From positions 1-45,598 of the IMG/VR virus record IMGVR_UViG_3300000563_000004: 45,598 nucleotides of DNA; one strand, given 5' to 3'. Positions 1 through 45,598 of this stretch are shown here, piece after piece. Numbering within the stretch: position 1 is the stretch's first letter; each line of letters opens with the position of its first letter. A program made the translations under genes and the position numbers. The DNA is from a virus. The notes beneath the pieces were generated by a model. That model was not told the DNA's origin, searched no databases, and worked only from the letters and a program-made list of their open reading frames with translations.

Positions 1-45
1 GTACTGCGTGGTTCGTATTGTCGTTCGTTAACTAATGAATTATAA
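1..45 (+). CDS. 3' end of an upstream gene (partial, frame uncertain)
   Basis: Frame 1 reads 14 codons (VLRGSYCRSLTNEL) to a TAA at 43-45, and an intrinsic terminator follows at 61-90, so an upstream plus-strand gene most likely ends here. The other two forward frames also close within the first 35 bases, so the frame is not proven. Nothing can be said about function from so short a tail. Confidence 0.3.
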   Translation, partial: VLRGSYCRSLTNEL

Positions 46-60
46 TATTTTCAATTACAA

Positions 61-90
61 AAAAGACGGGAAATTTCTCGTCTTTTTTTT
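61..90 (+). terminator. intrinsic terminator
   Basis: AAAAGACGG (61-69) pairs with TCGTCTTTT (78-86) around the loop GAAATTTC, with one G-U pair, and runs into a T-tract. It ends the upstream unit just before the late-type promoter of the glycosyltransferase gene. Confidence 0.85.
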
Positions 91-110
91 TGTTTTTTTC
101 GTTTTTTTCA

Positions 111-120
111 GTATTTATAA
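111..120 (+). promoter_or_regulatory. late-type promoter motif
   Basis: CAGTATTTATAA follows a T-rich run, with the motif G 32 bases before the ATG at 143. It is one of 14 strand-oriented copies of (C/A)AGTATTTATA in intergenic DNA here. Calling it a late promoter is inference from position and recurrence. Confidence 0.7.
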
Positions 121-142
121 AAAAATATAAAAATTTATTATT

Positions 143-1042
143 ATGGAAGAAAAAAAAGACAAGTACATTATTTTCGATTCGGTGGGTGGTCATGGTAAAC
201 AGATATTGGCATTGCCCGTAATTAATGCATTAAAGAAAAAATATCCTGAAAGAAAAATTATTGTAACAACATCCTGGGATGGACCATTTTTTCATAATCC
301 CGACATTCATAGGTTTTATTTACACGGTCAAGCACAATATTTTTTTGATGACTACGTTAACGAAGACACGATGATATTTAAACACGATGTCTACAACACA
401 GAAGACTATATTTTAAAAAGAAAGCACATTGTTGAGGCGTGGTGTAATTTGTGTGGTGTGGAGTATGAAGGTCAAAAACCAGTACTTTACATTAATCCAA
501 GGGAGTATGAAATTGCTTATGATAAAATTAAACCAGATCAAGGAAAACCAATTATGTTGTTGCAAACACATGGTGGTGGTCCAAAACAGTATTCAAAAAA
601 ATCTTGGGCAAGAGATATGCCAATGCATATAGCTCAAGCAATTGTTCAGCGTTACAGTAAGGACTATAGGATTTTACATATTAGAAGACCCGACCAACCC
701 GAAATAAAGGGAATTGAAACACTTTCATTACCCCTTAGAGAGTTATATGCAGTATTTCTTTTATCAAAAAAACGTGTTTTTATGGATAGTTTTTCACAAC
801 ACGTTGCCGCAGCATTAAATCTCCAAAGTACGGTATTGTGGATTGCAAACAAACCAGAAATTATTGGACACCCAGACTTACACATAAATGTATTGCCTGA
901 AAAGAAATATGCTAAAGAATTTAATAAGTTTTCTTATTTAGAACAATTCGATATTAGTGGACAAGTTCAACAATATCCGTTTGATACATTGGATATTTTT
1001 AATTTTGCCGAAATCGTTGATTCTATTGAAAAACAAAGATAA
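143..1042 (+). CDS. GT9/heptosyltransferase-like glycosyltransferase
   Basis: A 299-residue protein that looks like a GT-B glycosyltransferase of the heptosyltransferase (GT9) type. The N-terminus FDSVGGHGKQILALPVINAL has the glycine-rich first loop and helix, followed by IIVTTSWDGPFFHNP as the second strand and loop. The second half (IMLLQTHGGG near 138, RILHIRRPDQPEI near 175, then DSFSQHVAAALNL and TVLWI) matches the nucleotide-sugar binding half, where GT9 enzymes have a conserved D-S-x-x-x-H segment. It is bracketed by terminators at 61-90 and 1065-1097 and has its own late-type motif, so it is a single-gene late unit. It may glycosylate DNA bases, virion proteins or host surface sugars; the sequence does not say which. 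Fold is likely, substrate unknown. Confidence 0.65.
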   Translation: MEEKKDKYIIFDSVGGHGKQILALPVINALKKKYPERKIIVTTSWDGPFFHNPDIHRFYLHGQAQYFFDDYVNEDTMIFKHDVYNTEDYILKRKHIVEAWCNLCGVEYEGQKPVLYINPREYEIAYDKIKPDQGKPIMLLQTHGGGPKQYSKKSWARDMPMHIAQAIVQRYSKDYRILHIRRPDQPEIKGIETLSLPLRELYAVFLLSKKRVFMDSFSQHVAAALNLQSTVLWIANKPEIIGHPDLHINVLPEKKYAKEFNKFSYLEQFDISGQVQQYPFDTLDIFNFAEIVDSIEKQR

Positions 1043-1064
1043 GTGATTTAAAACCAAATCTTTT

Positions 1065-1097
1065 AAACCATACGTTATATTCGTATGGTTTTTTTTT
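1065..1097 (+). terminator. intrinsic terminator
   Basis: A perfect 10-bp stem, AAACCATACG (1065-1074) with CGTATGGTTT (1082-1091), has a 7-base loop and a T-tract to 1097. It closes the glycosyltransferase unit. Confidence 0.9.
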
Positions 1098-1126
1098 GTA
1101 TTTAGTCTTTGTTTATAGTTTCTAAA

Positions 1127-1136
1127 GTATTTATGT
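1127..1136 (+). promoter_or_regulatory. late-type promoter motif
   Basis: AAGTATTTATGT lies 32 bases before the ATG at 1159 and directly after the terminator. The A-to-G change in the last TATA base also occurs in the copy at 9914. Confidence 0.65.
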
Positions 1137-1158
1137 ATGAACAAAAAAAAACATTATT

Positions 1159-1485
1159 ATGATTGTTGATATTATAACATTAAGTGGAATCACAGCAAGT
1201 GATGGAACAACAATTGAGGCTGGTGCTGTTGTTAAGTTTGATAGTGAATTTTATGCTGGTTCTTCAGATATTAGAGTAAGACCAAGAATTTTTAGAAGTA
1301 GAGAATTTTTTGAAAATGGTTTTGATTCTGTTGGAACGAATAAAAAAATTGGAGAGTTTAAAATTCAATTATCTAACGATGACTATTATACACTCACACC
1401 ATTAAACTTATATCATCACGTAGCCAACACACTTAACGAAATATTTGATGGTCAGATATTTGAAGTTTCTGTAACTGAAGAATAA
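1159..1485 (+). CDS. hypothetical protein, probably structural
   Basis: A 108-residue protein with no family I recognise. The composition suggests a compact beta-rich fold: short hydrophobic strands alternate with Gly/Asp turns, and there is no signal peptide or membrane segment. It has its own late-type motif upstream and is followed by the structured-RNA region, so it is the only gene of its unit. A minor virion protein is plausible, but only because of its promoter type. Confidence 0.75.
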   Translation: MIVDIITLSGITASDGTTIEAGAVVKFDSEFYAGSSDIRVRPRIFRSREFFENGFDSVGTNKKIGEFKIQLSNDDYYTLTPLNLYHHVANTLNEIFDGQIFEVSVTEE

Positions 1486-1531
1486 TACATATAACTATGG
1501 CAATGTTTTTGTGGATTTTGTATTTTTTTCA

Positions 1532-1541
1532 GTATTTATAT
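1532..1541 (+). promoter_or_regulatory. late-type promoter motif before the structured RNA
   Basis: TTTTTTTCAGTATTTATAT is a full match to the motif including the upstream T-run and the C-A-G. The next gene starts almost 200 bases away, so the motif appears to serve the structured RNA at 1550-1710, or a long structured leader of the genes from 1728. Confidence 0.65.
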
Positions 1542-1549
1542 TTGCATTG

Positions 1550-1710
1550 TCAGTATAAGACATTAAAACATCGTAAGGGACTTGCGAGTACACGTGTGGA
1601 GCGACAGTAAGACTTCTAACTCTTCGGAGCAGTAAGCAAGTTGCTATGAAGCACGAAGCCCATTTGTCTTTAGCAAATGGGTAGTTCACAATATAGAATA
1701 ACTAAAATAA
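1550..1710 (+). ncRNA. omega-RNA/reRNA-like structured RNA (IS200/IS605 TnpB type), no nuclease gene adjacent
   Basis: This non-coding stretch is richer in G and C than its surroundings and strongly structured. Seen: CCCATTTG (1659-1666) pairs perfectly with CAAATGGG (1674-1681) and is followed by TAGTTCAC. TGCT (1642-1645) pairs with AGCA (1650-1653). ACTTGC (1580-1585) pairs with GCAAGT (1636-1641), in competition with TCGTAAG/CTTGCGA (1571-1577 with 1581-1587). CTC-TTCG-GAG (1620-1629) can form a UUCG-capped hairpin. From memory, the order ATGAAGCACGAAGCCC, hairpin, GGGTAGTTCAC is what the 3' part of TnpB guide RNAs and IS605 right ends look like. If so, the guide would be about 1690-1709. 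No tnpB or iscB lies in the window. Alternatives are a transposon-end scar or a cis-acting leader of the gene at 1728. Boundaries are estimates. Confidence 0.5.
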
Positions 1711-1727
1711 AAGGGTTACTAACTACT

Positions 1728-2093
1728 ATGAGCATTTCTTCAGAAGAAAGAATCGAGCTAAAAAATGAAATTAAAGACGCCGTTGGTGATTTAATCGAAA
1801 ATTTAGAAACCAGAACTTCTAGTCAATTTAATATAATTGATTATAAACTAGATGCTATTGAAAAACAAACCACACGAACTAACGGCAGGTTAAGCGAAGC
1901 CGAATCTAAATTAAAAAATTTGGAAAAAAGTGAAAAAGATCACATACTCAGATGCCCCAACAATCAAAGAATTAGGGAACTGGAAGATGTTACATTAACA
2001 GCAAAAACAATAAAAAGAGTGTTGATTCAGGGTTTGGTTTTAACGGGGATTGTGATGACGATTATTTTGGGTCTTTTTACTTTATTAAATTAA
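1728..2093 (+). CDS. coiled-coil protein with C-terminal membrane anchor (XhlA-like)
   Basis: A 121-residue protein. I chose the ATG at 1728 because the longer in-frame start at 1677 would put 17 codons inside the structured RNA. Residues 5-75 are charged and helical with heptad-like spacing, and CPNNQRIRELE follows. One strong transmembrane segment fills the last 25 residues (LIQGLVLTGIVMTIILGLFTL). This topology resembles XhlA-type phage accessory membrane proteins that work with holins. The gene is six bases from the next membrane-protein gene at 2100, which supports a membrane or lysis role, but no function is proven. Confidence 0.7.
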   Translation: MSISSEERIELKNEIKDAVGDLIENLETRTSSQFNIIDYKLDAIEKQTTRTNGRLSEAESKLKNLEKSEKDHILRCPNNQRIRELEDVTLTAKTIKRVLIQGLVLTGIVMTIILGLFTLLN

Positions 2094-2099
2094 TGGGTT

Positions 2100-2486
2100 A
2101 TGGAAGGAATTGATGTTTTATGGGATATGTTAACAGGTGGCTATACCAAATGGGAGATGATCGGTTATGCCATTTTTATTCTTATGGGAATGTTTCTTTT
2201 TTCTTATTTAGAGGTTGAAAACAGGGATAGGGAATCAAAAAACACACCCAAAAAATTTAGTTGGAAGTTTTGGATTTACGATAATATAAGAAGATATATT
2301 GCATCTATATTATTAGTTTATATATTATTTAGATTTTCTCACGAAATGATGGGAAGGGAGCTTGACGAATTCACCGCACTTATGATGGGGTTTACTGCTG
2401 ACGGTATTGTTGGTATGAAGAAAAAATCGATAAATGCTTTAAAGCAAAATCGAGAAAAGTATATGGTAAAAAATAAAGAAGAATGA
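2100..2486 (+). CDS. small membrane protein, possible holin
   Basis: A 128-residue protein with hydrophobic segments near residues 18-38 (IGYAIFILMGMFLFSYL) and 66-84 (IASILLVYILFRFSHEMM), a third weaker one near 90-105, and a highly charged Lys/Glu C-terminus. Size, two to three membrane segments and the charged tail fit a phage holin. Its place directly after a coiled-coil, tail-anchored protein and overlapping the next gene by four bases (ATGA) supports a small co-translated membrane unit. The amidase-type lysin is 41 kb away, so this is not a classical compact lysis cassette. The holin call is an inference. Confidence 0.65.
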   Translation: MEGIDVLWDMLTGGYTKWEMIGYAIFILMGMFLFSYLEVENRDRESKNTPKKFSWKFWIYDNIRRYIASILLVYILFRFSHEMMGRELDEFTALMMGFTADGIVGMKKKSINALKQNREKYMVKNKEE

Positions 2487-2881
2487 ATTTTTTTATTAGA
2501 AAAAAAAGTACGTTACCAATATTAAGAATTCCAATTACGGAAAAGGTTATGGAATATTACAACATCACTGAAGAGATGTTTGAGAATGTGGCCATTACTT
2601 TTTCGATGGTTAATGCTGAAACAGGTTTTTTTAGAATAGCCAATGTTGCAGCAGATTTGGAAGTTGTTGATGAAAGAATTGAACGTGCTTATGTTGGTAA
2701 ACCCAAACACAATTTAGTTTATAAATTTAAAAAACGAGAAACCAATGAAGTCGGTTATTTTATTGGTGAATTTGTTATTGATTTTTTAGGTGAAAATGGT
2801 TGTGGTAAAATAAAATTTCCTATTAATGAAGACCTTCAAATAATTATTTCCGATTCAATTACAAAAACTACTGTAATTTAA
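2483..2881 (+). CDS. hypothetical beta-rich protein (BppU-like at most)
   Basis: A 132-residue protein whose ATG overlaps the previous stop as ATGA, so it is translationally coupled to the membrane-protein gene. It reads as alternating beta strands (ILRIPITEK, NVAITFSMV, YFIGEFVIDFLG, KIKFPINEDLQIIIS) with no membrane segment. The strand pattern and the closing I-x-I-x-D-S resemble the immunoglobulin-like N-domain of phage baseplate upper proteins, but that resemblance is weak. It ends the late unit just before the host-type promoter of the helicase gene. Confidence 0.65.
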   Translation: MNFFIRKKSTLPILRIPITEKVMEYYNITEEMFENVAITFSMVNAETGFFRIANVAADLEVVDERIERAYVGKPKHNLVYKFKKRETNEVGYFIGEFVIDFLGENGCGKIKFPINEDLQIIISDSITKTTVI

Positions 2882-2912
2882 TTGCTATTCAAGTTTTTTT
2901 TTCTTATATTTG
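2882..2912 (+). promoter_or_regulatory. Bacteroidota-type promoter (-33 TTG / -7 TATATTTG)
   Basis: TTG (2882-2884), 20 bases, then TATATTTG (2905-2912) matches the Bacteroidota primary-sigma consensus TTG...TAnnTTTG. The helicase ATG is at 2928, which leaves a leader of about ten bases. The same spacing recurs at 20872, 34279 and 38466. It is probably read by host RNA polymerase early in infection. Confidence 0.75.
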
Positions 2913-2927
2913 CAAAAACATCGTTTT

Positions 2928-5753
2928 ATGATTAATGATGAAGTGTTTATTGTATTATGTACGAGGAAAGGAAGGTCTACTTGGTATTATCTTGATTTTC
3001 CGTATAATAAACAATTAGTTTCAAGAATAAGTAATTTACCTAAAGACGAAAGGAAGTTTTTGCCTTCACAAAAACTTTGGTTGGTTAAAATTGGTGGGTT
3101 GCTTGAATTACTACAGTCTTATCGTAAATCCAAAAAAATACATTTTGATTTTGGAGTTGAAGAACATAGACAAACATTTATTGAACTATTAAACAAGCAT
3201 AAAGAAAAAGAAAAGGAAAAACAACAAGCCATTGAGAAGTTGGCTAAAGACAAAAAACATTGGCTTGATTTTAAAAAATATATTGAAAAGAATTATGAAA
3301 AATATTCTGATGAACTACATTCTTACTTAAAACCAGGAATTAGACTTTACAGACACCAAATAACTGCAGCATTGTTTGCTAATAAAGTCAAAAATGCTTT
3401 AATATCTCACGAAATGGGGTTGGGTAAAGCGCAGGATGTTGATTCTAAATTACTTACACCTAATGGTTGGATTAGGATGGGTGATATTCGAAAAGGTGAT
3501 TATGTAATTGGTAGTGATGGTAAACCAAAAAAGGTTTTAGGTGTTTTTCCACAGGGTCTGAAAGATATTTATGAAATTTGTTTCAATGATGGTACATCTG
3601 CAAGGTCATGTGATGAACATCTTTGGAATGTAAATACATATATTCGCAATTGGAGGAAAAATCCTTTCATGACGAAAACTCTTCGTGAAATTATGGATAG
3701 TGGTTTACAGTTTGAAAATGGGAATAATAGGTGGTACATACCGATTGTTAAACCAATCGAATTAGAAGAAAAGAATTTAATAATTAACCCATATGTATTA
3801 GGTTGTTTATTGGGTGATGGATGTATAACCGTAAGAGATAGTATAGGTTTTTCAAGTATTGATAAACAAATTCTAAATGAGATTCAAATAAGATTACCAG
3901 AGAAACATAATTTAGTTATTAACGGTGAATCACATAAAGATTATTATTTAACTGCTGATGGTAGGAATAATTTAATAAATCAAGAATTAAAAAAACTTAA
4001 TTTAAAGGGTTGTAATTCTCATAATAAATTTATACCAAATGAATATAAATTAGGTTCTATATATCAAAGACTTGAAATGCTACAAGGGATATTAGATACT
4101 GATGGACATTCAAGAAAAGATAGTATTGTTGAACTAACTCTTGTATCGAAACAATTAATTAATGATGTTCAGTTTATCGTAGAGTCATTAGGTGGTATTG
4201 GTAGGATTAGTGAAAAATGGGTTAACTATAATAGTGAGAGAAGGTTATATTGGAGAATAAATATAAAACTTCCACCAGAGTTTACACCATTTAAACTTCA
4301 AAGAAAAATTGAAACATTTGTTGCACCAACCAAATATCCACCTAATCGTGCAATTACAGAAGTTAATTATGTTGGAGAAAAAGAAGCACAATGTATTTTA
4401 ATCGATTCGGAAGACCATTTGTACGTAACCGACCACTGTATATTAACTCACAATACTCTTAGTTCAATACTATATGTGGAAATGAATGGTTTTGAAAAAG
4501 TTTTTGTTATAACACCAAATTCATTAAAATTTAACTATTTTGGTGAAGTCGAAAAATTTACGAATAGTAAAGCACATATTGTTGGTTGGAAGAAAAACAA
4601 ATACACAATAGAGGAATCAAAATACATTATTGTTAATTACGAATTCTTCAATACCGGTAAGAAAGAAAAGATGGATGAGAAATGGAAGTCCTTGGGGATT
4701 GAAGTAATTGATTCTTTAGTTTTGGATGAATGTCATCGAATAAAAAACACCAAATCAAATACATATAAGAACTATGTGAGGATATTCAAAGATAAAATTT
4801 TTAGAAACAGTAAAGCAAGTAAGTTGTTTTTGTCTGGTACGCCAGCACCAAACAGGGCATATGAACTTTATACCGTAATGAAAGAAATATCGCCATTGGA
4901 TTTTCCAACAAAAGAATTCTTTTATAATTATTACTGTGGAATGACATATGATTATATGAATGGTTGGGGGTATGTGGTTGATGAAGAAAATACCAAATTT
5001 GAAGAATTATTTCATAAAATCGCACCATACACACACAGAAAAAGAAAATCAGATTTGGATGTCAAACTTCCAGAAAAAACATATCAAAGGGTTTTGTTGG
5101 AAATGAGTGATGCCGAATACAAAAAATATCGTGCAATTGAGGATTCTGTTGTTGATGATATTATGGGTTCGTCTCCGGGAAGGCATTTATCAATAATGGG
5201 CGAGTTAAGACAATATCTATCACAAATAAAAACAAAACCACTATATGGTTTAATTACGGATATTTTAGACAATACCGATGAAAAAGTTGTTATTGTTGAT
5301 GTATATAAAAAATCTTTATATGATTTGAATGAAATGTTTGATGGTGTTGCTGCATTACATACTGGTGACCAAACCGTTGATGAAAGAAATGAAGTTGTTA
5401 AAAAATTTCAAGATAAAAGTAGTCACATCAGAGTTTTTTTGGGGTCAATTCAAACCTGTAATTATGGACTTACTTTAACACAATCAAGTAAATTATTTTT
5501 ATTAACCCTGCCATTTATACCCGGTGAGTTTGATCAGGTTTCCGACAGACTTCATCGAATAGGCCAAAAACAGCCAGTAAACATCTATTCATTGGTTTAT
5601 GATAATACTGTTGACACACATACATATAGTTTGATTGAAAACAAAAGAGAAGAATTGTCGGTTGTAATGGATAATGAAAAATATACAAATCAAACCGTTA
5701 ATTCGGTGTTCGGTGATTTGGTTAAAAAACTACTTAAAGGACATGGGAAGTAA
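2928..5753 (+). CDS. SNF2/HARP-like DNA helicase interrupted by an intein
   Basis: A 941-residue precursor; removing the intein (residues 168-509) leaves about 599 residues. The start is the ATG at 2928, because an in-frame TTG at 2910 lies inside the promoter. The N-terminus (SRISNLPKDERKFLPSQKLW) resembles a HARP domain of SMARCAL1-type annealing helicases. Helicase motifs are I GLGK/T (split by the intein), Ia ITPNSLKFNY, II LDECHRIKN, III LSGTPAPNR, V GLTLTQSSKLFLL and VI DRLHRIGQKQ, typical of the SNF2 branch of superfamily 2. In T4 the comparable remodelling helicase is UvsW. A role in fork reversal or recombination-dependent replication is inferred from the family and from the polymerase gene downstream. 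The product works only after protein splicing. The next gene overlaps its stop. Confidence 0.93.
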   Translation: MINDEVFIVLCTRKGRSTWYYLDFPYNKQLVSRISNLPKDERKFLPSQKLWLVKIGGLLELLQSYRKSKKIHFDFGVEEHRQTFIELLNKHKEKEKEKQQAIEKLAKDKKHWLDFKKYIEKNYEKYSDELHSYLKPGIRLYRHQITAALFANKVKNALISHEMGLGKAQDVDSKLLTPNGWIRMGDIRKGDYVIGSDGKPKKVLGVFPQGLKDIYEICFNDGTSARSCDEHLWNVNTYIRNWRKNPFMTKTLREIMDSGLQFENGNNRWYIPIVKPIELEEKNLIINPYVLGCLLGDGCITVRDSIGFSSIDKQILNEIQIRLPEKHNLVINGESHKDYYLTADGRNNLINQELKKLNLKGCNSHNKFIPNEYKLGSIYQRLEMLQGILDTDGHSRKDSIVELTLVSKQLINDVQFIVESLGGIGRISEKWVNYNSERRLYWRINIKLPPEFTPFKLQRKIETFVAPTKYPPNRAITEVNYVGEKEAQCILIDSEDHLYVTDHCILTHNTLSSILYVEMNGFEKVFVITPNSLKFNYFGEVEKFTNSKAHIVGWKKNKYTIEESKYIIVNYEFFNTGKKEKMDEKWKSLGIEVIDSLVLDECHRIKNTKSNTYKNYVRIFKDKIFRNSKASKLFLSGTPAPNRAYELYTVMKEISPLDFPTKEFFYNYYCGMTYDYMNGWGYVVDEENTKFEELFHKIAPYTHRKRKSDLDVKLPEKTYQRVLLEMSDAEYKKYRAIEDSVVDDIMGSSPGRHLSIMGELRQYLSQIKTKPLYGLITDILDNTDEKVVIVDVYKKSLYDLNEMFDGVAALHTGDQTVDERNEVVKKFQDKSSHIRVFLGSIQTCNYGLTLTQSSKLFLLTLPFIPGEFDQVSDRLHRIGQKQPVNIYSLVYDNTVDTHTYSLIENKREELSVVMDNEKYTNQTVNSVFGDLVKKLLKGHGK
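3429..4454 (+). mobile_element. class 3 intein with LAGLIDADG homing endonuclease (342 aa)
   Basis: An in-frame insertion splits the Walker A motif as MGLGK | intein | TLSS. It starts with Ala rather than Cys or Ser (AQDVDSKLLTPNGW), has Trp in block B (DEHLWNV, residue 233 of the precursor), Cys in block F (AQCILID, residue 489) and Thr-His-Asn at the end (LTHN, 506-509). That is the W-C-T signature of class 3 inteins, in which the block F cysteine starts splicing. Two LAGLIDADG motifs, VLGCLLGDG (from residue 290) and MLQGILDTDG (from 384), indicate an intact homing endonuclease. The +1 extein residue is Thr. Walker A loops are a common intein site because they tolerate no scar. The frame is uninterrupted, so it is probably active. 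Confidence 0.9.
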
Positions 5754-6108
5754 ATACCAAAAGAATATAAATCCAGTAAATGACATCTTTTTAGATATGA
5801 TGATGTCGGGCTACGATTTTAGCTCAAAAAAATCACATCAAGAACTATATAGTATGATGTTATATGTGTTGGAGGGTTCGTTATATAACGAAAGTGATAT
5901 GAGGTTTTTAGAATTTGACATAAAAACACAACATAATGGTTCGTTAGTTAAAATTGTACCAGACAATATTATTTGTGCTTTGTGGTTTAGTGGTATTATT
6001 GTGGAAAACACGTCCAAAGTAGTTGAAGAAAACAAGTTTGTATTTGACAACAAATCGTTTTCATTTAACAAAAAAAGGAAAGTATTAAAAGTTGCAAAAA
6101 TTAAATAA
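5743..6108 (+). CDS. hypothetical protein between helicase and polymerase
   Basis: A 121-residue protein. The ATG at 5743 overlaps the helicase stop and is preceded by AAAGGA, one of the few Shine-Dalgarno-like sequences here; a longer in-frame start at 5674 would overlap the helicase more and lacks that support. The sequence has helical segments (HQELYSMMLYVLEGSLY) and a short beta region (SLVKIVPDNIICALWFSGIIVE), and ends in a basic tail (NKKRKVLKVAKIK). No known motif is visible. Its position between helicase and polymerase, six bases from the latter, suggests a replication accessory or DNA-binding role, by context only. Confidence 0.75.
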   Translation: MGSKYQKNINPVNDIFLDMMMSGYDFSSKKSHQELYSMMLYVLEGSLYNESDMRFLEFDIKTQHNGSLVKIVPDNIICALWFSGIIVENTSKVVEENKFVFDNKSFSFNKKRKVLKVAKIK

Positions 6109-6114
6109 AATATT

Positions 6115-9100
6115 ATGGATAAGAATTTAAAAAAACGCATTGACGAATTAATGAAAATAAAGTCATTTTTGGATGGCCACAATGACGATATTAAGTATTT
6201 GGTTAATGTTGAAGCCGATCCAAACGTGAATTATGCCAAATGTTTTATACATAAACCCGGAGAAAAAAAGAGGGTTATTGAGGTGGAATATGAACCGTTT
6301 ATGTATATGAAAAACTTAAGTAAGTTTGGTATTGAATTATATCCCGAATATAATGACGAACAGAAAAAAAGCAAAATGCATCAATTCGGGATTGATATTC
6401 AACCACTTAAAACGGGTGGCCATAAAAGATTGGTCGATGGATATTGTTATAAATTAACATCAACCAAATCCTATAATTCCATAATAAGTTTTTTGAAGGA
6501 AGGTGGATTCAACCCATATGAAAAGAAATATGATGAAGATGGTAGGGTTGCAAGAGATGAAAAAGGCAGAATAATTTACCCAAATCGCAATTACTTTTAT
6601 GCTCCCAAATATGAAGAACAATTTTTTATTTCTACAGGTATTAGACTTTTTAAGGGAATTGAAGAATATAATGACATTCATAAATTAACATTTGACATCG
6701 AGACAACTGGTTTGAGATACGAATCAACAAGAGTTTTCGCAATTGGTGTTAGAGACAATAGAGGCTTTGAAAAGGTTATTGAAGTCGATAAATTGGATGA
6801 TGATGCATCTGAAAGAAAAATCATAAAGGAATTTATTGATACGTATTTGGAATTACAACCGGCAATTATTTCGGGATATAACTCAGAAGAATTTGATTTC
6901 GAATATCTTATTGGTAGGGCAAACAAGAGATTGGATTTTGATTTGGAAAAAATACAAACGACTTTCAATAAAAAAATTCCAATGAAAAGGATTCCAAATA
7001 TGTCGGTGAAATATGGTAACACTGCCGATAAGTATACCGCAACAAAGATTTGGGGAACGTCAGTAATTGATATTATGCACGCAGCAAAAAAAACGGCTGC
7101 AATTAACACTGATTTAAAAAATACTAAACTTAAATACATATGTAAGTTTGAAAATATAGCAAAACCCAATAGAACATATATTGATGGTGATGAAGGTAAA
7201 ATCGGTAAAATGTATGTTGAAAACAAAATACATATGATTAATGAAGACAATGATTATGTTTGTTTGCCGGATTCACTGCAAGAAATTGGTGAAATATTAT
7301 ATGCTTTGTTTAAAGAACGTAATAAACAAAAAATTGATGCAGAAACTTACAAAACCAAAAGAAATAAGGTGTTGAAAACCAAACAAGGCAAAGAATTTGT
7401 TGATTGGTTTATGAAACACGCAAAACCCAAAAATAGGGTGATTTTCATTAGTGGTAGGGAAATTTTAAGAAATTATTTGCTTGATGACTTGTGGGAAACA
7501 GAGCAAGTAGACGAACTATATAATCAAACATCATTTATGTTGGCAAAAATAATTCCAACAACATATCAAAGAATATGTACGATGGGAACTGCAGCAATTT
7601 GGGAGTTGTTGCTTACTGCCTGGAGTTATGAACACGATTTAGCAATACCACATCCCGATAAAAAGGTGAAATTTAGTGGTGGTTTGGCAAGGTGTTTTAA
7701 AAGGGGTTATAGTGAAGACATTGTGAAGATTGACTATAACTCACTTTATCCGTTACTTCAGTTGACAGATGATGTGTTTCCGATTTTTGACATTACTGGT
7801 GTAATGAAAATGATGTTGACATATCTAACCACAACCCGAAACATTTATAAAAAGATTGCTAAAGACATAAAATTAAATGACCTTGAAGAAGTTCTTTTTG
7901 AATTAATTGACACTGATTTGTTTAAAAAGTTCAATGAAGATATGATTACCAAAAAAGATCGTGGTCGAGCAAAAGTAAAACAATCGCCTATTAAGGTGTT
8001 AAATAACTCACAGTTTGGTAGTCTTGGTTCAGATGTATCGTTTAAGTGGTCAGATAATATTTGTGCGGCACGTATTACTTGTTTGGGGAGATTGGAATTG
8101 AGACGTGCCATTGATTGGTTTCCGAAATTTGGTTGTGTTCCATTGCTTGCGGTTACTGATGGTGTGAACTTCCAAATGCCCAAAGAAACAAATATTGTCA
8201 TAACCGATAATGAAACATATGTTGGTGATAAGAAAGGTGGTATTGATGAGATGTGGAGTTATGGTGGTGATAATGGTATTGATGCATTGATTAATAAATT
8301 TAATGCCGAAGAAATGAGGCCACCGCATATGGAAATGGGTAATGATGGTGTTGCTGAAAGTTGTCTTAACTTATCTCGTATTAACTATGCCACAATGTCA
8401 AAAACCTTGGATAAAGAAACACGTAAATACAAAACAGACATTAAATTAACGGGTAATACAATTAAATCAAAAACAATGCCCGAATACATTGAAGAATTTT
8501 TGGATAATGCTTTTGAGTTGATTTTAAATGGTGATGGAGTTGGTTTTGTGGAGTATTATTACAATTATGTTGAGGATTTGTTTTATGAACGCATACCTTT
8601 GAAGAAGATTGCCAATAAAAGTAAAATGAAAACAACTATTAAGGGTTATTTAAATCGTGGCACAGATAAAAACGGAAAACCAAAAGCAAAACAAGCACAC
8701 ATGCAGTTGATTATAAAAGACAGGGAAAGAGTTGCTCGTGAATTGTTTTATGAAAAAGGTATTGAAATTTTACGTCAAAAAAACGATGATTTTAATGAAA
8801 AGTCATTTAAATTAGGTGAATACGATTTAATGGATTTGCTTGAATATTTAAATAATGAAGATAAATATGAGAGTTTAACAGACCAAGAAAAAGAAGAAAT
8901 TAATAATTTGGTTTTTAATGTTGTAACCGATTATATGCCACCAGAACCCGAATTAGATAGCACGATTTATTATTACAATGTTGGGTTTAGAAAGTCACAC
9001 GGCGATGTTAAGGAAATAAAACACCCTGAAACCAAAAAAACAATGTTTTGCTCAAAACTTTTAAGAAATGATGATATTCAAAAAAATCCTGATATGAAGG

Positions 9101-9903
9101 ATTCATATAACGTTGATAAATATATTAGTGCATTTAATGAAAGAGTTAAAACAATTTTGGTGGGATTCAAGCCCGAAGTTGCGGAAAAGATTTTGGCAGA
9201 AGTAGTTAGAAAGAAAAAGAAAAATAAATACGGAAAAAGTGTCGAACACGTTGAATTGGTTAAAAATCAATTCACAAACGAAGATTTAAAACTACAATCA
9301 TTTGATAAAGATTCTGTTGAAGAAGCAATGTTTTTGGAACCAAAAGAATTGGGGTTCTGGAATGCATTTGGTTACAACCCCAAACTTGTTTGGGATGGTT
9401 TTAAGGAAAGTAAAGAACGTAGGGTTCATACTGAAATATATGAACACGCACTCAAATATTTAAACCAGAAAATGCGTGAACAAGGCAAACCCGAAATTAA
9501 ATCGGTTAACGATAAAACAAAAAAGGGTGATTTGATATTGTATAAGTTTTACGATAAGTATTCTCTGGGTCAAAATAAGGGTAAATACGTGAAGATTGTT
9601 CGAGAGGATATCCAAATACCCAAATCGGATTACGAACTGAATTTGGATGCGGAAAATCATTCTGTGAACAAAAAAATTGATGATTTGAAATCTCCCGATA
9701 TGGATGTTAAAACAAACGATGAGGTTTCGGATGGTTTGAAAAAATCTGAATTGTTTGTTGAATTTAAAAAACAATTTAAATTACCGGAAAAAATGTCGAT
9801 GTCCGAATTTTATGAAGCCGTTGATGGCGGTGAAAAAATGTTTAATGAATACATTGAAATGTGGGAAGAAGAAAATACACTTGAATTTGACATTGACGAT
9901 TAA
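6115..9903 (+). CDS. family B DNA polymerase
   Basis: A 1,262-residue replicative polymerase with proofreading. Exo I is FDIETTG (D194), Exo II is ISGYNSEEFDFEYL, and Exo III is probably NYLLDDLWETEQV. Polymerase motif A is DYNSLYP (D540), motif B is KVLNNSQFGSLG (K627) and motif C is AVTDGVNF (D682). Motif C departs from the usual DTDS: the first Asp is Val and the Ser is Gly, but the Asp that binds metal in T4/RB69-type enzymes is kept. At 1,262 residues it is much longer than T4 gp43 (about 900). The extra length is in the N-terminal part before the exonuclease and in a Lys/Glu-rich C-terminal tail, where a sliding-clamp contact might lie. It is cotranscribed with the helicase from the host-type promoter at 2882. 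Confidence 0.95.
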   Translation: MDKNLKKRIDELMKIKSFLDGHNDDIKYLVNVEADPNVNYAKCFIHKPGEKKRVIEVEYEPFMYMKNLSKFGIELYPEYNDEQKKSKMHQFGIDIQPLKTGGHKRLVDGYCYKLTSTKSYNSIISFLKEGGFNPYEKKYDEDGRVARDEKGRIIYPNRNYFYAPKYEEQFFISTGIRLFKGIEEYNDIHKLTFDIETTGLRYESTRVFAIGVRDNRGFEKVIEVDKLDDDASERKIIKEFIDTYLELQPAIISGYNSEEFDFEYLIGRANKRLDFDLEKIQTTFNKKIPMKRIPNMSVKYGNTADKYTATKIWGTSVIDIMHAAKKTAAINTDLKNTKLKYICKFENIAKPNRTYIDGDEGKIGKMYVENKIHMINEDNDYVCLPDSLQEIGEILYALFKERNKQKIDAETYKTKRNKVLKTKQGKEFVDWFMKHAKPKNRVIFISGREILRNYLLDDLWETEQVDELYNQTSFMLAKIIPTTYQRICTMGTAAIWELLLTAWSYEHDLAIPHPDKKVKFSGGLARCFKRGYSEDIVKIDYNSLYPLLQLTDDVFPIFDITGVMKMMLTYLTTTRNIYKKIAKDIKLNDLEEVLFELIDTDLFKKFNEDMITKKDRGRAKVKQSPIKVLNNSQFGSLGSDVSFKWSDNICAARITCLGRLELRRAIDWFPKFGCVPLLAVTDGVNFQMPKETNIVITDNETYVGDKKGGIDEMWSYGGDNGIDALINKFNAEEMRPPHMEMGNDGVAESCLNLSRINYATMSKTLDKETRKYKTDIKLTGNTIKSKTMPEYIEEFLDNAFELILNGDGVGFVEYYYNYVEDLFYERIPLKKIANKSKMKTTIKGYLNRGTDKNGKPKAKQAHMQLIIKDRERVARELFYEKGIEILRQKNDDFNEKSFKLGEYDLMDLLEYLNNEDKYESLTDQEKEEINNLVFNVVTDYMPPEPELDSTIYYYNVGFRKSHGDVKEIKHPETKKTMFCSKLLRNDDIQKNPDMKDSYNVDKYISAFNERVKTILVGFKPEVAEKILAEVVRKKKKNKYGKSVEHVELVKNQFTNEDLKLQSFDKDSVEEAMFLEPKELGFWNAFGYNPKLVWDGFKESKERRVHTEIYEHALKYLNQKMREQGKPEIKSVNDKTKKGDLILYKFYDKYSLGQNKGKYVKIVREDIQIPKSDYELNLDAENHSVNKKIDDLKSPDMDVKTNDEVSDGLKKSELFVEFKKQFKLPEKMSMSEFYEAVDGGEKMFNEYIEMWEEENTLEFDIDD

Positions 9904-9913
9904 TAATCTGTCA

Positions 9914-9923
9914 GTATTTATGT
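9914..9923 (+). promoter_or_regulatory. late-type promoter motif
   Basis: TCAGTATTTATGT lies 23 bases before the ATG at 9937, right after the polymerase stop. It marks the switch from replication genes to the accessory block. Confidence 0.65.
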
Positions 9924-9936
9924 AAAAAACTTTATT

Positions 9937-10572
9937 ATGGAAATAAAAAAAATTGGCAGAGTAGATGAAATTGTCAATGCAGACAATAGCTTAATAGGTA
10001 GGGAAAGAATTCCCACACATGGCACAGATAGAGAATCGGATGCTCCAAAAACAACAGACTATAATGCAAATATTAGTAGACAACCATTCAGATATGATAT
10101 GTTGGGTCGTTTTGGTTTTACATTATTCCCGTTTTTTGAGGGCAAGGAAGATGATGCTCAAAATGAAGTAATTAGTGAATTGCAGGAATTTTTTAATGAA
10201 AAACATATCGAAACATTGAAAATGTATTATAAAAATCCTAGTAAACTAAAAAATCATTATCGTGTTGCTTCAAGAGAAAATTTTGATAAGTTGCCTGACG
10301 AAATCGAAGAAAGGTGTAAAAATATGGCGATTGGTGTTATGGAGCTAATACAACCACATATCGAAAAAGCACTTGAGGGCGTTGAAAAGAGTATTGATGA
10401 AGGAGTGGTGTTTGAAGACACAATTATGAAGGAAAAAAAGAAAAAGTGGATTGAAAATAAAACGGATGATAATGAATTAAACGATAAGGAAATAAAGAAA
10501 ATTGCGGGTTTGTTAAATAAAATGAAAAAAGACGACCTAAAAGACCTTATTAACTTACTTGAAACAAAATAA
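9937..10572 (+). CDS. hypothetical protein
   Basis: A 211-residue soluble protein I cannot assign. The first 60 residues are polar and probably disordered (THGTDRESDAPKTTDYNANISRQ). The middle is helical with aromatic residues (FGFTLFPFFEGKEDD, ETLKMYYKNPSKLKNHY). The C-terminal third is a very basic and acidic helix region (KEKKKKWIENK) ending in repeated Lys/Leu helices. No enzyme motif or membrane segment is present. It has a late-type motif and lies nine bases before the Nudix gene. Confidence 0.75.
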   Translation: MEIKKIGRVDEIVNADNSLIGRERIPTHGTDRESDAPKTTDYNANISRQPFRYDMLGRFGFTLFPFFEGKEDDAQNEVISELQEFFNEKHIETLKMYYKNPSKLKNHYRVASRENFDKLPDEIEERCKNMAIGVMELIQPHIEKALEGVEKSIDEGVVFEDTIMKEKKKKWIENKTDDNELNDKEIKKIAGLLNKMKKDDLKDLINLLETK

Positions 10573-10581
10573 AAACGTATA

Positions 10582-11355
10582 ATGGCTAATAGTGAATTGT
10601 ATGGTAAAACCTTTCAAATACCCAACGATGTTTTAGAACGCATAAAAAAACATCTTGTTAGCCATCCCGATGTTGATGGTAGTAAAAGAGCCAAGTTTTT
10701 ATTGAAAAATGGTACTATCACATATCAATCACTGAAAAGGTTAAAAAATTTTTTTGATACATTTAATCCACAACAACAAAACCAAGTTCAATATGAACTT
10801 GCTGGTGGAGATAAGATGAAAGGTTTTGTTGAATCTACGTTAAATGCAAAAAGAGATGCCGTTACTAGGTCCAAACAAATAAAAAACGATGCTGATTTAC
10901 CAAATAGATTGGGTGTAAAAGCACAAAAAACACCAAGGCTTGATGAAGATACCAAAAAAGATGTTGATAGCGTTGCGTTGGGGGTTGTTGTTGATGGTGA
11001 CAATCGTATTTTATTGTTGAAAAGAAACTATGTTAAAGATGGTTGGGGAAACGGCCAATGGGCTTTAGTTGGCGGTACAATTGAGGGTGGTGAGGATTCT
11101 GAAGAAACATTAAGACGTGAAATAAAGGAAGAATGTAAAATCGATGTGGATAAAGTAATTAAAAAGTTTTCAATAAAAAGAAATGACATAATTGAATATA
11201 TTTTTTTATGTACGTATTCCGGTCATCCCGATAAAATACAATTAAATGACGAACATATTGAGTATGGATGGTTTAAACATTCAGATATTAAATATTTGGA
11301 TACCGTGCCAAATTTGAAAGACTATATTTCAATTTCAATCAAAAAGTATGATTGA
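10582..11355 (+). CDS. Nudix hydrolase fused to an N-terminal phage domain
   Basis: A 257-residue two-domain protein. Residues about 132-257 are a Nudix fold: VALGVVVDGDNRILLLKR, then the box GTIEGGE-x7-REIKEECKI, which matches G-x5-E-x7-R-E-U-x-E-E-x-G-U except that Lys replaces the last Gly. The catalytic REIKEE core is intact. Residues 1-120 form a separate helical domain (FQIPNDVLERIKKHL, LKRLKNFFDTF) ending in a disordered linker. Nudix enzymes hydrolyse nucleoside diphosphates linked to another moiety, such as ADP-ribose, NADH, dNTPs or RNA caps; the substrate cannot be read from the sequence. The gene sits in a block with ART-, 2H- and HAD-like proteins. Late expression from the motif at 9914 is likely. 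Confidence 0.88.
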   Translation: MANSELYGKTFQIPNDVLERIKKHLVSHPDVDGSKRAKFLLKNGTITYQSLKRLKNFFDTFNPQQQNQVQYELAGGDKMKGFVESTLNAKRDAVTRSKQIKNDADLPNRLGVKAQKTPRLDEDTKKDVDSVALGVVVDGDNRILLLKRNYVKDGWGNGQWALVGGTIEGGEDSEETLRREIKEECKIDVDKVIKKFSIKRNDIIEYIFLCTYSGHPDKIQLNDEHIEYGWFKHSDIKYLDTVPNLKDYISISIKKYD

Positions 11356-11358
11356 TTT

Positions 11359-11368
11359 GTATTTATAT
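11359..11368 (+). promoter_or_regulatory. late-type promoter motif
   Basis: TTGTATTTATAT begins four bases after the Nudix stop and 44 bases before the ATG at 11403. The A before GTA in the consensus is T here, so it is a slightly weaker match. Confidence 0.55.
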
Positions 11369-11402
11369 GTAAATAATTAAAAGATTTTAAAAGTACGAAA
11401 CA

Positions 11403-11642
11403 ATGAGTAGATTATTAGACGGTTCTTTGGAGTTCAGAAAAAAGAATATTACAAGAAATATTTACGACAAAAACGATTATTACAACATCGGACATTCAAG
11501 AGCATTATCAGATGGTGATGAATGGGGTAAAGGTCGTTTAAATAGTTCTGTGGGGTCGCTTACAGACATCAATAAAAGAAGTGAATTGACGGCAAAAAAC
11601 AAATTCAATTCAAACAACCAATATAATAGCGAAACCGCATAA
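11403..11642 (+). CDS. small hypothetical protein
   Basis: A 79-residue polar protein rich in Asn, Asp, Arg and Ser (DKNDYYNIGHSRALSDGDEW, then NSSVGSLTDINKRSEL). It has no hydrophobic core long enough for a membrane segment and no family I know, and is probably largely disordered. It ends three bases before the WYL-like gene and so should be cotranscribed with it from the motif at 11359. Confidence 0.7.
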   Translation: MSRLLDGSLEFRKKNITRNIYDKNDYYNIGHSRALSDGDEWGKGRLNSSVGSLTDINKRSELTAKNKFNSNNQYNSETA

Positions 11643-11644
11643 AA

Positions 11645-12427
11645 ATGTTAAGGGAAGTTAAATTTTTCTTGAATAAAATCAGAGGCTTTTTAAATGAAAA
11701 TGCCAATACAAGTACTTTTGTTGAAGCAATCAACAACAGAAAGTATTTGTATATCTATTATAGTGGAGATGATACTATAATGACGGGCTATCGTATCATA
11801 AAACCATATGTAATAGGTGCTACAGGTGCTGGAAATACTGTATTAAGGGCTTGGGAAACCGAGGGTAATAGCGATAGTTTTTATGGTTTGTCTCGAACAA
11901 GAAGAAAAGACCATGAATATTTTTATAGCGATGGAAAAGAAGTTCCGGGTTGGAGATTATTTAGAGTAGACAAAATAACTTCGGTATATCCAACAGGTCG
12001 TTCTTTTAGAAACGAACCGTTGCCGAGACTATATAATCCCAATGATAAACAAATGGTGGGTGGTATTATTGCTTCGGTTGAAAAAACACAAAAAAGGGTG
12101 GATGTTAAAGACAAATCCAAATTGGATGACCCAAGTGTTGTTAAATATAAAGGCGGTAAAGACAGGGAAGTTACAAAAAAAGATATTGAAGAACTATATG
12201 ATTTAGTAAGAAAGGTTAAGAAAAGAAGACCATCGGATTATGTTGTTTATTATGATGAAAATGATGATTTGAACGTTGTCACCGAAAAAACCAAACATAG
12301 AGTACCAGAAGAAAACATTGTGGGTAATTTAAGGGAATTATACTTAAGTATGGTTCAACCAAAAAGACCAGATGATAGGTTTCACAAACAAAAAAGAAGT
12401 GAATTGGAAAGAGAAATAGGAAAATAA
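11645..12427 (+). CDS. WYL-domain-like protein
   Basis: A 260-residue protein whose residues about 25-125 follow the WYL pattern: FVEAINNRKYLYIYYSG, then GYRIIKPYVIG as the first strands, VLRAWETEG in place of the W-Y-L strand, and WRLFRVDKITSVYPTG as the closing F-R-x-D-x-I motif. WYL domains bind ligands or nucleic acid and often regulate defence or DNA-damage genes, usually beside a helix-turn-helix. No DNA-binding domain is visible here; the N-terminus is a short amphipathic helix, and residues 160-260 are basic, helical and of unknown fold. The W-Y-L triplet itself is not conserved, so the call rests on the overall pattern. It could sense ligand in the late stage or be a virion protein. 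Confidence 0.6.
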   Translation: MLREVKFFLNKIRGFLNENANTSTFVEAINNRKYLYIYYSGDDTIMTGYRIIKPYVIGATGAGNTVLRAWETEGNSDSFYGLSRTRRKDHEYFYSDGKEVPGWRLFRVDKITSVYPTGRSFRNEPLPRLYNPNDKQMVGGIIASVEKTQKRVDVKDKSKLDDPSVVKYKGGKDREVTKKDIEELYDLVRKVKKRRPSDYVVYYDENDDLNVVTEKTKHRVPEENIVGNLRELYLSMVQPKRPDDRFHKQKRSELEREIGK

Positions 12428-12450
12428 TTTATCTTTTTTCAATTTTACAA

Positions 12451-12460
12451 GTATTTATAA
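12451..12460 (+). promoter_or_regulatory. late-type promoter motif
   Basis: CAAGTATTTATAAAAAAC lies 45 bases before the ATG at 12496 and after the stop of the WYL-like gene. Confidence 0.7.
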
Positions 12461-12495
12461 AAAACAATAAAAAAATATAATTAACATTGAAAGTT

Positions 12496-13137
12496 ATGAG
12501 CAGTAAATTAAATTTTGATCCTAACATATTAAAAGAAGAAATGAGGCGTAAACGAGAAGAAAAAGGCCAGCAAAGTGGTGGTAACGCAGATAATTTCTTA
12601 AACGAATTGTTGGAATCCAGAAAAACAGGTAGGCCAACAAAAGCGGTTAATCGTATTAAAAAAATTGAAAATGAATCGATAAAACATTCCAATCAAAAAT
12701 ATAATAAGGGCGATAAACCGATTTTTAATGAAGCAGATGAATCAACACCCGAACCAACCAGAAGAAAAGCTAGAACTGTAGATTTTTCTGATGACAATAG
12801 GGAAGAGCAAATGTTTAGGGATTTTGAGAGTTCAAATAATCAAACACTTGCCGAACAAATGGAAAAATTTAATCAAAAAGGAAGTAGTTTACCTCATCAC
12901 ACACAACAACCCCAAAGTAGGGGTGGTGATGGTTTGCAAACAAGATATTTGCACGAAACAGTTGATGAATATATGACAAAAAATTATGCACCATTAATTG
13001 AAAACAGTATTAAAAATGTTATGTTGGAAACATACGCTGTTGAAACAATTAAAAAGGCTTTGCTTGAAAATAAGGATTTATTGAAAGCGGCGGTGATTGA
13101 AGTCATAAAAGATTTAAAAAGGAAAAAAACCGAATAA
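12496..13137 (+). CDS. hypothetical coiled, mostly disordered protein
   Basis: A 213-residue protein. The ATG at 12496 is preferred to an in-frame TTG at 12487. Residues 1-145 are low in hydrophobics, rich in Lys, Glu, Asn and Gln, and look disordered (MRRKREEKGQQSGG, HHTQQPQSRGG). The last 65 residues form a helical segment (LIENSIKNVMLETYAVETI, then IEVIKDLKRKKTE) that could oligomerise. A disordered body with one C-terminal helical domain fits head core or scaffolding-associated proteins, but no homolog is recognised. It forms its own late-type unit. Confidence 0.75.
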   Translation: MSSKLNFDPNILKEEMRRKREEKGQQSGGNADNFLNELLESRKTGRPTKAVNRIKKIENESIKHSNQKYNKGDKPIFNEADESTPEPTRRKARTVDFSDDNREEQMFRDFESSNNQTLAEQMEKFNQKGSSLPHHTQQPQSRGGDGLQTRYLHETVDEYMTKNYAPLIENSIKNVMLETYAVETIKKALLENKDLLKAAVIEVIKDLKRKKTE

Positions 13138-13161
13138 TATCTAACTCATCTTTTTTTTACC

Positions 13162-13171
13162 GTATTTATAA
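13162..13171 (+). promoter_or_regulatory. late-type promoter motif
   Basis: TTTTTTTTACCGTATTTATAA has the T-run and the GTATTTATAA core, 69 bases before the ATG at 13231, the longest spacing in the window. The extra distance is taken up by a tiny upstream ORF. Confidence 0.65.
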
Positions 13172-13207
13172 TATAGTTAACACTATTTTATTGAAAAATC
13201 ATTATTA

Positions 13208-13234
13208 ATGAACTATATTATATATTACATATGA
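13208..13234 (+). CDS. eight-codon upstream mini-ORF
   Basis: ATG at 13208 reads MNYIIYYI and stops at TGA 13232-13234, inside the ATGA of the next gene's start. ATGAACTATA occurs twice, at 13208-13217 and at the real start 13231-13240, so this may be a duplicated start region. Translation is unproven; coupling or attenuation is possible. Confidence 0.3.
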   Translation: MNYIIYYI

Positions 13235-16122
13235 ACTATAAAGAATTTCTAAAACAACTCGATGAAATTAAGTCGTTTAGAGGTCGTATTGCTTTGGCCG
13301 ATAAACATTTCACAAGAATTGGGTCGGGAAGCGGCAGAATCGTATATTTAATTGATGACGATAAAGTTTTAAAACTCGCTAGAAACGCAAAAGGTATTGC
13401 ACAAAATGATGTTGAAAGTGATGCTGGTATGATTGGCAGATATGATGACGTCATAACAAAAGTGTTTGATGCAAGCGATAAGGATTGGTGGTTGTTGGCA
13501 GAAAAAGCAAAAAAAATAACACCCAGCAGGTTTAAAGAATTGGTTGGTTTTGATTTAGATAGTGTTCGTAGGTTTATGATGAATTACATCGAGCAATCAA
13601 AAGGTGGTAAACCAATATTTCATATGGAACAAGAGCTTGTGGATGAGATGTATGAGGACGAATTCATTATGGAGTTAACATCATTTGCTGATGATTACGC
13701 ACAGTCTGCGGGTGATATGGGAAGACCATCAACATACGGTGAGGTTATTAGAGATGGAAAACCCACAATCGTTCTAACAGATTATGGTTTAACTGATGAA
13801 GTGTTTGACACACACTACGCACCAAAAAAAAGGCAAACCTATAAAGTTTTTGAAATATATGGTGGATATGGAAACAACGATTGGCTTTCAGATATTGGAA
13901 ATGTATCACAAGATGTACGACATAGAATGAAAGCATTTGTGCCAGATGGTGTTGGTGATGGTTTGGGGTTGGTTAATGAAGTCACGGAATTTAAAGACGA
14001 TATTTCCACCGTATTAGAAAAAGAACGCACCAAAGAAAACATACCTGAATTGTTGGATGCCTACCACAATTCAGTAAACAATATACATACAATTGTTAAT
14101 ACAATAGATAACCCCCAATATTTTTATTTAAAATTACTTGATTTACAAGAATTTTTGAAAAATTCTTGGGTATTGGACAGACCACAATTAAAGGCTGTTG
14201 TTGAAAGGGTTAATGAAGGTGGTTCTGCAACATATAGTACGGATTACGGTATTGGTGATGGTTCGTATTATGAAAAAAGGGGTGGAGAAGCGTTTGACGT
14301 AATACCAGAAGATTTGGAATATAAGCGTGTTAGTGATGCAACTGCTGATGAATATGTTATGGATGAAAACATCCAAAAAATGGATAAGGAATATGTAAAA
14401 CCCGGACATTTCACCGAACAAGACAGAGAAAATGTATTGGAAATAACGGGTGGTGATGCCCATACATATGATGTTGCTAAAATATATGATTTTTTTATGC
14501 AAATTACAAATCCAAATTTGGAAAGAACGGATGTTGATAAGTACGATAGTCATATAAAAGAGCAGTTGAATGAATATTACAATGAATTGCGTAATTACAA
14601 TAAAAATGTTATACCAATAGAAGGTAAGGAAAATTTGGAATATGGTATTGAGTTGGCAACTGGTTTGAAGTATAGAAAAGAAATAATTGATTTCTTAAAA
14701 AAAATTCCATCTGTTTATCTCAGAAATTTAAAAGAAGATATTCGTAAACCAAGGACACCTGATGAACTTAATTACGGTCCGTTAAGGAATAATTATATAC
14801 CAACAATAAAACATCAATTAAATAATATTGAGCGTTTGAGTTCAGAAAAACAAGGCAAGATTTTTAAAAAAATATTTTCGAGCAAAAACGATACGTTTGA
14901 GAAAGTCGCTGAACAAATAGATAAATTAGACATATTGTTTTTAGACCATGAAGGTGGTGTTAAGGAACTAAGAGATAAAATAAATTATGAGGTCGAACAC
15001 GATGAAGCAAGAAAATTGTATGATGATGGTGAAATTATAGTTGTGAGTGTGAAGTCATCAGACGCAATGAAAAATTTGGGTTGTGGTACTCAATGGTGCT
15101 TTGCAACCGAAATTGGTACTGGAGAATGGGAAGAATATTCACAAAATAAAAACGTAAATATCGTATACAATTTCAACGAACCTTCGGATTCAAGAAAAAG
15201 AATGGTTCTTTTATTACCTAGTGGCGGTGTATATGATATGTATAATGATGATTTGGAAGATGGGATGTCATACTTTCAAGAAATTGGTGTTGAAAAATAT
15301 TTAAATGCTGGTGAAAAAGATGCTGTTGATGCCGAAGAAGAGTTGGCTGAAAGAAAAAAGGCGTGGATACCTGGTTCACAGGCGGTTGAAGTAAAACCTG
15401 AATGTAGGATTGGTGGCTTGAATGGCACATCAAAGGCTTGTAATCAAGGCGATATTGATAATTTAATTTTTACAACAATCAAAGAATATTTTGAAAATTT
15501 AAATGAAAGAAAAAAGGCTTGGATGTCTGGTGCTAAATCTGTTGAAGTAAAAGATGCTTGTAGATTAGGTGGCAAGGGAGATGGTACATCAAAGGCGTGT
15601 AACCAAGGCGATATTGATAATTTAGTTTTAAAATCGTTAAACGAAGAGGATTTATTAGAATATATTAAAAAAAATATGAAAGATGTTAGTGAAATGGTTG
15701 GTGATACAGCCGAATTGGATGCTCCAACCAAAACGAAACCCCCTATATCGTATAGTGCGGTGGTTATTAACGATTCATCCAAAGACAGACTAATAAAAGC
15801 ATTCCAAAAAATTATACCAAAAGATTGGGAAATTGTTGCCGATCATATGACCATTAATTTGGGTGAAATAAAACCTGAATTAGAAAAATACGTTGGAATG
15901 AAGGTTAGGTTGGAAGTAAATTCTTTTGCAATGGATGATATGGTACTTGCTGCGGGTGTTGATGGATTTGAATCCGAAAAAGAATACCCACACATAACAA
16001 TAGCCATCAATAAAAAAGCAGGTGCGTCATCAAAGATGTCTAACGATTTAAAAGATTGGGTTGATATGAAAAGACCTTTAATGGTTTTTGGATATGTAAA
16101 AGAAATACCATTTAAATTGTAG
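13231..16122 (+). CDS. multidomain protein: kinase-like fold, GTxWC domain, tandem repeat, 2H phosphoesterase
   Basis: A 963-residue protein with several recognisable parts. Residues 28-200 look like a protein-kinase/APH-type fold: glycine loop GSGSGRIVYL, Lys48 in VLKLA, hinge WWLLAEKA, a possible catalytic-loop Asp162 (GDMGRPSTYG) and TDYG (D184) in the place of DFG; the usual Asn after the catalytic Asp is not obvious. Residues about 590-690 carry LGCGTQWCFA (617-625), a domain I have seen in other large-phage proteins of unknown role. Residues 707-800 hold a 52-residue tandem repeat. The C-terminus (about 840-963) has two H-x-T motifs, DHMTINLG (H872) and PHITIAIN (H921), the signature of 2H phosphoesterases that act on 2',3'-cyclic or 2'-5' phosphodiesters. 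Late expression suggests a virion or injected protein. Domain calls are by motif only. Confidence 0.75.
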   Translation: MNYKEFLKQLDEIKSFRGRIALADKHFTRIGSGSGRIVYLIDDDKVLKLARNAKGIAQNDVESDAGMIGRYDDVITKVFDASDKDWWLLAEKAKKITPSRFKELVGFDLDSVRRFMMNYIEQSKGGKPIFHMEQELVDEMYEDEFIMELTSFADDYAQSAGDMGRPSTYGEVIRDGKPTIVLTDYGLTDEVFDTHYAPKKRQTYKVFEIYGGYGNNDWLSDIGNVSQDVRHRMKAFVPDGVGDGLGLVNEVTEFKDDISTVLEKERTKENIPELLDAYHNSVNNIHTIVNTIDNPQYFYLKLLDLQEFLKNSWVLDRPQLKAVVERVNEGGSATYSTDYGIGDGSYYEKRGGEAFDVIPEDLEYKRVSDATADEYVMDENIQKMDKEYVKPGHFTEQDRENVLEITGGDAHTYDVAKIYDFFMQITNPNLERTDVDKYDSHIKEQLNEYYNELRNYNKNVIPIEGKENLEYGIELATGLKYRKEIIDFLKKIPSVYLRNLKEDIRKPRTPDELNYGPLRNNYIPTIKHQLNNIERLSSEKQGKIFKKIFSSKNDTFEKVAEQIDKLDILFLDHEGGVKELRDKINYEVEHDEARKLYDDGEIIVVSVKSSDAMKNLGCGTQWCFATEIGTGEWEEYSQNKNVNIVYNFNEPSDSRKRMVLLLPSGGVYDMYNDDLEDGMSYFQEIGVEKYLNAGEKDAVDAEEELAERKKAWIPGSQAVEVKPECRIGGLNGTSKACNQGDIDNLIFTTIKEYFENLNERKKAWMSGAKSVEVKDACRLGGKGDGTSKACNQGDIDNLVLKSLNEEDLLEYIKKNMKDVSEMVGDTAELDAPTKTKPPISYSAVVINDSSKDRLIKAFQKIIPKDWEIVADHMTINLGEIKPELEKYVGMKVRLEVNSFAMDDMVLAAGVDGFESEKEYPHITIAINKKAGASSKMSNDLKDWVDMKRPLMVFGYVKEIPFKL
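15349..15624 (+). repeat. two-copy tandem repeat inside the coding sequence (period 156 bases, 52 aa)
   Basis: Both copies encode ERKKAW-x2-G-x2-x-VEVK-x2-CR-x-GG, a short variable Gly stretch, then GTSKACNQGDIDNL. Copy 1 is about 15349-15466 and copy 2 about 15505-15624. Each has two Cys in a conserved frame. The codons have diverged, so the duplication is not recent and the protein motif is under selection. Confidence 0.88.
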
Positions 16123-16135
16123 TAGTTGTATTGTT

Positions 16136-16711
16136 ATGAGGAAATTAGCTTTTTATGATTTTGATTCTACTTTGGTGGAGTCACCACATCCAGAATATGG
16201 TATTGATGATTGGCAAGAATATTATGGTGAAGAATATCCACACATTGGTTGGTGGAGTAAACCCGAAAGTTTGGATTTGAACGTTTTCGAATTCAGAACA
16301 ATACCAAAAATGAAGCAACTCATTAAAAAAGATTTATCAAACCCAACAACATATGTTATTGTTTTAACTGCCAGAATTGAAAGTCTTAGACCATATATTG
16401 AAAGAATATTAAAGAAACTTAGTTTTGATGTCGACATTTTGGATATGAAATCTGATGGTCGAAATAAGGGGGAAAAGGTTTTGGAATACATAATGAACAA
16501 TCCAAACATAAAACAAGTTGATGTGTATGACGACAATTACGAAAGAGAAATTCTTTCATATAAATCAATTGTTGATGAAATACCTGATGGGATTGATTTT
16601 AATATCTATCACGTCAGTAATGGTATGCCAACGAAATTAAGTGAGAATCAAATAAAGATTAAGTCATTGGTTAATGAAACCATTGTTCACTATTTACAAA
16701 ACGGTAAATAA
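16136..16711 (+). CDS. HAD-superfamily phosphatase, HAD_SAK-like
   Basis: A 191-residue phosphatase-fold protein. Motif I is YDFDSTLV (nucleophile D8, acid D10), motif II is the Thr in IVLTARIE, motif III is the Lys in RNKGEKVL and motif IV is DVYDDN. Between motifs I and II it has a Pro-rich segment and IGWWSKPESLDL. The order DFDSTL...P-x-P...GWW is what I know from the Swiss Army Knife RNA-repair HAD family (PF10307). That family is linked to RNA end healing, which makes its place 13 bases after a gene ending in a 2H phosphoesterase domain notable. Catalytic residues are complete. The substrate is inferred, not shown. Confidence 0.85.
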   Translation: MRKLAFYDFDSTLVESPHPEYGIDDWQEYYGEEYPHIGWWSKPESLDLNVFEFRTIPKMKQLIKKDLSNPTTYVIVLTARIESLRPYIERILKKLSFDVDILDMKSDGRNKGEKVLEYIMNNPNIKQVDVYDDNYEREILSYKSIVDEIPDGIDFNIYHVSNGMPTKLSENQIKIKSLVNETIVHYLQNGK

Positions 16712-16724
16712 AATTACTTTATAA

Positions 16725-16734
16725 GTATTTATAA
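16725..16734 (+). promoter_or_regulatory. late-type promoter motif
   Basis: TAAGTATTTATAAAAAAA lies only 21 bases before the ATG at 16746, so the leader would be just a few bases if initiation is about ten bases downstream of the box. Confidence 0.65.
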
Positions 16735-16745
16735 AAAAATTGATT

Positions 16746-17588
16746 ATGATTGATATGCGACATAAACCACCACATTTACCTCAAATGTCAGCACCTTTTG
16801 ATATTGTTGTGAGTGAATTGGAAAGAGAGGGAATTAAATACAAAAAGGGTTTGTGTGACCCCGATGATTTGGAACCATCACAAGGTTTTACGTTTTGTGA
16901 TGCCAAACACATAAAGCAAAAACCGATTTGGGTTGGGGGTGAAGATGATGATACCAATGCAATATTGGATGGACATCATACATGGGTAAGCGCATTATCA
17001 AGTGAGAGGCCGGTTGAATACATTAAAGTATTTTTAAAACCAAAAGATGCTTGTAGGTTACTCAATAAAATACAAGACATATATGAATATAAACAACAAA
17101 TAAGGGTGGAAGAAATTGTTACGCAATCAAGAAATATTAACGATAGAAATGACCCTCAAAGAGATAAACCAATTGAAGATGATTGGTTATCGGAAATCGA
17201 ATCACTAAATGATGAGGTTTTGGATGAAAACAAAGACAAACCCAAAAATAAAGAAAGTGTTGTTGGTTATCGCAACAAAGATATTAATGAAAATTCTGTG
17301 ATTGGAAATTTTTTTTCGTTAACCCCAGAGGTTGGTTATGATAAATACGAAATTGAGTTTGATAATTTGTTAAACACAAGCACGTTGGGAATTCAATTTT
17401 TCGATGGTCAAGTACCAACAGATGTTTTGGCAAAAATATGGTTTCCATACATTAATTTTGAAATAATTGCCAATAAACATGGCGTGGATCCCATCAACAT
17501 AAAAAATCGTTGTATTACGGAGAAAGCAAGAAAAATGGGGTTTGATGGTATTAAATACGGTGATTCACTAGTACAGGGCATAAAATAA
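16746..17588 (+). CDS. ParB/sulfiredoxin-like protein with possible ADP-ribosyltransferase C-terminal domain
   Basis: A 280-residue protein. The ATG at 16746 is preferred to the in-frame TTG at 16740. Residues about 25-105 fit a ParB/sulfiredoxin fold: DLEPSQGFTF, KPIWVGGEDDD, then ILDGHHTWVSAL (the D-G-H-H motif) and VEYIKVFL. A charged linker (about 110-175) follows. The C-terminus (about 177-280) has GYRNKDINENSVIGNFFSLT and ends with ARKMGFDGIKYGD. An arginine strand, an F-F/Y-S motif and a closing G-F/Y-D-G-I-x-Y segment are also seen in ART-type domains of phage polyvalent proteins. T4 Alt and ModA are known phage ARTs that modify host polymerase. A catalytic Glu is not clear, so the ART call is tentative. 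Confidence 0.6.
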   Translation: MIDMRHKPPHLPQMSAPFDIVVSELEREGIKYKKGLCDPDDLEPSQGFTFCDAKHIKQKPIWVGGEDDDTNAILDGHHTWVSALSSERPVEYIKVFLKPKDACRLLNKIQDIYEYKQQIRVEEIVTQSRNINDRNDPQRDKPIEDDWLSEIESLNDEVLDENKDKPKNKESVVGYRNKDINENSVIGNFFSLTPEVGYDKYEIEFDNLLNTSTLGIQFFDGQVPTDVLAKIWFPYINFEIIANKHGVDPINIKNRCITEKARKMGFDGIKYGDSLVQGIK

Positions 17589-17611
17589 ATTTAATTTAAT
17601 TACATAAGAAT

Positions 17612-18070
17612 ATGAAATATTTTAAAATAAGAAACGTAACAGATTCTTTAGGGAAAAGAGAGATTAGGTTTAATAGTGATTTGGATGTTGAATTTATAAC
17701 TGGTTTTGTTAAGGACAGCATTGTGCTTAAGCCAAATCAACAACTATATATGAAAACCAAAACGCTCCCCATAACATTACACAAAATGAGGTTGCAGGGT
17801 TTGATTAGTATTGTTGAAGTCGATTCAAAAGAATATGAACTTGAATTATTAAAACGTAAATTGCATTATGAAAAAGCAGTTGAAGACGCAAAAAAAATGA
17901 AAAAAAAGGAAGAAACCAAAAAAACTACAAAAAAAACAACTGCAACTAAACCTAAAGGACCTGGAAGACCACCAAAAAAGAAAGTTGATGATGAAGTAGA
18001 AAAAAACGATGCTACCGAGTCTATTGAAAATGAAGGTGGTGGTGAAACAAAAGAAGAAAGTACGGATTAA
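17612..18070 (+). CDS. hypothetical protein with AT-hook tail
   Basis: A 152-residue protein. Residues 1-75 look like a small beta-rich domain (YFKIRNVTDSLGKREIRF, SIVLKPNQQLYM, LQGLISIVEV). The rest is Lys/Thr-rich low complexity with one AT-hook core, GPGRPPKKK (near 117-125), and an acidic end. AT-hooks bind the minor groove of AT-rich DNA, which suits this genome. A second AT-hook protein with nearly the same core is encoded at 35823. The N-terminal domain resembles nothing I can name. A DNA-associated head or packaging role is a guess. Confidence 0.7.
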   Translation: MKYFKIRNVTDSLGKREIRFNSDLDVEFITGFVKDSIVLKPNQQLYMKTKTLPITLHKMRLQGLISIVEVDSKEYELELLKRKLHYEKAVEDAKKMKKKEETKKTTKKTTATKPKGPGRPPKKKVDDEVEKNDATESIENEGGGETKEESTD

Positions 18071-18114
18071 TTTAAAAAAAATCTGTTTTTTTTCAGAATT
18101 TTCGCTTTAAATAC

Positions 18115-18124
18115 GTATTTATAA
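18115..18124 (+). promoter_or_regulatory. late-type promoter motif
   Basis: TACGTATTTATAAATAAA lies 50 bases before the ATG at 18165 in a 94-base, almost purely A/T intergenic stretch. Confidence 0.65.
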
Positions 18125-18164
18125 ATAAATATTAAAAATTATAAAAAAGTATAAAAGTGAAAAA

Positions 18165-19541
18165 ATGAAAAAAGAAAAGGATGGCCGTATAAGAGTTTTA
18201 TTTTACAATTTAGATTCTGCTGGTGTTAATTATTTTAGAACACTTACCCCTGCAACGGAATTAGAGAGAATTGCTGAAAATGATTTTTATGTTGAAATAA
18301 ACAACAAAATCGATTTTGATGATGAAAATACAATTGAATACTTGAAATCGTTTGACATCATCCACTACCACCGTCAATTACATCCAAATGACAAAAAAAT
18401 GTCTTTATTGAGAAAGCAACTTAAAGAAGCCGGTGTTGTTTTGGTTATGGATATTGACGACTATTGGTATCTTGATAAAACCCACCCATATTATTTAATG
18501 TCACTTGAAAAAGAATTACATAAAAAAATAGTCTTTAATTTAAGAGAAGCTGATTATGTAACCACAACAACCGACCATTTTGCTTATGAAATAAGGAAGG
18601 TTACAAAGAAAGATAATGTTTTTGTTCTACATAATTCAATCAATCCTGATTGGATGAAACAATTTGAAAATAATTGGAAACCAGACCCAGAAGGCAGGGT
18701 TAGAATTACTTATATGGCGGGTTCAAGTCATAAGAGTGATGTTCAACAATTAAGAACGGTTGTAAATATGTTAAATGCTGACCGAGAACTCAAAGACAAA
18801 TTCAAGATAATTATTGCGGGATGGGACACCGAAGGAAGCACAACAGAAACAGAATTTAATTGGGATTTTGCTGAAGAATTGAAGGAATTGGGATTGTGGG
18901 ATAAAAAAATGATTAGAACAATAAACCAATCAAGAGGTGATGTTGATTTGATTTATGGAATTCCTGACGAGTTAAGAGAAAAATACAGGGATAAGGTCGT
19001 TAAAGTCAATAAAAGAGACATTACTTCTGAAGAATCTGTTTATTGGGAGTATGAAAAAATTCTCACAAACAACCACAACATCATCACCAACGAAGACTAT
19101 AAACAATGGTTGATGAATTTTGACAGACACGAAAAATACCCCAATGAAGGTAATTATGCCAGGAGGTGGACACAAAAAGCAAATAGATATGCTAATGTTT
19201 TAAATGAAACGGATATAGTAATTGCTCCGCTCTCAAACAATAAGTTTAATAATATGAAAAGTAATCTTAAGCAAGTTGAGTGTTGGAGTAGAAGAATTCC
19301 TGTGGTTTGTTCTGATGTGATACCATATAATGTTGATGGTGAGCATATGGAAAACTGTATTTTGATACCAGATAAAAAAAATGCGTTTAAATATTGGAAA
19401 AAAGAACTAAAAAAACTTATATTAGACCCGGATTTAAGGAATAAAATTGGTGAGGGTTTACATAGAGATTTTTCGGAAAAATATCACTTAACAAATGTCA
19501 CAAAAAAAAGGGCAGAAATTTATAAGGAAATTGTGAAATGA
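18165..19541 (+). CDS. GT4-like glycosyltransferase
   Basis: A 458-residue GT-B glycosyltransferase. The N-terminal half has IRVLFYNLDSAGVNYFR, then DIIHYHRQ and VVLVMDIDDYWYLD. The C-terminal Rossmann half has VRITYMAGSSHKSDVQQL, KIIIAGWDTEG, IVIAPLSNNKFNNMKSNLK (the acceptor/donor loop usually ending in E or K), then VECWSRRIPVVCSDVIPY, the typical conserved tail of GT4 enzymes, and a helix after LILDPDLRNKIGEG. It overlaps the next gene by four bases (ATGA). The target could be a modified base, a virion protein or a cell-surface sugar. It is not closely similar to the GT9-like protein at 143. Confidence 0.85.
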   Translation: MKKEKDGRIRVLFYNLDSAGVNYFRTLTPATELERIAENDFYVEINNKIDFDDENTIEYLKSFDIIHYHRQLHPNDKKMSLLRKQLKEAGVVLVMDIDDYWYLDKTHPYYLMSLEKELHKKIVFNLREADYVTTTTDHFAYEIRKVTKKDNVFVLHNSINPDWMKQFENNWKPDPEGRVRITYMAGSSHKSDVQQLRTVVNMLNADRELKDKFKIIIAGWDTEGSTTETEFNWDFAEELKELGLWDKKMIRTINQSRGDVDLIYGIPDELREKYRDKVVKVNKRDITSEESVYWEYEKILTNNHNIITNEDYKQWLMNFDRHEKYPNEGNYARRWTQKANRYANVLNETDIVIAPLSNNKFNNMKSNLKQVECWSRRIPVVCSDVIPYNVDGEHMENCILIPDKKNAFKYWKKELKKLILDPDLRNKIGEGLHRDFSEKYHLTNVTKKRAEIYKEIVK

Positions 19542-20443
19542 AAAAAATTAAAAAATTTTTAGTGTATTTGTATTTTTGGTTTCAGGTAAAAATGACAATG
19601 CTTATGATTTACATTTCAGTGGCATTAAGAAACTCTGAAATTGCAATACTGAAACCACCTTCGGATGATATTCTTGAAAAGCAAAAACAAATTCAAAGAA
19701 GAAGACATCATAATAAATTGCTTGAAAAGTTTTATGCCGGACAAAGAGATGAAAAGTATGTTCAAGATTATTATGAATTGCTGAAAAAAGCCGATAAGTT
19801 CATTAGAACAGCAAGTCCACACAAAATAGCTGTTTCAGCAGATAGTCACGGTATGTTGTATGCAAAAAAGGATAGGTATGGCAGAAGATATGAACACTTT
19901 GGATTTTTTGATGAAAAACATAAATATGCAGGAAAAACATTAGGAGAGGTTATTGATGCCGAAATAAAAGAAAGAAGAACCAATGACGATAATTTTGAAT
20001 TAATATACATTTTTGATAACAAACAAATTGAGGTTGGTTTGGGAAGTATTTTTGATGTGGTAGAGGCTGATGAAAAGGGAAGGTTTATTGTAAACGACCT
20101 AAAAAACACATCCAAAAAATACAAATTTCCCATTAAAATACATAGGGATAATGAAAAATGTGTTAACAAAATCGAACAACTAACCGAATATTTACACGTT
20201 AAAAAAGTTGGTTTTGAATTTAGGAGGTTTGAGTTTTTCATACCACTTAAATACAGAACAGCAGATTTTAATGAAGATTCAAAAATATTTAAAGACATTG
20301 TTGATATTAAAGAAATTCATATTAAAGACCAATATGGTGAATTAATTAGCTTTGGTGTCACCGATTTTGACAAAAGAGTAATATATAACAATACCCACGA
20401 AGTTTTAAAATTCAATGGGTTTGAAATGGAAAAACTAAATTAA
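19538..20443 (+). CDS. hypothetical membrane-anchored protein
   Basis: A 301-residue protein starting inside the glycosyltransferase stop (ATGA). Residues 5-32 form a hydrophobic N-terminal segment after KKIKK, so it is either an inner-membrane anchor or a signal anchor. The rest is soluble: a basic helical region (QKQIQRRRHHNKLLEKF), then SADSHGMLYAKKDRYGRRYE, and beta-rich stretches up to a C-terminal FGVTDFDKRVIY. No catalytic motif is recognised. Coupling to the glycosyltransferase suggests the two act together, perhaps on membrane-bound glycans, but this is context only. Confidence 0.7.
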   Translation: MKKIKKFLVYLYFWFQVKMTMLMIYISVALRNSEIAILKPPSDDILEKQKQIQRRRHHNKLLEKFYAGQRDEKYVQDYYELLKKADKFIRTASPHKIAVSADSHGMLYAKKDRYGRRYEHFGFFDEKHKYAGKTLGEVIDAEIKERRTNDDNFELIYIFDNKQIEVGLGSIFDVVEADEKGRFIVNDLKNTSKKYKFPIKIHRDNEKCVNKIEQLTEYLHVKKVGFEFRRFEFFIPLKYRTADFNEDSKIFKDIVDIKEIHIKDQYGELISFGVTDFDKRVIYNNTHEVLKFNGFEMEKLN

Positions 20444-20445
20444 TT

Positions 20446-20871
20446 ATGAGTAAAAATGATTTTTTAAAAAACTTAAAGGAATCACTTGAAAAGGGTGAGT
20501 TTAATTCAGAAGCAGCACAAAGAATTAATGACATCGATAAATTAGCGGATAGGAAAATAGGGGGTAGTGGTGGTGATGTGAATAAATTACAGGAAGAAGT
20601 TGAAAGCAAATTAGAGGGCAATAAGAAGGTTGTTGACGAAGAAGAAGTAAAACAAAAAAATGCTGATTACGAAAAAAAGATTGAAGAATTAAAACGTAAG
20701 GATTTTATAAATTCAAAACATGCGGCATTAATCAATCAGTATGAAGCCACCATAGAAATGATGGGAAACCTTAAAGAATTTATTGTTGAGGTTGAAGAAA
20801 TTCTTGTTGAAGACAATGATGATGACATTAAAGAAACCATTAAACAAATAAAAGAAGTTTTTAATTTTTAG
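20446..20871 (+). CDS. hypothetical coiled-coil protein
   Basis: A 141-residue acidic protein, almost entirely helical: residues 1-35, then a Gly-rich break (KIGGSGGDVN), a coiled-coil stretch about 45-90 (KLQEEVESKLEGNKKVVDEE) and a C-terminal helix pair ending IKETIKQIKEVF. It follows the preceding gene by two bases and ends the late unit before the host-type promoter at 20872. A chaperone or structural adaptor role would fit but is not shown. Confidence 0.75.
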   Translation: MSKNDFLKNLKESLEKGEFNSEAAQRINDIDKLADRKIGGSGGDVNKLQEEVESKLEGNKKVVDEEEVKQKNADYEKKIEELKRKDFINSKHAALINQYEATIEMMGNLKEFIVEVEEILVEDNDDDIKETIKQIKEVFNF

Positions 20872-20902
20872 TTGCATTTTTTGTGGTTTTAACGTATATT
20901 TG
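20872..20902 (+). promoter_or_regulatory. Bacteroidota-type promoter (-33 TTG / -7 TATATTTG)
   Basis: TTG (20872-20874), 20 bases, TATATTTG (20895-20902), identical in both boxes and spacing to the helicase promoter. It starts one base after the previous stop and lies 37 bases before the ATG at 20939. Confidence 0.75.
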
Positions 20903-20938
20903 CCATAAAATTAATTATTAACAAAAAAAAAGAAATTT

Positions 20939-21388
20939 ATGGCTAATTACACAAAAACATCGGATGAAACCAATGAACTTTTTAAAGAAGTTTTATCTAA
21001 AACAACAATCCCAAATTGGATTGATTTTGAATTGTTGAATAATTCAAAATTAAAACAACTATATCGCATAAGTAAATTAAGCGATCCAGTTGAAGTGATT
21101 TCGGGAGTTAATTTTTTAATCATCATCAATGAAGAAATTTTCGACCAACTACCTATGGACCAGAAAATTATTGCTTTGGATGAGTGTCTTACGGGGGTTT
21201 CGGTTAATGAAAACGATAAGGTTTCGTTAGAAACCGAAGACATTAAAACACATAGTGGTGTGTTGGCAAAGTATGGTGATGATCAGGTCATCAGATTTAA
21301 AGAAAGTGTTAAGAGTTTGTTTGATGAAAAACAACAAAGAGAAGAAGAGGAAAAACAACAAAAAAAGGAAGCTAAAAAGGATAGTTAG
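20939..21388 (+). CDS. hypothetical protein, stand-alone host-type transcription unit
   Basis: A 149-residue protein with its own host-type promoter and its own terminator. The first 120 residues look folded (FLIIINEEIFDQLPMDQKII, ALDECLTGVSVN, GVLAKYGDDQVIRFKESV). The last 25 are a Lys/Glu helix (KQQREEEEKQQKKEAKK). The segment ALDECLTGVSVN sits where phage metallopeptidase-like proteins have an H-E-x-x-H helix, and resembles a degenerate version, but without the His residues no protease activity is expected. That relation is a guess. Its expression class differs from all its neighbours, which suggests an early or constitutive job unrelated to the tail genes around it. Confidence 0.75.
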   Translation: MANYTKTSDETNELFKEVLSKTTIPNWIDFELLNNSKLKQLYRISKLSDPVEVISGVNFLIIINEEIFDQLPMDQKIIALDECLTGVSVNENDKVSLETEDIKTHSGVLAKYGDDQVIRFKESVKSLFDEKQQREEEEKQQKKEAKKDS

Positions 21389-21418
21389 TAGTTTGTTCAA
21401 TAATATCCATTCTTTCAG

Positions 21419-21449
21419 AAAACCTCAATATTGTGTATTGGGGTTTTTT
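21419..21449 (+). terminator. intrinsic terminator
   Basis: AAAACCTCAATA (21419-21430) pairs with TATTGGGGTTTT (21436-21447) around TTGTG, with one T-G wobble, followed by a T-tract. It isolates the preceding gene from the baseplate operon. Confidence 0.88.
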
Positions 21450-21457
21450 TGTTTGTA

Positions 21458-21467
21458 GTATTTATAA
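21458..21467 (+). promoter_or_regulatory. late-type promoter motif of the baseplate operon
   Basis: GTAGTATTTATAAAAAAA follows the terminator and lies 21 bases before the ATG at 21479. The next intergenic copy is at 29297, so it probably drives at least eight baseplate genes. Confidence 0.7.
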
Positions 21468-21478
21468 AAAAACCGTAT

Positions 21479-21880
21479 ATGAGGTCGATTAATATAAAAT
21501 TTCCACTCAAAGACGATACCGTAACCAATTCATTTTTAAAGATGAATATGAGCACTAAAGATGCGTTGTCGTCAAATTTATTGTTTTTACTTCTAACCGA
21601 AAAAGGTGAGAGGTATTACCATCCAGATTTTGGAACAAATTTATTGAAGTATATTTTTGAACCCAACGACAGTTTAACGAGTGCGGATGTTGAGGCTGAA
21701 ATAAAACGAACAGTGTCTTTATACATTCCAAATTTAACGGTTTCTAGGGTGGAATTTAATTATTTTGATAACGACCAAGAAGTTGAAGTCGGTGGTGGTA
21801 ACCGATTAAACGTAAGAATAAGATTTACATATCAAGAAGACGCATTTTCTGAAGAAGGCGTGCTTGATTTAGATTTTTAA
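21479..21880 (+). CDS. gp25: baseplate wedge protein, T4 gp25 / GpW family
   Basis: A 133-residue protein of the gp25/GPW family that joins the wedge to the central hub and starts sheath assembly in contractile tails. The signature is LTEKGERYYHPDFGTNLLKY, followed by a helical segment (ADVEAEIKRTVSLYIPNL) and a beta-rich end (LNVRIRFTYQE). Length matches T4 gp25 (about 132 residues). I start at the ATG at 21479; a longer in-frame start at 21431 would lie in the terminator and promoter. It heads the baseplate operon and is followed after ten bases by the gp6-like gene, the order seen in many myoviruses. Confidence 0.92.
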   Translation: MRSINIKFPLKDDTVTNSFLKMNMSTKDALSSNLLFLLLTEKGERYYHPDFGTNLLKYIFEPNDSLTSADVEAEIKRTVSLYIPNLTVSRVEFNYFDNDQEVEVGGGNRLNVRIRFTYQEDAFSEEGVLDLDF

Positions 21881-21890
21881 CAAGTAAAAT

Positions 21891-23741
21891 ATGGCAACAG
21901 ACAGAACAACAAATATTGTAAGATACAATAGTAGAACATTTGGAGAAATAAGGGAAGATTTGATTGAAATGATTAGAAAATCATATCCCGAAGTATTAAA
22001 AGACTTTACGGATTCAAGCATTGGTTCATTATTGATTGAACTCAATGCGGGGGTTGGTAATAATTTATCAATGAATACCGATAGAGTGTTTCAAGAAACA
22101 CAATTGGAATATGCACAAAAAAGGTCTTCAATTGTAAATATTGCAAAAAATCTTGGTTTTAATGTACCGCCACGAAGACCATCTGTTTCAGTTGTTGATT
22201 TTACTGTAACCATACCGGTAAGGGGTGATTCACCAGACGAATCATATTTTCCTGTTTTAAGACCGGGGGCTTCAGTGGTTGGTGGTGGAAAATCATTTGA
22301 AACATTAGATGCAATTGATTGGAATTCACCAACAAGTTCGTTGGGGGATCCCAACAGGTCAATTATACCAAATTTGGATGCCAATGGTATTTTACAGTCT
22401 TATGACATAACAAAAAGAGAGGTTGTTGTCAATGGTTCGACAAAAGTGCATAAAAGAATAATTGCAAGCACAGACGTCAGACCGTTCTTCAGTATAACAC
22501 TGCCTGACCCCGATGTTATGGAAATCGATAGTATTATTTTGCTTGAAGGTACAAGCTATGGTTCAACAATTGATTCTGCAGAGTTTACGAAAGACGAAAA
22601 TCGTTTTTATGAAGTAGAGTATTTGGCACAACAAAGAGTTTTTATTGATGATGTAAAAAGAAATGAAGATATTCCTCCGTCAGAAGGATTGAGATTGGGA
22701 AAGTGGGAGTATATAAACAGAAAATTTATAAAGGAGTATACACCAACTGGTTATTGTAAAATCACTTTTGGTTCCGGTGACCCGGATTTGGATTTCTTTA
22801 GAGAAGGATTTTTAAAAGAAGGTGTAAGTAATCGTTTTTTCCTTGAAAACTTTTTAAAAAACACGGCGTTGGGTGAGAAATTAAGTGCAAATCACACACT
22901 TTTCATTAGATATCGAGTTGGTGGTGGTAGTAATTCAAACGTTGGTGCTGGAAGCATTAATACAATGGGTACATACACATTAAATGTTATGGGTTCAAGA
23001 CAAGAAATAAATCGTTCTGTTGAAAGAAGTTTAACAGTTGAAAACCCAATTCCCGCAATTGGTGGTAATGACGGGTTGTCTGTTGAACAAATCAGACATT
23101 TAGTGAAATATAATTTTTCTTCTCAAAACAGAGATGTTACACTTAATGATTATTTTGTTCAAGTTTTTAAGATGCCGGGAAGATATGGTTCACCGTTTAA
23201 AGCCAATGCATTTAGAAAAAACAATAAGGTGGTAATTTCTATACTTGGATTGGGTACGGATGGAAAACTAATAAATGCATCAAATACGTTGTTGAAAGAA
23301 AACATTGCAGAGTATTTGACAGAATTTAGAATGGTTAATGATTATGTTGAGATAAGAGATGGTAAAATATTTAATCTCGCATTTGATATCGAACTTTTTG
23401 TCGATGACCTTTCGAACACACAAATTTCAACAGATGTGATTGAAGTTGTTTCTGATTATTTTGATGTATTGAATAATGAAATGAATGTCGATGTTTATTT
23501 GGGACGTTTGGAAAGAAAAATCCTTGAAGTGAACGGTGTTATTAACATACTCGACATAAAAGCATTTAATAAATTTGGTGGTCAGTATTCAAACAATGTA
23601 ACGTCACAAGAATTATTAAGTCAAGAAAGTGGTAGAATAAGGTTGATTGACAACACATTATATTCAACCAAAGATTCGATGTTTGAGATAAAATTCCCAG
23701 AAAGAGATATTAGGGTGTTTTTGAAAAAACGTAATCAATAA
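21891..23741 (+). CDS. gp6: baseplate wedge protein, T4 gp6 / baseplate J-like
   Basis: A 616-residue wedge protein. The N-terminal part (TFGEIREDLIEMIRKSYPEV, then DSSIGSLLIELNAGVGNNLS) and LEYAQKRSSIVNIAKNLGF match the gp6/baseplate J core domain. The long middle is beta-rich, and NPIPAIGGNDGLSVEQIRHL with NDYFVQVFKMPGRYGS is the family's conserved domain before the C-terminal dimer domain. In T4, gp6 forms the ring of the inner baseplate with gp7 and gp53 (660 residues, so similar length). It ends with a one-base overlap with the next ATG. Confidence 0.9.
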   Translation: MATDRTTNIVRYNSRTFGEIREDLIEMIRKSYPEVLKDFTDSSIGSLLIELNAGVGNNLSMNTDRVFQETQLEYAQKRSSIVNIAKNLGFNVPPRRPSVSVVDFTVTIPVRGDSPDESYFPVLRPGASVVGGGKSFETLDAIDWNSPTSSLGDPNRSIIPNLDANGILQSYDITKREVVVNGSTKVHKRIIASTDVRPFFSITLPDPDVMEIDSIILLEGTSYGSTIDSAEFTKDENRFYEVEYLAQQRVFIDDVKRNEDIPPSEGLRLGKWEYINRKFIKEYTPTGYCKITFGSGDPDLDFFREGFLKEGVSNRFFLENFLKNTALGEKLSANHTLFIRYRVGGGSNSNVGAGSINTMGTYTLNVMGSRQEINRSVERSLTVENPIPAIGGNDGLSVEQIRHLVKYNFSSQNRDVTLNDYFVQVFKMPGRYGSPFKANAFRKNNKVVISILGLGTDGKLINASNTLLKENIAEYLTEFRMVNDYVEIRDGKIFNLAFDIELFVDDLSNTQISTDVIEVVSDYFDVLNNEMNVDVYLGRLERKILEVNGVINILDIKAFNKFGGQYSNNVTSQELLSQESGRIRLIDNTLYSTKDSMFEIKFPERDIRVFLKKRNQ

Positions 23742-23986
23742 TGGAAAAAATAAAAAAAACGATCAAACGAAAAATGAAAATTCAAAAAAAGGGTGGTGAT
23801 TATAACATCACACCCGATTTGGATGCCGTGTACAACATAAAGATATTGTTGACGGGAAAATCATATGATTGGGGTTCGTTTGATATTGACGAAATTTTTT
23901 ATAGAGCATATAATAAAGAAAGTGGTGGTCTTAGAAAATATTCTAAAGACGATTCTGACTTAAGAATAACGGGAACTAAAAATTAA
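23741..23986 (+). CDS. small hypothetical baseplate-operon protein
   Basis: An 81-residue protein with a very basic N-terminus (KIKKTIKRKMKIQKKGG) and a short folded part (ITPDLDAVYNIKILLTGKSY). The ATG shares its first base with the gp6-like stop, so translation is coupled. No family is recognised. Its position suggests a minor wedge component. Confidence 0.75.
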   Translation: MEKIKKTIKRKMKIQKKGGDYNITPDLDAVYNIKILLTGKSYDWGSFDIDEIFYRAYNKESGGLRKYSKDDSDLRITGTKN

Positions 23987-23990
23987 TAAA

Positions 23991-24467
23991 ATGGGCATTT
24001 CAAAATTAATTAAAGAATTAACCACTTGGACAAAGCCAAGCGATTTGCATTGGATTGAAGTACAAAATGATAAAAAAGAATTTTCTGAGAAAGCGAGACT
24101 TGATGAAAATTTTTTAAAGACAGTTGGACTTGTTTCGGGCAGTTTGGGTGTTGTGGGTAGTAACACAATAGATTATGTTATATTCCCATTACCCAATAAT
24201 AAAAATTATGTAACGGTTAGTGTGAGTATTGAACCAGAAACATTTCAATCAAGTCAAACACCACTACCAGTTGGTGCTCGACCAAAACATTTGATTGAGC
24301 ACAGAACTTTTTTTAGTGAAGGTTTTGCTTCACAATTTAATGTGAGATTAAGGGAAGATAGGTTATTATTGGGAAGAATTCAAGTTAATGATGCAGGAGT
24401 TGTTTCTATACTGAATCAACACACATTTCCAAGAAGTTTTTCAATAACATTTATTTCAGAAAAGTAA
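23991..24467 (+). CDS. hypothetical baseplate-operon protein
   Basis: A 158-residue protein, beta-rich in its second half (YVTVSVSIEPETF, FNVRLREDRLLLGRIQV, FSITFISEK) and with helices in the first 45 residues. It has no membrane segment and no enzyme motif. It could be a gp53-like wedge protein by its size and place, but I see no sequence proof. Confidence 0.75.
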   Translation: MGISKLIKELTTWTKPSDLHWIEVQNDKKEFSEKARLDENFLKTVGLVSGSLGVVGSNTIDYVIFPLPNNKNYVTVSVSIEPETFQSSQTPLPVGARPKHLIEHRTFFSEGFASQFNVRLREDRLLLGRIQVNDAGVVSILNQHTFPRSFSITFISEK

Positions 24468-24475
24468 AGAATAAT

Positions 24476-24916
24476 ATGCAACATATAATAACAGGCGAAT
24501 CAACTTCAAGATTAAGTGAGTTAAAACGATATAAAGTCACTAATGTATTTGCACAAAAATATATTGGTGGTGGTAGTTTTACTTCAAATGGTGTTGATTA
24601 TAATAGCAGTAGTGAAAATAATGTTGTTGTTTATTATATCGATGGAATAAAATACCGTGATATATACAAAAAAAATGGAATAAGAACTACATTTGAATTC
24701 ACACCACATCCAATGGATGTTACGGACGGTAATTTGGTTAAAAAACACAACATGGGACCAATTATTGGAAAACCAAAAGTGAGTGATGATGTATTTATCA
24801 CAAGACAAGAAACATCCGCATTTAATGATATTTTTTTATTGGAAAACATAGATAATTTATCTGAAATCACAACATTTGCGGGTAGTAATTATTTTAATGT
24901 AATACAAAATAGTTAA
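24476..24916 (+). CDS. hypothetical baseplate-operon protein
   Basis: A 146-residue protein rich in beta strands and aromatic residues (NVFAQKYIGGGSF, NNVVVYYIDGIKYRDIYKK, TTFEFTPHPMDV). It is flanked by baseplate genes at gaps of 8 and 3 bases and has no own promoter motif. Likely a minor structural protein of the tail tip or wedge; family unknown. Confidence 0.75.
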   Translation: MQHIITGESTSRLSELKRYKVTNVFAQKYIGGGSFTSNGVDYNSSSENNVVVYYIDGIKYRDIYKKNGIRTTFEFTPHPMDVTDGNLVKKHNMGPIIGKPKVSDDVFITRQETSAFNDIFLLENIDNLSEITTFAGSNYFNVIQNS

Positions 24917-24919
24917 GAT

Positions 24920-25822
24920 ATGGCAATAGGTGTATATGGGACTGTTAGGGCGTCAGACGTATCGTTTGAAGATATAGATATTTTCTATAACTTCACCCCA
25001 AACAGAGAAACCGAAAATAATGAAATATTTAGATTGGATCCGACTGATGTTTTAACAGAATTGACGTTAGGTGAAGATGATGAGTTATTTCAAGACGGAC
25101 AGGAAAATTTATTGGAAGGTCTTTATAATTTAAGATTGCCAGCAACGATTTTTAATGAAATCGGAATTTATACAATATTCATTAAACCCAGAACACATAT
25201 TTTGGAAATTGCTGATTGTAATGTATTGTCATCACTTCCAACCATTAAGGGCATTGTAGTGAACAGAAATGATTTACCTGAAAGGTTGGGTGTGAATAAT
25301 GCAATACAAGGTTATAGGATCGAATATATTGATGAAGAAGGTGATAAAATAAGAAATCTTTCAAGATATGTCGTGACTTCAAACAGGGTTGTTCCTGTAA
25401 ATGAAAATGTTGGCAATACAAATCAGAGTTCGACCCGATATAGATTTGATGAAACCGGAACACTAATGTTTTTACAACTAACACCTAGCACCACACCAAA
25501 CGTAAAACCCAATCAAAGGCCGTTTATTGGCAATCCCGGTGATGTGATTAAGATTTCAAACACGTTTTTTACTCCTGTTGTAATTGAGGTTGATTTGGTT
25601 GAAAACACCGTTCAATCATTAACAAACCTATTGATGGGTGAACAAATTAAGGATGTGAATAACGGTATATTAACATATTATGATGAAAACAGGGAGATTA
25701 TGAAACAATATAATCTTTACCAGATTAAAGATCAGGTTGGTGATGTTCCGTTGTTTGAGGTTAAAGAAATCAGAGACAATATTGATGTTAATCAAGATTT
25801 TGATGACATAACCGATATATAA
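24920..25822 (+). CDS. hypothetical baseplate protein (gp8-like by position only)
   Basis: A 300-residue beta-rich protein. Short conserved-looking stretches are EDIDIFYNFTPNRETENNEI near the N-terminus, LRLPATIFNEIGIYTIFIKP near 70 and GYRIEYIDEEGDKI near 130. The C-terminal half has FFTPVVIEVDLVENTVQSL and LTYYDENREIMKQYNLYQI. In T4 the wedge protein gp8 (334 residues) has similar size, but no motif proves homology. It precedes the 1,055-residue wedge protein and probably binds it. Confidence 0.8.
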   Translation: MAIGVYGTVRASDVSFEDIDIFYNFTPNRETENNEIFRLDPTDVLTELTLGEDDELFQDGQENLLEGLYNLRLPATIFNEIGIYTIFIKPRTHILEIADCNVLSSLPTIKGIVVNRNDLPERLGVNNAIQGYRIEYIDEEGDKIRNLSRYVVTSNRVVPVNENVGNTNQSSTRYRFDETGTLMFLQLTPSTTPNVKPNQRPFIGNPGDVIKISNTFFTPVVIEVDLVENTVQSLTNLLMGEQIKDVNNGILTYYDENREIMKQYNLYQIKDQVGDVPLFEVKEIRDNIDVNQDFDDITDI

Positions 25823-25846
25823 CATAAAATGTAAAACCATTTAATT

Positions 25847-28800
25847 GTGAGTAGAGTAAGAGTTGTAGGAAATGATTTAAATAAAAATTTAATAGGCGAA
25901 GACTTTAATAGTGTTACGTCTGAAACCATATTTTCATTAGGTAGGTTTAAAGTTACGGCAAATTTTGACCCCGTTGAAGTTATTGACTACAGCAAAAGAT
26001 TAAGTAGTTTTAGTCGGCCAATAAAATTGGAAGATTTTAATGTTGATAAAGCAGATTTAATACAGTTTTCAAAAAACATTACAACCCCTATTTTAAATGT
26101 CGATAAATCTGACTTGCAATCATTTATTAGGTTTGGTTCTGCGTATGATTTTATGATTACCACAATTGAAGGTATTATTGAAGAATATCCAGGAAGTTTA
26201 TTCATAAATTCAAAGAAAAGCAGGGTGGGAAACACCACATTTTTTGATTATCAACATAATTCACTTAACAACGAATCAAAGTTTAAGGTTCAAACAGTTT
26301 TTATTGAAAATCCGTTTGAGTTGGTTTTTGATAAAGGAAACAAGGAAAAACCCGATGATAAAAAATTAAACAACATAAACCTTTCATTTCAGAAGTATGT
26401 TGTGTTTTCAAAGGAATTAGACAAAACATTTCCGGTTATAGGGTTTACTGGTGATAGTGCTACAAACGCATTTATCACCGTAAAAGTTAGCGGTAATCCG
26501 TTTAGGGATGTTATTACTCCATTGGATGATGGCGTTATTGATTTTCACATCAAACCCAATAACGATGTGTTTGAATCGTTTAGACAAAAATTAACTGAAT
26601 ATCAAAAATATATTTTATCGGAAAGAAATGAAGATGGTTTTGAGTTTGCTTTAAAAGAGCCTAGTTTGTTGGATGATGGAAGTATTCGCTATTCCACAAG
26701 AAAGTTGATGTGGAGAACATCAGATGGTTATAATTTGGATGTTAATACATCGGAACAAAAAAAGGTGGTTAGGGCGATTTTAAATATTGCAAACAAATAT
26801 GATAATTTAAAAACCGATTTAATGGTGAGGTTATTGACACCAACATCATTAAAAAAATATGATTTGACTGATGATGAGAAAATCAGCAAATTATTGAGGG
26901 TATATGGTCACGAATACGATGAAATGAAACGTTTTATTGATGGGTTAGTACACATCAATAGAATTTCATATGATAAGAAAAACAATATTCCTGATCAGTT
27001 ATTGGGTAATCTATCAAGAACCCTTGGATGGGAACATTTTTCGTTGTTAGACGAAAAAGAGTTGTTACAATCATTTTTCAATGTTGATGATAAAGAAAGA
27101 AATTTAAATGACGATTTTTTTCCCGCAGAAATTGATATTGAATTATGGAGAAGAATTTTATTAAATACCAATTATTATTGGAAAACAAAGGGAACAAGAC
27201 ATGCAATAAAATCAATGTTTTTATTAATTGGTATTCCCGAACCATTTATTGATATAACTGAATATATATATACTGTTGAAGGTAAAATTAATCCAAACAG
27301 GGTGGAATTGTCATTGCGTGATTTTCCAACAGAATCCCTTCCATACGATGAAGAAGGTTTTCCTGTAGCACCATTAGAAAATAATGATTTCTATTTTCAG
27401 GTTTCCGGTAACACAGATTATGGTGAAACATATATGAATGTGTTTAGAGATGCGGGATTTACTTTACGCCAAAGAGTTGATAATAAAAAGTCTTGGGTTG
27501 AGGAAGGTGCTATAACAAGAAGACACACAACAACACCACAATATTATCAAGGCGATAGTAAGTTGGTGTTAAACACCAAAATGATTGATGTGGCATTGGA
27601 TTCATCGAGAGGCATTGAATACGATGTATTTAGATATATTAGGGATGTGGATTTTCCATTAAGTTCAACAGGCTTTACATTGGGTAATATTTTCGTTAAT
27701 ATATCTGCGGGTTTGACATCAAATGAACAAGGTACTTTTGATTTACCAGCAAATTATGAACCAGATGCCGGAGATATTGAAGTAAGACTTAATGGTATTT
27801 TATTGAATGGTGAAAAATCGTTTGATGGTGATGATGTGGTTGTTAGTGGTGACACCGATTATATTGTTGATGAGGTGAATAAAACATTTTCGTTTACCAA
27901 CAACAATGTTGCCACACAAAGTGACACACATAGAGATGTTGTTCAAGTAACCTATTTTTCAGAAACAAATCCGATTTCGGGTGTGACCATTGAATATATT
28001 GTAACTAAAATTGACCCAAAACTATTTGATACCGAAATCGAACTACCTTTTGAACCACAGGGCGACATACAATTAACTGTTGATGGTGTTGCCTTAACAA
28101 AGGGAACGTCACAATTTAATGCCGATTATGTTGTTGATGGTAAAAAAATATTCATACAAAACAATAAAATACTTTCATATTTAGATGAAACGTCATCATA
28201 TGTAAAGGTCGCATTTATGACTTTATCGGGTAATACTAGTTTGAGAATGAGAAACGATATTGTCAGAGTCGATAGTTTTACAGGTGGAAGGGTATTTTTT
28301 AGTAGTGTTGCAAACAGATTTGTTTATCGTCTTCCACATAGAATTCAAAACACTTCAGACATAAAGGTATTGGTTGATGGTGTGATGTTAGAGCCGACAA
28401 CCGATTACACAGTAAACCCAAACAATCTAAGAGAGATTAGGCTGCCAAGAACAATTAAACTCGGTAGTGTGGTTAGTTCATATTATTTGATTGCCGATGA
28501 AGATTTCTTTGAACCAATGTTGGATGATGAGTTTGGATTGGGAGATATTAGTGATTTATCGTTTTTAGAGTTTATCGAACTATTGCACGAAAAAACCATT
28601 AATGCTGCAAATAGAAAAACAATAACTGATCATAAAGGTGGTTGGTATCCAACACTTTTAAGTATTTATATGACGTACCTAAGAAGGGGTAGATTAGAAG
28701 AAACAAATCCACTTCTATCGAATGCATATAATTTTAATGACTTATATTCGTTCTTAAAAAAATATAATACGTTTTTCCAAAGATTTGTTGACCAATTATT

Positions 28801-29014
28801 ACCAGCAACAATAATAACAAAAAGATCGGGGTTGGTTGTTAGGAATACGGTGTTTACACAACAAAAATTTATGCATAGACGAGGTGTTAATTTAGATTTG
28901 AGTTTAAAATATAATGGTGATGATGGTGCGTTGTATGTAAAAAAACAACCAGTGGATGAATTTGAATGGACAGATGACAGTGTAAGTGTAATAACAATTG
29001 GTGAGGCAATATAA
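25847..29014 (+). CDS. large baseplate wedge protein, P2-I / gp7-like with Ig-like C-terminal repeats
   Basis: A 1,055-residue protein, the largest of the operon. The start is GTG at 25847; no ATG or TTG fits between the previous gene and the conserved N-terminus. Residues about 320-470 carry a tail protein I/gp7-type module: MVRLLTPTSLKKYDLTDDEK, then LGNLSRTLGWEHFSL and WRRILLNTNYYWKTKGTRHA-IKSMFLLIGIP, which fits around the gp6 ring. From about residue 620 there are three related beta repeats with the pattern D-I-x-V-x-V/L-D/N-G-V/I-x-L, seen as GDIEVRLNGILL, GDIQLTVDGVAL and SDIKVLVDGVML, typical of outward-facing tail domains. A helical domain (LLHEKTINAANRKT) and a short tail close it. 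The stop overlaps the next ATG by one base. Confidence 0.85.
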   Translation: MSRVRVVGNDLNKNLIGEDFNSVTSETIFSLGRFKVTANFDPVEVIDYSKRLSSFSRPIKLEDFNVDKADLIQFSKNITTPILNVDKSDLQSFIRFGSAYDFMITTIEGIIEEYPGSLFINSKKSRVGNTTFFDYQHNSLNNESKFKVQTVFIENPFELVFDKGNKEKPDDKKLNNINLSFQKYVVFSKELDKTFPVIGFTGDSATNAFITVKVSGNPFRDVITPLDDGVIDFHIKPNNDVFESFRQKLTEYQKYILSERNEDGFEFALKEPSLLDDGSIRYSTRKLMWRTSDGYNLDVNTSEQKKVVRAILNIANKYDNLKTDLMVRLLTPTSLKKYDLTDDEKISKLLRVYGHEYDEMKRFIDGLVHINRISYDKKNNIPDQLLGNLSRTLGWEHFSLLDEKELLQSFFNVDDKERNLNDDFFPAEIDIELWRRILLNTNYYWKTKGTRHAIKSMFLLIGIPEPFIDITEYIYTVEGKINPNRVELSLRDFPTESLPYDEEGFPVAPLENNDFYFQVSGNTDYGETYMNVFRDAGFTLRQRVDNKKSWVEEGAITRRHTTTPQYYQGDSKLVLNTKMIDVALDSSRGIEYDVFRYIRDVDFPLSSTGFTLGNIFVNISAGLTSNEQGTFDLPANYEPDAGDIEVRLNGILLNGEKSFDGDDVVVSGDTDYIVDEVNKTFSFTNNNVATQSDTHRDVVQVTYFSETNPISGVTIEYIVTKIDPKLFDTEIELPFEPQGDIQLTVDGVALTKGTSQFNADYVVDGKKIFIQNNKILSYLDETSSYVKVAFMTLSGNTSLRMRNDIVRVDSFTGGRVFFSSVANRFVYRLPHRIQNTSDIKVLVDGVMLEPTTDYTVNPNNLREIRLPRTIKLGSVVSSYYLIADEDFFEPMLDDEFGLGDISDLSFLEFIELLHEKTINAANRKTITDHKGGWYPTLLSIYMTYLRRGRLEETNPLLSNAYNFNDLYSFLKKYNTFFQRFVDQLLPATIITKRSGLVVRNTVFTQQKFMHRRGVNLDLSLKYNGDDGALYVKKQPVDEFEWTDDSVSVITIGEAI

Positions 29015-29280
29015 TGAGAAGAAGAAGATACATATTAAGGAGAAAACGAACCCTTACTTTGGGGGTCGAAACAAAAACTATTACAGAAGAATTCAATTTA
29101 TTGGATGGTTTTCAACCCGCTGATGAAAATCTAGAACCATTCCCAACACTAACACGTGATGGTTTATCGAGTTTAACCGATTCACAATATGAAAACAGGG
29201 TTTATGAATTTTTAAAACTACATGTTGGTTTACCAAACCAAAGAGAATTATTATTGGATACTGCTGAATTTACACGATAG
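29014..29280 (+). CDS. small basic-N-terminus protein of the baseplate operon
   Basis: An 88-residue protein that begins MRRRRYILRRKRTLTLG and continues with an acidic, folded-looking part ending in YEFLKLHVGLPNQRELLLD. It is coupled to the wedge gene by a one-base overlap and ends the first baseplate transcript before the motif at 29297. The Arg-rich start could contact DNA or an acidic protein surface. No family known. Confidence 0.72.
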   Translation: MRRRRYILRRKRTLTLGVETKTITEEFNLLDGFQPADENLEPFPTLTRDGLSSLTDSQYENRVYEFLKLHVGLPNQRELLLDTAEFTR

Positions 29281-29296
29281 ATAAATTCCAAATAAA

Positions 29297-29306
29297 GTAT
29301 TTATAA
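29297..29306 (+). promoter_or_regulatory. late-type promoter motif of the tail-fibre genes
   Basis: AAAGTATTTATAAAAAAA lies 25 bases before the ATG at 29322 in a 41-base gap. It starts a second late transcript for the four adhesion-type genes. Confidence 0.7.
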
Positions 29307-29321
29307 AAAAAGAAATAATTA

Positions 29322-31148
29322 ATGGCATTCATACAAAAAAGAGACCCGGTAGTTGTTAATATAAAATTAACTGATAAAGGAAGGGAGTTGTTATCGAAAG
29401 GTAGATTAAACTTCACTAAATTTATGGTTGGTGATAGTGAAATTGATTATAAATTTCTCGAAAAAACCGATATTGATGCAACTCAAATGAGTGTGTTAAG
29501 ACCTAAAGACAGTAATCCAAATCTTATTTCGGGATTGCCAAGGTTTTTGGGTGGTGATGTTTTTAATGATATTGATGCAATACCAACAATACAAACACCA
29601 ATAAAAAATACAATTAAAGGTGTTGGGTTTTTTGATATTGATGAATCAGAGAACACCGCAACATTAAGAGCATCAAGTGAGTATGTGAAACAACCAGATG
29701 CTATGGTTGAGTTAAGTGATGTTAGTGGTGGTAAGACCTTACAGTTAAAAAAAGCACCAACATACCAAGCATTTATTGATGAACCATCTGTTAATGACAT
29801 AATAATGGTTAGGTGGACAAATGTTGAAAGTGTTGATACCACCGGTTATGAAATTGATTTAAGCAAGCCAATGCCGATTTTGTTTTATAAAATCCAAGAT
29901 ATTGTATCGGGAACTTTAAATGCAGATAATTTGGTTGTTGAAGTTGATAGGGAACTTCCTGATTTTAATGGTGGTGGAGCAGGAACGTTTGCTGGCGCAG
30001 TTATTTTTAGTTCTGATGTGATTGCAGGTATTGATGAAGAATTTTCGGTTGATTATGTCAGTGAAGCGGTATTGAGTTTTATTGAAAATTTTCAATGTCC
30101 GACAATAAAATTTCCTTTTTGGAGAATGTCGATTTTATTTACAGAGAATATTGCAGGTGTTAAATCTGATGAAATGCAATATTGGGATTATGATTCAAAT
30201 GTTTTGGGTGGATTTGTTTCTTACATACAAAATCAAGAACCCGAAATAATGAAATTGGGGGTGATTCACTATACCAATCAATCACCATCTAATGTTTATG
30301 CGGAAAGGTTTCATATTGACACACCAACCCTACACATACCAACAATTATGTGGCACAATAAGCAAACAACAGAAATGGGTGTTACTTTAAGTGCTCGTGG
30401 AAATCAAAAAATATTAACTAATTCAGATACTTCTTTAGGTACGAGATATTTTGATTTAGCAGATAAAGACGGATTTGTTGTGGGTAAAATATTTAACGAC
30501 CTTAAATTATTTGTTATTGAAGACCAGGAATTGTTATTTGCGATGTCTTACAAATCAAATAGGTCTTGGACACTTCCAAAACCAAAAATTGCCGTTAATG
30601 CAGGTATTTATGATTGTCCTGAATGTCAACTTGATTTTGAAGTTGGTGTTGTTGAAGTCGATCCGTGTGAAGATTTCGATGTATTTGTTTCTACACCAAT
30701 ATCAATTACATTTAAATTGAAAGCGAGCATTACTGATGGATATAGAGACGATGATATGTATTTGAGAAGTTATAGAGGTGTTTGGAGAGTTAGAAAGGTT
30801 GTTGATGGTTCTGTTGGTTCTGTTGTTGCGGGTGGAGATATTAACAGAACATTAACGGATAACGTACTTAGTGATGAACAAACAATTAACATTGAGTTGG
30901 ATGCGTTAGCAGATAACGAAGAATACAGATTTGAATATGTGAGAACCGAAATGGGTGTGTCACCAAACCCATTAACATCTGCTGATGAAGTTGAGTTTGT
31001 TAGGGATTGCATTATACAACCAATTCAAGGATGTAGAGTGTATCAAGGCGGTACTATTCCAACACAAGCAATGAATGTAACCACCACTTCAAATGTTACA
31101 GTGGATATTGAAACATTGGGTGGTAGAGACGAAGCCGAATTAGAATAA
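29322..31148 (+). CDS. tail-fibre/collar-like baseplate protein
   Basis: A 608-residue protein. Its N-terminus, VVVNIKLTDKGRELLSKGRL then NFTKFMVGDSEIDY, has the pattern L-T-D/N-x-G-R-x-x-L-x-x-G...F/A-x-G-D-x-x-x-D-Y of phage tail-collar proteins that dock fibres to the baseplate (DUF3751-like). The middle is beta-rich; from about residue 440 two CxxC-like elements (YDCPECQLDF, VDPCEDFDVF) introduce a C-terminal domain resembling fibronectin type III (SITFKLKASITDGY, EEYRFEYVRTEMG). It heads the last tail transcript and likely links receptor-binding proteins to the wedge. Confidence 0.78.
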   Translation: MAFIQKRDPVVVNIKLTDKGRELLSKGRLNFTKFMVGDSEIDYKFLEKTDIDATQMSVLRPKDSNPNLISGLPRFLGGDVFNDIDAIPTIQTPIKNTIKGVGFFDIDESENTATLRASSEYVKQPDAMVELSDVSGGKTLQLKKAPTYQAFIDEPSVNDIIMVRWTNVESVDTTGYEIDLSKPMPILFYKIQDIVSGTLNADNLVVEVDRELPDFNGGGAGTFAGAVIFSSDVIAGIDEEFSVDYVSEAVLSFIENFQCPTIKFPFWRMSILFTENIAGVKSDEMQYWDYDSNVLGGFVSYIQNQEPEIMKLGVIHYTNQSPSNVYAERFHIDTPTLHIPTIMWHNKQTTEMGVTLSARGNQKILTNSDTSLGTRYFDLADKDGFVVGKIFNDLKLFVIEDQELLFAMSYKSNRSWTLPKPKIAVNAGIYDCPECQLDFEVGVVEVDPCEDFDVFVSTPISITFKLKASITDGYRDDDMYLRSYRGVWRVRKVVDGSVGSVVAGGDINRTLTDNVLSDEQTINIELDALADNEEYRFEYVRTEMGVSPNPLTSADEVEFVRDCIIQPIQGCRVYQGGTIPTQAMNVTTTSNVTVDIETLGGRDEAELE

Positions 31149-31174
31149 TTTAAGAATAAAAACATAAAAACAAA

Positions 31175-31450
31175 ATGGCTGAAATAAAATATACAATAAG
31201 TGATGGTGAGACACCCTTCATTGCGGTATTATACAGAATGCCTGGTTTTATTGCGCCGGGAACATCACCGTATACCATTGTTGATACAAAAATGCATGGC
31301 AATGAAGTCATTGGTCAAGAAAGAACATTTTCTGGTCTTCAAACAGAAAGAACATATTATTTAAGGATTTTTGATGGAAGGGGTTGTTTGCATTTTAGTG
31401 ACGCAATATTTATTCCGGGTGCAAATGATGATTCAGCAGCAAGACAATAA
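31175..31450 (+). CDS. small Ig/fibronectin-like tail protein
   Basis: A 91-residue protein that looks like a single beta-sandwich domain (EIKYTISDGETPFIAVLY, TYYLRIFDGRGCLHFSDAIF). The segment LQTERTYYLRIFD-GRGC is similar in layout to the C-terminal domain of the preceding protein and to the start of the next one. Probably a one-domain decoration of the fibre tip. No enzymatic motif. Confidence 0.72.
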   Translation: MAEIKYTISDGETPFIAVLYRMPGFIAPGTSPYTIVDTKMHGNEVIGQERTFSGLQTERTYYLRIFDGRGCLHFSDAIFIPGANDDSAARQ

Positions 31451-31469
31451 AAAAATAATGGATTAAAAT

Positions 31470-32591
31470 ATGGCAAAATCAATAAAAATATCTGGCATAA
31501 CAGGAAACATTGGTAATGTTAGTGAAGGTGAAATCATAGCAAGCGTAAGGTTGAGTGGTGAAACCGAGTTCATTTTCTTTGGTGTTATGGATGAGCCAAC
31601 TAAAATAATAAGCGTTAATGAAACCGGTACATATATTGTTTCGTTAACTGATTTAGGTGTGCCCGAATGTACTGAAACAAGAGAAATATATATTGAGGTT
31701 GAGGATCCGTGTGACGACTTTAATGTTGAAATTGAAGTACCCGATCCCGAAGAAGTCACACATACCGTTACATTTAGAGTTAGAGACGAAAGTAATAATC
31801 CATTAAATAATGCGGAAGTGCAGTTTGATGGCAAAACAAAACAAACAGGCAGTGACGGACTTGTGGTATTTGAAGATGTTGAGGCTGCAAGTGCAAAACA
31901 ATACACCGTAACTAAAGATGGGTATGGTAGTGTGACGGCATCAATAAGTGTTAATTCTGATAAATTTGTTAATGTAACGCTTCAAGAAGCACAATACAAA
32001 GTAACGTTTAATGTTAAAGACGAAAGTGAAGAACCAATTGAAAATGCAAAGGTTGTATTAAATGGTCTTGAAAAAGAAACCGATGAAAATGGGGTTGTTG
32101 TGTTTGAAGATTTGGTTGGTGGTACATATAGCTATTCAATAAGTAAAGTAGGCTATTTGGATGTTAGTGCCATTCCGTTCTTGCTTGATGAAGATAGAAC
32201 GATTGATGTTACATTAAATGAACAAAACATAACAACCAACCTTAAATTTGATGGTATTACTGCTGATTTAAGTAGTGGTGAAGCATATAGAGTCTCATAT
32301 AGTGTTAGAGATGAAAGTGATGTCGTAGTTGCATCGGACACATTTAATTTATCGACTTCAACACCAACACGAGATAGAAATCACACATTCCCTGCAGGAA
32401 TAAACTATACATTTAGGGTAGATAGCTTTACTGTTGTTGAGGATACGCCACCAACGTTTCCATTTGCAGAATCTGCAGCAGCTAGGATTGATGGTATTAC
32501 TGGTTGGAGATTAATTGCCAATCCACCATCAGCAACATTTGGTCAAGATCAAGATTTTGATGTTGAAATAAGAAAAGCAGTTAACGTTTAA
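31470..32591 (+). CDS. tail adhesion protein with carboxypeptidase-regulatory-like repeats
   Basis: A 373-residue extended protein. After an N-terminal beta domain (1-85, ending in VEDPCDDF) come two tandem repeats with the CarboxypepD_reg/Ig-like pattern V-T-F-x-V-x-D-E-S-x-x-P-x-x-N-A-x-V...G...T...G-x-V-V-F-E-D...Y...K-x-G-Y. Repeat 1 spans about 92-160 and repeat 2 about 162-228. Similar domains are common in Bacteroidota surface proteins such as SusC-type receptors, so the phage may use host-like adhesion modules to bind sugar or protein at the surface. The last 120 residues are a further beta region ending in FDVEIRKAVNV. Receptor binding is inferred from domain type and tail context. 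Confidence 0.78.
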   Translation: MAKSIKISGITGNIGNVSEGEIIASVRLSGETEFIFFGVMDEPTKIISVNETGTYIVSLTDLGVPECTETREIYIEVEDPCDDFNVEIEVPDPEEVTHTVTFRVRDESNNPLNNAEVQFDGKTKQTGSDGLVVFEDVEAASAKQYTVTKDGYGSVTASISVNSDKFVNVTLQEAQYKVTFNVKDESEEPIENAKVVLNGLEKETDENGVVVFEDLVGGTYSYSISKVGYLDVSAIPFLLDEDRTIDVTLNEQNITTNLKFDGITADLSSGEAYRVSYSVRDESDVVVASDTFNLSTSTPTRDRNHTFPAGINYTFRVDSFTVVEDTPPTFPFAESAAARIDGITGWRLIANPPSATFGQDQDFDVEIRKAVNV

Positions 32592-32601
32592 TTAGTTTAT
32601 T

Positions 32602-33351
32602 ATGAAGAAATTTAGTTTATACGCAACATATTTATTAAAATCTAAAGATTCATATGATAGTGGATATGGTTATACAGATTCAATTCACTGTAATTACATT
32701 AATCGTGTTGATTTGGATGAAATTGGTTTTGATGAGTTAATATTGTATTTTAATAATGTCGATGTGTTTAAGTTTTTAAGTGTTAGTGGTGGCACTGGCT
32801 TTACAGCAAATGAAGTATTTTTATTACTACAAATAGTAGAAAACGAACCAATAATTAGTGATACAGCAAATATTGGTGGATATAGGTTAAACGACCCCGA
32901 ATCTGATAAATGGAGAATTTTCGAAGTAACCGACCAAATAGAAGACCACACCACAGGTGATACCATTACTGTAGAAGCAATGGGCACAAGTGTTTTTAAA
33001 TTTCCATTCACACAATATAATTCATTGCCGTTTTACGATTTAGAGTATTTAAACTATCCCGGACAAGGAGAAACAGATATGTTGTCGTTTGGCGGCGAAC
33101 AATTCTTCTTTGGAAATGTGGATGCGGAAGTTGAAGCTATTGCACACACAATGGACCTCCCAATAACACTTCCTATTAATGAGTTTAACACTTCAACAAA
33201 CAAAACATGGGATGAGGGTTTCGATGTTTTTGTTTCCGAAATTGGTTTGTTTGATGACGACAATAATTTGTTAGCTGTCGGCAAACTAAATAATCCAATC
33301 AGAAAAAATTCTGGAATATCCAGAACAATCATCTTTGGTATTGATTTTTAA
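32602..33351 (+). CDS. hypothetical tail-tip protein
   Basis: A 249-residue protein, last of the tail transcript. It is rich in Phe, Tyr and Asp, with beta segments (ELILYFNNVDVFKFLSVSGG, FDVFVSEIGLFDDDNNLLAV, SRTIIFGIDF). The closing pattern EIGLFDDDNNLLAVGKL-x-NPI resembles the end of phage tail proteins in which S/T-E-I-G-L-F/Y-D is followed by a Gly-rich turn. No trimer-forming or enzymatic motif is visible. Possibly a receptor-binding or fibre-tip subunit, on context alone. Confidence 0.75.
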   Translation: MKKFSLYATYLLKSKDSYDSGYGYTDSIHCNYINRVDLDEIGFDELILYFNNVDVFKFLSVSGGTGFTANEVFLLLQIVENEPIISDTANIGGYRLNDPESDKWRIFEVTDQIEDHTTGDTITVEAMGTSVFKFPFTQYNSLPFYDLEYLNYPGQGETDMLSFGGEQFFFGNVDAEVEAIAHTMDLPITLPINEFNTSTNKTWDEGFDVFVSEIGLFDDDNNLLAVGKLNNPIRKNSGISRTIIFGIDF

Positions 33352-33408
33352 GGATTTCAATAAAATTTTACATTTTTTTATTAAATTTTAATAAAAAACT
33401 TTTTTTCA

Positions 33409-33418
33409 GTATTTATAT
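33409..33418 (+). promoter_or_regulatory. late-type promoter motif
   Basis: CTTTTTTTCAGTATTTATAT is a strong full-length match with its T-run, 46 bases before the ATG at 33455. The A/T-only stretch upstream (33361-33408) could form weak hairpins but no convincing terminator. Confidence 0.7.
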
Positions 33419-33454
33419 AAAAAATAATAAAAGAATGTAAAAAATTATAATAAA

Positions 33455-33640
33455 ATGAAACCAAAATCAATAATCATAAATGGTGATTTACACTATGATT
33501 TTAAAGTAATGTGTAAAGGTAAGAATTTGAAAATCGGTGCAGTTATTGAAGATTTAATTGGATTGTATTTAAGTCAACCCAGAAAAATTCAAACAATGGT
33601 TGATGAAATGAAGGAATCAAAACAAATCGAAAAAGTTTAA
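33455..33640 (+). CDS. ribbon-helix-helix-like small DNA-binding protein
   Basis: A 61-residue protein with the RHH pattern: one polar strand (KSIIINGDLHYDFKVMCK), then helix, then KIGAVIEDLIGLYLSQP as second helix. Strand I-I-I-N-G-x-L-H plus helix F-K-V-M-C-K-G-K-N-L is close to Arc/CopG-type repressors, which work as dimers. It could autoregulate the unit or bind DNA ends with the nuclease encoded three bases downstream. The call rests on length and pattern. Confidence 0.65.
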   Translation: MKPKSIIINGDLHYDFKVMCKGKNLKIGAVIEDLIGLYLSQPRKIQTMVDEMKESKQIEKV

Positions 33641-33643
33641 TCT

Positions 33644-34252
33644 ATGGGAAAATATATTTGGTCATTAGACATAAGTACCACTAATATTGGAAGTACTTTA
33701 TGGACTTATGATGCTGAATTGGTAGAATTAAAACACCTAAAATTGGTAACTGATAGGAGTGTTTCGGTAGAGCATAGAGACATACATAAAGCCGACATAT
33801 TTAAAGAATATGCGATAAACTATCGGGATAAAGTAAGAGAAGATTTTGATGGTGAAATAGTTGCTGTTATTGTTGAAAAACCACTTGGTGGAAGTAATAA
33901 CGCAAACACCGTTGCTTTGTTACACGGTTTTAATGGTATGTGTAGATACATCCTATACAACATTTTTAAAGTAAAACCAATGGTCATATCAGTTCACGAA
34001 GCCAGAAAATTATATTGCCCCGAATTAGTTAAAACAAAAAAAGTAAAGGGTGAAATAGAAGAAAGGTTATCTTTCCCCAAAGAATATAGAAACAATAAAA
34101 AAATGTATATTTGGGAAAAAGTTTCAAAAGAACACCCTGAAATTGAATGGTTGTATAAAAGAAACGGTGAAGTATCAGACCTTTCTTTTGATATGAGTGA
34201 TAGTTATTGTGTTGGCGTTGCTGGTTTGAAAAAAATGGGTATTTATAAATAG
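33644..34252 (+). CDS. RuvC-like nuclease (RNase H fold, Holliday-junction resolvase type)
   Basis: A 202-residue protein with the RNase H-fold acidic set: D9 in WSLDISTTNIGSTLW, E78 in AVIVEKPLGG, and D183/D186 in SFDMSDSYCVGVAG. The helix after E78 (NANTVALLHGFNGMCRYILY) and FKVKPMVISVHEARKL match the order in RuvC-type resolvases. T4 uses an unrelated resolvase, gp49 (endonuclease VII), so this would be a functional replacement that trims branched DNA before packaging. It is expressed late, with an RHH-like protein just upstream. Catalytic residues are all present. Confidence 0.82.
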   Translation: MGKYIWSLDISTTNIGSTLWTYDAELVELKHLKLVTDRSVSVEHRDIHKADIFKEYAINYRDKVREDFDGEIVAVIVEKPLGGSNNANTVALLHGFNGMCRYILYNIFKVKPMVISVHEARKLYCPELVKTKKVKGEIEERLSFPKEYRNNKKMYIWEKVSKEHPEIEWLYKRNGEVSDLSFDMSDSYCVGVAGLKKMGIYK

Positions 34253-34271
34253 CAAAAACGCAAAATTTTAA

Positions 34272-34309
34272 AAAACCCTTGCATTTTTGCTTGGGTTTTA
34301 TTATTTTTG
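34272..34309 (+). terminator. terminator overlapping a host-type promoter
   Basis: AAAACCC (34272-34278) pairs with GGGTTTT (34293-34299), with a second short stem GC/GC inside and a T-rich tract to 34309. The loop carries the TTG of the promoter at 34279, so the same bases both end the late unit and start the next one. Stem strength is moderate. Confidence 0.65.
34279..34309 (+). promoter_or_regulatory. Bacteroidota-type promoter (-33 TTG / -7 TATTTTTG)
   Basis: TTG (34279-34281), 20 bases, TATTTTTG (34302-34309), with the same spacing as the other three. The ATG of the metallophosphoesterase is at 34349. It probably serves the AT-hook, primase and sigma genes as well. Confidence 0.7.
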
Positions 34310-34348
34310 TGGGACGTTATAAAAATTACTTTATTATAAAAATGTTCT

Positions 34349-35794
34349 ATGACAAAAGAAAGAATTGACAAGGCAATCGAAATTATTGAATATGCCATAA
34401 AAAATCAAATATCCGTTAGAGAAGCATCCACAAAACACGGATTTGCTAATACATATGTAAAAAACGTAAAAGCAGATGTTTATGAAAGATATGAAAATGG
34501 CACGCTAGATGAAAATTTGTTTGCAAAATTTAATAATGCATATCAAAGATATTTAGCGGGAAGTCTTTTCAACAAACCCGATGAGGTTGAACCAGAAGAT
34601 GCACCTACAGACCTTCCCAAATCATCAGAAAATCAATCCATATTTACAGATAAAGGGGAGGGTGTTGCCGATTTTGAATGGCGTGGTCATATTGGTCACA
34701 TAAAAACATTGGATGGATTGCTTAAAGCGTGTGATGTTGATTTGGATGTGTGGTCTGTGAAGGACTATGTTGTTAATAAATGGGATGTTACTTCTTGGAA
34801 AACTGGAAAACCAGAAACAAGACAAAATTTTCAAGTAAAAGCAAGACTTGAAAGGAAAGTTGACGAAATAAAAGCCAAATTACTTGAAGAAACGTTCAAA
34901 GAAAACGTTAAGAATTATGTCCCACCAACAATCGATGTAGAATCTTACCTTACATACAATCCCACAGAAAATAATCTTTTAGAAATTTCCATATTTGATT
35001 TACATATCGGTAAATTGGCTTGGTCAGGTGAAACAGGAGAAAACTATGACACCAAAATAGCCAGAGCTAGATTTGTTGATGCAATCCAAACCTTACTAAA
35101 AAGAGCGAGAGGGTTTGAATATGGAAGAATTTTATTTCCAGTGGGTAATGATTTCTTTAATAGTGATACTATTTTAAATACTACAACAAAAGGAACTCCA
35201 CAAGACGAAGATTTGCGTTGGCAAAAAACATTTAGTGTTGGCGTAACACTTTTGGTTGATGCAATTAATTTGTTAAAACAATCGGGTGTTCCAGTTGATG
35301 TGTTGGTAATTCCTGGAAATCACGATTTTGAGCGCAGTTACTATATGGGTTCGTATCTAGAGGCTTGGTTTAATAGTGATGAACAAGTAATTATTAATAA
35401 TGGTGCATCACCGAGAAAATATTATAGATTTGGTAAGGTTTTACTTGGTTTTACACATGGAACCGAAGAAAAAGAATCATCACTTCCATTACTTATGGCA
35501 AAAGATAGGGAATCCAAGCCGTTATGGAGTGAAACCGTATATCACGAATGGCATTTAGCACATCGTCATAGAAAAAAAACTGTTAAATACAGTACAGTTG
35601 ACATAAAATCAACAGATTTGAATGAAGATTTGGGTGTTACTGTAAGGTATTTATCGAGTTTGACGGGTACGGAAGAATGGCACCATAAAAAGGGTTATGT
35701 GGGTCAGATTAAGGCCGCTGATGGCTTTATTTGGAACGATGAGACGGGTTTAATCGCTCATTTAAATACAAACCTAAAAAATAATAATGATTAA
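34349..35794 (+). CDS. calcineurin-like metallophosphoesterase with N-terminal HTH
   Basis: A 481-residue protein. Residues 1-60 look like a helix-turn-helix (AIKNQISVREASTKHGFANT, with a second helix YVKNVKADVYERY). Residues about 208-430 form a metallophosphoesterase: FDLHIGKLAW (D217, H219), VGNDFFNSD, IPGNHDFERS (G323-N-H-D), TRFTHG-type FTHGTEEK and WHLAHRHRKK, the full set of metal ligands for two metal ions. Such enzymes include nucleases of the Mre11/SbcD type and phosphoprotein phosphatases. HTH plus phosphoesterase suggests a DNA-directed nuclease, but the target is unknown. It differs from the Mre11 half of the fusion at 38515 in its motif spacing. Confidence 0.87.
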   Translation: MTKERIDKAIEIIEYAIKNQISVREASTKHGFANTYVKNVKADVYERYENGTLDENLFAKFNNAYQRYLAGSLFNKPDEVEPEDAPTDLPKSSENQSIFTDKGEGVADFEWRGHIGHIKTLDGLLKACDVDLDVWSVKDYVVNKWDVTSWKTGKPETRQNFQVKARLERKVDEIKAKLLEETFKENVKNYVPPTIDVESYLTYNPTENNLLEISIFDLHIGKLAWSGETGENYDTKIARARFVDAIQTLLKRARGFEYGRILFPVGNDFFNSDTILNTTTKGTPQDEDLRWQKTFSVGVTLLVDAINLLKQSGVPVDVLVIPGNHDFERSYYMGSYLEAWFNSDEQVIINNGASPRKYYRFGKVLLGFTHGTEEKESSLPLLMAKDRESKPLWSETVYHEWHLAHRHRKKTVKYSTVDIKSTDLNEDLGVTVRYLSSLTGTEEWHHKKGYVGQIKAADGFIWNDETGLIAHLNTNLKNNND

Positions 35795-35822
35795 AAAATA
35801 ATCACAACATAAATTTAATGAT

Positions 35823-36359
35823 ATGGCAAAGAAAAATCTTGCTAGCCTAACTAAAGGCGGTGAAACAACAACAAAAAGAAAAAGAGGTAGACCACCTAAA
35901 AAGAAAACTACCGAAACAACAAAAAAAACAACCACTCAAACAAAAAAAGAAGAACCATTATCTTTTGATGAGAGAGTGAAAGAAAAGGTTGATGGGTTGG
36001 TGGCCGATTTTGATTTAATCCCTAAAGATTTGAGGTCAAAAAAAGAAGAGAACGAACAAACCAGTGAAGAAAAAGCCGTTACAACCGAAGAAAAGAAATC
36101 AATGGAATGGTTGTCGGGTGAATTGGAAAAATTGGTTGGTGAAAATATGGAGTTGAAGAAAAAAATCGAGCAATACGAAAAACAACCCAACAAAGCATCG
36201 GGTAATACCGGTGAAGTTGAAAGGAAGGTTATTGAATTGTTTGGTGAACTACAACTAAACCATAAAAGATGGGGCAAAAACTTTATAATCGATCCACCAT
36301 CATTCATACAGAGAATGACTAAGTTTTTTCCATTCCTTGAACACTATCGAATTGATTAA
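35823..36359 (+). CDS. AT-hook coiled-coil protein
   Basis: A 178-residue protein. Residues 1-45 are Lys/Thr-rich with an AT-hook core, KRGRPPKKK (about residues 20-28), nearly the same as the one in the protein at 17612. The middle is acidic and disordered, then comes a coiled coil (about 95-122, WLSGELEKLVGENMELKKKI), and the C-terminus (ELQLNHKRWGKNFIIDPPSF) looks folded. It is next to the primase gene and may bind AT-rich DNA as a primase or helicase partner; that is inference from context. Confidence 0.75.
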   Translation: MAKKNLASLTKGGETTTKRKRGRPPKKKTTETTKKTTTQTKKEEPLSFDERVKEKVDGLVADFDLIPKDLRSKKEENEQTSEEKAVTTEEKKSMEWLSGELEKLVGENMELKKKIEQYEKQPNKASGNTGEVERKVIELFGELQLNHKRWGKNFIIDPPSFIQRMTKFFPFLEHYRID

Positions 36360-36380
36360 TAATATTTTAATTTTGAGTGT

Positions 36381-37421
36381 ATGATTGATGGTATTAGCGG
36401 TGTTGAATTCCATTCCATTATTGAAAACGTTTTTGGTGGTGATGTCAACGGCATTAACCAAAGTGAACAGTTGCAAGTAAACTGTCCTCGTTGTCAAGAA
36501 AGGGATGGTTTGTCATATCCAGATGGCAAGTATAATTTGGAAATAAACACTCAAAAAAGGATATTTAGGTGTTGGAAGTGTGAAGACCCCAGATTTAGTG
36601 GCAAACTAGGTCGATTAATAAGGATTTATGGCAACAACGTTGACTATGAAATGTATAAATCCTATGCATCAATTTTGGGTTCTGTTGATTGGGATAATAA
36701 AGAAAAGGACTATGTGCCAGTCACCCTTCCAAATGAGATGGTATATTTTTCACAAGCAGATTTGGATGACCCCGAACATTTTGAAGCATATAACTATTTG
36801 GTTAATGAAAGGCAAATTAGTAGGGACATCATTTTAAAATTTAGACTTGGTTTTTGCTTGACAGGTAAATACGCAAAAAAAATAATCATTCCATCATTCG
36901 ATGCCGATGGTGAGGTTAATTATTTTGTTGCCAGAAATTACGGTAAAGGTAAAAAAAGAAAACCATATGACAATCCAAAGGATTCAAATAAAAACATAAT
37001 TTTTAATGACGGTTATTTAAATTGGGACGGCACAATATACATTGTTGAAGGGGTTTTTGAAATGTTTAGTTTTCCGGTTAACACCACTCCAATATTAGGA
37101 AAGGAAATCCCGGAAGCATTATATACAAAGTTAAAACAAAACAAACCTAATGTCGTGGTTTTGTTTGACCCCGATGCGTTTGAAGATATGTTGAAAACGT
37201 TTTATTTGTTACAGACCGCATATATTGGTTATGAAGACAGGGTTAAATTGATGGAACTCCCACAAAAAGAAAATTTGGATTTGGATGAAATTAGGAAGAA
37301 ATATGGGAAAGAAAAGGTCGTTGAATATCTGTATAACGTTAGAGATGTTTCAATTGACGATTACTTTAGAATAAGACTACACAATCCATATGAATATAAA
37401 ACAAAAAGATTGGGATTATGA
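36381..37421 (+). CDS. DNA primase (DnaG/gp61-type) with zinc finger and Toprim domain
   Basis: A 346-residue primase. The N-terminal zinc ribbon has C35-P-R-C38 and C64-W-K-C67. The Toprim domain starts near residue 160 (KYAKKIIIPSFDADGEVNYF) and has the acidic motif IYIVEGVFEMF (E of motif IV) and VVVLFDPDAFE (D-x-D of motif V). It lacks a fused helicase, so a separate replicative helicase must be encoded elsewhere. T4 gp61 is 342 residues, a close match in size. The sigma-factor gene overlaps its end by 32 bases in another frame. Confidence 0.9.
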   Translation: MIDGISGVEFHSIIENVFGGDVNGINQSEQLQVNCPRCQERDGLSYPDGKYNLEINTQKRIFRCWKCEDPRFSGKLGRLIRIYGNNVDYEMYKSYASILGSVDWDNKEKDYVPVTLPNEMVYFSQADLDDPEHFEAYNYLVNERQISRDIILKFRLGFCLTGKYAKKIIIPSFDADGEVNYFVARNYGKGKKRKPYDNPKDSNKNIIFNDGYLNWDGTIYIVEGVFEMFSFPVNTTPILGKEIPEALYTKLKQNKPNVVVLFDPDAFEDMLKTFYLLQTAYIGYEDRVKLMELPQKENLDLDEIRKKYGKEKVVEYLYNVRDVSIDDYFRIRLHNPYEYKTKRLGL

Positions 37422-37953
37422 AAAGATAATTGGTTTGGTTTTGGATGGTGATAATGATGCAGAAAAAGAATTGTATCATTGGTGTGATGGGGTCGTTGGT
37501 TTATACCTGAAAAATAATTGGAGTGGTGTACGATACTACGAAGATTATGTTTCTGAAATAATTTTAAAAGTGTTTACGGGATTAAAAACCTACAACACAA
37601 AAGATAGTGGTAGTTCTAAATTTAAATCTTGGGTTTTAAGTATTGCTAAAAATCATATGTGTGATGTCTTTAGGCATAGTGGTGGAGTTAAATACACCAC
37701 AATTGACATAAATGACATCACAGAATTTCAAACCACAATAACAAGTGATGAATTAATTGATAACAAAAGATATGTTAGCACAATATCTGATTTTGTGGGA
37801 ATGGAGGATTTTGATTTGCTAAACATGAAATATGTTATGGGTTACACTTATAATGAAATCGGAAAGTACTATAACATCACAAGTACAACAGCATCCAATA
37901 GAGTAAACTATTTAAAAACAAAAATAAAAAATAATGTTGAGATATCAACATGA
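37390..37953 (+). CDS. ECF-like sigma-70 family RNA polymerase sigma factor
   Basis: A 187-residue protein with the two-domain ECF layout. Region 2 is about 25-95 (YEDYVSEIILKVFTGLKTY, then FKSWVLSIAKNHMCDVFR, the helix that reads the -10 element). Region 4 is about 130-180 (LLNMKYVMGYTYNEIGKYY then ITSTTASNRVNYLKTKI, a helix-turn-helix). T4 gp55, the late sigma, has 185 residues, and a late-type motif is widespread in this window, so this is the best candidate for its reader. The ATG at 37390 lies inside the primase gene; no better start is present and the overlap suggests coupled translation. The late-sigma role is inference. Confidence 0.85.
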   Translation: MNIKQKDWDYEKIIGLVLDGDNDAEKELYHWCDGVVGLYLKNNWSGVRYYEDYVSEIILKVFTGLKTYNTKDSGSSKFKSWVLSIAKNHMCDVFRHSGGVKYTTIDINDITEFQTTITSDELIDNKRYVSTISDFVGMEDFDLLNMKYVMGYTYNEIGKYYNITSTTASNRVNYLKTKIKNNVEIST

Positions 37954-37954
37954 A

Positions 37955-37982
37955 AAAAACCCCCAATTATATGGGGGTTTTT
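37955..37982. terminator. bidirectional intrinsic terminator
   Basis: AAAAACCCCC (37955-37964) pairs with GGGGGTTTTT (37973-37982) around AATTATAT. A-tract and T-tract flank both sides, so it can end the sigma gene on the plus strand and hsp20 on the minus strand. Confidence 0.92.
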
Positions 37983-37985
37983 GTT

Positions 37986-38363
37986 TTACCTGATTTCGAT
38001 TTGTTTTCTTTTCGATTGTTTGTTAATTTTAATTGTTAGAACACCTTCTTGTAGAGAAGCATCAACATTTTCACCAGCATCATCAGGTAAGGTGTATATG
38101 GTTTCAAATTCACCGTATTTAATGTTGTTAATCATACGTTTTGTTTTTTCATCATATTTTCTTACGGCTTTAACTGTTAACACATTGTTTTTTAAATCTA
38201 AACCAATATCTTCTTTCTTTATTCCTGGTACATATATATTAAATATGTACTCGTTATCGTTTTCAATTAATTCATAATCACTTAAAGTGGTTAAATTCCA
38301 ATGACCGTTGTCAAAAAATGCGTTATCAAAATCACTAATTAGTTTTAACATATTTACACCCAT
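37986..38363 (-). CDS. small heat-shock protein, Hsp20/alpha-crystallin family
   Basis: A 125-residue chaperone on the minus strand. The alpha-crystallin domain starts at DYELIENDNEYIFNIYVPG, with PGIKKEDIGLDLKNNVLTVK, then YGEFETIYTLPDDA and the hallmark LQEGVLTIKI (A-x-x-x-G-V-L type). The N-terminal arm is short. The second Met (MLKLISDF, four codons on) is an alternative start. Hsp20 genes occur in many T4-like marine phages, where they may help capsid or tail folding; they do not need ATP. It is convergent with the sigma gene over a shared terminator and divergent from the Mre11-Rad50 gene, with an inverted repeat in between. No motif of either promoter class is evident upstream of it. 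Confidence 0.93.
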   Translation of the reverse strand: MGVNMLKLISDFDNAFFDNGHWNLTTLSDYELIENDNEYIFNIYVPGIKKEDIGLDLKNNVLTVKAVRKYDEKTKRMINNIKYGEFETIYTLPDDAGENVDASLQEGVLTIKINKQSKRKQIEIR

Positions 38364-38432
38364 TTTTTATAATTTTTTATTGAAGTTATTTTTTAGCTCC
38401 CACAACACAAAACAAATGCCAAAAAATATTAT

Positions 38433-38445
38433 TGTCAAATTGACA
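38433..38445. promoter_or_regulatory. inverted repeat, candidate operator
   Basis: TGTCAA-A-TTGACA is a perfect 6-bp inverted repeat in the divergent region between hsp20 (minus) and the Mre11-Rad50 gene (plus), 20 bases before the -33 box at 38466. No terminator-like T-tract follows, so a protein-binding site is likelier than an RNA hairpin. Confidence 0.45.
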
Positions 38446-38465
38446 GTTATTATTTATTAAAACCA

Positions 38466-38496
38466 TTGCGTTTTTAGAATTTTTGTGTTATTTTTG
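38466..38496 (+). promoter_or_regulatory. Bacteroidota-type promoter (-33 TTG / -7 TATTTTTG)
   Basis: TTG (38466-38468), 20 bases, TATTTTTG (38489-38496), 19 bases before the ATG at 38515. It is the fourth copy of the same layout and fits early expression of recombination genes. Confidence 0.75.
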
Positions 38497-38514
38497 TAAA
38501 AAAAATTAAAACAT

Positions 38515-41500
38515 ATGAAAATAAAGAAAATTGCTCACATTGCAGACATACATTTAAGGAAAACGAATACAAGAAATGAAGAGTATGTACAAGTCTTTGA
38601 AAGACTGATTGAATCCTTAAAAAAAGAAAAACCTGATAGAATTGTAATTGTTGGTGATTTGGTAAATGATTACATCACACTTGATGGCGATCAATTAATA
38701 ATTTCACATACGTTATTGAATTCACTCTGTGATATAGCACCGGTTCGTATAACTAAAGGTAATCACGATTTTTTGAAAACCAATTCAAACAGAACCGATG
38801 CCGTAAAAGCAATTGTTAAAACATTAAAAAATCCAAATATCGAATATTATGATGAAACTGATTTTTATACAGACGAAAATGTGATTTGGACAATTTGGAA
38901 ACATGGTGAAAAAAATAACAATCCTTGGCTTACTAATAAAGGTAAAAAATATTTAAAAAAGAGGGAAGAATTTAGTGAGTACACCTTTATTGATTTATAT
39001 CACGATCCAATAAATAGTTGTATTAGCGATAATGGTTTAAAACTTAAAAGTAAACAATATCGTAAACTATCTGACTTTAAAGGGGATTATGGATTTTTTG
39101 GTGACATCCATAAAAAACAATATTTGAACAAAGAAAAAACCAAAGCATATTCTGGTAGTTTAATTGCTCAAAAATTTTCAGAGGGGGATGATGACTTTCA
39201 CGGTTATTTGTTGTGGGATATTGAAAATAAAACGGTTGAAGAACATCCCATTCACAATGATTATTCATATAAAAATATATTGATTTCACCATATACAGAT
39301 TTTGACGATTTAGATTTTGAAATAGATAACCCAACCAAGCATATGAGGGTTAGGTTTTTATGGAGAACACTACCCTCATATCGCAATAAAGAAAATCAAC
39401 AAAAGGTCGAAAGTTATTTGAAATCTAAATATGATGATGTAAAGATATCCCATAAAAACGAATTTATTGAAGATGATGTTATTGATGTACAAGATAATGA
39501 AACCTTAAACAACATAACAGAACAATCGGTACAGCAAGAAATATTTAAAGACTACTTCGAAAAAATTGGTTTAGAAGAAGAGCAAATAAAGGATATTCTA
39601 AAGTTGGATAATGAAATTAGTGATTTGGTGGGTGAAACCGAAAGTACTAACATTGAATGGGATGTTGTTAAGTTTGGTGGTCGAAATTTTATGTCATACG
39701 AAAAATTTGACATTGATTGGCGTGATATGGATGGTATCTTCCAAATCAAAGGAGATAATGCTGCAGGAAAAACAACATTGGTATTCAAATTTCTACCATA
39801 TATGCTATACGGAAAAACACCAGAAACCGAAGCAAGAATGAAATTTGGTGATTTGAGGTATGTTAATAACAGGAATGATGCAACACATTGTGAAGGTTAT
39901 CTTGTTTTGGACATCAACGGTGAATACTATGGTATTAAGAAAAGAACTGACATACAAAAGAATAGGTCGGGTGAAATAACTGCCACACCAACCAAGTTCA
40001 GCTACTACCTATTAAGTGACCCGGATGAAGATATGACGGATGATAATGCTTTGGAATCTTTAGATGAGGACAGGAAAGAAAAAACTCAAAAGAAACTTCT
40101 TTCTGTTATTGGCACATATGAAGATTTTATGAGAACGGTAATGACGACATCTGATACGCTGAATTTAATTTTATCAAACGATATGGCGGTGTTTATTGAT
40201 TCGTTGTTGTATGAAAGTGGTTTGGATGTTTTTGATAAAAAGTTGGATGCGCTGAAAAAATACGAAAAAGAAATTAATAAACAAGGTCGTATAATATGTG
40301 ATGTTGATGCAACCAAAGAAAAAAATGAAGAATTACGCAAAAAAATTGATGAGTTAAACTCGGTGGTTAAAGAACACAACGAAAAATTAATACCAGAAAT
40401 CAATAAAAAAATTGGTATTGGTGAAGATTTTATCGAAGAAAAAACCAAATCACTATTTCGCATCGACCCCGAAATATATAATTTAGATGTTGAAGACACA
40501 AAAAACAAAATTATTGAATGTGAGAGAGAAATTAAAAATCTAAAAGCCAAAAAAACTAAATTGGATGATTCTTTAAAGGATTTGAAAGAAACTTACGATG
40601 CAGAAAGATTGAGTGAGCTTGAAGAAAAAAAGGCAAACCATAAAGACAATGAGTTTAACTTGAAAATGGAGATTAGGGGTTTTGATCAGGAAATTTCAAG
40701 TAAAGAACATTCAATTGAAGTTTTAAGGGGTGAAATTATTAGGCTTAAAGAAGAAGGAAAGGAAAAAAAGGAAAGTTTGATTTCACTTAAAAAAGATAAG
40801 GTATGCCCGTTTTGTAAGGAAAAGTTGTCAGAGGAAAACCAAAAACATTTTAAAAGCGAAATAGAAAAACTAAGCAAGAGAGTATACGAAATCGCAGAAG
40901 AAATTGAGGACAAAAAAACGAAGATTAAAAAATACGAAAAAGAAATAAGTGAACTTGAAGATAAAAAGGTTGAGTTTGATAAAAAAATTGAGGCCATTAA
41001 CAATGAGATGGATGAGGTTTTGGTTGAAATTGGAGAAATCAATAATGATAAAAATGATGTGGAGAAAAGAAAAGAAATTGAAGGTGATTTAAAAACAATA
41101 CCTTCAGAGCTTAAATCTTATGGTCTTGAAATTGAGGTGTATGAGCAAAAATTAACAAGTCACGAAAACAGCTTGAAACAAATTAAAGAAAATAAAAAAA
41201 CAGAAGCAATCATTGAATCGGCAAAAGAAAGATTGTCAAAAATAAAGGATGAAAAAGAAACTCTACAGAACAAGGTTTATGAATTGAACTTGGAAATAAA
41301 GGAAAAACAAAACACTATTTCGATTAACGAAGAAACAATAACAAAATTCAAAGAACAAGAATATAAAGACGATATAGTTAAAAAATATAGGAAGTGTATT
41401 CACCGTGACGGATTACCAAGACAGCTTTTGATAAACAATATAATTCCAAAAACAAATTTAATATTGTCTGACGTATTGAAGAACTCTCAATTTAAGGTTT

Positions 41501-41847
41501 GGTTAAATCCCGATGATTTAAGACCGAAATTGGTTTATGATGAAAGACCGGATGCAGTAATTGATTGTTTGAGTGCTAGTGGTAAAGAAAGAACGTTTTC
41601 AAGTATTGTTTTAAAATTTTCTTTAAATCAAAACAACATAAAATCCAGGCCACAAATATTTTTATTGGATGAAGTTATGGGCAAGTTAGATAAAAGGGGT
41701 GTTGAAGAATTTGTTGAAATCATACACACAATTAAAGAACATATGAGAAGAATTCTTATTGTCGAACACGTTCATCAAATCAACCCAGATTATGTTATTG
41801 AAGTATTTATTGATAATAATGGTATTTCAGATGCAACAATAACTTAA
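38515..41847 (+). CDS. Mre11-Rad50 (SbcD-SbcC / gp47-gp46) single-chain fusion
   Basis: A 1,110-residue protein joining two subunits that are separate in T4 (gp47 and gp46) and in cells. Residues 1 to about 370 are the Mre11/SbcD nuclease: ADIHL, GDLVND, TKGNHDFL, a LYHDPI helix and FFGDIHKK. From about 385 comes the Rad50/SbcC ATPase: GGRNFMSYEKFDI, Walker A GDNAAGKTT (413-421), two long coiled-coil arms either side of the zinc hook C764-P-F-C767, the signature LSASGKERT (1019-1027) and Walker B IFLLDEVMGKLD (D1052, E1053), closed by the switch His in LIVEHVHQ. No stop or frameshift separates the parts. It should process DNA ends for recombination-dependent replication. It has its own host-type promoter. 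Confidence 0.95.
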   Translation: MKIKKIAHIADIHLRKTNTRNEEYVQVFERLIESLKKEKPDRIVIVGDLVNDYITLDGDQLIISHTLLNSLCDIAPVRITKGNHDFLKTNSNRTDAVKAIVKTLKNPNIEYYDETDFYTDENVIWTIWKHGEKNNNPWLTNKGKKYLKKREEFSEYTFIDLYHDPINSCISDNGLKLKSKQYRKLSDFKGDYGFFGDIHKKQYLNKEKTKAYSGSLIAQKFSEGDDDFHGYLLWDIENKTVEEHPIHNDYSYKNILISPYTDFDDLDFEIDNPTKHMRVRFLWRTLPSYRNKENQQKVESYLKSKYDDVKISHKNEFIEDDVIDVQDNETLNNITEQSVQQEIFKDYFEKIGLEEEQIKDILKLDNEISDLVGETESTNIEWDVVKFGGRNFMSYEKFDIDWRDMDGIFQIKGDNAAGKTTLVFKFLPYMLYGKTPETEARMKFGDLRYVNNRNDATHCEGYLVLDINGEYYGIKKRTDIQKNRSGEITATPTKFSYYLLSDPDEDMTDDNALESLDEDRKEKTQKKLLSVIGTYEDFMRTVMTTSDTLNLILSNDMAVFIDSLLYESGLDVFDKKLDALKKYEKEINKQGRIICDVDATKEKNEELRKKIDELNSVVKEHNEKLIPEINKKIGIGEDFIEEKTKSLFRIDPEIYNLDVEDTKNKIIECEREIKNLKAKKTKLDDSLKDLKETYDAERLSELEEKKANHKDNEFNLKMEIRGFDQEISSKEHSIEVLRGEIIRLKEEGKEKKESLISLKKDKVCPFCKEKLSEENQKHFKSEIEKLSKRVYEIAEEIEDKKTKIKKYEKEISELEDKKVEFDKKIEAINNEMDEVLVEIGEINNDKNDVEKRKEIEGDLKTIPSELKSYGLEIEVYEQKLTSHENSLKQIKENKKTEAIIESAKERLSKIKDEKETLQNKVYELNLEIKEKQNTISINEETITKFKEQEYKDDIVKKYRKCIHRDGLPRQLLINNIIPKTNLILSDVLKNSQFKVWLNPDDLRPKLVYDERPDAVIDCLSASGKERTFSSIVLKFSLNQNNIKSRPQIFLLDEVMGKLDKRGVEEFVEIIHTIKEHMRRILIVEHVHQINPDYVIEVFIDNNGISDATIT

Positions 41848-41864
41848 ATAATCTTTTTTGTGTT

Positions 41865-43022
41865 ATGGATTTAAATGAATATGATAAATTAAGGCAGAAA
41901 ATAAAGAATAAAGATTTTGAAGGCAAAAACAAACCACTGGATAAATGGTTGTATCGAACATCATATTTAGGTAATATTGGTTCAATATTTTTTGCGTTCT
42001 TTTTACTTTATCCCGCACTATATCGTTCGTTTTTGGTGAATGTTGGTGGAGACACATTAAGCACGTTATTGGCTGGTGGTTTTACTATCATTTTCTTGGT
42101 GATATTTGAGGTAGTTAAAAGATATTTGATTAGAAATTTCTTTCATGATTTGATATGGCTACACGATTTTTCAATAAAACCCAAAACGGCGGGATGGATG
42201 ACGTTAGTTGTTTGTATTGTAGCAACAAGTTTTTATTTTTCAATTTCTGGTTCTAAAAATTTCGCAACCACATTCTTATATGACTTTGAAGAAACACAAA
42301 TTGAAATGGTTGATGAAAAAGATAGTTTGCGAACTGTATATAAGCAAAGAAAACAACCATACATTAGAGAGAATGAGGATTTAAGGGAAGTAAACAGAAC
42401 ATTAAGAGAGAGGTTGGCTGAAACACCACTGAATTATTTAACTGCCAGAAGGGAGTATCAGCAAAGCATTAATGATAATGTTGCGGTTATAGAAAGAAAT
42501 CAAGAACGCATTAATGAAATTGAAGATGAATTTATAAGAGAAAAAAATAGACTAGAAACTAGATATGAACAAGTAAGACAAGAAGATATCACACATGATT
42601 TCTACACAATGGTATTGTTTATCATTATTGTAATTATAAACGAAAGTCTTATTATTTTAGGGATTTATTTCAGGGAATATTACGAAAATAAGCTATATAA
42701 CATAAACAAAAATAAGTTTGAAAGAATCTACCGTTTACGTGATAAATACAAAACATTGATTAGGTTTTTGTATAATGAAGGTAAATTGGGTATTGGAGAT
42801 AAACTTATGGGTGCTCAAACACTCAAAGAAATAATTGAAGATAAAACAAACATCAGACATCCACAAAAATTTGTTAAAGATTTTTTTGTGAACACAGAAA
42901 AATTAGGGATTTTTGTTGTCGAGGGTAAGAGAAGATATATTAATATATCGTATAATGATGCGTTGTTGTTGATTGACGAATTTGATGATGCGTTTAGGGT
43001 GTTTGATGACTTAAACAATTAA
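41865..43022 (+). CDS. multi-TM membrane protein with large coiled-coil loop
   Basis: A 385-residue membrane protein. Predicted segments by eye are about 37-59 (IGSIFFAFFLLYPALY), 66-90 (LLAGGFTIIFLVIFEVV), 108-128 (TLVVCIVATSFYFSIS) and 246-268 (MVLFIIIVIINESLIILGIY). Between the third and fourth lies a long coiled coil (about 140-240) rich in Arg and Glu. A C-terminal soluble domain of 110 residues follows, with a winged-helix look (KFVKDFFVNTEKLGIFVVEG). No family is recognised. Membrane remodelling, superinfection exclusion or holding of replication complexes are possibilities, none proven. It is 17 bases after the Mre11-Rad50 gene. Confidence 0.8.
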   Translation: MDLNEYDKLRQKIKNKDFEGKNKPLDKWLYRTSYLGNIGSIFFAFFLLYPALYRSFLVNVGGDTLSTLLAGGFTIIFLVIFEVVKRYLIRNFFHDLIWLHDFSIKPKTAGWMTLVVCIVATSFYFSISGSKNFATTFLYDFEETQIEMVDEKDSLRTVYKQRKQPYIRENEDLREVNRTLRERLAETPLNYLTARREYQQSINDNVAVIERNQERINEIEDEFIREKNRLETRYEQVRQEDITHDFYTMVLFIIIVIINESLIILGIYFREYYENKLYNINKNKFERIYRLRDKYKTLIRFLYNEGKLGIGDKLMGAQTLKEIIEDKTNIRHPQKFVKDFFVNTEKLGIFVVEGKRRYINISYNDALLLIDEFDDAFRVFDDLNN

Positions 43023-43028
43023 TGTGCT

Positions 43029-43268
43029 ATGGAAAATGAAAACCAAAAGAAAAAAAAAGCTGAATTAGTTAAAGAGGCTTTGACGATTGTTGATAAATTA
43101 GGTGATGTTGATATGCGTGATTTGGAAGAGTTTATTATCGACATCGATAGAATATCAGCTAAAAATACAGAAGACATTGATATACCAGACACATTTATTA
43201 TTGATGAAGTCATTGGTATTGTAAAAAAGGCCAACAAAATAAAGAGGAATGGGTTATGGAGACTTTGA
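43029..43268 (+). CDS. small hypothetical protein upstream of the amidase
   Basis: A 79-residue acidic helical protein (KAELVKEALTIVDKLGDVDM, DLEEFIIDIDRISAKN), without membrane segment. It lies six bases after the membrane-protein gene, and its last 13 bases overlap the amidase gene. An amidase regulator is possible but unsupported. Confidence 0.72.
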   Translation: MENENQKKKKAELVKEALTIVDKLGDVDMRDLEEFIIDIDRISAKNTEDIDIPDTFIIDEVIGIVKKANKIKRNGLWRL

Positions 43269-43864
43269 ATCTCGATAAGAAGACATATAAAACAAAAAAC
43301 CATTACAAAACAAAAACTCCAAAAAGTCAAATTGTTATTGGTTCTACATTGAGGAAAGACAGTAATCACATTACAAGATTGCAGCACAAGGAATTAGGTA
43401 CTTCAAAGGAATGGTCAATGTTTACCATAACAAGAGAAGGAAAGGTGTATCAACATTTTGACAGCAATTACTATTCAGATTTTTTAAAGAATAAGAGTGC
43501 CGATAAAAAAATAATTTCTATCTTGTTAGAAAATATGGTATACATATATAAGTATGGTGATAGTTACTATAACTTCATAAGAGAAAAATGTGATAAATCC
43601 AATGTCGAACACAAAAAATGGATGGAGTTTGAATATTGGGAAAAATACCCACCCAAACAAATGGAAAGTCTTGCAAATTTATGTGTGTATTTATGTAATA
43701 AACACAAAATAAGCAAAAACGTGGTTGACTTTCACCACCACCACAAAGACATCATCAGGTTTGATGGTATAACAATAAGGGGTAATCACATTAATGGAAT
43801 TACCGATAACAATCCACTATTTGATTTGGGTCGATTACAAAAAATAATTGACCTCAACGAGTAA
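43256..43864 (+). CDS. N-acetylmuramoyl-L-alanine amidase-like endolysin
   Basis: A 202-residue protein resembling phage amidase_2/PGRP-type lysins. The stretch SQIVIGSTLRKDSNHITRLQ, then FTITREGKVYQHFDSNYYSD, matches the family core in which the strand after the first ligand is followed by I-x-R-D/E-G-x-I/V-Y-Q-H. Next come ISILLENMVYI, WEKYPPKQMESLANLCVYLC and VVDFHHHHKD...NPLFDLGRL, the end of the fold. In canonical enzymes the zinc ligands are H, H and C/D; here the first His is not where I expect it, so activity is not certain. No signal peptide, so a holin or spanin partner is needed. A Shine-Dalgarno-like AGAGGA precedes the ATG, and the 3' end overlaps the minus-strand spanin-like gene by 11 bases. 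Confidence 0.68.
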   Translation: METLNLDKKTYKTKNHYKTKTPKSQIVIGSTLRKDSNHITRLQHKELGTSKEWSMFTITREGKVYQHFDSNYYSDFLKNKSADKKIISILLENMVYIYKYGDSYYNFIREKCDKSNVEHKKWMEFEYWEKYPPKQMESLANLCVYLCNKHKISKNVVDFHHHHKDIIRFDGITIRGNHINGITDNNPLFDLGRLQKIIDLNE

Positions 43865-44609
43865 TCAAATACATTGCAGCACCACCAACACCAATACCAA
43901 AATAGAATTTGTTTCTGTCAAAAAATACACCAATTCTATCCCAACCAGTTGGTTCTAAAATGTCTTTTCTTACTTCAGGAATAACATAACTTTCAATGTT
44001 ATGTGTTTGTATAAATGGATTGGTGTGTGTTACTGAAAAGGCCACCGGATGTTCATCCCTACCATCTATTTGCCAATGAAATTCAACAAATGTTTCGTTG
44101 GGAAAGTATAGTTTCTGAAAGTAAAGGTTTGGCATTAAATCATCATCAATTAAAGCCACATTATCCACGAGAATTTCATATTCTAAATGCTCTTGTTCGT
44201 CTTTAAATGTAATCGTACTATCACCAACAATAGTTTCACCTGCATGTTGAAGACTATCAATTCTAATGTTGGCGTGTATTAATGCTGCAGCAATAACCCT
44301 TTTACTTTTATCCAAATCATTTATTCTATCAAGTAATCTTTGTTGTTCTTCTGTTAAATCCTCTCTAATTTCTTCAAGTCTTGATATGGTGGTTTGCATG
44401 GTTAATTTTTCTGCAACCCACAAGCCTTCTCTGTTTTGATAATGTCGTACACTATCACTTAAAGCATCTCTTAATCTAATTTCTTGATTAAGTTCGTTAA
44501 TTAACGAATTATGGCGATTAGCAAAATAACCTGCTGCAGCCAAAATAATGACACCGATAATAATCAATGTCGTTAGATTTATTTTTAAATCAAAACTCAC
44601 ATTTTTCAT
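43854..44609 (-). CDS. spanin-like inner-membrane coiled-coil protein (DUF6549-like)
   Basis: A 251-residue minus-strand protein. Residues 11-30 are a transmembrane segment (LTTLIIIGVIILAAAGYFAN), followed by a coiled coil of about 75 residues (NELNQEIRLRDALSDSVRHY to DLDKSKRVIAAAL) and a beta-rich domain (about 120-225, GETIVGDSTITFKDEQEHLE). A second hydrophobic segment is at the end (FYFGIGVGGAAMYLI). The order TM, coiled coil with D-S-L repeats, then a D-S/T-T-I-x-F segment recalls DUF6549-type proteins of Bacteroidota prophages, which are thought to act as spanins. Convergence with the amidase gene fits a lysis role. The function is inferred. Confidence 0.65.
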   Translation of the reverse strand: MKNVSFDLKINLTTLIIIGVIILAAAGYFANRHNSLINELNQEIRLRDALSDSVRHYQNREGLWVAEKLTMQTTISRLEEIREDLTEEQQRLLDRINDLDKSKRVIAAALIHANIRIDSLQHAGETIVGDSTITFKDEQEHLEYEILVDNVALIDDDLMPNLYFQKLYFPNETFVEFHWQIDGRDEHPVAFSVTHTNPFIQTHNIESYVIPEVRKDILEPTGWDRIGVFFDRNKFYFGIGVGGAAMYLITR

Positions 44610-44622
44610 AATACATATTTTT

Positions 44623-45033
44623 TTATTGAATTAAATTATCACGCCAATATCTGTAGAAAATATCGTAGTAAGATTCAATTAAATCAATGATTTCTTGATT
44701 ATCCTCGTCTTCGGGAACAAAATCATCTAAATAATTAAACTCCACACCACTAGTTACTTCGTTGGGGGTTACTTTGTATACGAACTGTATAACACCATCT
44801 ACATTTCCACCCCAAAAAACAAAATCATCATAAACTTCCAAATCAACAAAATCAATACTTACGTTAAGGTTTCTGAAGAAATCTAAAAACCTTTCTTCCT
44901 CCTTTTTTTGGTCGAATTTGGTGATTTTATTTTCACGCTCAACATCCTCATTAATTAAGGAGTTCTTTCGCATCCTTTTTACCATACCAATGGTATCTAA
45001 ATGCATATTGTATGCTTTTTTATTTCTTCTCAT
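44623..45033 (-). CDS. hypothetical minus-strand protein
   Basis: A 136-residue acidic protein that heads the two-gene minus-strand unit, with the spanin-like gene 13 bases further on. The N-terminal 50 residues are basic (MRRNKKAYNMHLDTIGMVKR). The rest is acidic with aromatics (FLDFFRNLNVSIDFVDLEVY, FVPEDEDNQEIIDLIESYYD), with no membrane segment. AAAGGA lies just before its ATG, and a minus-oriented late-type motif lies upstream. No family recognised. Confidence 0.75.
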   Translation of the reverse strand: MRRNKKAYNMHLDTIGMVKRMRKNSLINEDVERENKITKFDQKKEEERFLDFFRNLNVSIDFVDLEVYDDFVFWGGNVDGVIQFVYKVTPNEVTSGVEFNYLDDFVPEDEDNQEIIDLIESYYDIFYRYWRDNLIQ

Positions 45034-45067
45034 ATCCTTTATAATTGTCTTGTAGTAATAAACGATT

Positions 45068-45077
45068 TATTATAAAT
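45068..45077 (-). promoter_or_regulatory. late-type promoter motif, minus strand
   Basis: The plus strand reads TTATAAATAC, so the minus strand reads GTATTTATAA, 44 bases before the minus-strand ATG at 45033. This is the only minus-strand unit with such a motif, and its orientation follows its gene, which supports a directional promoter. Confidence 0.65.
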
Positions 45078-45105
45078 ACATTTTAAAAGTTTTTTTGTTA
45101 TGTGT

Positions 45106-45115
45106 CAGTATTTAT
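45106..45115 (+). promoter_or_regulatory. late-type promoter motif
   Basis: GTCAGTATTTATAGATAA lies 31 bases before the ATG at 45137 and back to back with the minus-strand motif at 45068. Confidence 0.65.
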
Positions 45116-45136
45116 AGATAAATATATTATTTTGTT

Positions 45137-45352
45137 ATGGCTGATTTAACCAAAACCGATGTTAAAAAAATTGTGAAAGATGAAATTGATAGATTTGTTT
45201 CTAATGAAATGGATAAAGAAGTAAAGGGTTTTATAAAAAAATCAAATAGTCAAACAAGAAATGAATTAACGGATTTAATTGCAAATTCATTAGAATCAGT
45301 CTTTAAAACAATTTGGCAAAAAAGACAGTTCTGGAAAACAGACATAAAATAA
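45137..45352 (+). CDS. small hypothetical helical protein
   Basis: A 71-residue helical protein (LTKTDVKKIVKDEIDRFVSN, ELTDLIANSLESVFKTIWQK) with a basic end. It resembles short phage structural proteins that follow K-x-D-V-K-K-I-V-K-x-E-I-x-x-F. It may be cotranscribed with the partial gene seven bases downstream. Confidence 0.75.
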   Translation: MADLTKTDVKKIVKDEIDRFVSNEMDKEVKGFIKKSNSQTRNELTDLIANSLESVFKTIWQKRQFWKTDIK

Positions 45353-45359
45353 TTTATTT

Positions 45360-45598
45360 ATGAAGCCAACATTAAGAAAACCTACTGAAATGGGTAAGAA
45401 CATTGAAAAAAACTTTAGAATAGCTATGGACAATCAAAATATGTTAAAAGAAATCGACCAAATTTTAAGTGAGAAAAAAATGTCACTTAAAAAGAAAATT
45501 TTTAGTTTGGATAAAATGGAAGCGTTGGTTCATACCGATCCAAAACTATCTGCAGTATACAACGAAATGGCAGAAGATGGTAGGGAAAAATATGGTTA
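45360..45598 (+). CDS. hypothetical protein, cut by the window edge
   Basis: The ATG at 45360 opens a frame of 79 codons that runs uninterrupted to the window end. It reads MKPTLRKPTEMGKNIEKNF, then EIDQILSEKKMSLKKKIFSL and AVYNEMAEDGREKYG. The visible part is basic and helical without motifs I know. It lies seven bases after the previous stop and continues outside the window. Confidence 0.65.
   Translation, partial: MKPTLRKPTEMGKNIEKNFRIAMDNQNMLKEIDQILSEKKMSLKKKIFSLDKMEALVHTDPKLSAVYNEMAEDGREKYG

Follow-up and report, generated by a model that had tools for sequence, protein, structure and literature searches.

A solitary guide RNA of the TnpB type (reRNA), a member of a family of stand-alone RNAs, is very probably encoded at positions 1546 to 1689 on the plus strand of the window, the whole analyzed stretch of 45,598 nucleotides from a Bacteroidota phage. 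TnpB reRNAs are well studied, and most descriptions treat them as by-products of the tnpB transcript. Searches for TnpB (PF07282, PF01385 and a protein search) and for Y1 TnpA found neither in the whole 50,504-base record, which is possibly a fragment of a larger genome. A classical reRNA locus is encoded at the 3' end of tnpB; this one is not, and is therefore described here as a solitary reRNA homologue. It is most likely a non-autonomous reRNA gene that was captured by the phage and may serve, in trans, a TnpB whose gene lies elsewhere. The initial annotation had proposed an omega-RNA/reRNA-like transcript at 1550-1710 with no TnpB beside it. This proposal is borne out by homology, covariation and an ISDra2 pseudoknot signature; the feature is real, and its boundaries are better drawn as a scaffold at approximately 1546-1689 followed by a guide that starts at 1690. 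The locus comprises the following features.

1531-1540, plus strand: late-promoter-like motif AGTATTTATA, which includes TTTATA at 1535-1540; 9 exact copies in the window versus 0.22 expected
1537-1544, plus strand: TATATTTG (TAnnTTTG), resembling a Bacteroidota -7 box and overlapping the late motif; equally spaced in relatives
1548-1569, plus strand: P0 and 5' tag, UGUC(AGUAUAA)GACA followed by AUUAAAAC; found by the tag-free scan in 4 of 4 solos of this type; 88% paired, one double change
1570-1588, plus strand: P1, equivalent to stem 1 of TnpB omega-RNA, with the apical loop GGA at 1578-1580; 96% paired, double changes at 2 pairs
1593-1655, plus strand: P2 (1593-1597/1651-1655), outer stem of the body; pairing and covariation
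1600-1605/1640-1645, plus strand: P3, inside P2; pairing and covariation
1613-1615/1634-1636, plus strand: P4b, inside P2; pairing and covariation
1620-1622/1627-1629, plus strand: P4, inside P2; pairing and covariation
1658-1682, plus strand: P5, terminal hairpin GCCCATTTG..CAAATGGGT of 9-10 bp; double changes at 6 of 9 pairs
1682-1689, plus strand: right-end 3' motif TAGTTCAC, in which UUC (1685-1687) can pair with GGA (1578-1580)
1690-1709, plus strand: presumed guide AATATAGAATAACTAAAATA, placed by homology
1728-2093, plus strand: downstream open reading frame of 121 amino acids with a hydrophobic C-terminus, whose leader contains the RNA; no family match

The scaffold folds into P0, P1 with its GGA loop, the multi-stem body P2-P4 and the terminal P5, followed by TAGTTCAC. 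Thus the nested helices, terminal hairpin and 3' motif recognized in the initial annotation are all present. The folding energy (z of approximately -1.9) is weak evidence by itself. Across 19 stand-alone copies (solos), 91.8% of the proposed pairs are standard pairs and double changes occur at 14 pairs. The 42 double-change cells observed compare with 14.9 in shuffles, and 0 of 500 shuffles reached the observed value. Controls with slid partners destroyed the structure signal, and the real covariation lies far above them. The stems P2-P4 are 88-97% paired with covariation, P0 is 88% paired with one double change (in L205), and the GGA/UUC pseudoknot is formed in 94.7% of cells across copies, without covariation of its pairs. 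Homology and covariation together rule out a chance hairpin.

A distant BLAST search of phage records led to Parabacteroides phage PF672P2, where a tnpB element ends in a stretch with 71% identity over 126 nt; the TnpB protein of this element matches three OrfB_IS605/Cas12f1-like Pfam models. The last 42 nt share 88% identity with the 3' end of tnpB in another phage contig. This strong homology indicates that the window RNA is a homologue of a TnpB reRNA, or right end. In the omega-RNA of ISDra2, GGA forms a pseudoknot with the UUC of the 3' GUUCA (PMC10097598). The window RNA resembles such IS200/IS605 omega-RNAs (PMC10097598, PMC8612924) in the GGA loop of stem 1, the letters of the GGA/UUC pseudoknot, the GUUCA before the guide, the internal stems, the right-end hairpin and a scaffold of approximately 116-120 nt. 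Unlike them, it does not overlap a tnpB 3' end and starts with a promoter of its own and an additional, conserved hairpin at the 5' end. No Rfam family was found at the gathering threshold or at E values up to 10, apart from chance snoRNA matches, and the relatives were likewise without a match. This says little about reRNAs, since tnpB-attached reRNAs of the same type do not score either. HEARO, which had been suggested as a check, was among the models without a match, and HEARO/IscB omega-RNAs share only the idea of a transposon guide RNA with the window RNA. The initial annotation was to be abandoned if neither a match to an omega-RNA model nor covariation appeared; covariation was found despite the silence of Rfam.

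The family is distinguished by a conserved 5' hairpin, GUCAGUA(N)AAGACAUUAAAAC, which is absent from tnpB-attached reRNAs. IMG/VR was scanned with patterns free of this tag, and the same solitary RNA was located in L001 (11 kb, with apparently unrelated head genes), twice in a single 128.5-kb phage (L005 and L006) and in L008 (a 114-kb phage record). All four of these window-type solos carry the tag, GTCAGTA(N)AAGACATTAAAAC in the DNA, which the tnpB-attached or relic reRNAs L002, L009, L007, L152, L158 and L164 lack. With L091, a further phage copy added by the tag pattern, at least four other phages hold the same RNA. The six phage copies, including that of the window, have kept the tag and 33-38 of 38 pairs, with a 1-nt loop insertion in one; most host copies have mutations in the tag. 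The tag is not universal, as a tag-free scan also gave a solitary tagless variant (L252/L253, one sequence), located on a 218-kb phage contig that also holds a TnpB beside another reRNA. Tandem tagless reRNA-like copies were seen at 1756-1900 and 2119-2265 of a tnpB locus of Microcoleus vaginatus (L175). The region 13-2163 of L001 encodes a phage head-morphogenesis-like protein with an apparent Hint-type intein, as judged by eye from the translation.

When bacterial genomes were scanned with the exact tag, 56 loci emerged, in Algoriphagus sp. MSM8, Phaeodactylibacter luteus and many cyanobacteria, with a few chance matches (L108 and L134, which lack the RNA); being selected by the tag, these loci give no frequency of the tag among reRNAs. 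Most cyanobacterial copies display the tag, P1 with a loop of the GGACT type, a terminal hairpin of their own and, immediately upstream, a -10-like box. At the level of sequence, tag and P1 have thus been shown to be common to Bacteroidota and Cyanobacteria. A TnpB within the few kilobases examined accompanies only a minority of the 56 tag-selected loci. A covariance model built on 11 solos plus one reRNA linked to tnpB recovered the window as well as 10 Algoriphagus and 9 Phaeodactylibacter places. Under strict filters, a sample of 395 Bacteroidota genomes returned only the query genome and one weak match, which indicates that the family is patchy. A tree of the 19 solos places the window RNA with the Algoriphagus copies and unites the other five phage copies, with moderate support, in a group of their own; this topology suggests at least two separate captures by phages. 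A special tie to tRNA genes, which adjoin L005, L006 and L112, was rejected: tRNA genes are abundant in the phage with L005 and L006, and none lies close to the other copies. In two stretches of that contig, 19 tRNA genes were counted, with the two solitary reRNAs among them.

The late-type motif described directly upstream of the RNA was recovered as AGTATTTATA. Its nine exact copies in the window all lie on the plus strand (positions 110, 1531, 12450, 16724, 21457, 28661, 29296, 33408 and 45107), most of them just upstream of genes. It is probably the late promoter of the window phage, which is T4-like, and is shared with the phage that holds L005 and L006. GTCAG follows 8 nt after the end of the copy at 1531-1540, and a late start would thus fall at approximately 1546, the beginning of the conserved tag and the predicted 5' end of the RNA. 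The same arrangement of promoter and RNA (GTATATTTATA) is found at L006. The overlapping TATATTTG corresponds to TAnnTTTG, the consensus of the Bacteroidota -7 box; this box also stands at an equal distance from the tag in L001, L008, L091 and L198. No convincing -33 box was found upstream of TATATTTG.

The RNA ends 38 nt before the ATG at 1728, and transcription would run on into this frame. The RNA might therefore be a structured leader that regulates or stabilizes the mRNA of gene 1728. However, the other copies are each followed by different sequences (tRNA-like sequence, terminators, unrelated frames), and this explanation is very improbable. The product of 1728-2093 has no relative in IMG/VR. 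It had been noted that only genes for small membrane proteins lie nearby; this holds by eye for 1728-2093 and 2100-2486, but frames of 108 and 132 amino acids and an SNF2 helicase are also close. The helicase gene (2910-5753) is split by an intein that carries a homing-endonuclease domain of the LAGLIDADG type, and a relative in L013 is a frame of 589 amino acids without intein. The nearest phages, approximately 50% identical in the polymerase, have neither the RNA nor the genes that flank it.

In Algoriphagus (six copies) and Phaeodactylibacter (seven copies) the RNA resides inside miniature IS605-like elements of approximately 230 bp. These consist of a TTTATA target, a left-end hairpin GGAGCGTAAAACC...GGATGTAAGCGAC, promoter, tag, scaffold and TTCAC, and several harbor a -7-like box of the TATATTTG type between left end and tag. 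TTTATA directly precedes the left end in 11 of the 13 host copies, and the remaining ones have TTTATG-like sequences. Based on these left flanks, TTTAT(A) is the putative IS605-type target or TAM. The left-end hairpin is present in the 13 host copies (degenerate in two) and in the phage copies L008 and L091. No left end was found in the window, nor immediately upstream in L001, L005 and L006. Thus the window contains the right end of an IS200/IS605 miniature without the paired end hairpins, and TTTATA at 1535-1540 is located just upstream of the RNA but is also part of the promoter motif. No empty insertion site was found; in a sister phage it is predicted to read AGTATTTATA and then directly AATATAGAATAACTAAAATAAAAGG. 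Ends-only IS605 elements (PATE) are known, e.g. from Halanaerobium hydrogeniformans (PMC7290912). The host relatives share with them a left-end hairpin and a whole right end without tnpA or tnpB. Unlike PATE, they carry a promoter and a 5' tag and so resemble RNA genes, and the window copy lacks the left end.

Much of this evidence is also accounted for by a serious rival. A miniature IS605-like element may recently have landed behind a late promoter containing TTTATA and lost its left end, leaving an inert remnant in the form of a functionless read-through leader of 1728. This explanation is plausible, if short of an even chance. The Algoriphagus copies are 91-94% identical to the window stretch, and neither a tnpB nor a target was found. 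In addition, the genome with L005 and L006 (G402) contains a second IS605 miniature (L236, 5350-5661), which extends from left to right end, is geneless and lies exactly behind AGTATTTATA. As TTTATA is part of the motif and this second miniature follows it, such late promoters may be natural landing sites for elements of this type. However, the phage copies have kept tag and pairing across 80-88% identity, four of the six lack the left end but share an identical RNA start point, and the RNA recurs in unrelated phages.

The chances are about evenly balanced that the RNA is a functional guide, i.e. a captured solitary guide-RNA gene loaded by TnpB made elsewhere. This reading is supported by the homology to tnpB-attached reRNAs, the covariation, pseudoknot letters and a 3' end like those of ISDra2, the recurrence of the solitary RNA in unrelated phages and in host miniature elements, the pairs and tag kept by the phage copies, and the register of window and L006 behind the promoter motif. 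Against it stand the missing TnpB and target, the absence of the RNA from distant relatives of the phage, and a divergence of only about 6% from host copies, at which the intact fold could reflect recency. In three larger phage records a TnpB domain is encoded some way off from the solos, so that supply in trans is possible, but the TnpB of G402 (409 amino acids) belongs to another clade, that of G403 (399 amino acids) lacks an adjacent RNA of this kind and the TnpBs in G404 are interrupted. The pairing of a particular phage TnpB with the solos was not supported by clade. The tnpB genes of the Algoriphagus and Phaeodactylibacter genomes are fragments only, a reading limited by contig breaks. 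A TnpB frame of 636 amino acids in L240 (1486-3393) contains approximately 190 extra residues in the middle of the protein without a stop, possibly an in-frame insertion.

The search for matches to the guide that had been recommended found no convincing target. Eleven viral matches to 19 nt of the guide were AT-rich and about as numerous as expected by chance, and TTTATA was in place beside 0 of the 11. An intact scaffold with an AT-rich and apparently useless guide would suit a decoy that titrates host or rival TnpB off its own guides. However, there is no sign of TnpB harming the window phage, the guide position is kept and nothing is specific to a decoy, which makes this role very unlikely. 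Among the three options named initially, a guide for a nuclease acting in trans is thus favored, a domesticated transposon end fits the origin because the relatives are miniature IS605-like elements, and the decoy is left without evidence.

If the RNA is a functional guide, it would have originated from a miniature IS200/IS605-like element with its own promoter, 5' hairpin and reRNA and without tnpA or tnpB. The left end would have been lost from the phage copy, or never been part of it, and the copy would lie directly behind a phage late promoter. During infection a scaffold of approximately 145 nt would be transcribed, running into a guide from the leader of gene 1728. TnpB from another part of the phage, a co-infecting phage or the host could load this RNA and cut DNA bearing TTTAT(A) beside the guide sequence. 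If TTTAT(A) is the TAM, the target would be the element-free allele of the locus in relatives, which would make the RNA a homing or inter-phage device and favor spread or retention of the element. The most comprehensive version is tentative and rather unlikely: a guide-RNA family of Bacteroidota and Cyanobacteria spreading as miniatures without tnpA and tnpB, captured by phages under late promoters and programming foreign TnpB against element-free relatives, as an RNA-only device for homing or inter-phage interference. In phage TldR-gRNA cassettes, gRNAs possibly act in trans from a locus with a broken tldR (PMC13418256). These are likewise phage-borne guide RNAs of the TnpB type with a possible non-transposon role, but TldR guides adjoin tldR and match a host promoter; neither was found for the window RNA, whose record lacks any TnpB-like gene.

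In the literature searched, no family of phage reRNAs was encountered that stands alone, carries a promoter and shares a 5' hairpin, and priority is uncertain. The separation of guide and nuclease is often invoked as a step towards CRISPR-Cas12. The results suggest that TnpB guides move and act independently of the nuclease. The shared 5' tag offers a handle for finding such RNAs, and the solitary phage copies are concrete loci at which use in trans, decoy or homing roles can be examined. If true, the existence of a family of reRNAs that bring their own promoter and move without tnpB would imply independent evolution and spread of guide and nuclease.

Follow-up and report, generated by a model that had tools for sequence, protein, structure and literature searches.

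The cutting of tRNA is a major last-line defence of bacteria, and the known phage answers to it centre on RNA ligases. The polyvalent proteins that phages and conjugative elements encode near late or virion genes (Iyer et al., 2017; PMC5512222) are large and carry kinase-like, ART, 2H, ParB-like and other effector domains, as in the cassette described below. In the RNA repair of jumbo phages (PMC7824862), and in that of T4 with Pnkp/Rnl1, 2H proteins, SAK-type HAD phosphatases and CCA enzymes are predicted to counter tRNA cleavage. According to the passage of PMC10673834 that cites Yakunin 2004, the HD domain of bacterial CCA enzymes clears tRNA ends of 2',3'-cyclic phosphates. T4 Alt is, like the ParB-ART protein considered here, an ART-fold protein encoded beside baseplate genes under late-type motifs, and mammalian CNPase and the CPD domain of fungal tRNA ligases have their fold and both HxT motifs in common with the phage 2H domain.

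The locus analysed here lies in a stretch of viral DNA of 45,598 nucleotides, referred to as the window. We read it as a counter-defence cassette of the polyvalent type, belonging to a large T4-like phage lineage, whose core would heal RNA 3' ends, most likely those of tRNA, a reading whose probability we put slightly above one half (about 0.55).

Cassette layout and conservation

The initial annotation had placed Nudix, WYL-like, kinase-like/2H, HAD_SAK and ParB-ART proteins within positions 10582-17588. All its ORF positions were reproduced and the five-protein cluster was confirmed, the WYL assignment being weak. The features, all on the + strand, are as follows.

9914..9921, +, promoter-like motif GTATTTAT, 5' of 9937/Nudix
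10582..11355, +, Nudix hydrolase gene; Nudix domain about aa 132-244, conserved N-terminal extension
11359..11366, +, promoter-like motif GTATTTAT, 5' of 11403
11403..11642, +, small conserved ORF, 79 aa; homologues at matching position in L003 and L004
11645..12427, +, WYL-like protein gene (weak assignment; PF13280 0.0059, below cut-off)
12451..12458, +, promoter-like motif GTATTTAT, 5' of 12487
12487..13137, +, conserved ORF between the WYL-like and composite genes (alternative ATG start at 12496); homologues in L003 and L053
13162..13169, +, promoter-like motif GTATTTAT, 5' of the composite protein gene
13231..16122, +, composite (polyvalent-type) protein, 963 aa: kinase-like, unknown domain, two CNQGDI elements, 2H
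13252..13812, +, kinase-like domain; G-loop, Lys and Asp-x-Gly conserved, phrog_4301 9e-11
14803..15333, +, GTQWCFA-motif domain of the composite; HMM match in L091, L162 and L228
15352..15489, +, CNQGDI element copy 1 (HMM 1.7e-21)
15508..15657, +, CNQGDI element copy 2 (HMM 9.4e-25)
15745..16107, +, predicted 2H phosphoesterase domain, CNPase / fungal tRNA-ligase CPD type; HMT at aa 872, HIT at aa 921
16136..16711, +, HAD_SAK phosphatase gene (PF10307 2.9e-5)
16725..16732, +, promoter-like motif GTATTTAT, 5' of ParB-ART
16740..17588, +, ParB-like + ART-fold protein gene (alternative ATG start at 16746); AlphaFold model pLDDT 84
16794..17090, +, ParB/Srx-like domain with DGHH motif; Z 5-7 to ParB, Noc, PadC and Srx
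17235..17585, +, ART-fold domain; AcrIF11 (6kyf) Z 5.8
17612..18070, +, small conserved protein at the cassette end, adjoining the 3' side of ParB-ART in all mapped relatives

The window is one example of a cassette present on dozens of viral contigs. Relatives were recovered by searching viral contigs with baseplate, ParB, HAD and 2H queries; a scan with the 963-aa protein as sole query gave no matches. Among named phages neither the window DNA nor the ParB protein had a close relative, and a single weak match to the kinase region was found in XacN1. The 34 non-redundant relatives considered here were chosen for the ParB-ART gene, so that its presence in 34/34 is by selection; 5' of it they encode 2H (31), CCA-type tRNA nucleotidyltransferase (30), HAD_SAK (29; absent from L051, L053, L109, L115 and L118), the CNQGDI element (28) and kinase-like repeats (27). 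The Nudix gene lies 5' of the cassette in 23/34 and the WYL-like gene was found in 26/34. Where large records have 2H, CCA and HAD all as single-copy genes, the three are at most 6 kb apart in 14 of 15, and this clustering, together with the recurrence in 34 relatives, indicates that the grouping is not due to chance. The initial annotation had made its proposal depend on the genes being conserved together, as they are in the 34 relatives, and on the folds of 2H, HAD_SAK and ART, for which the predictions that we ran did not refute the assignments.

Outside the cassette, 2H, CCA and HAD form one fused polypeptide of about 700 aa in L160 (698 aa) and L161, 2H and HAD are fused in L189, and an operon is found in L174 and L190. 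The nucleotidyltransferases of the relatives, predicted to be of the CCA type, have the PolyA_pol head and RNA-binding domains (PF01743 about 1e-24 and PF12627 about 1e-15 in L160, L161, L053, L024 and L011). The 963-aa protein of the window carries no CCA domain, nor did a search of the window's 50.5-kb fragment reveal one.

As in polyvalent proteins, disparate effector domains are joined in one polypeptide near late genes, in the window kinase-like, unknown and 2H, and in L236 kinase-like, SAM lyase, ART, 2H, CCA and again 2H. Orthologous composites bear further polyvalent signatures (ART-PolyVal 3.9e-9 and 8.7e-9, SAM lyase 2e-17, Acb1 1.5e-7), with ART-PolyVal over the cut-off in L003, L091 and L094, and some carry a second 2H type, Acb1- or LigT-like; the ART-PolyVal model had no match in the window's own composite protein. 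The kinase-like N-terminus of the latter keeps the G-loop, Lys and Asp-x-Gly across relatives (alignment A10), and the best PDB matches of its profile are protein kinases, at weak values (E 0.0016-0.02); this region was modelled poorly by AlphaFold (pLDDT mostly <50, model unusable), so that the fold is without structural confirmation. The GTQWCFA-motif domain, which few relatives have, is predicted to be folded (pLDDT mostly 54-88). The two CNQGDI copies form a DNA repeat pair of 74-83% identity in the window, and as a widespread domain the element was not found beyond the phage lineage of the cassette. The Nudix protein (PF00293 E 1.7e-16; PHROG 1198) has an intact Nudix box and also resembles a portal-fused Nudix domain (phrog_15528 1.3e-10). 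The WYL-like protein scores 17 bits with PF13280, short of the gathering score of 21.8, and its homologue in L073 had no match to this model at 0.01.

Enzymatic domains and promoter-like motif

In 35 homologues of the 2H domain the two HxT motifs are conserved. The predicted fold matches CNPase with Z 13.4 over 125 residues, the fungal Trl1-type structure 6u05 with Z 11.2, Acb1 with 7.6 and LigT with 6.4; on this model the domain is placed in the CNPase / tRNA-ligase CPD branch, nearer these than LigT or Acb1, although identity to CNPase and fungal CPD is very low (about 12%) and the phage domain is smaller. PF08302 (tRNA_lig_CPD) was matched by 30/35 homologues; the window domain, with 18 bits, does not reach the gathering score of 23, which is passed in the relatives L189 (26.1 bits) and L236 (25.3 bits). 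The HAD_SAK protein of the window, with 24.4 bits, is slightly below the PF10307 cut-off of 25.6, and 38/38 homologues matched the model (best 1.7e-16). Of its HAD motifs (D-x-D, T, K, DD), D8, D10 and D133 are invariant, and T78, K111 and D132 are conserved in at least 90%. Some 2H and HAD homologues in other phages are standalone, and the HAD, 2H and ParB profiles found no usable sequence matches in the PDB.

In the ParB-ART protein, residues 19-117 match the ParB/Srx fold at Z 5-7, a level at which the resemblance may reflect no more than a common arrangement. Their DGH is invariant and the next-but-one residue is R, T, N or K (T in the window), the ParB/Srx active-site arginine (GHHR-type) being absent in the window and not conserved across ParB-ART homologues. 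Residues 166-282 match AcrIF11 with a middling score over 103 residues at 5.3 Å, and further the cyanophage A4 pre-ejectosome (9k3a_B, Z 5.2) and PARP10 (Z 2.8). The H-Y-D triad of polyvalent ARTs served as the standard for the active site: an invariant R178 stands in place of the canonical strand-1 H, strand 2 reads G-N-F-F, and D269 on strand 5 is invariant. An ART of the T4 Alt type (R-S-E) was rejected, as strand 2 is without a conserved Ser and strand 5 has Asp, not Glu. The ParB-ART protein differs from Alt also in the fusion of a ParB-like domain to the ART, and polyvalent proteins are the better comparison. The role in NAD or ADP-ribose metabolism that had been proposed for the cluster retains the ART fold, whereas the replacement of the canonical His by an invariant Arg makes this side of the proposal weaker.

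The motif GTATTTAT occurs 24 times in the window against 4.8 expected, a count reached in 0/100 shuffles, and 12 of its 20 + strand sites fall within intergenic DNA, which makes up 4.5% of the window. It is enriched and strand-specific in the relatives as well, and in one genome it keeps to the strand of the cassette across a block of ~90 kb. In gene direction it reads GTATTTAT and not the T4 consensus TATAAATA; a T4 late promoter TATAAATA in this direction was rejected, its + strand counts being at or below expectation in most relatives. The late expression suggested by the initial annotation is thus supported by a strand-specific motif conserved across the lineage, from which we infer late timing of the cassette genes.

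Proposed mechanism and rival explanations

Host RNases, such as tRNA-cutting defence effectors, would leave 2',3'-cyclic phosphates, which the CNPase/CPD-type 2H domain would open; HAD_SAK would then strip off the phosphate that is left and so free the 3' end, and in most relatives the tRNA 3' terminus would be rebuilt by the CCA-type nucleotidyltransferase. Healing of RNA ends, already proposed from the first reading, appears well supported at the level of sequences and models by the CNPase/tRNA-ligase-type 2H, its pairing with HAD_SAK and the presence of CCA enzymes in relatives, even fused to them. As no RNA ligase was found in the cassette, ends may be rebuilt by CCA addition or passed to a ligase encoded elsewhere. 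The kinase-like repeats, ART, SAM lyase and Acb1-like 2H fused in relatives would target host proteins, NAD/ADP-ribose or other defences. Since the cassette appears to be transcribed together with the virion structural block, its products may be packaged, and we infer that they could be injected and be active as the next infection begins. A more specific version is tentative and rather doubtful: a virion-delivered, ligase-independent kit for tRNA 3' ends (2H, HAD_SAK and CCA, sometimes as one tri-functional polypeptide) that would, before any phage gene is expressed, repair tRNAs whose acceptor end host defence has cleaved, CNQGDI being a packaging or processing signal.

The same enzymes could also work without injection, as late RNA repair inside the infected cell, for instance in the upkeep of phage or host tRNA, with ligases encoded elsewhere sealing the ends. 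The SAK phosphatases, CCA enzymes and 2H proteins of jumbo phages have been described as intracellular RNA repair (PMC7824862), and the RNA ligase PF09414 is over the cut-off outside the cassette in 14/20 large records (RtcB in 2/20), so that a strictly ligase-free phage was rejected and healing may serve ordinary sealing. The ligases nevertheless sit apart from the cassette (in G002 at 21 kb and 248 kb, the cassette being near 90 kb), which itself stands under the motif of the structural block, and composites with ART, SAM-lyase and Acb1-like domains are as expected for injected polyvalent proteins; we regard repair without injection as possible, if somewhat unlikely.

A further reading, in which 2H, Nudix and HAD degrade defence signals derived from cyclic nucleotides or ADP-ribose (e.g., ADP-ribose 1'',2''-cyclic phosphate or CBASS/Thoeris-type messengers) and not RNA ends, would account for the neighbouring Nudix and ART and for the second 2H type, Acb1- or LigT-like, of some composites, and viral Nudix and 2H enzymes have been proposed as signal removers (PMC9503650). 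It seems improbable, as the cassette 2H is closer to CNPase and tRNA-ligase CPD than to Acb1, and its fusion to a CCA nucleotidyltransferase and HAD_SAK has no obvious part in signal removal. That the 2H domain is an offensive RNase, cutting host RNA (Usb1-like) or 2'-5' oligonucleotides, was put forward for the 2H domains of polyvalent proteins on the grounds that these had never been found with RNA ligases (PMC5512222); the HAD_SAK and CCA partners and the affinity to the CNPase/CPD fold indicate healing, not cutting, and make this very improbable for the cassette, which challenges the proposal.

Comparison with known systems

If the 3'-end healing reading holds, cyclic phosphate removal would be coupled to CCA addition at the tRNA 3' end as in the E. 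coli-type CCA enzyme (PMC10673834), with the cleaning predicted to be done by a CNPase-type 2H and HAD_SAK and not by an HD domain. T4-type repair relies on a ligase, which here lies elsewhere in the genomes, and SAK phosphatases are mostly standalone in PMC7824862, whereas 2H, CCA and HAD are linked or fused here, in a cassette without ligase. The conserved 2H, HAD and CCA unit points to repair through rebuilding of 3' ends and would predict which defences are beaten; the fused enzymes of L160 and L161 are compact and directly assayable. The cassette also adds a large, hitherto unlisted phage group carrying polyvalent proteins, set apart from those of PMC5512222 by the very conserved CNQGDI element, by the lack of any match between its 46 kinase-like domains and the Pfam polyvalent kinase models, and by the CCA nucleotidyltransferase and HAD_SAK, neither of which is mentioned in that text. 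Both polyvalent proteins and the repair of RNA by jumbo phages were known before; the present combination appears to be a new variation on them.

The cassette across related phages

Every open reading frame that the initial annotation listed between 10582 and 17588 is present in the region. A Nudix protein (Pfam, 1.7e-16) and a WYL-like protein (sub-threshold Pfam match, 0.0059) precede three further genes:

13231..16122, + strand: composite protein of 963 aa, with a kinase-like domain, an unknown domain, two CNQGDI elements and a C-terminal 2H phosphoesterase domain (weak Pfam match to tRNA-ligase cyclic phosphodiesterase)
16136..16711, + strand: HAD_SAK phosphatase (HAD_SAK_1, 2.9e-5, slightly below the Pfam cut-off)
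16740..17588, + strand: ParB-ART, a ParB-like and ART-fold protein

Relatives' loci were retrieved through their baseplate, ParB, HAD and 2H proteins and mapped with profile HMMs. The gene order is Nudix, WYL-like, composite, an optional standalone 2H, HAD_SAK, ParB-ART and a small protein, and within the composite one to three kinase-like domains are followed by the CNQGDI element, variable modules, a CCA-type tRNA nucleotidyltransferase (CCA) and 2H. The association is real and conserved, recurring at 34 ParB loci counted after near duplicates were dropped and at least 7 kb upstream was required (ParB is present in all by selection): 2H was found at 31, CCA at 30, HAD at 29, CNQGDI at 28, kinase-like at 27, WYL at 26 and Nudix at 23. 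Whole-record searches of 20 large relatives found 2H, HAD and CCA each in single copy, and the three lay within 6 kb in 14 of the 15 records holding them all, the exception being G020, with a distant HAD. Such clustering in genomes of 170-390 kb is far above chance, though the records share ancestry and are not independent events.

Some loci carry insertions: a small response-regulator receiver-domain gene between HAD_SAK and ParB-ART (L070, L089), homing-endonuclease-like and other nuclease-like genes interrupting the cassette (L017, L018, L079, L117), and an intein-like insertion in the conserved glycosyltransferase gene downstream (L012:2155-4611).

The window belongs to a 50.5-kb linear IMG/VR record whose other genes, for DNA polymerase, primase, a sigma factor, SbcCD-type proteins and a baseplate wedge protein, are those of a large T4-like phage. 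Its DNA had no match among named phages; the closest baseplate relatives were Microcystis phage Mel-JY01 and Flavobacterium immuto phages (27-29% identity). At least some relatives probably infect Bacteroidota, as weakly suggested by a complete cassette (L281) whose contig was assigned to a Bacteroidota genome bin. An insert resembling an intein, with matches to Hint and LAGLIDADG, splits the SNF2-type helicase (2910-5753) at about aa 163-520.

Enzymes predicted to act on RNA 3' ends

A shared substrate for 2H, HAD_SAK and CCA, putatively a damaged RNA 3' end, is supported most strongly by their joining outside the cassette. Two loci (L160, L161) encode 2H-CCA-HAD as one polypeptide of 698-717 aa, others join 2H-HAD (L189) or CCA-HAD (L157), and in L174 and L190 the three form operons; Pfam confirmed PolyA_pol (1e-24), an RNA-binding domain and HAD_SAK in the fusions. 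Among 18 non-redundant non-cassette HAD loci, the fetched stretch held 2H in seven and a CCA domain in six. None of the named phages in the collection covered 80% of the 2H-CCA-HAD fusion. All three domains also lie on one 15-kb stretch of a Prochlorococcus AG-409-L21 contig (L282, single-cell cyanobacterial assembly), probably from a cyanophage.

In the AlphaFold model of the composite, the 2H part was good (about 90), aa 377-710 medium and the kinase-like part unusable. In model comparison 2H matched CNPase over 125 residues (Z 13.4, 2.2 A) and 6u05, of the fungal tRNA-ligase type, at Z 11.2, with Acb1 (7.6) and LigT (6.4) far lower, and 30 of 35 2H homologues matched PF08302. The proposed role in RNA healing is well supported by linkage, fusions and the CNPase/CPD-type fold. 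The 2H domain would open 2',3'-cyclic phosphates, HAD_SAK would remove the phosphate and CCA would rebuild the 3' end; the window's cassette copy has no CCA domain, and none was detected in its fragment. RNA ligases are encoded elsewhere in 14 of the 20 large records, and RtcB exceeds the cut-off in two of the 20; sealing could therefore take place, though no linkage ties it to the cassette.

ART fold, accessory modules and expression

ParB-ART was modelled at pLDDT 84. Residues 19-117 match ParB/Noc/Srx (Z 5-7), the ParB arginine not being conserved (Thr in the window's protein), and residues 166-282 match 6kyf (Z 5.8), a cyanophage A4 ejectosome protein (Z 5.2) and PARP10 (Z 2.8). We take 6kyf to be AcrIF11, an ADP-ribosyltransferase, the structure record itself being labelled anti-CRISPR only. 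The earlier suggestion of ADP-ribose chemistry holds for the fold, but activity is uncertain, since an invariant Arg178 replaces the His of polyvalent ARTs beside an invariant Asp269.

The kinase-like assignment is likely, judging from sequence: Lys41, Gly163 and Asp177 (domain numbering) are invariant across 46 copies, and its profile retrieved mainly protein kinases among PDB sequences (E 0.0016-0.02), with no convincing Pfam kinase model. The near-invariant CNQGDI element of about 45 residues (15352-15489 and 15508-15657; consensus ..KKKCRLGGLGNTSxACNQGDINNL..) usually occurs once per composite, after the kinase-like repeats. It had no match in Pfam, PHROG or named phages, and is a candidate processing, packaging or binding module. 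A GTQWCFA-motif domain (14803-15333) is common to few relatives only; by eye, a Y-G-W-C-I-A stretch in the 2545-aa protein of L170 resembles its motif.

The motif GTATTTAT occurs 24 times in the window (4.8 expected), 15-145 bases ahead of 12 gene starts, including 9937, 11403, 12487, 13231, 16740 and, for the glycosyltransferase/baseplate block, 18165; the window's helicase, polymerase, primase and SbcCD-like genes have no intergenic copy ahead of them. It is enriched solely on the gene strand in 34/34 relatives, by a small margin in a few. One 349-kb genome holds 28 copies between 51 and 145 kb, 27 of them on the same strand as the cassette, strands being mixed elsewhere. Read in gene direction, it differs in sequence from the T4 late consensus TATAAATA. 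Common to the entire phage lineage, it is likely a distinct promoter element; its distribution is what a structural-block promoter would show, and late timing may be inferred. Packaging and injection of the cassette products, as initially proposed, is plausible.

Relation to polyvalent proteins and phage RNA repair

A 2017 study described polyvalent proteins that carry kinase, ART, 2H and ParB-like domains, and predicted their injection (PMC5512222). Orthologous composites share this character: ART-PolyVal exceeds the Pfam cut-off in L003 (8.7e-9), L091 (2.4e-7) and L094 (3.9e-9), Acb1/LigT-type 2H occurs in L091 and L236, and L236:3116-10372 is a single 2419-aa composite of S-adenosylmethionine lyase (2e-17), ART, Acb1/LigT-type 2H, CCA and CPD-type 2H. 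For polyvalent 2H domains, RNase or oligoadenylate-degrading roles were proposed, as they were never found alongside ligases (PMC5512222); the linkage of 2H to HAD_SAK and CCA favours healing instead. That paper makes no mention of CCA, haloacid or Swiss army, and jumbo-phage SAK, 2H and CCA enzymes were described in 2021 as RNA repair, SAK being mostly standalone (PMC7824862). In bacterial CCA enzymes, according to the passage of PMC10673834 citing Yakunin 2004, cleaning is done by an HD domain, whereas in the cassette it would be expected from 2H and HAD_SAK. We rate the cassette as a new variant both of polyvalent proteins and of phage RNA repair.
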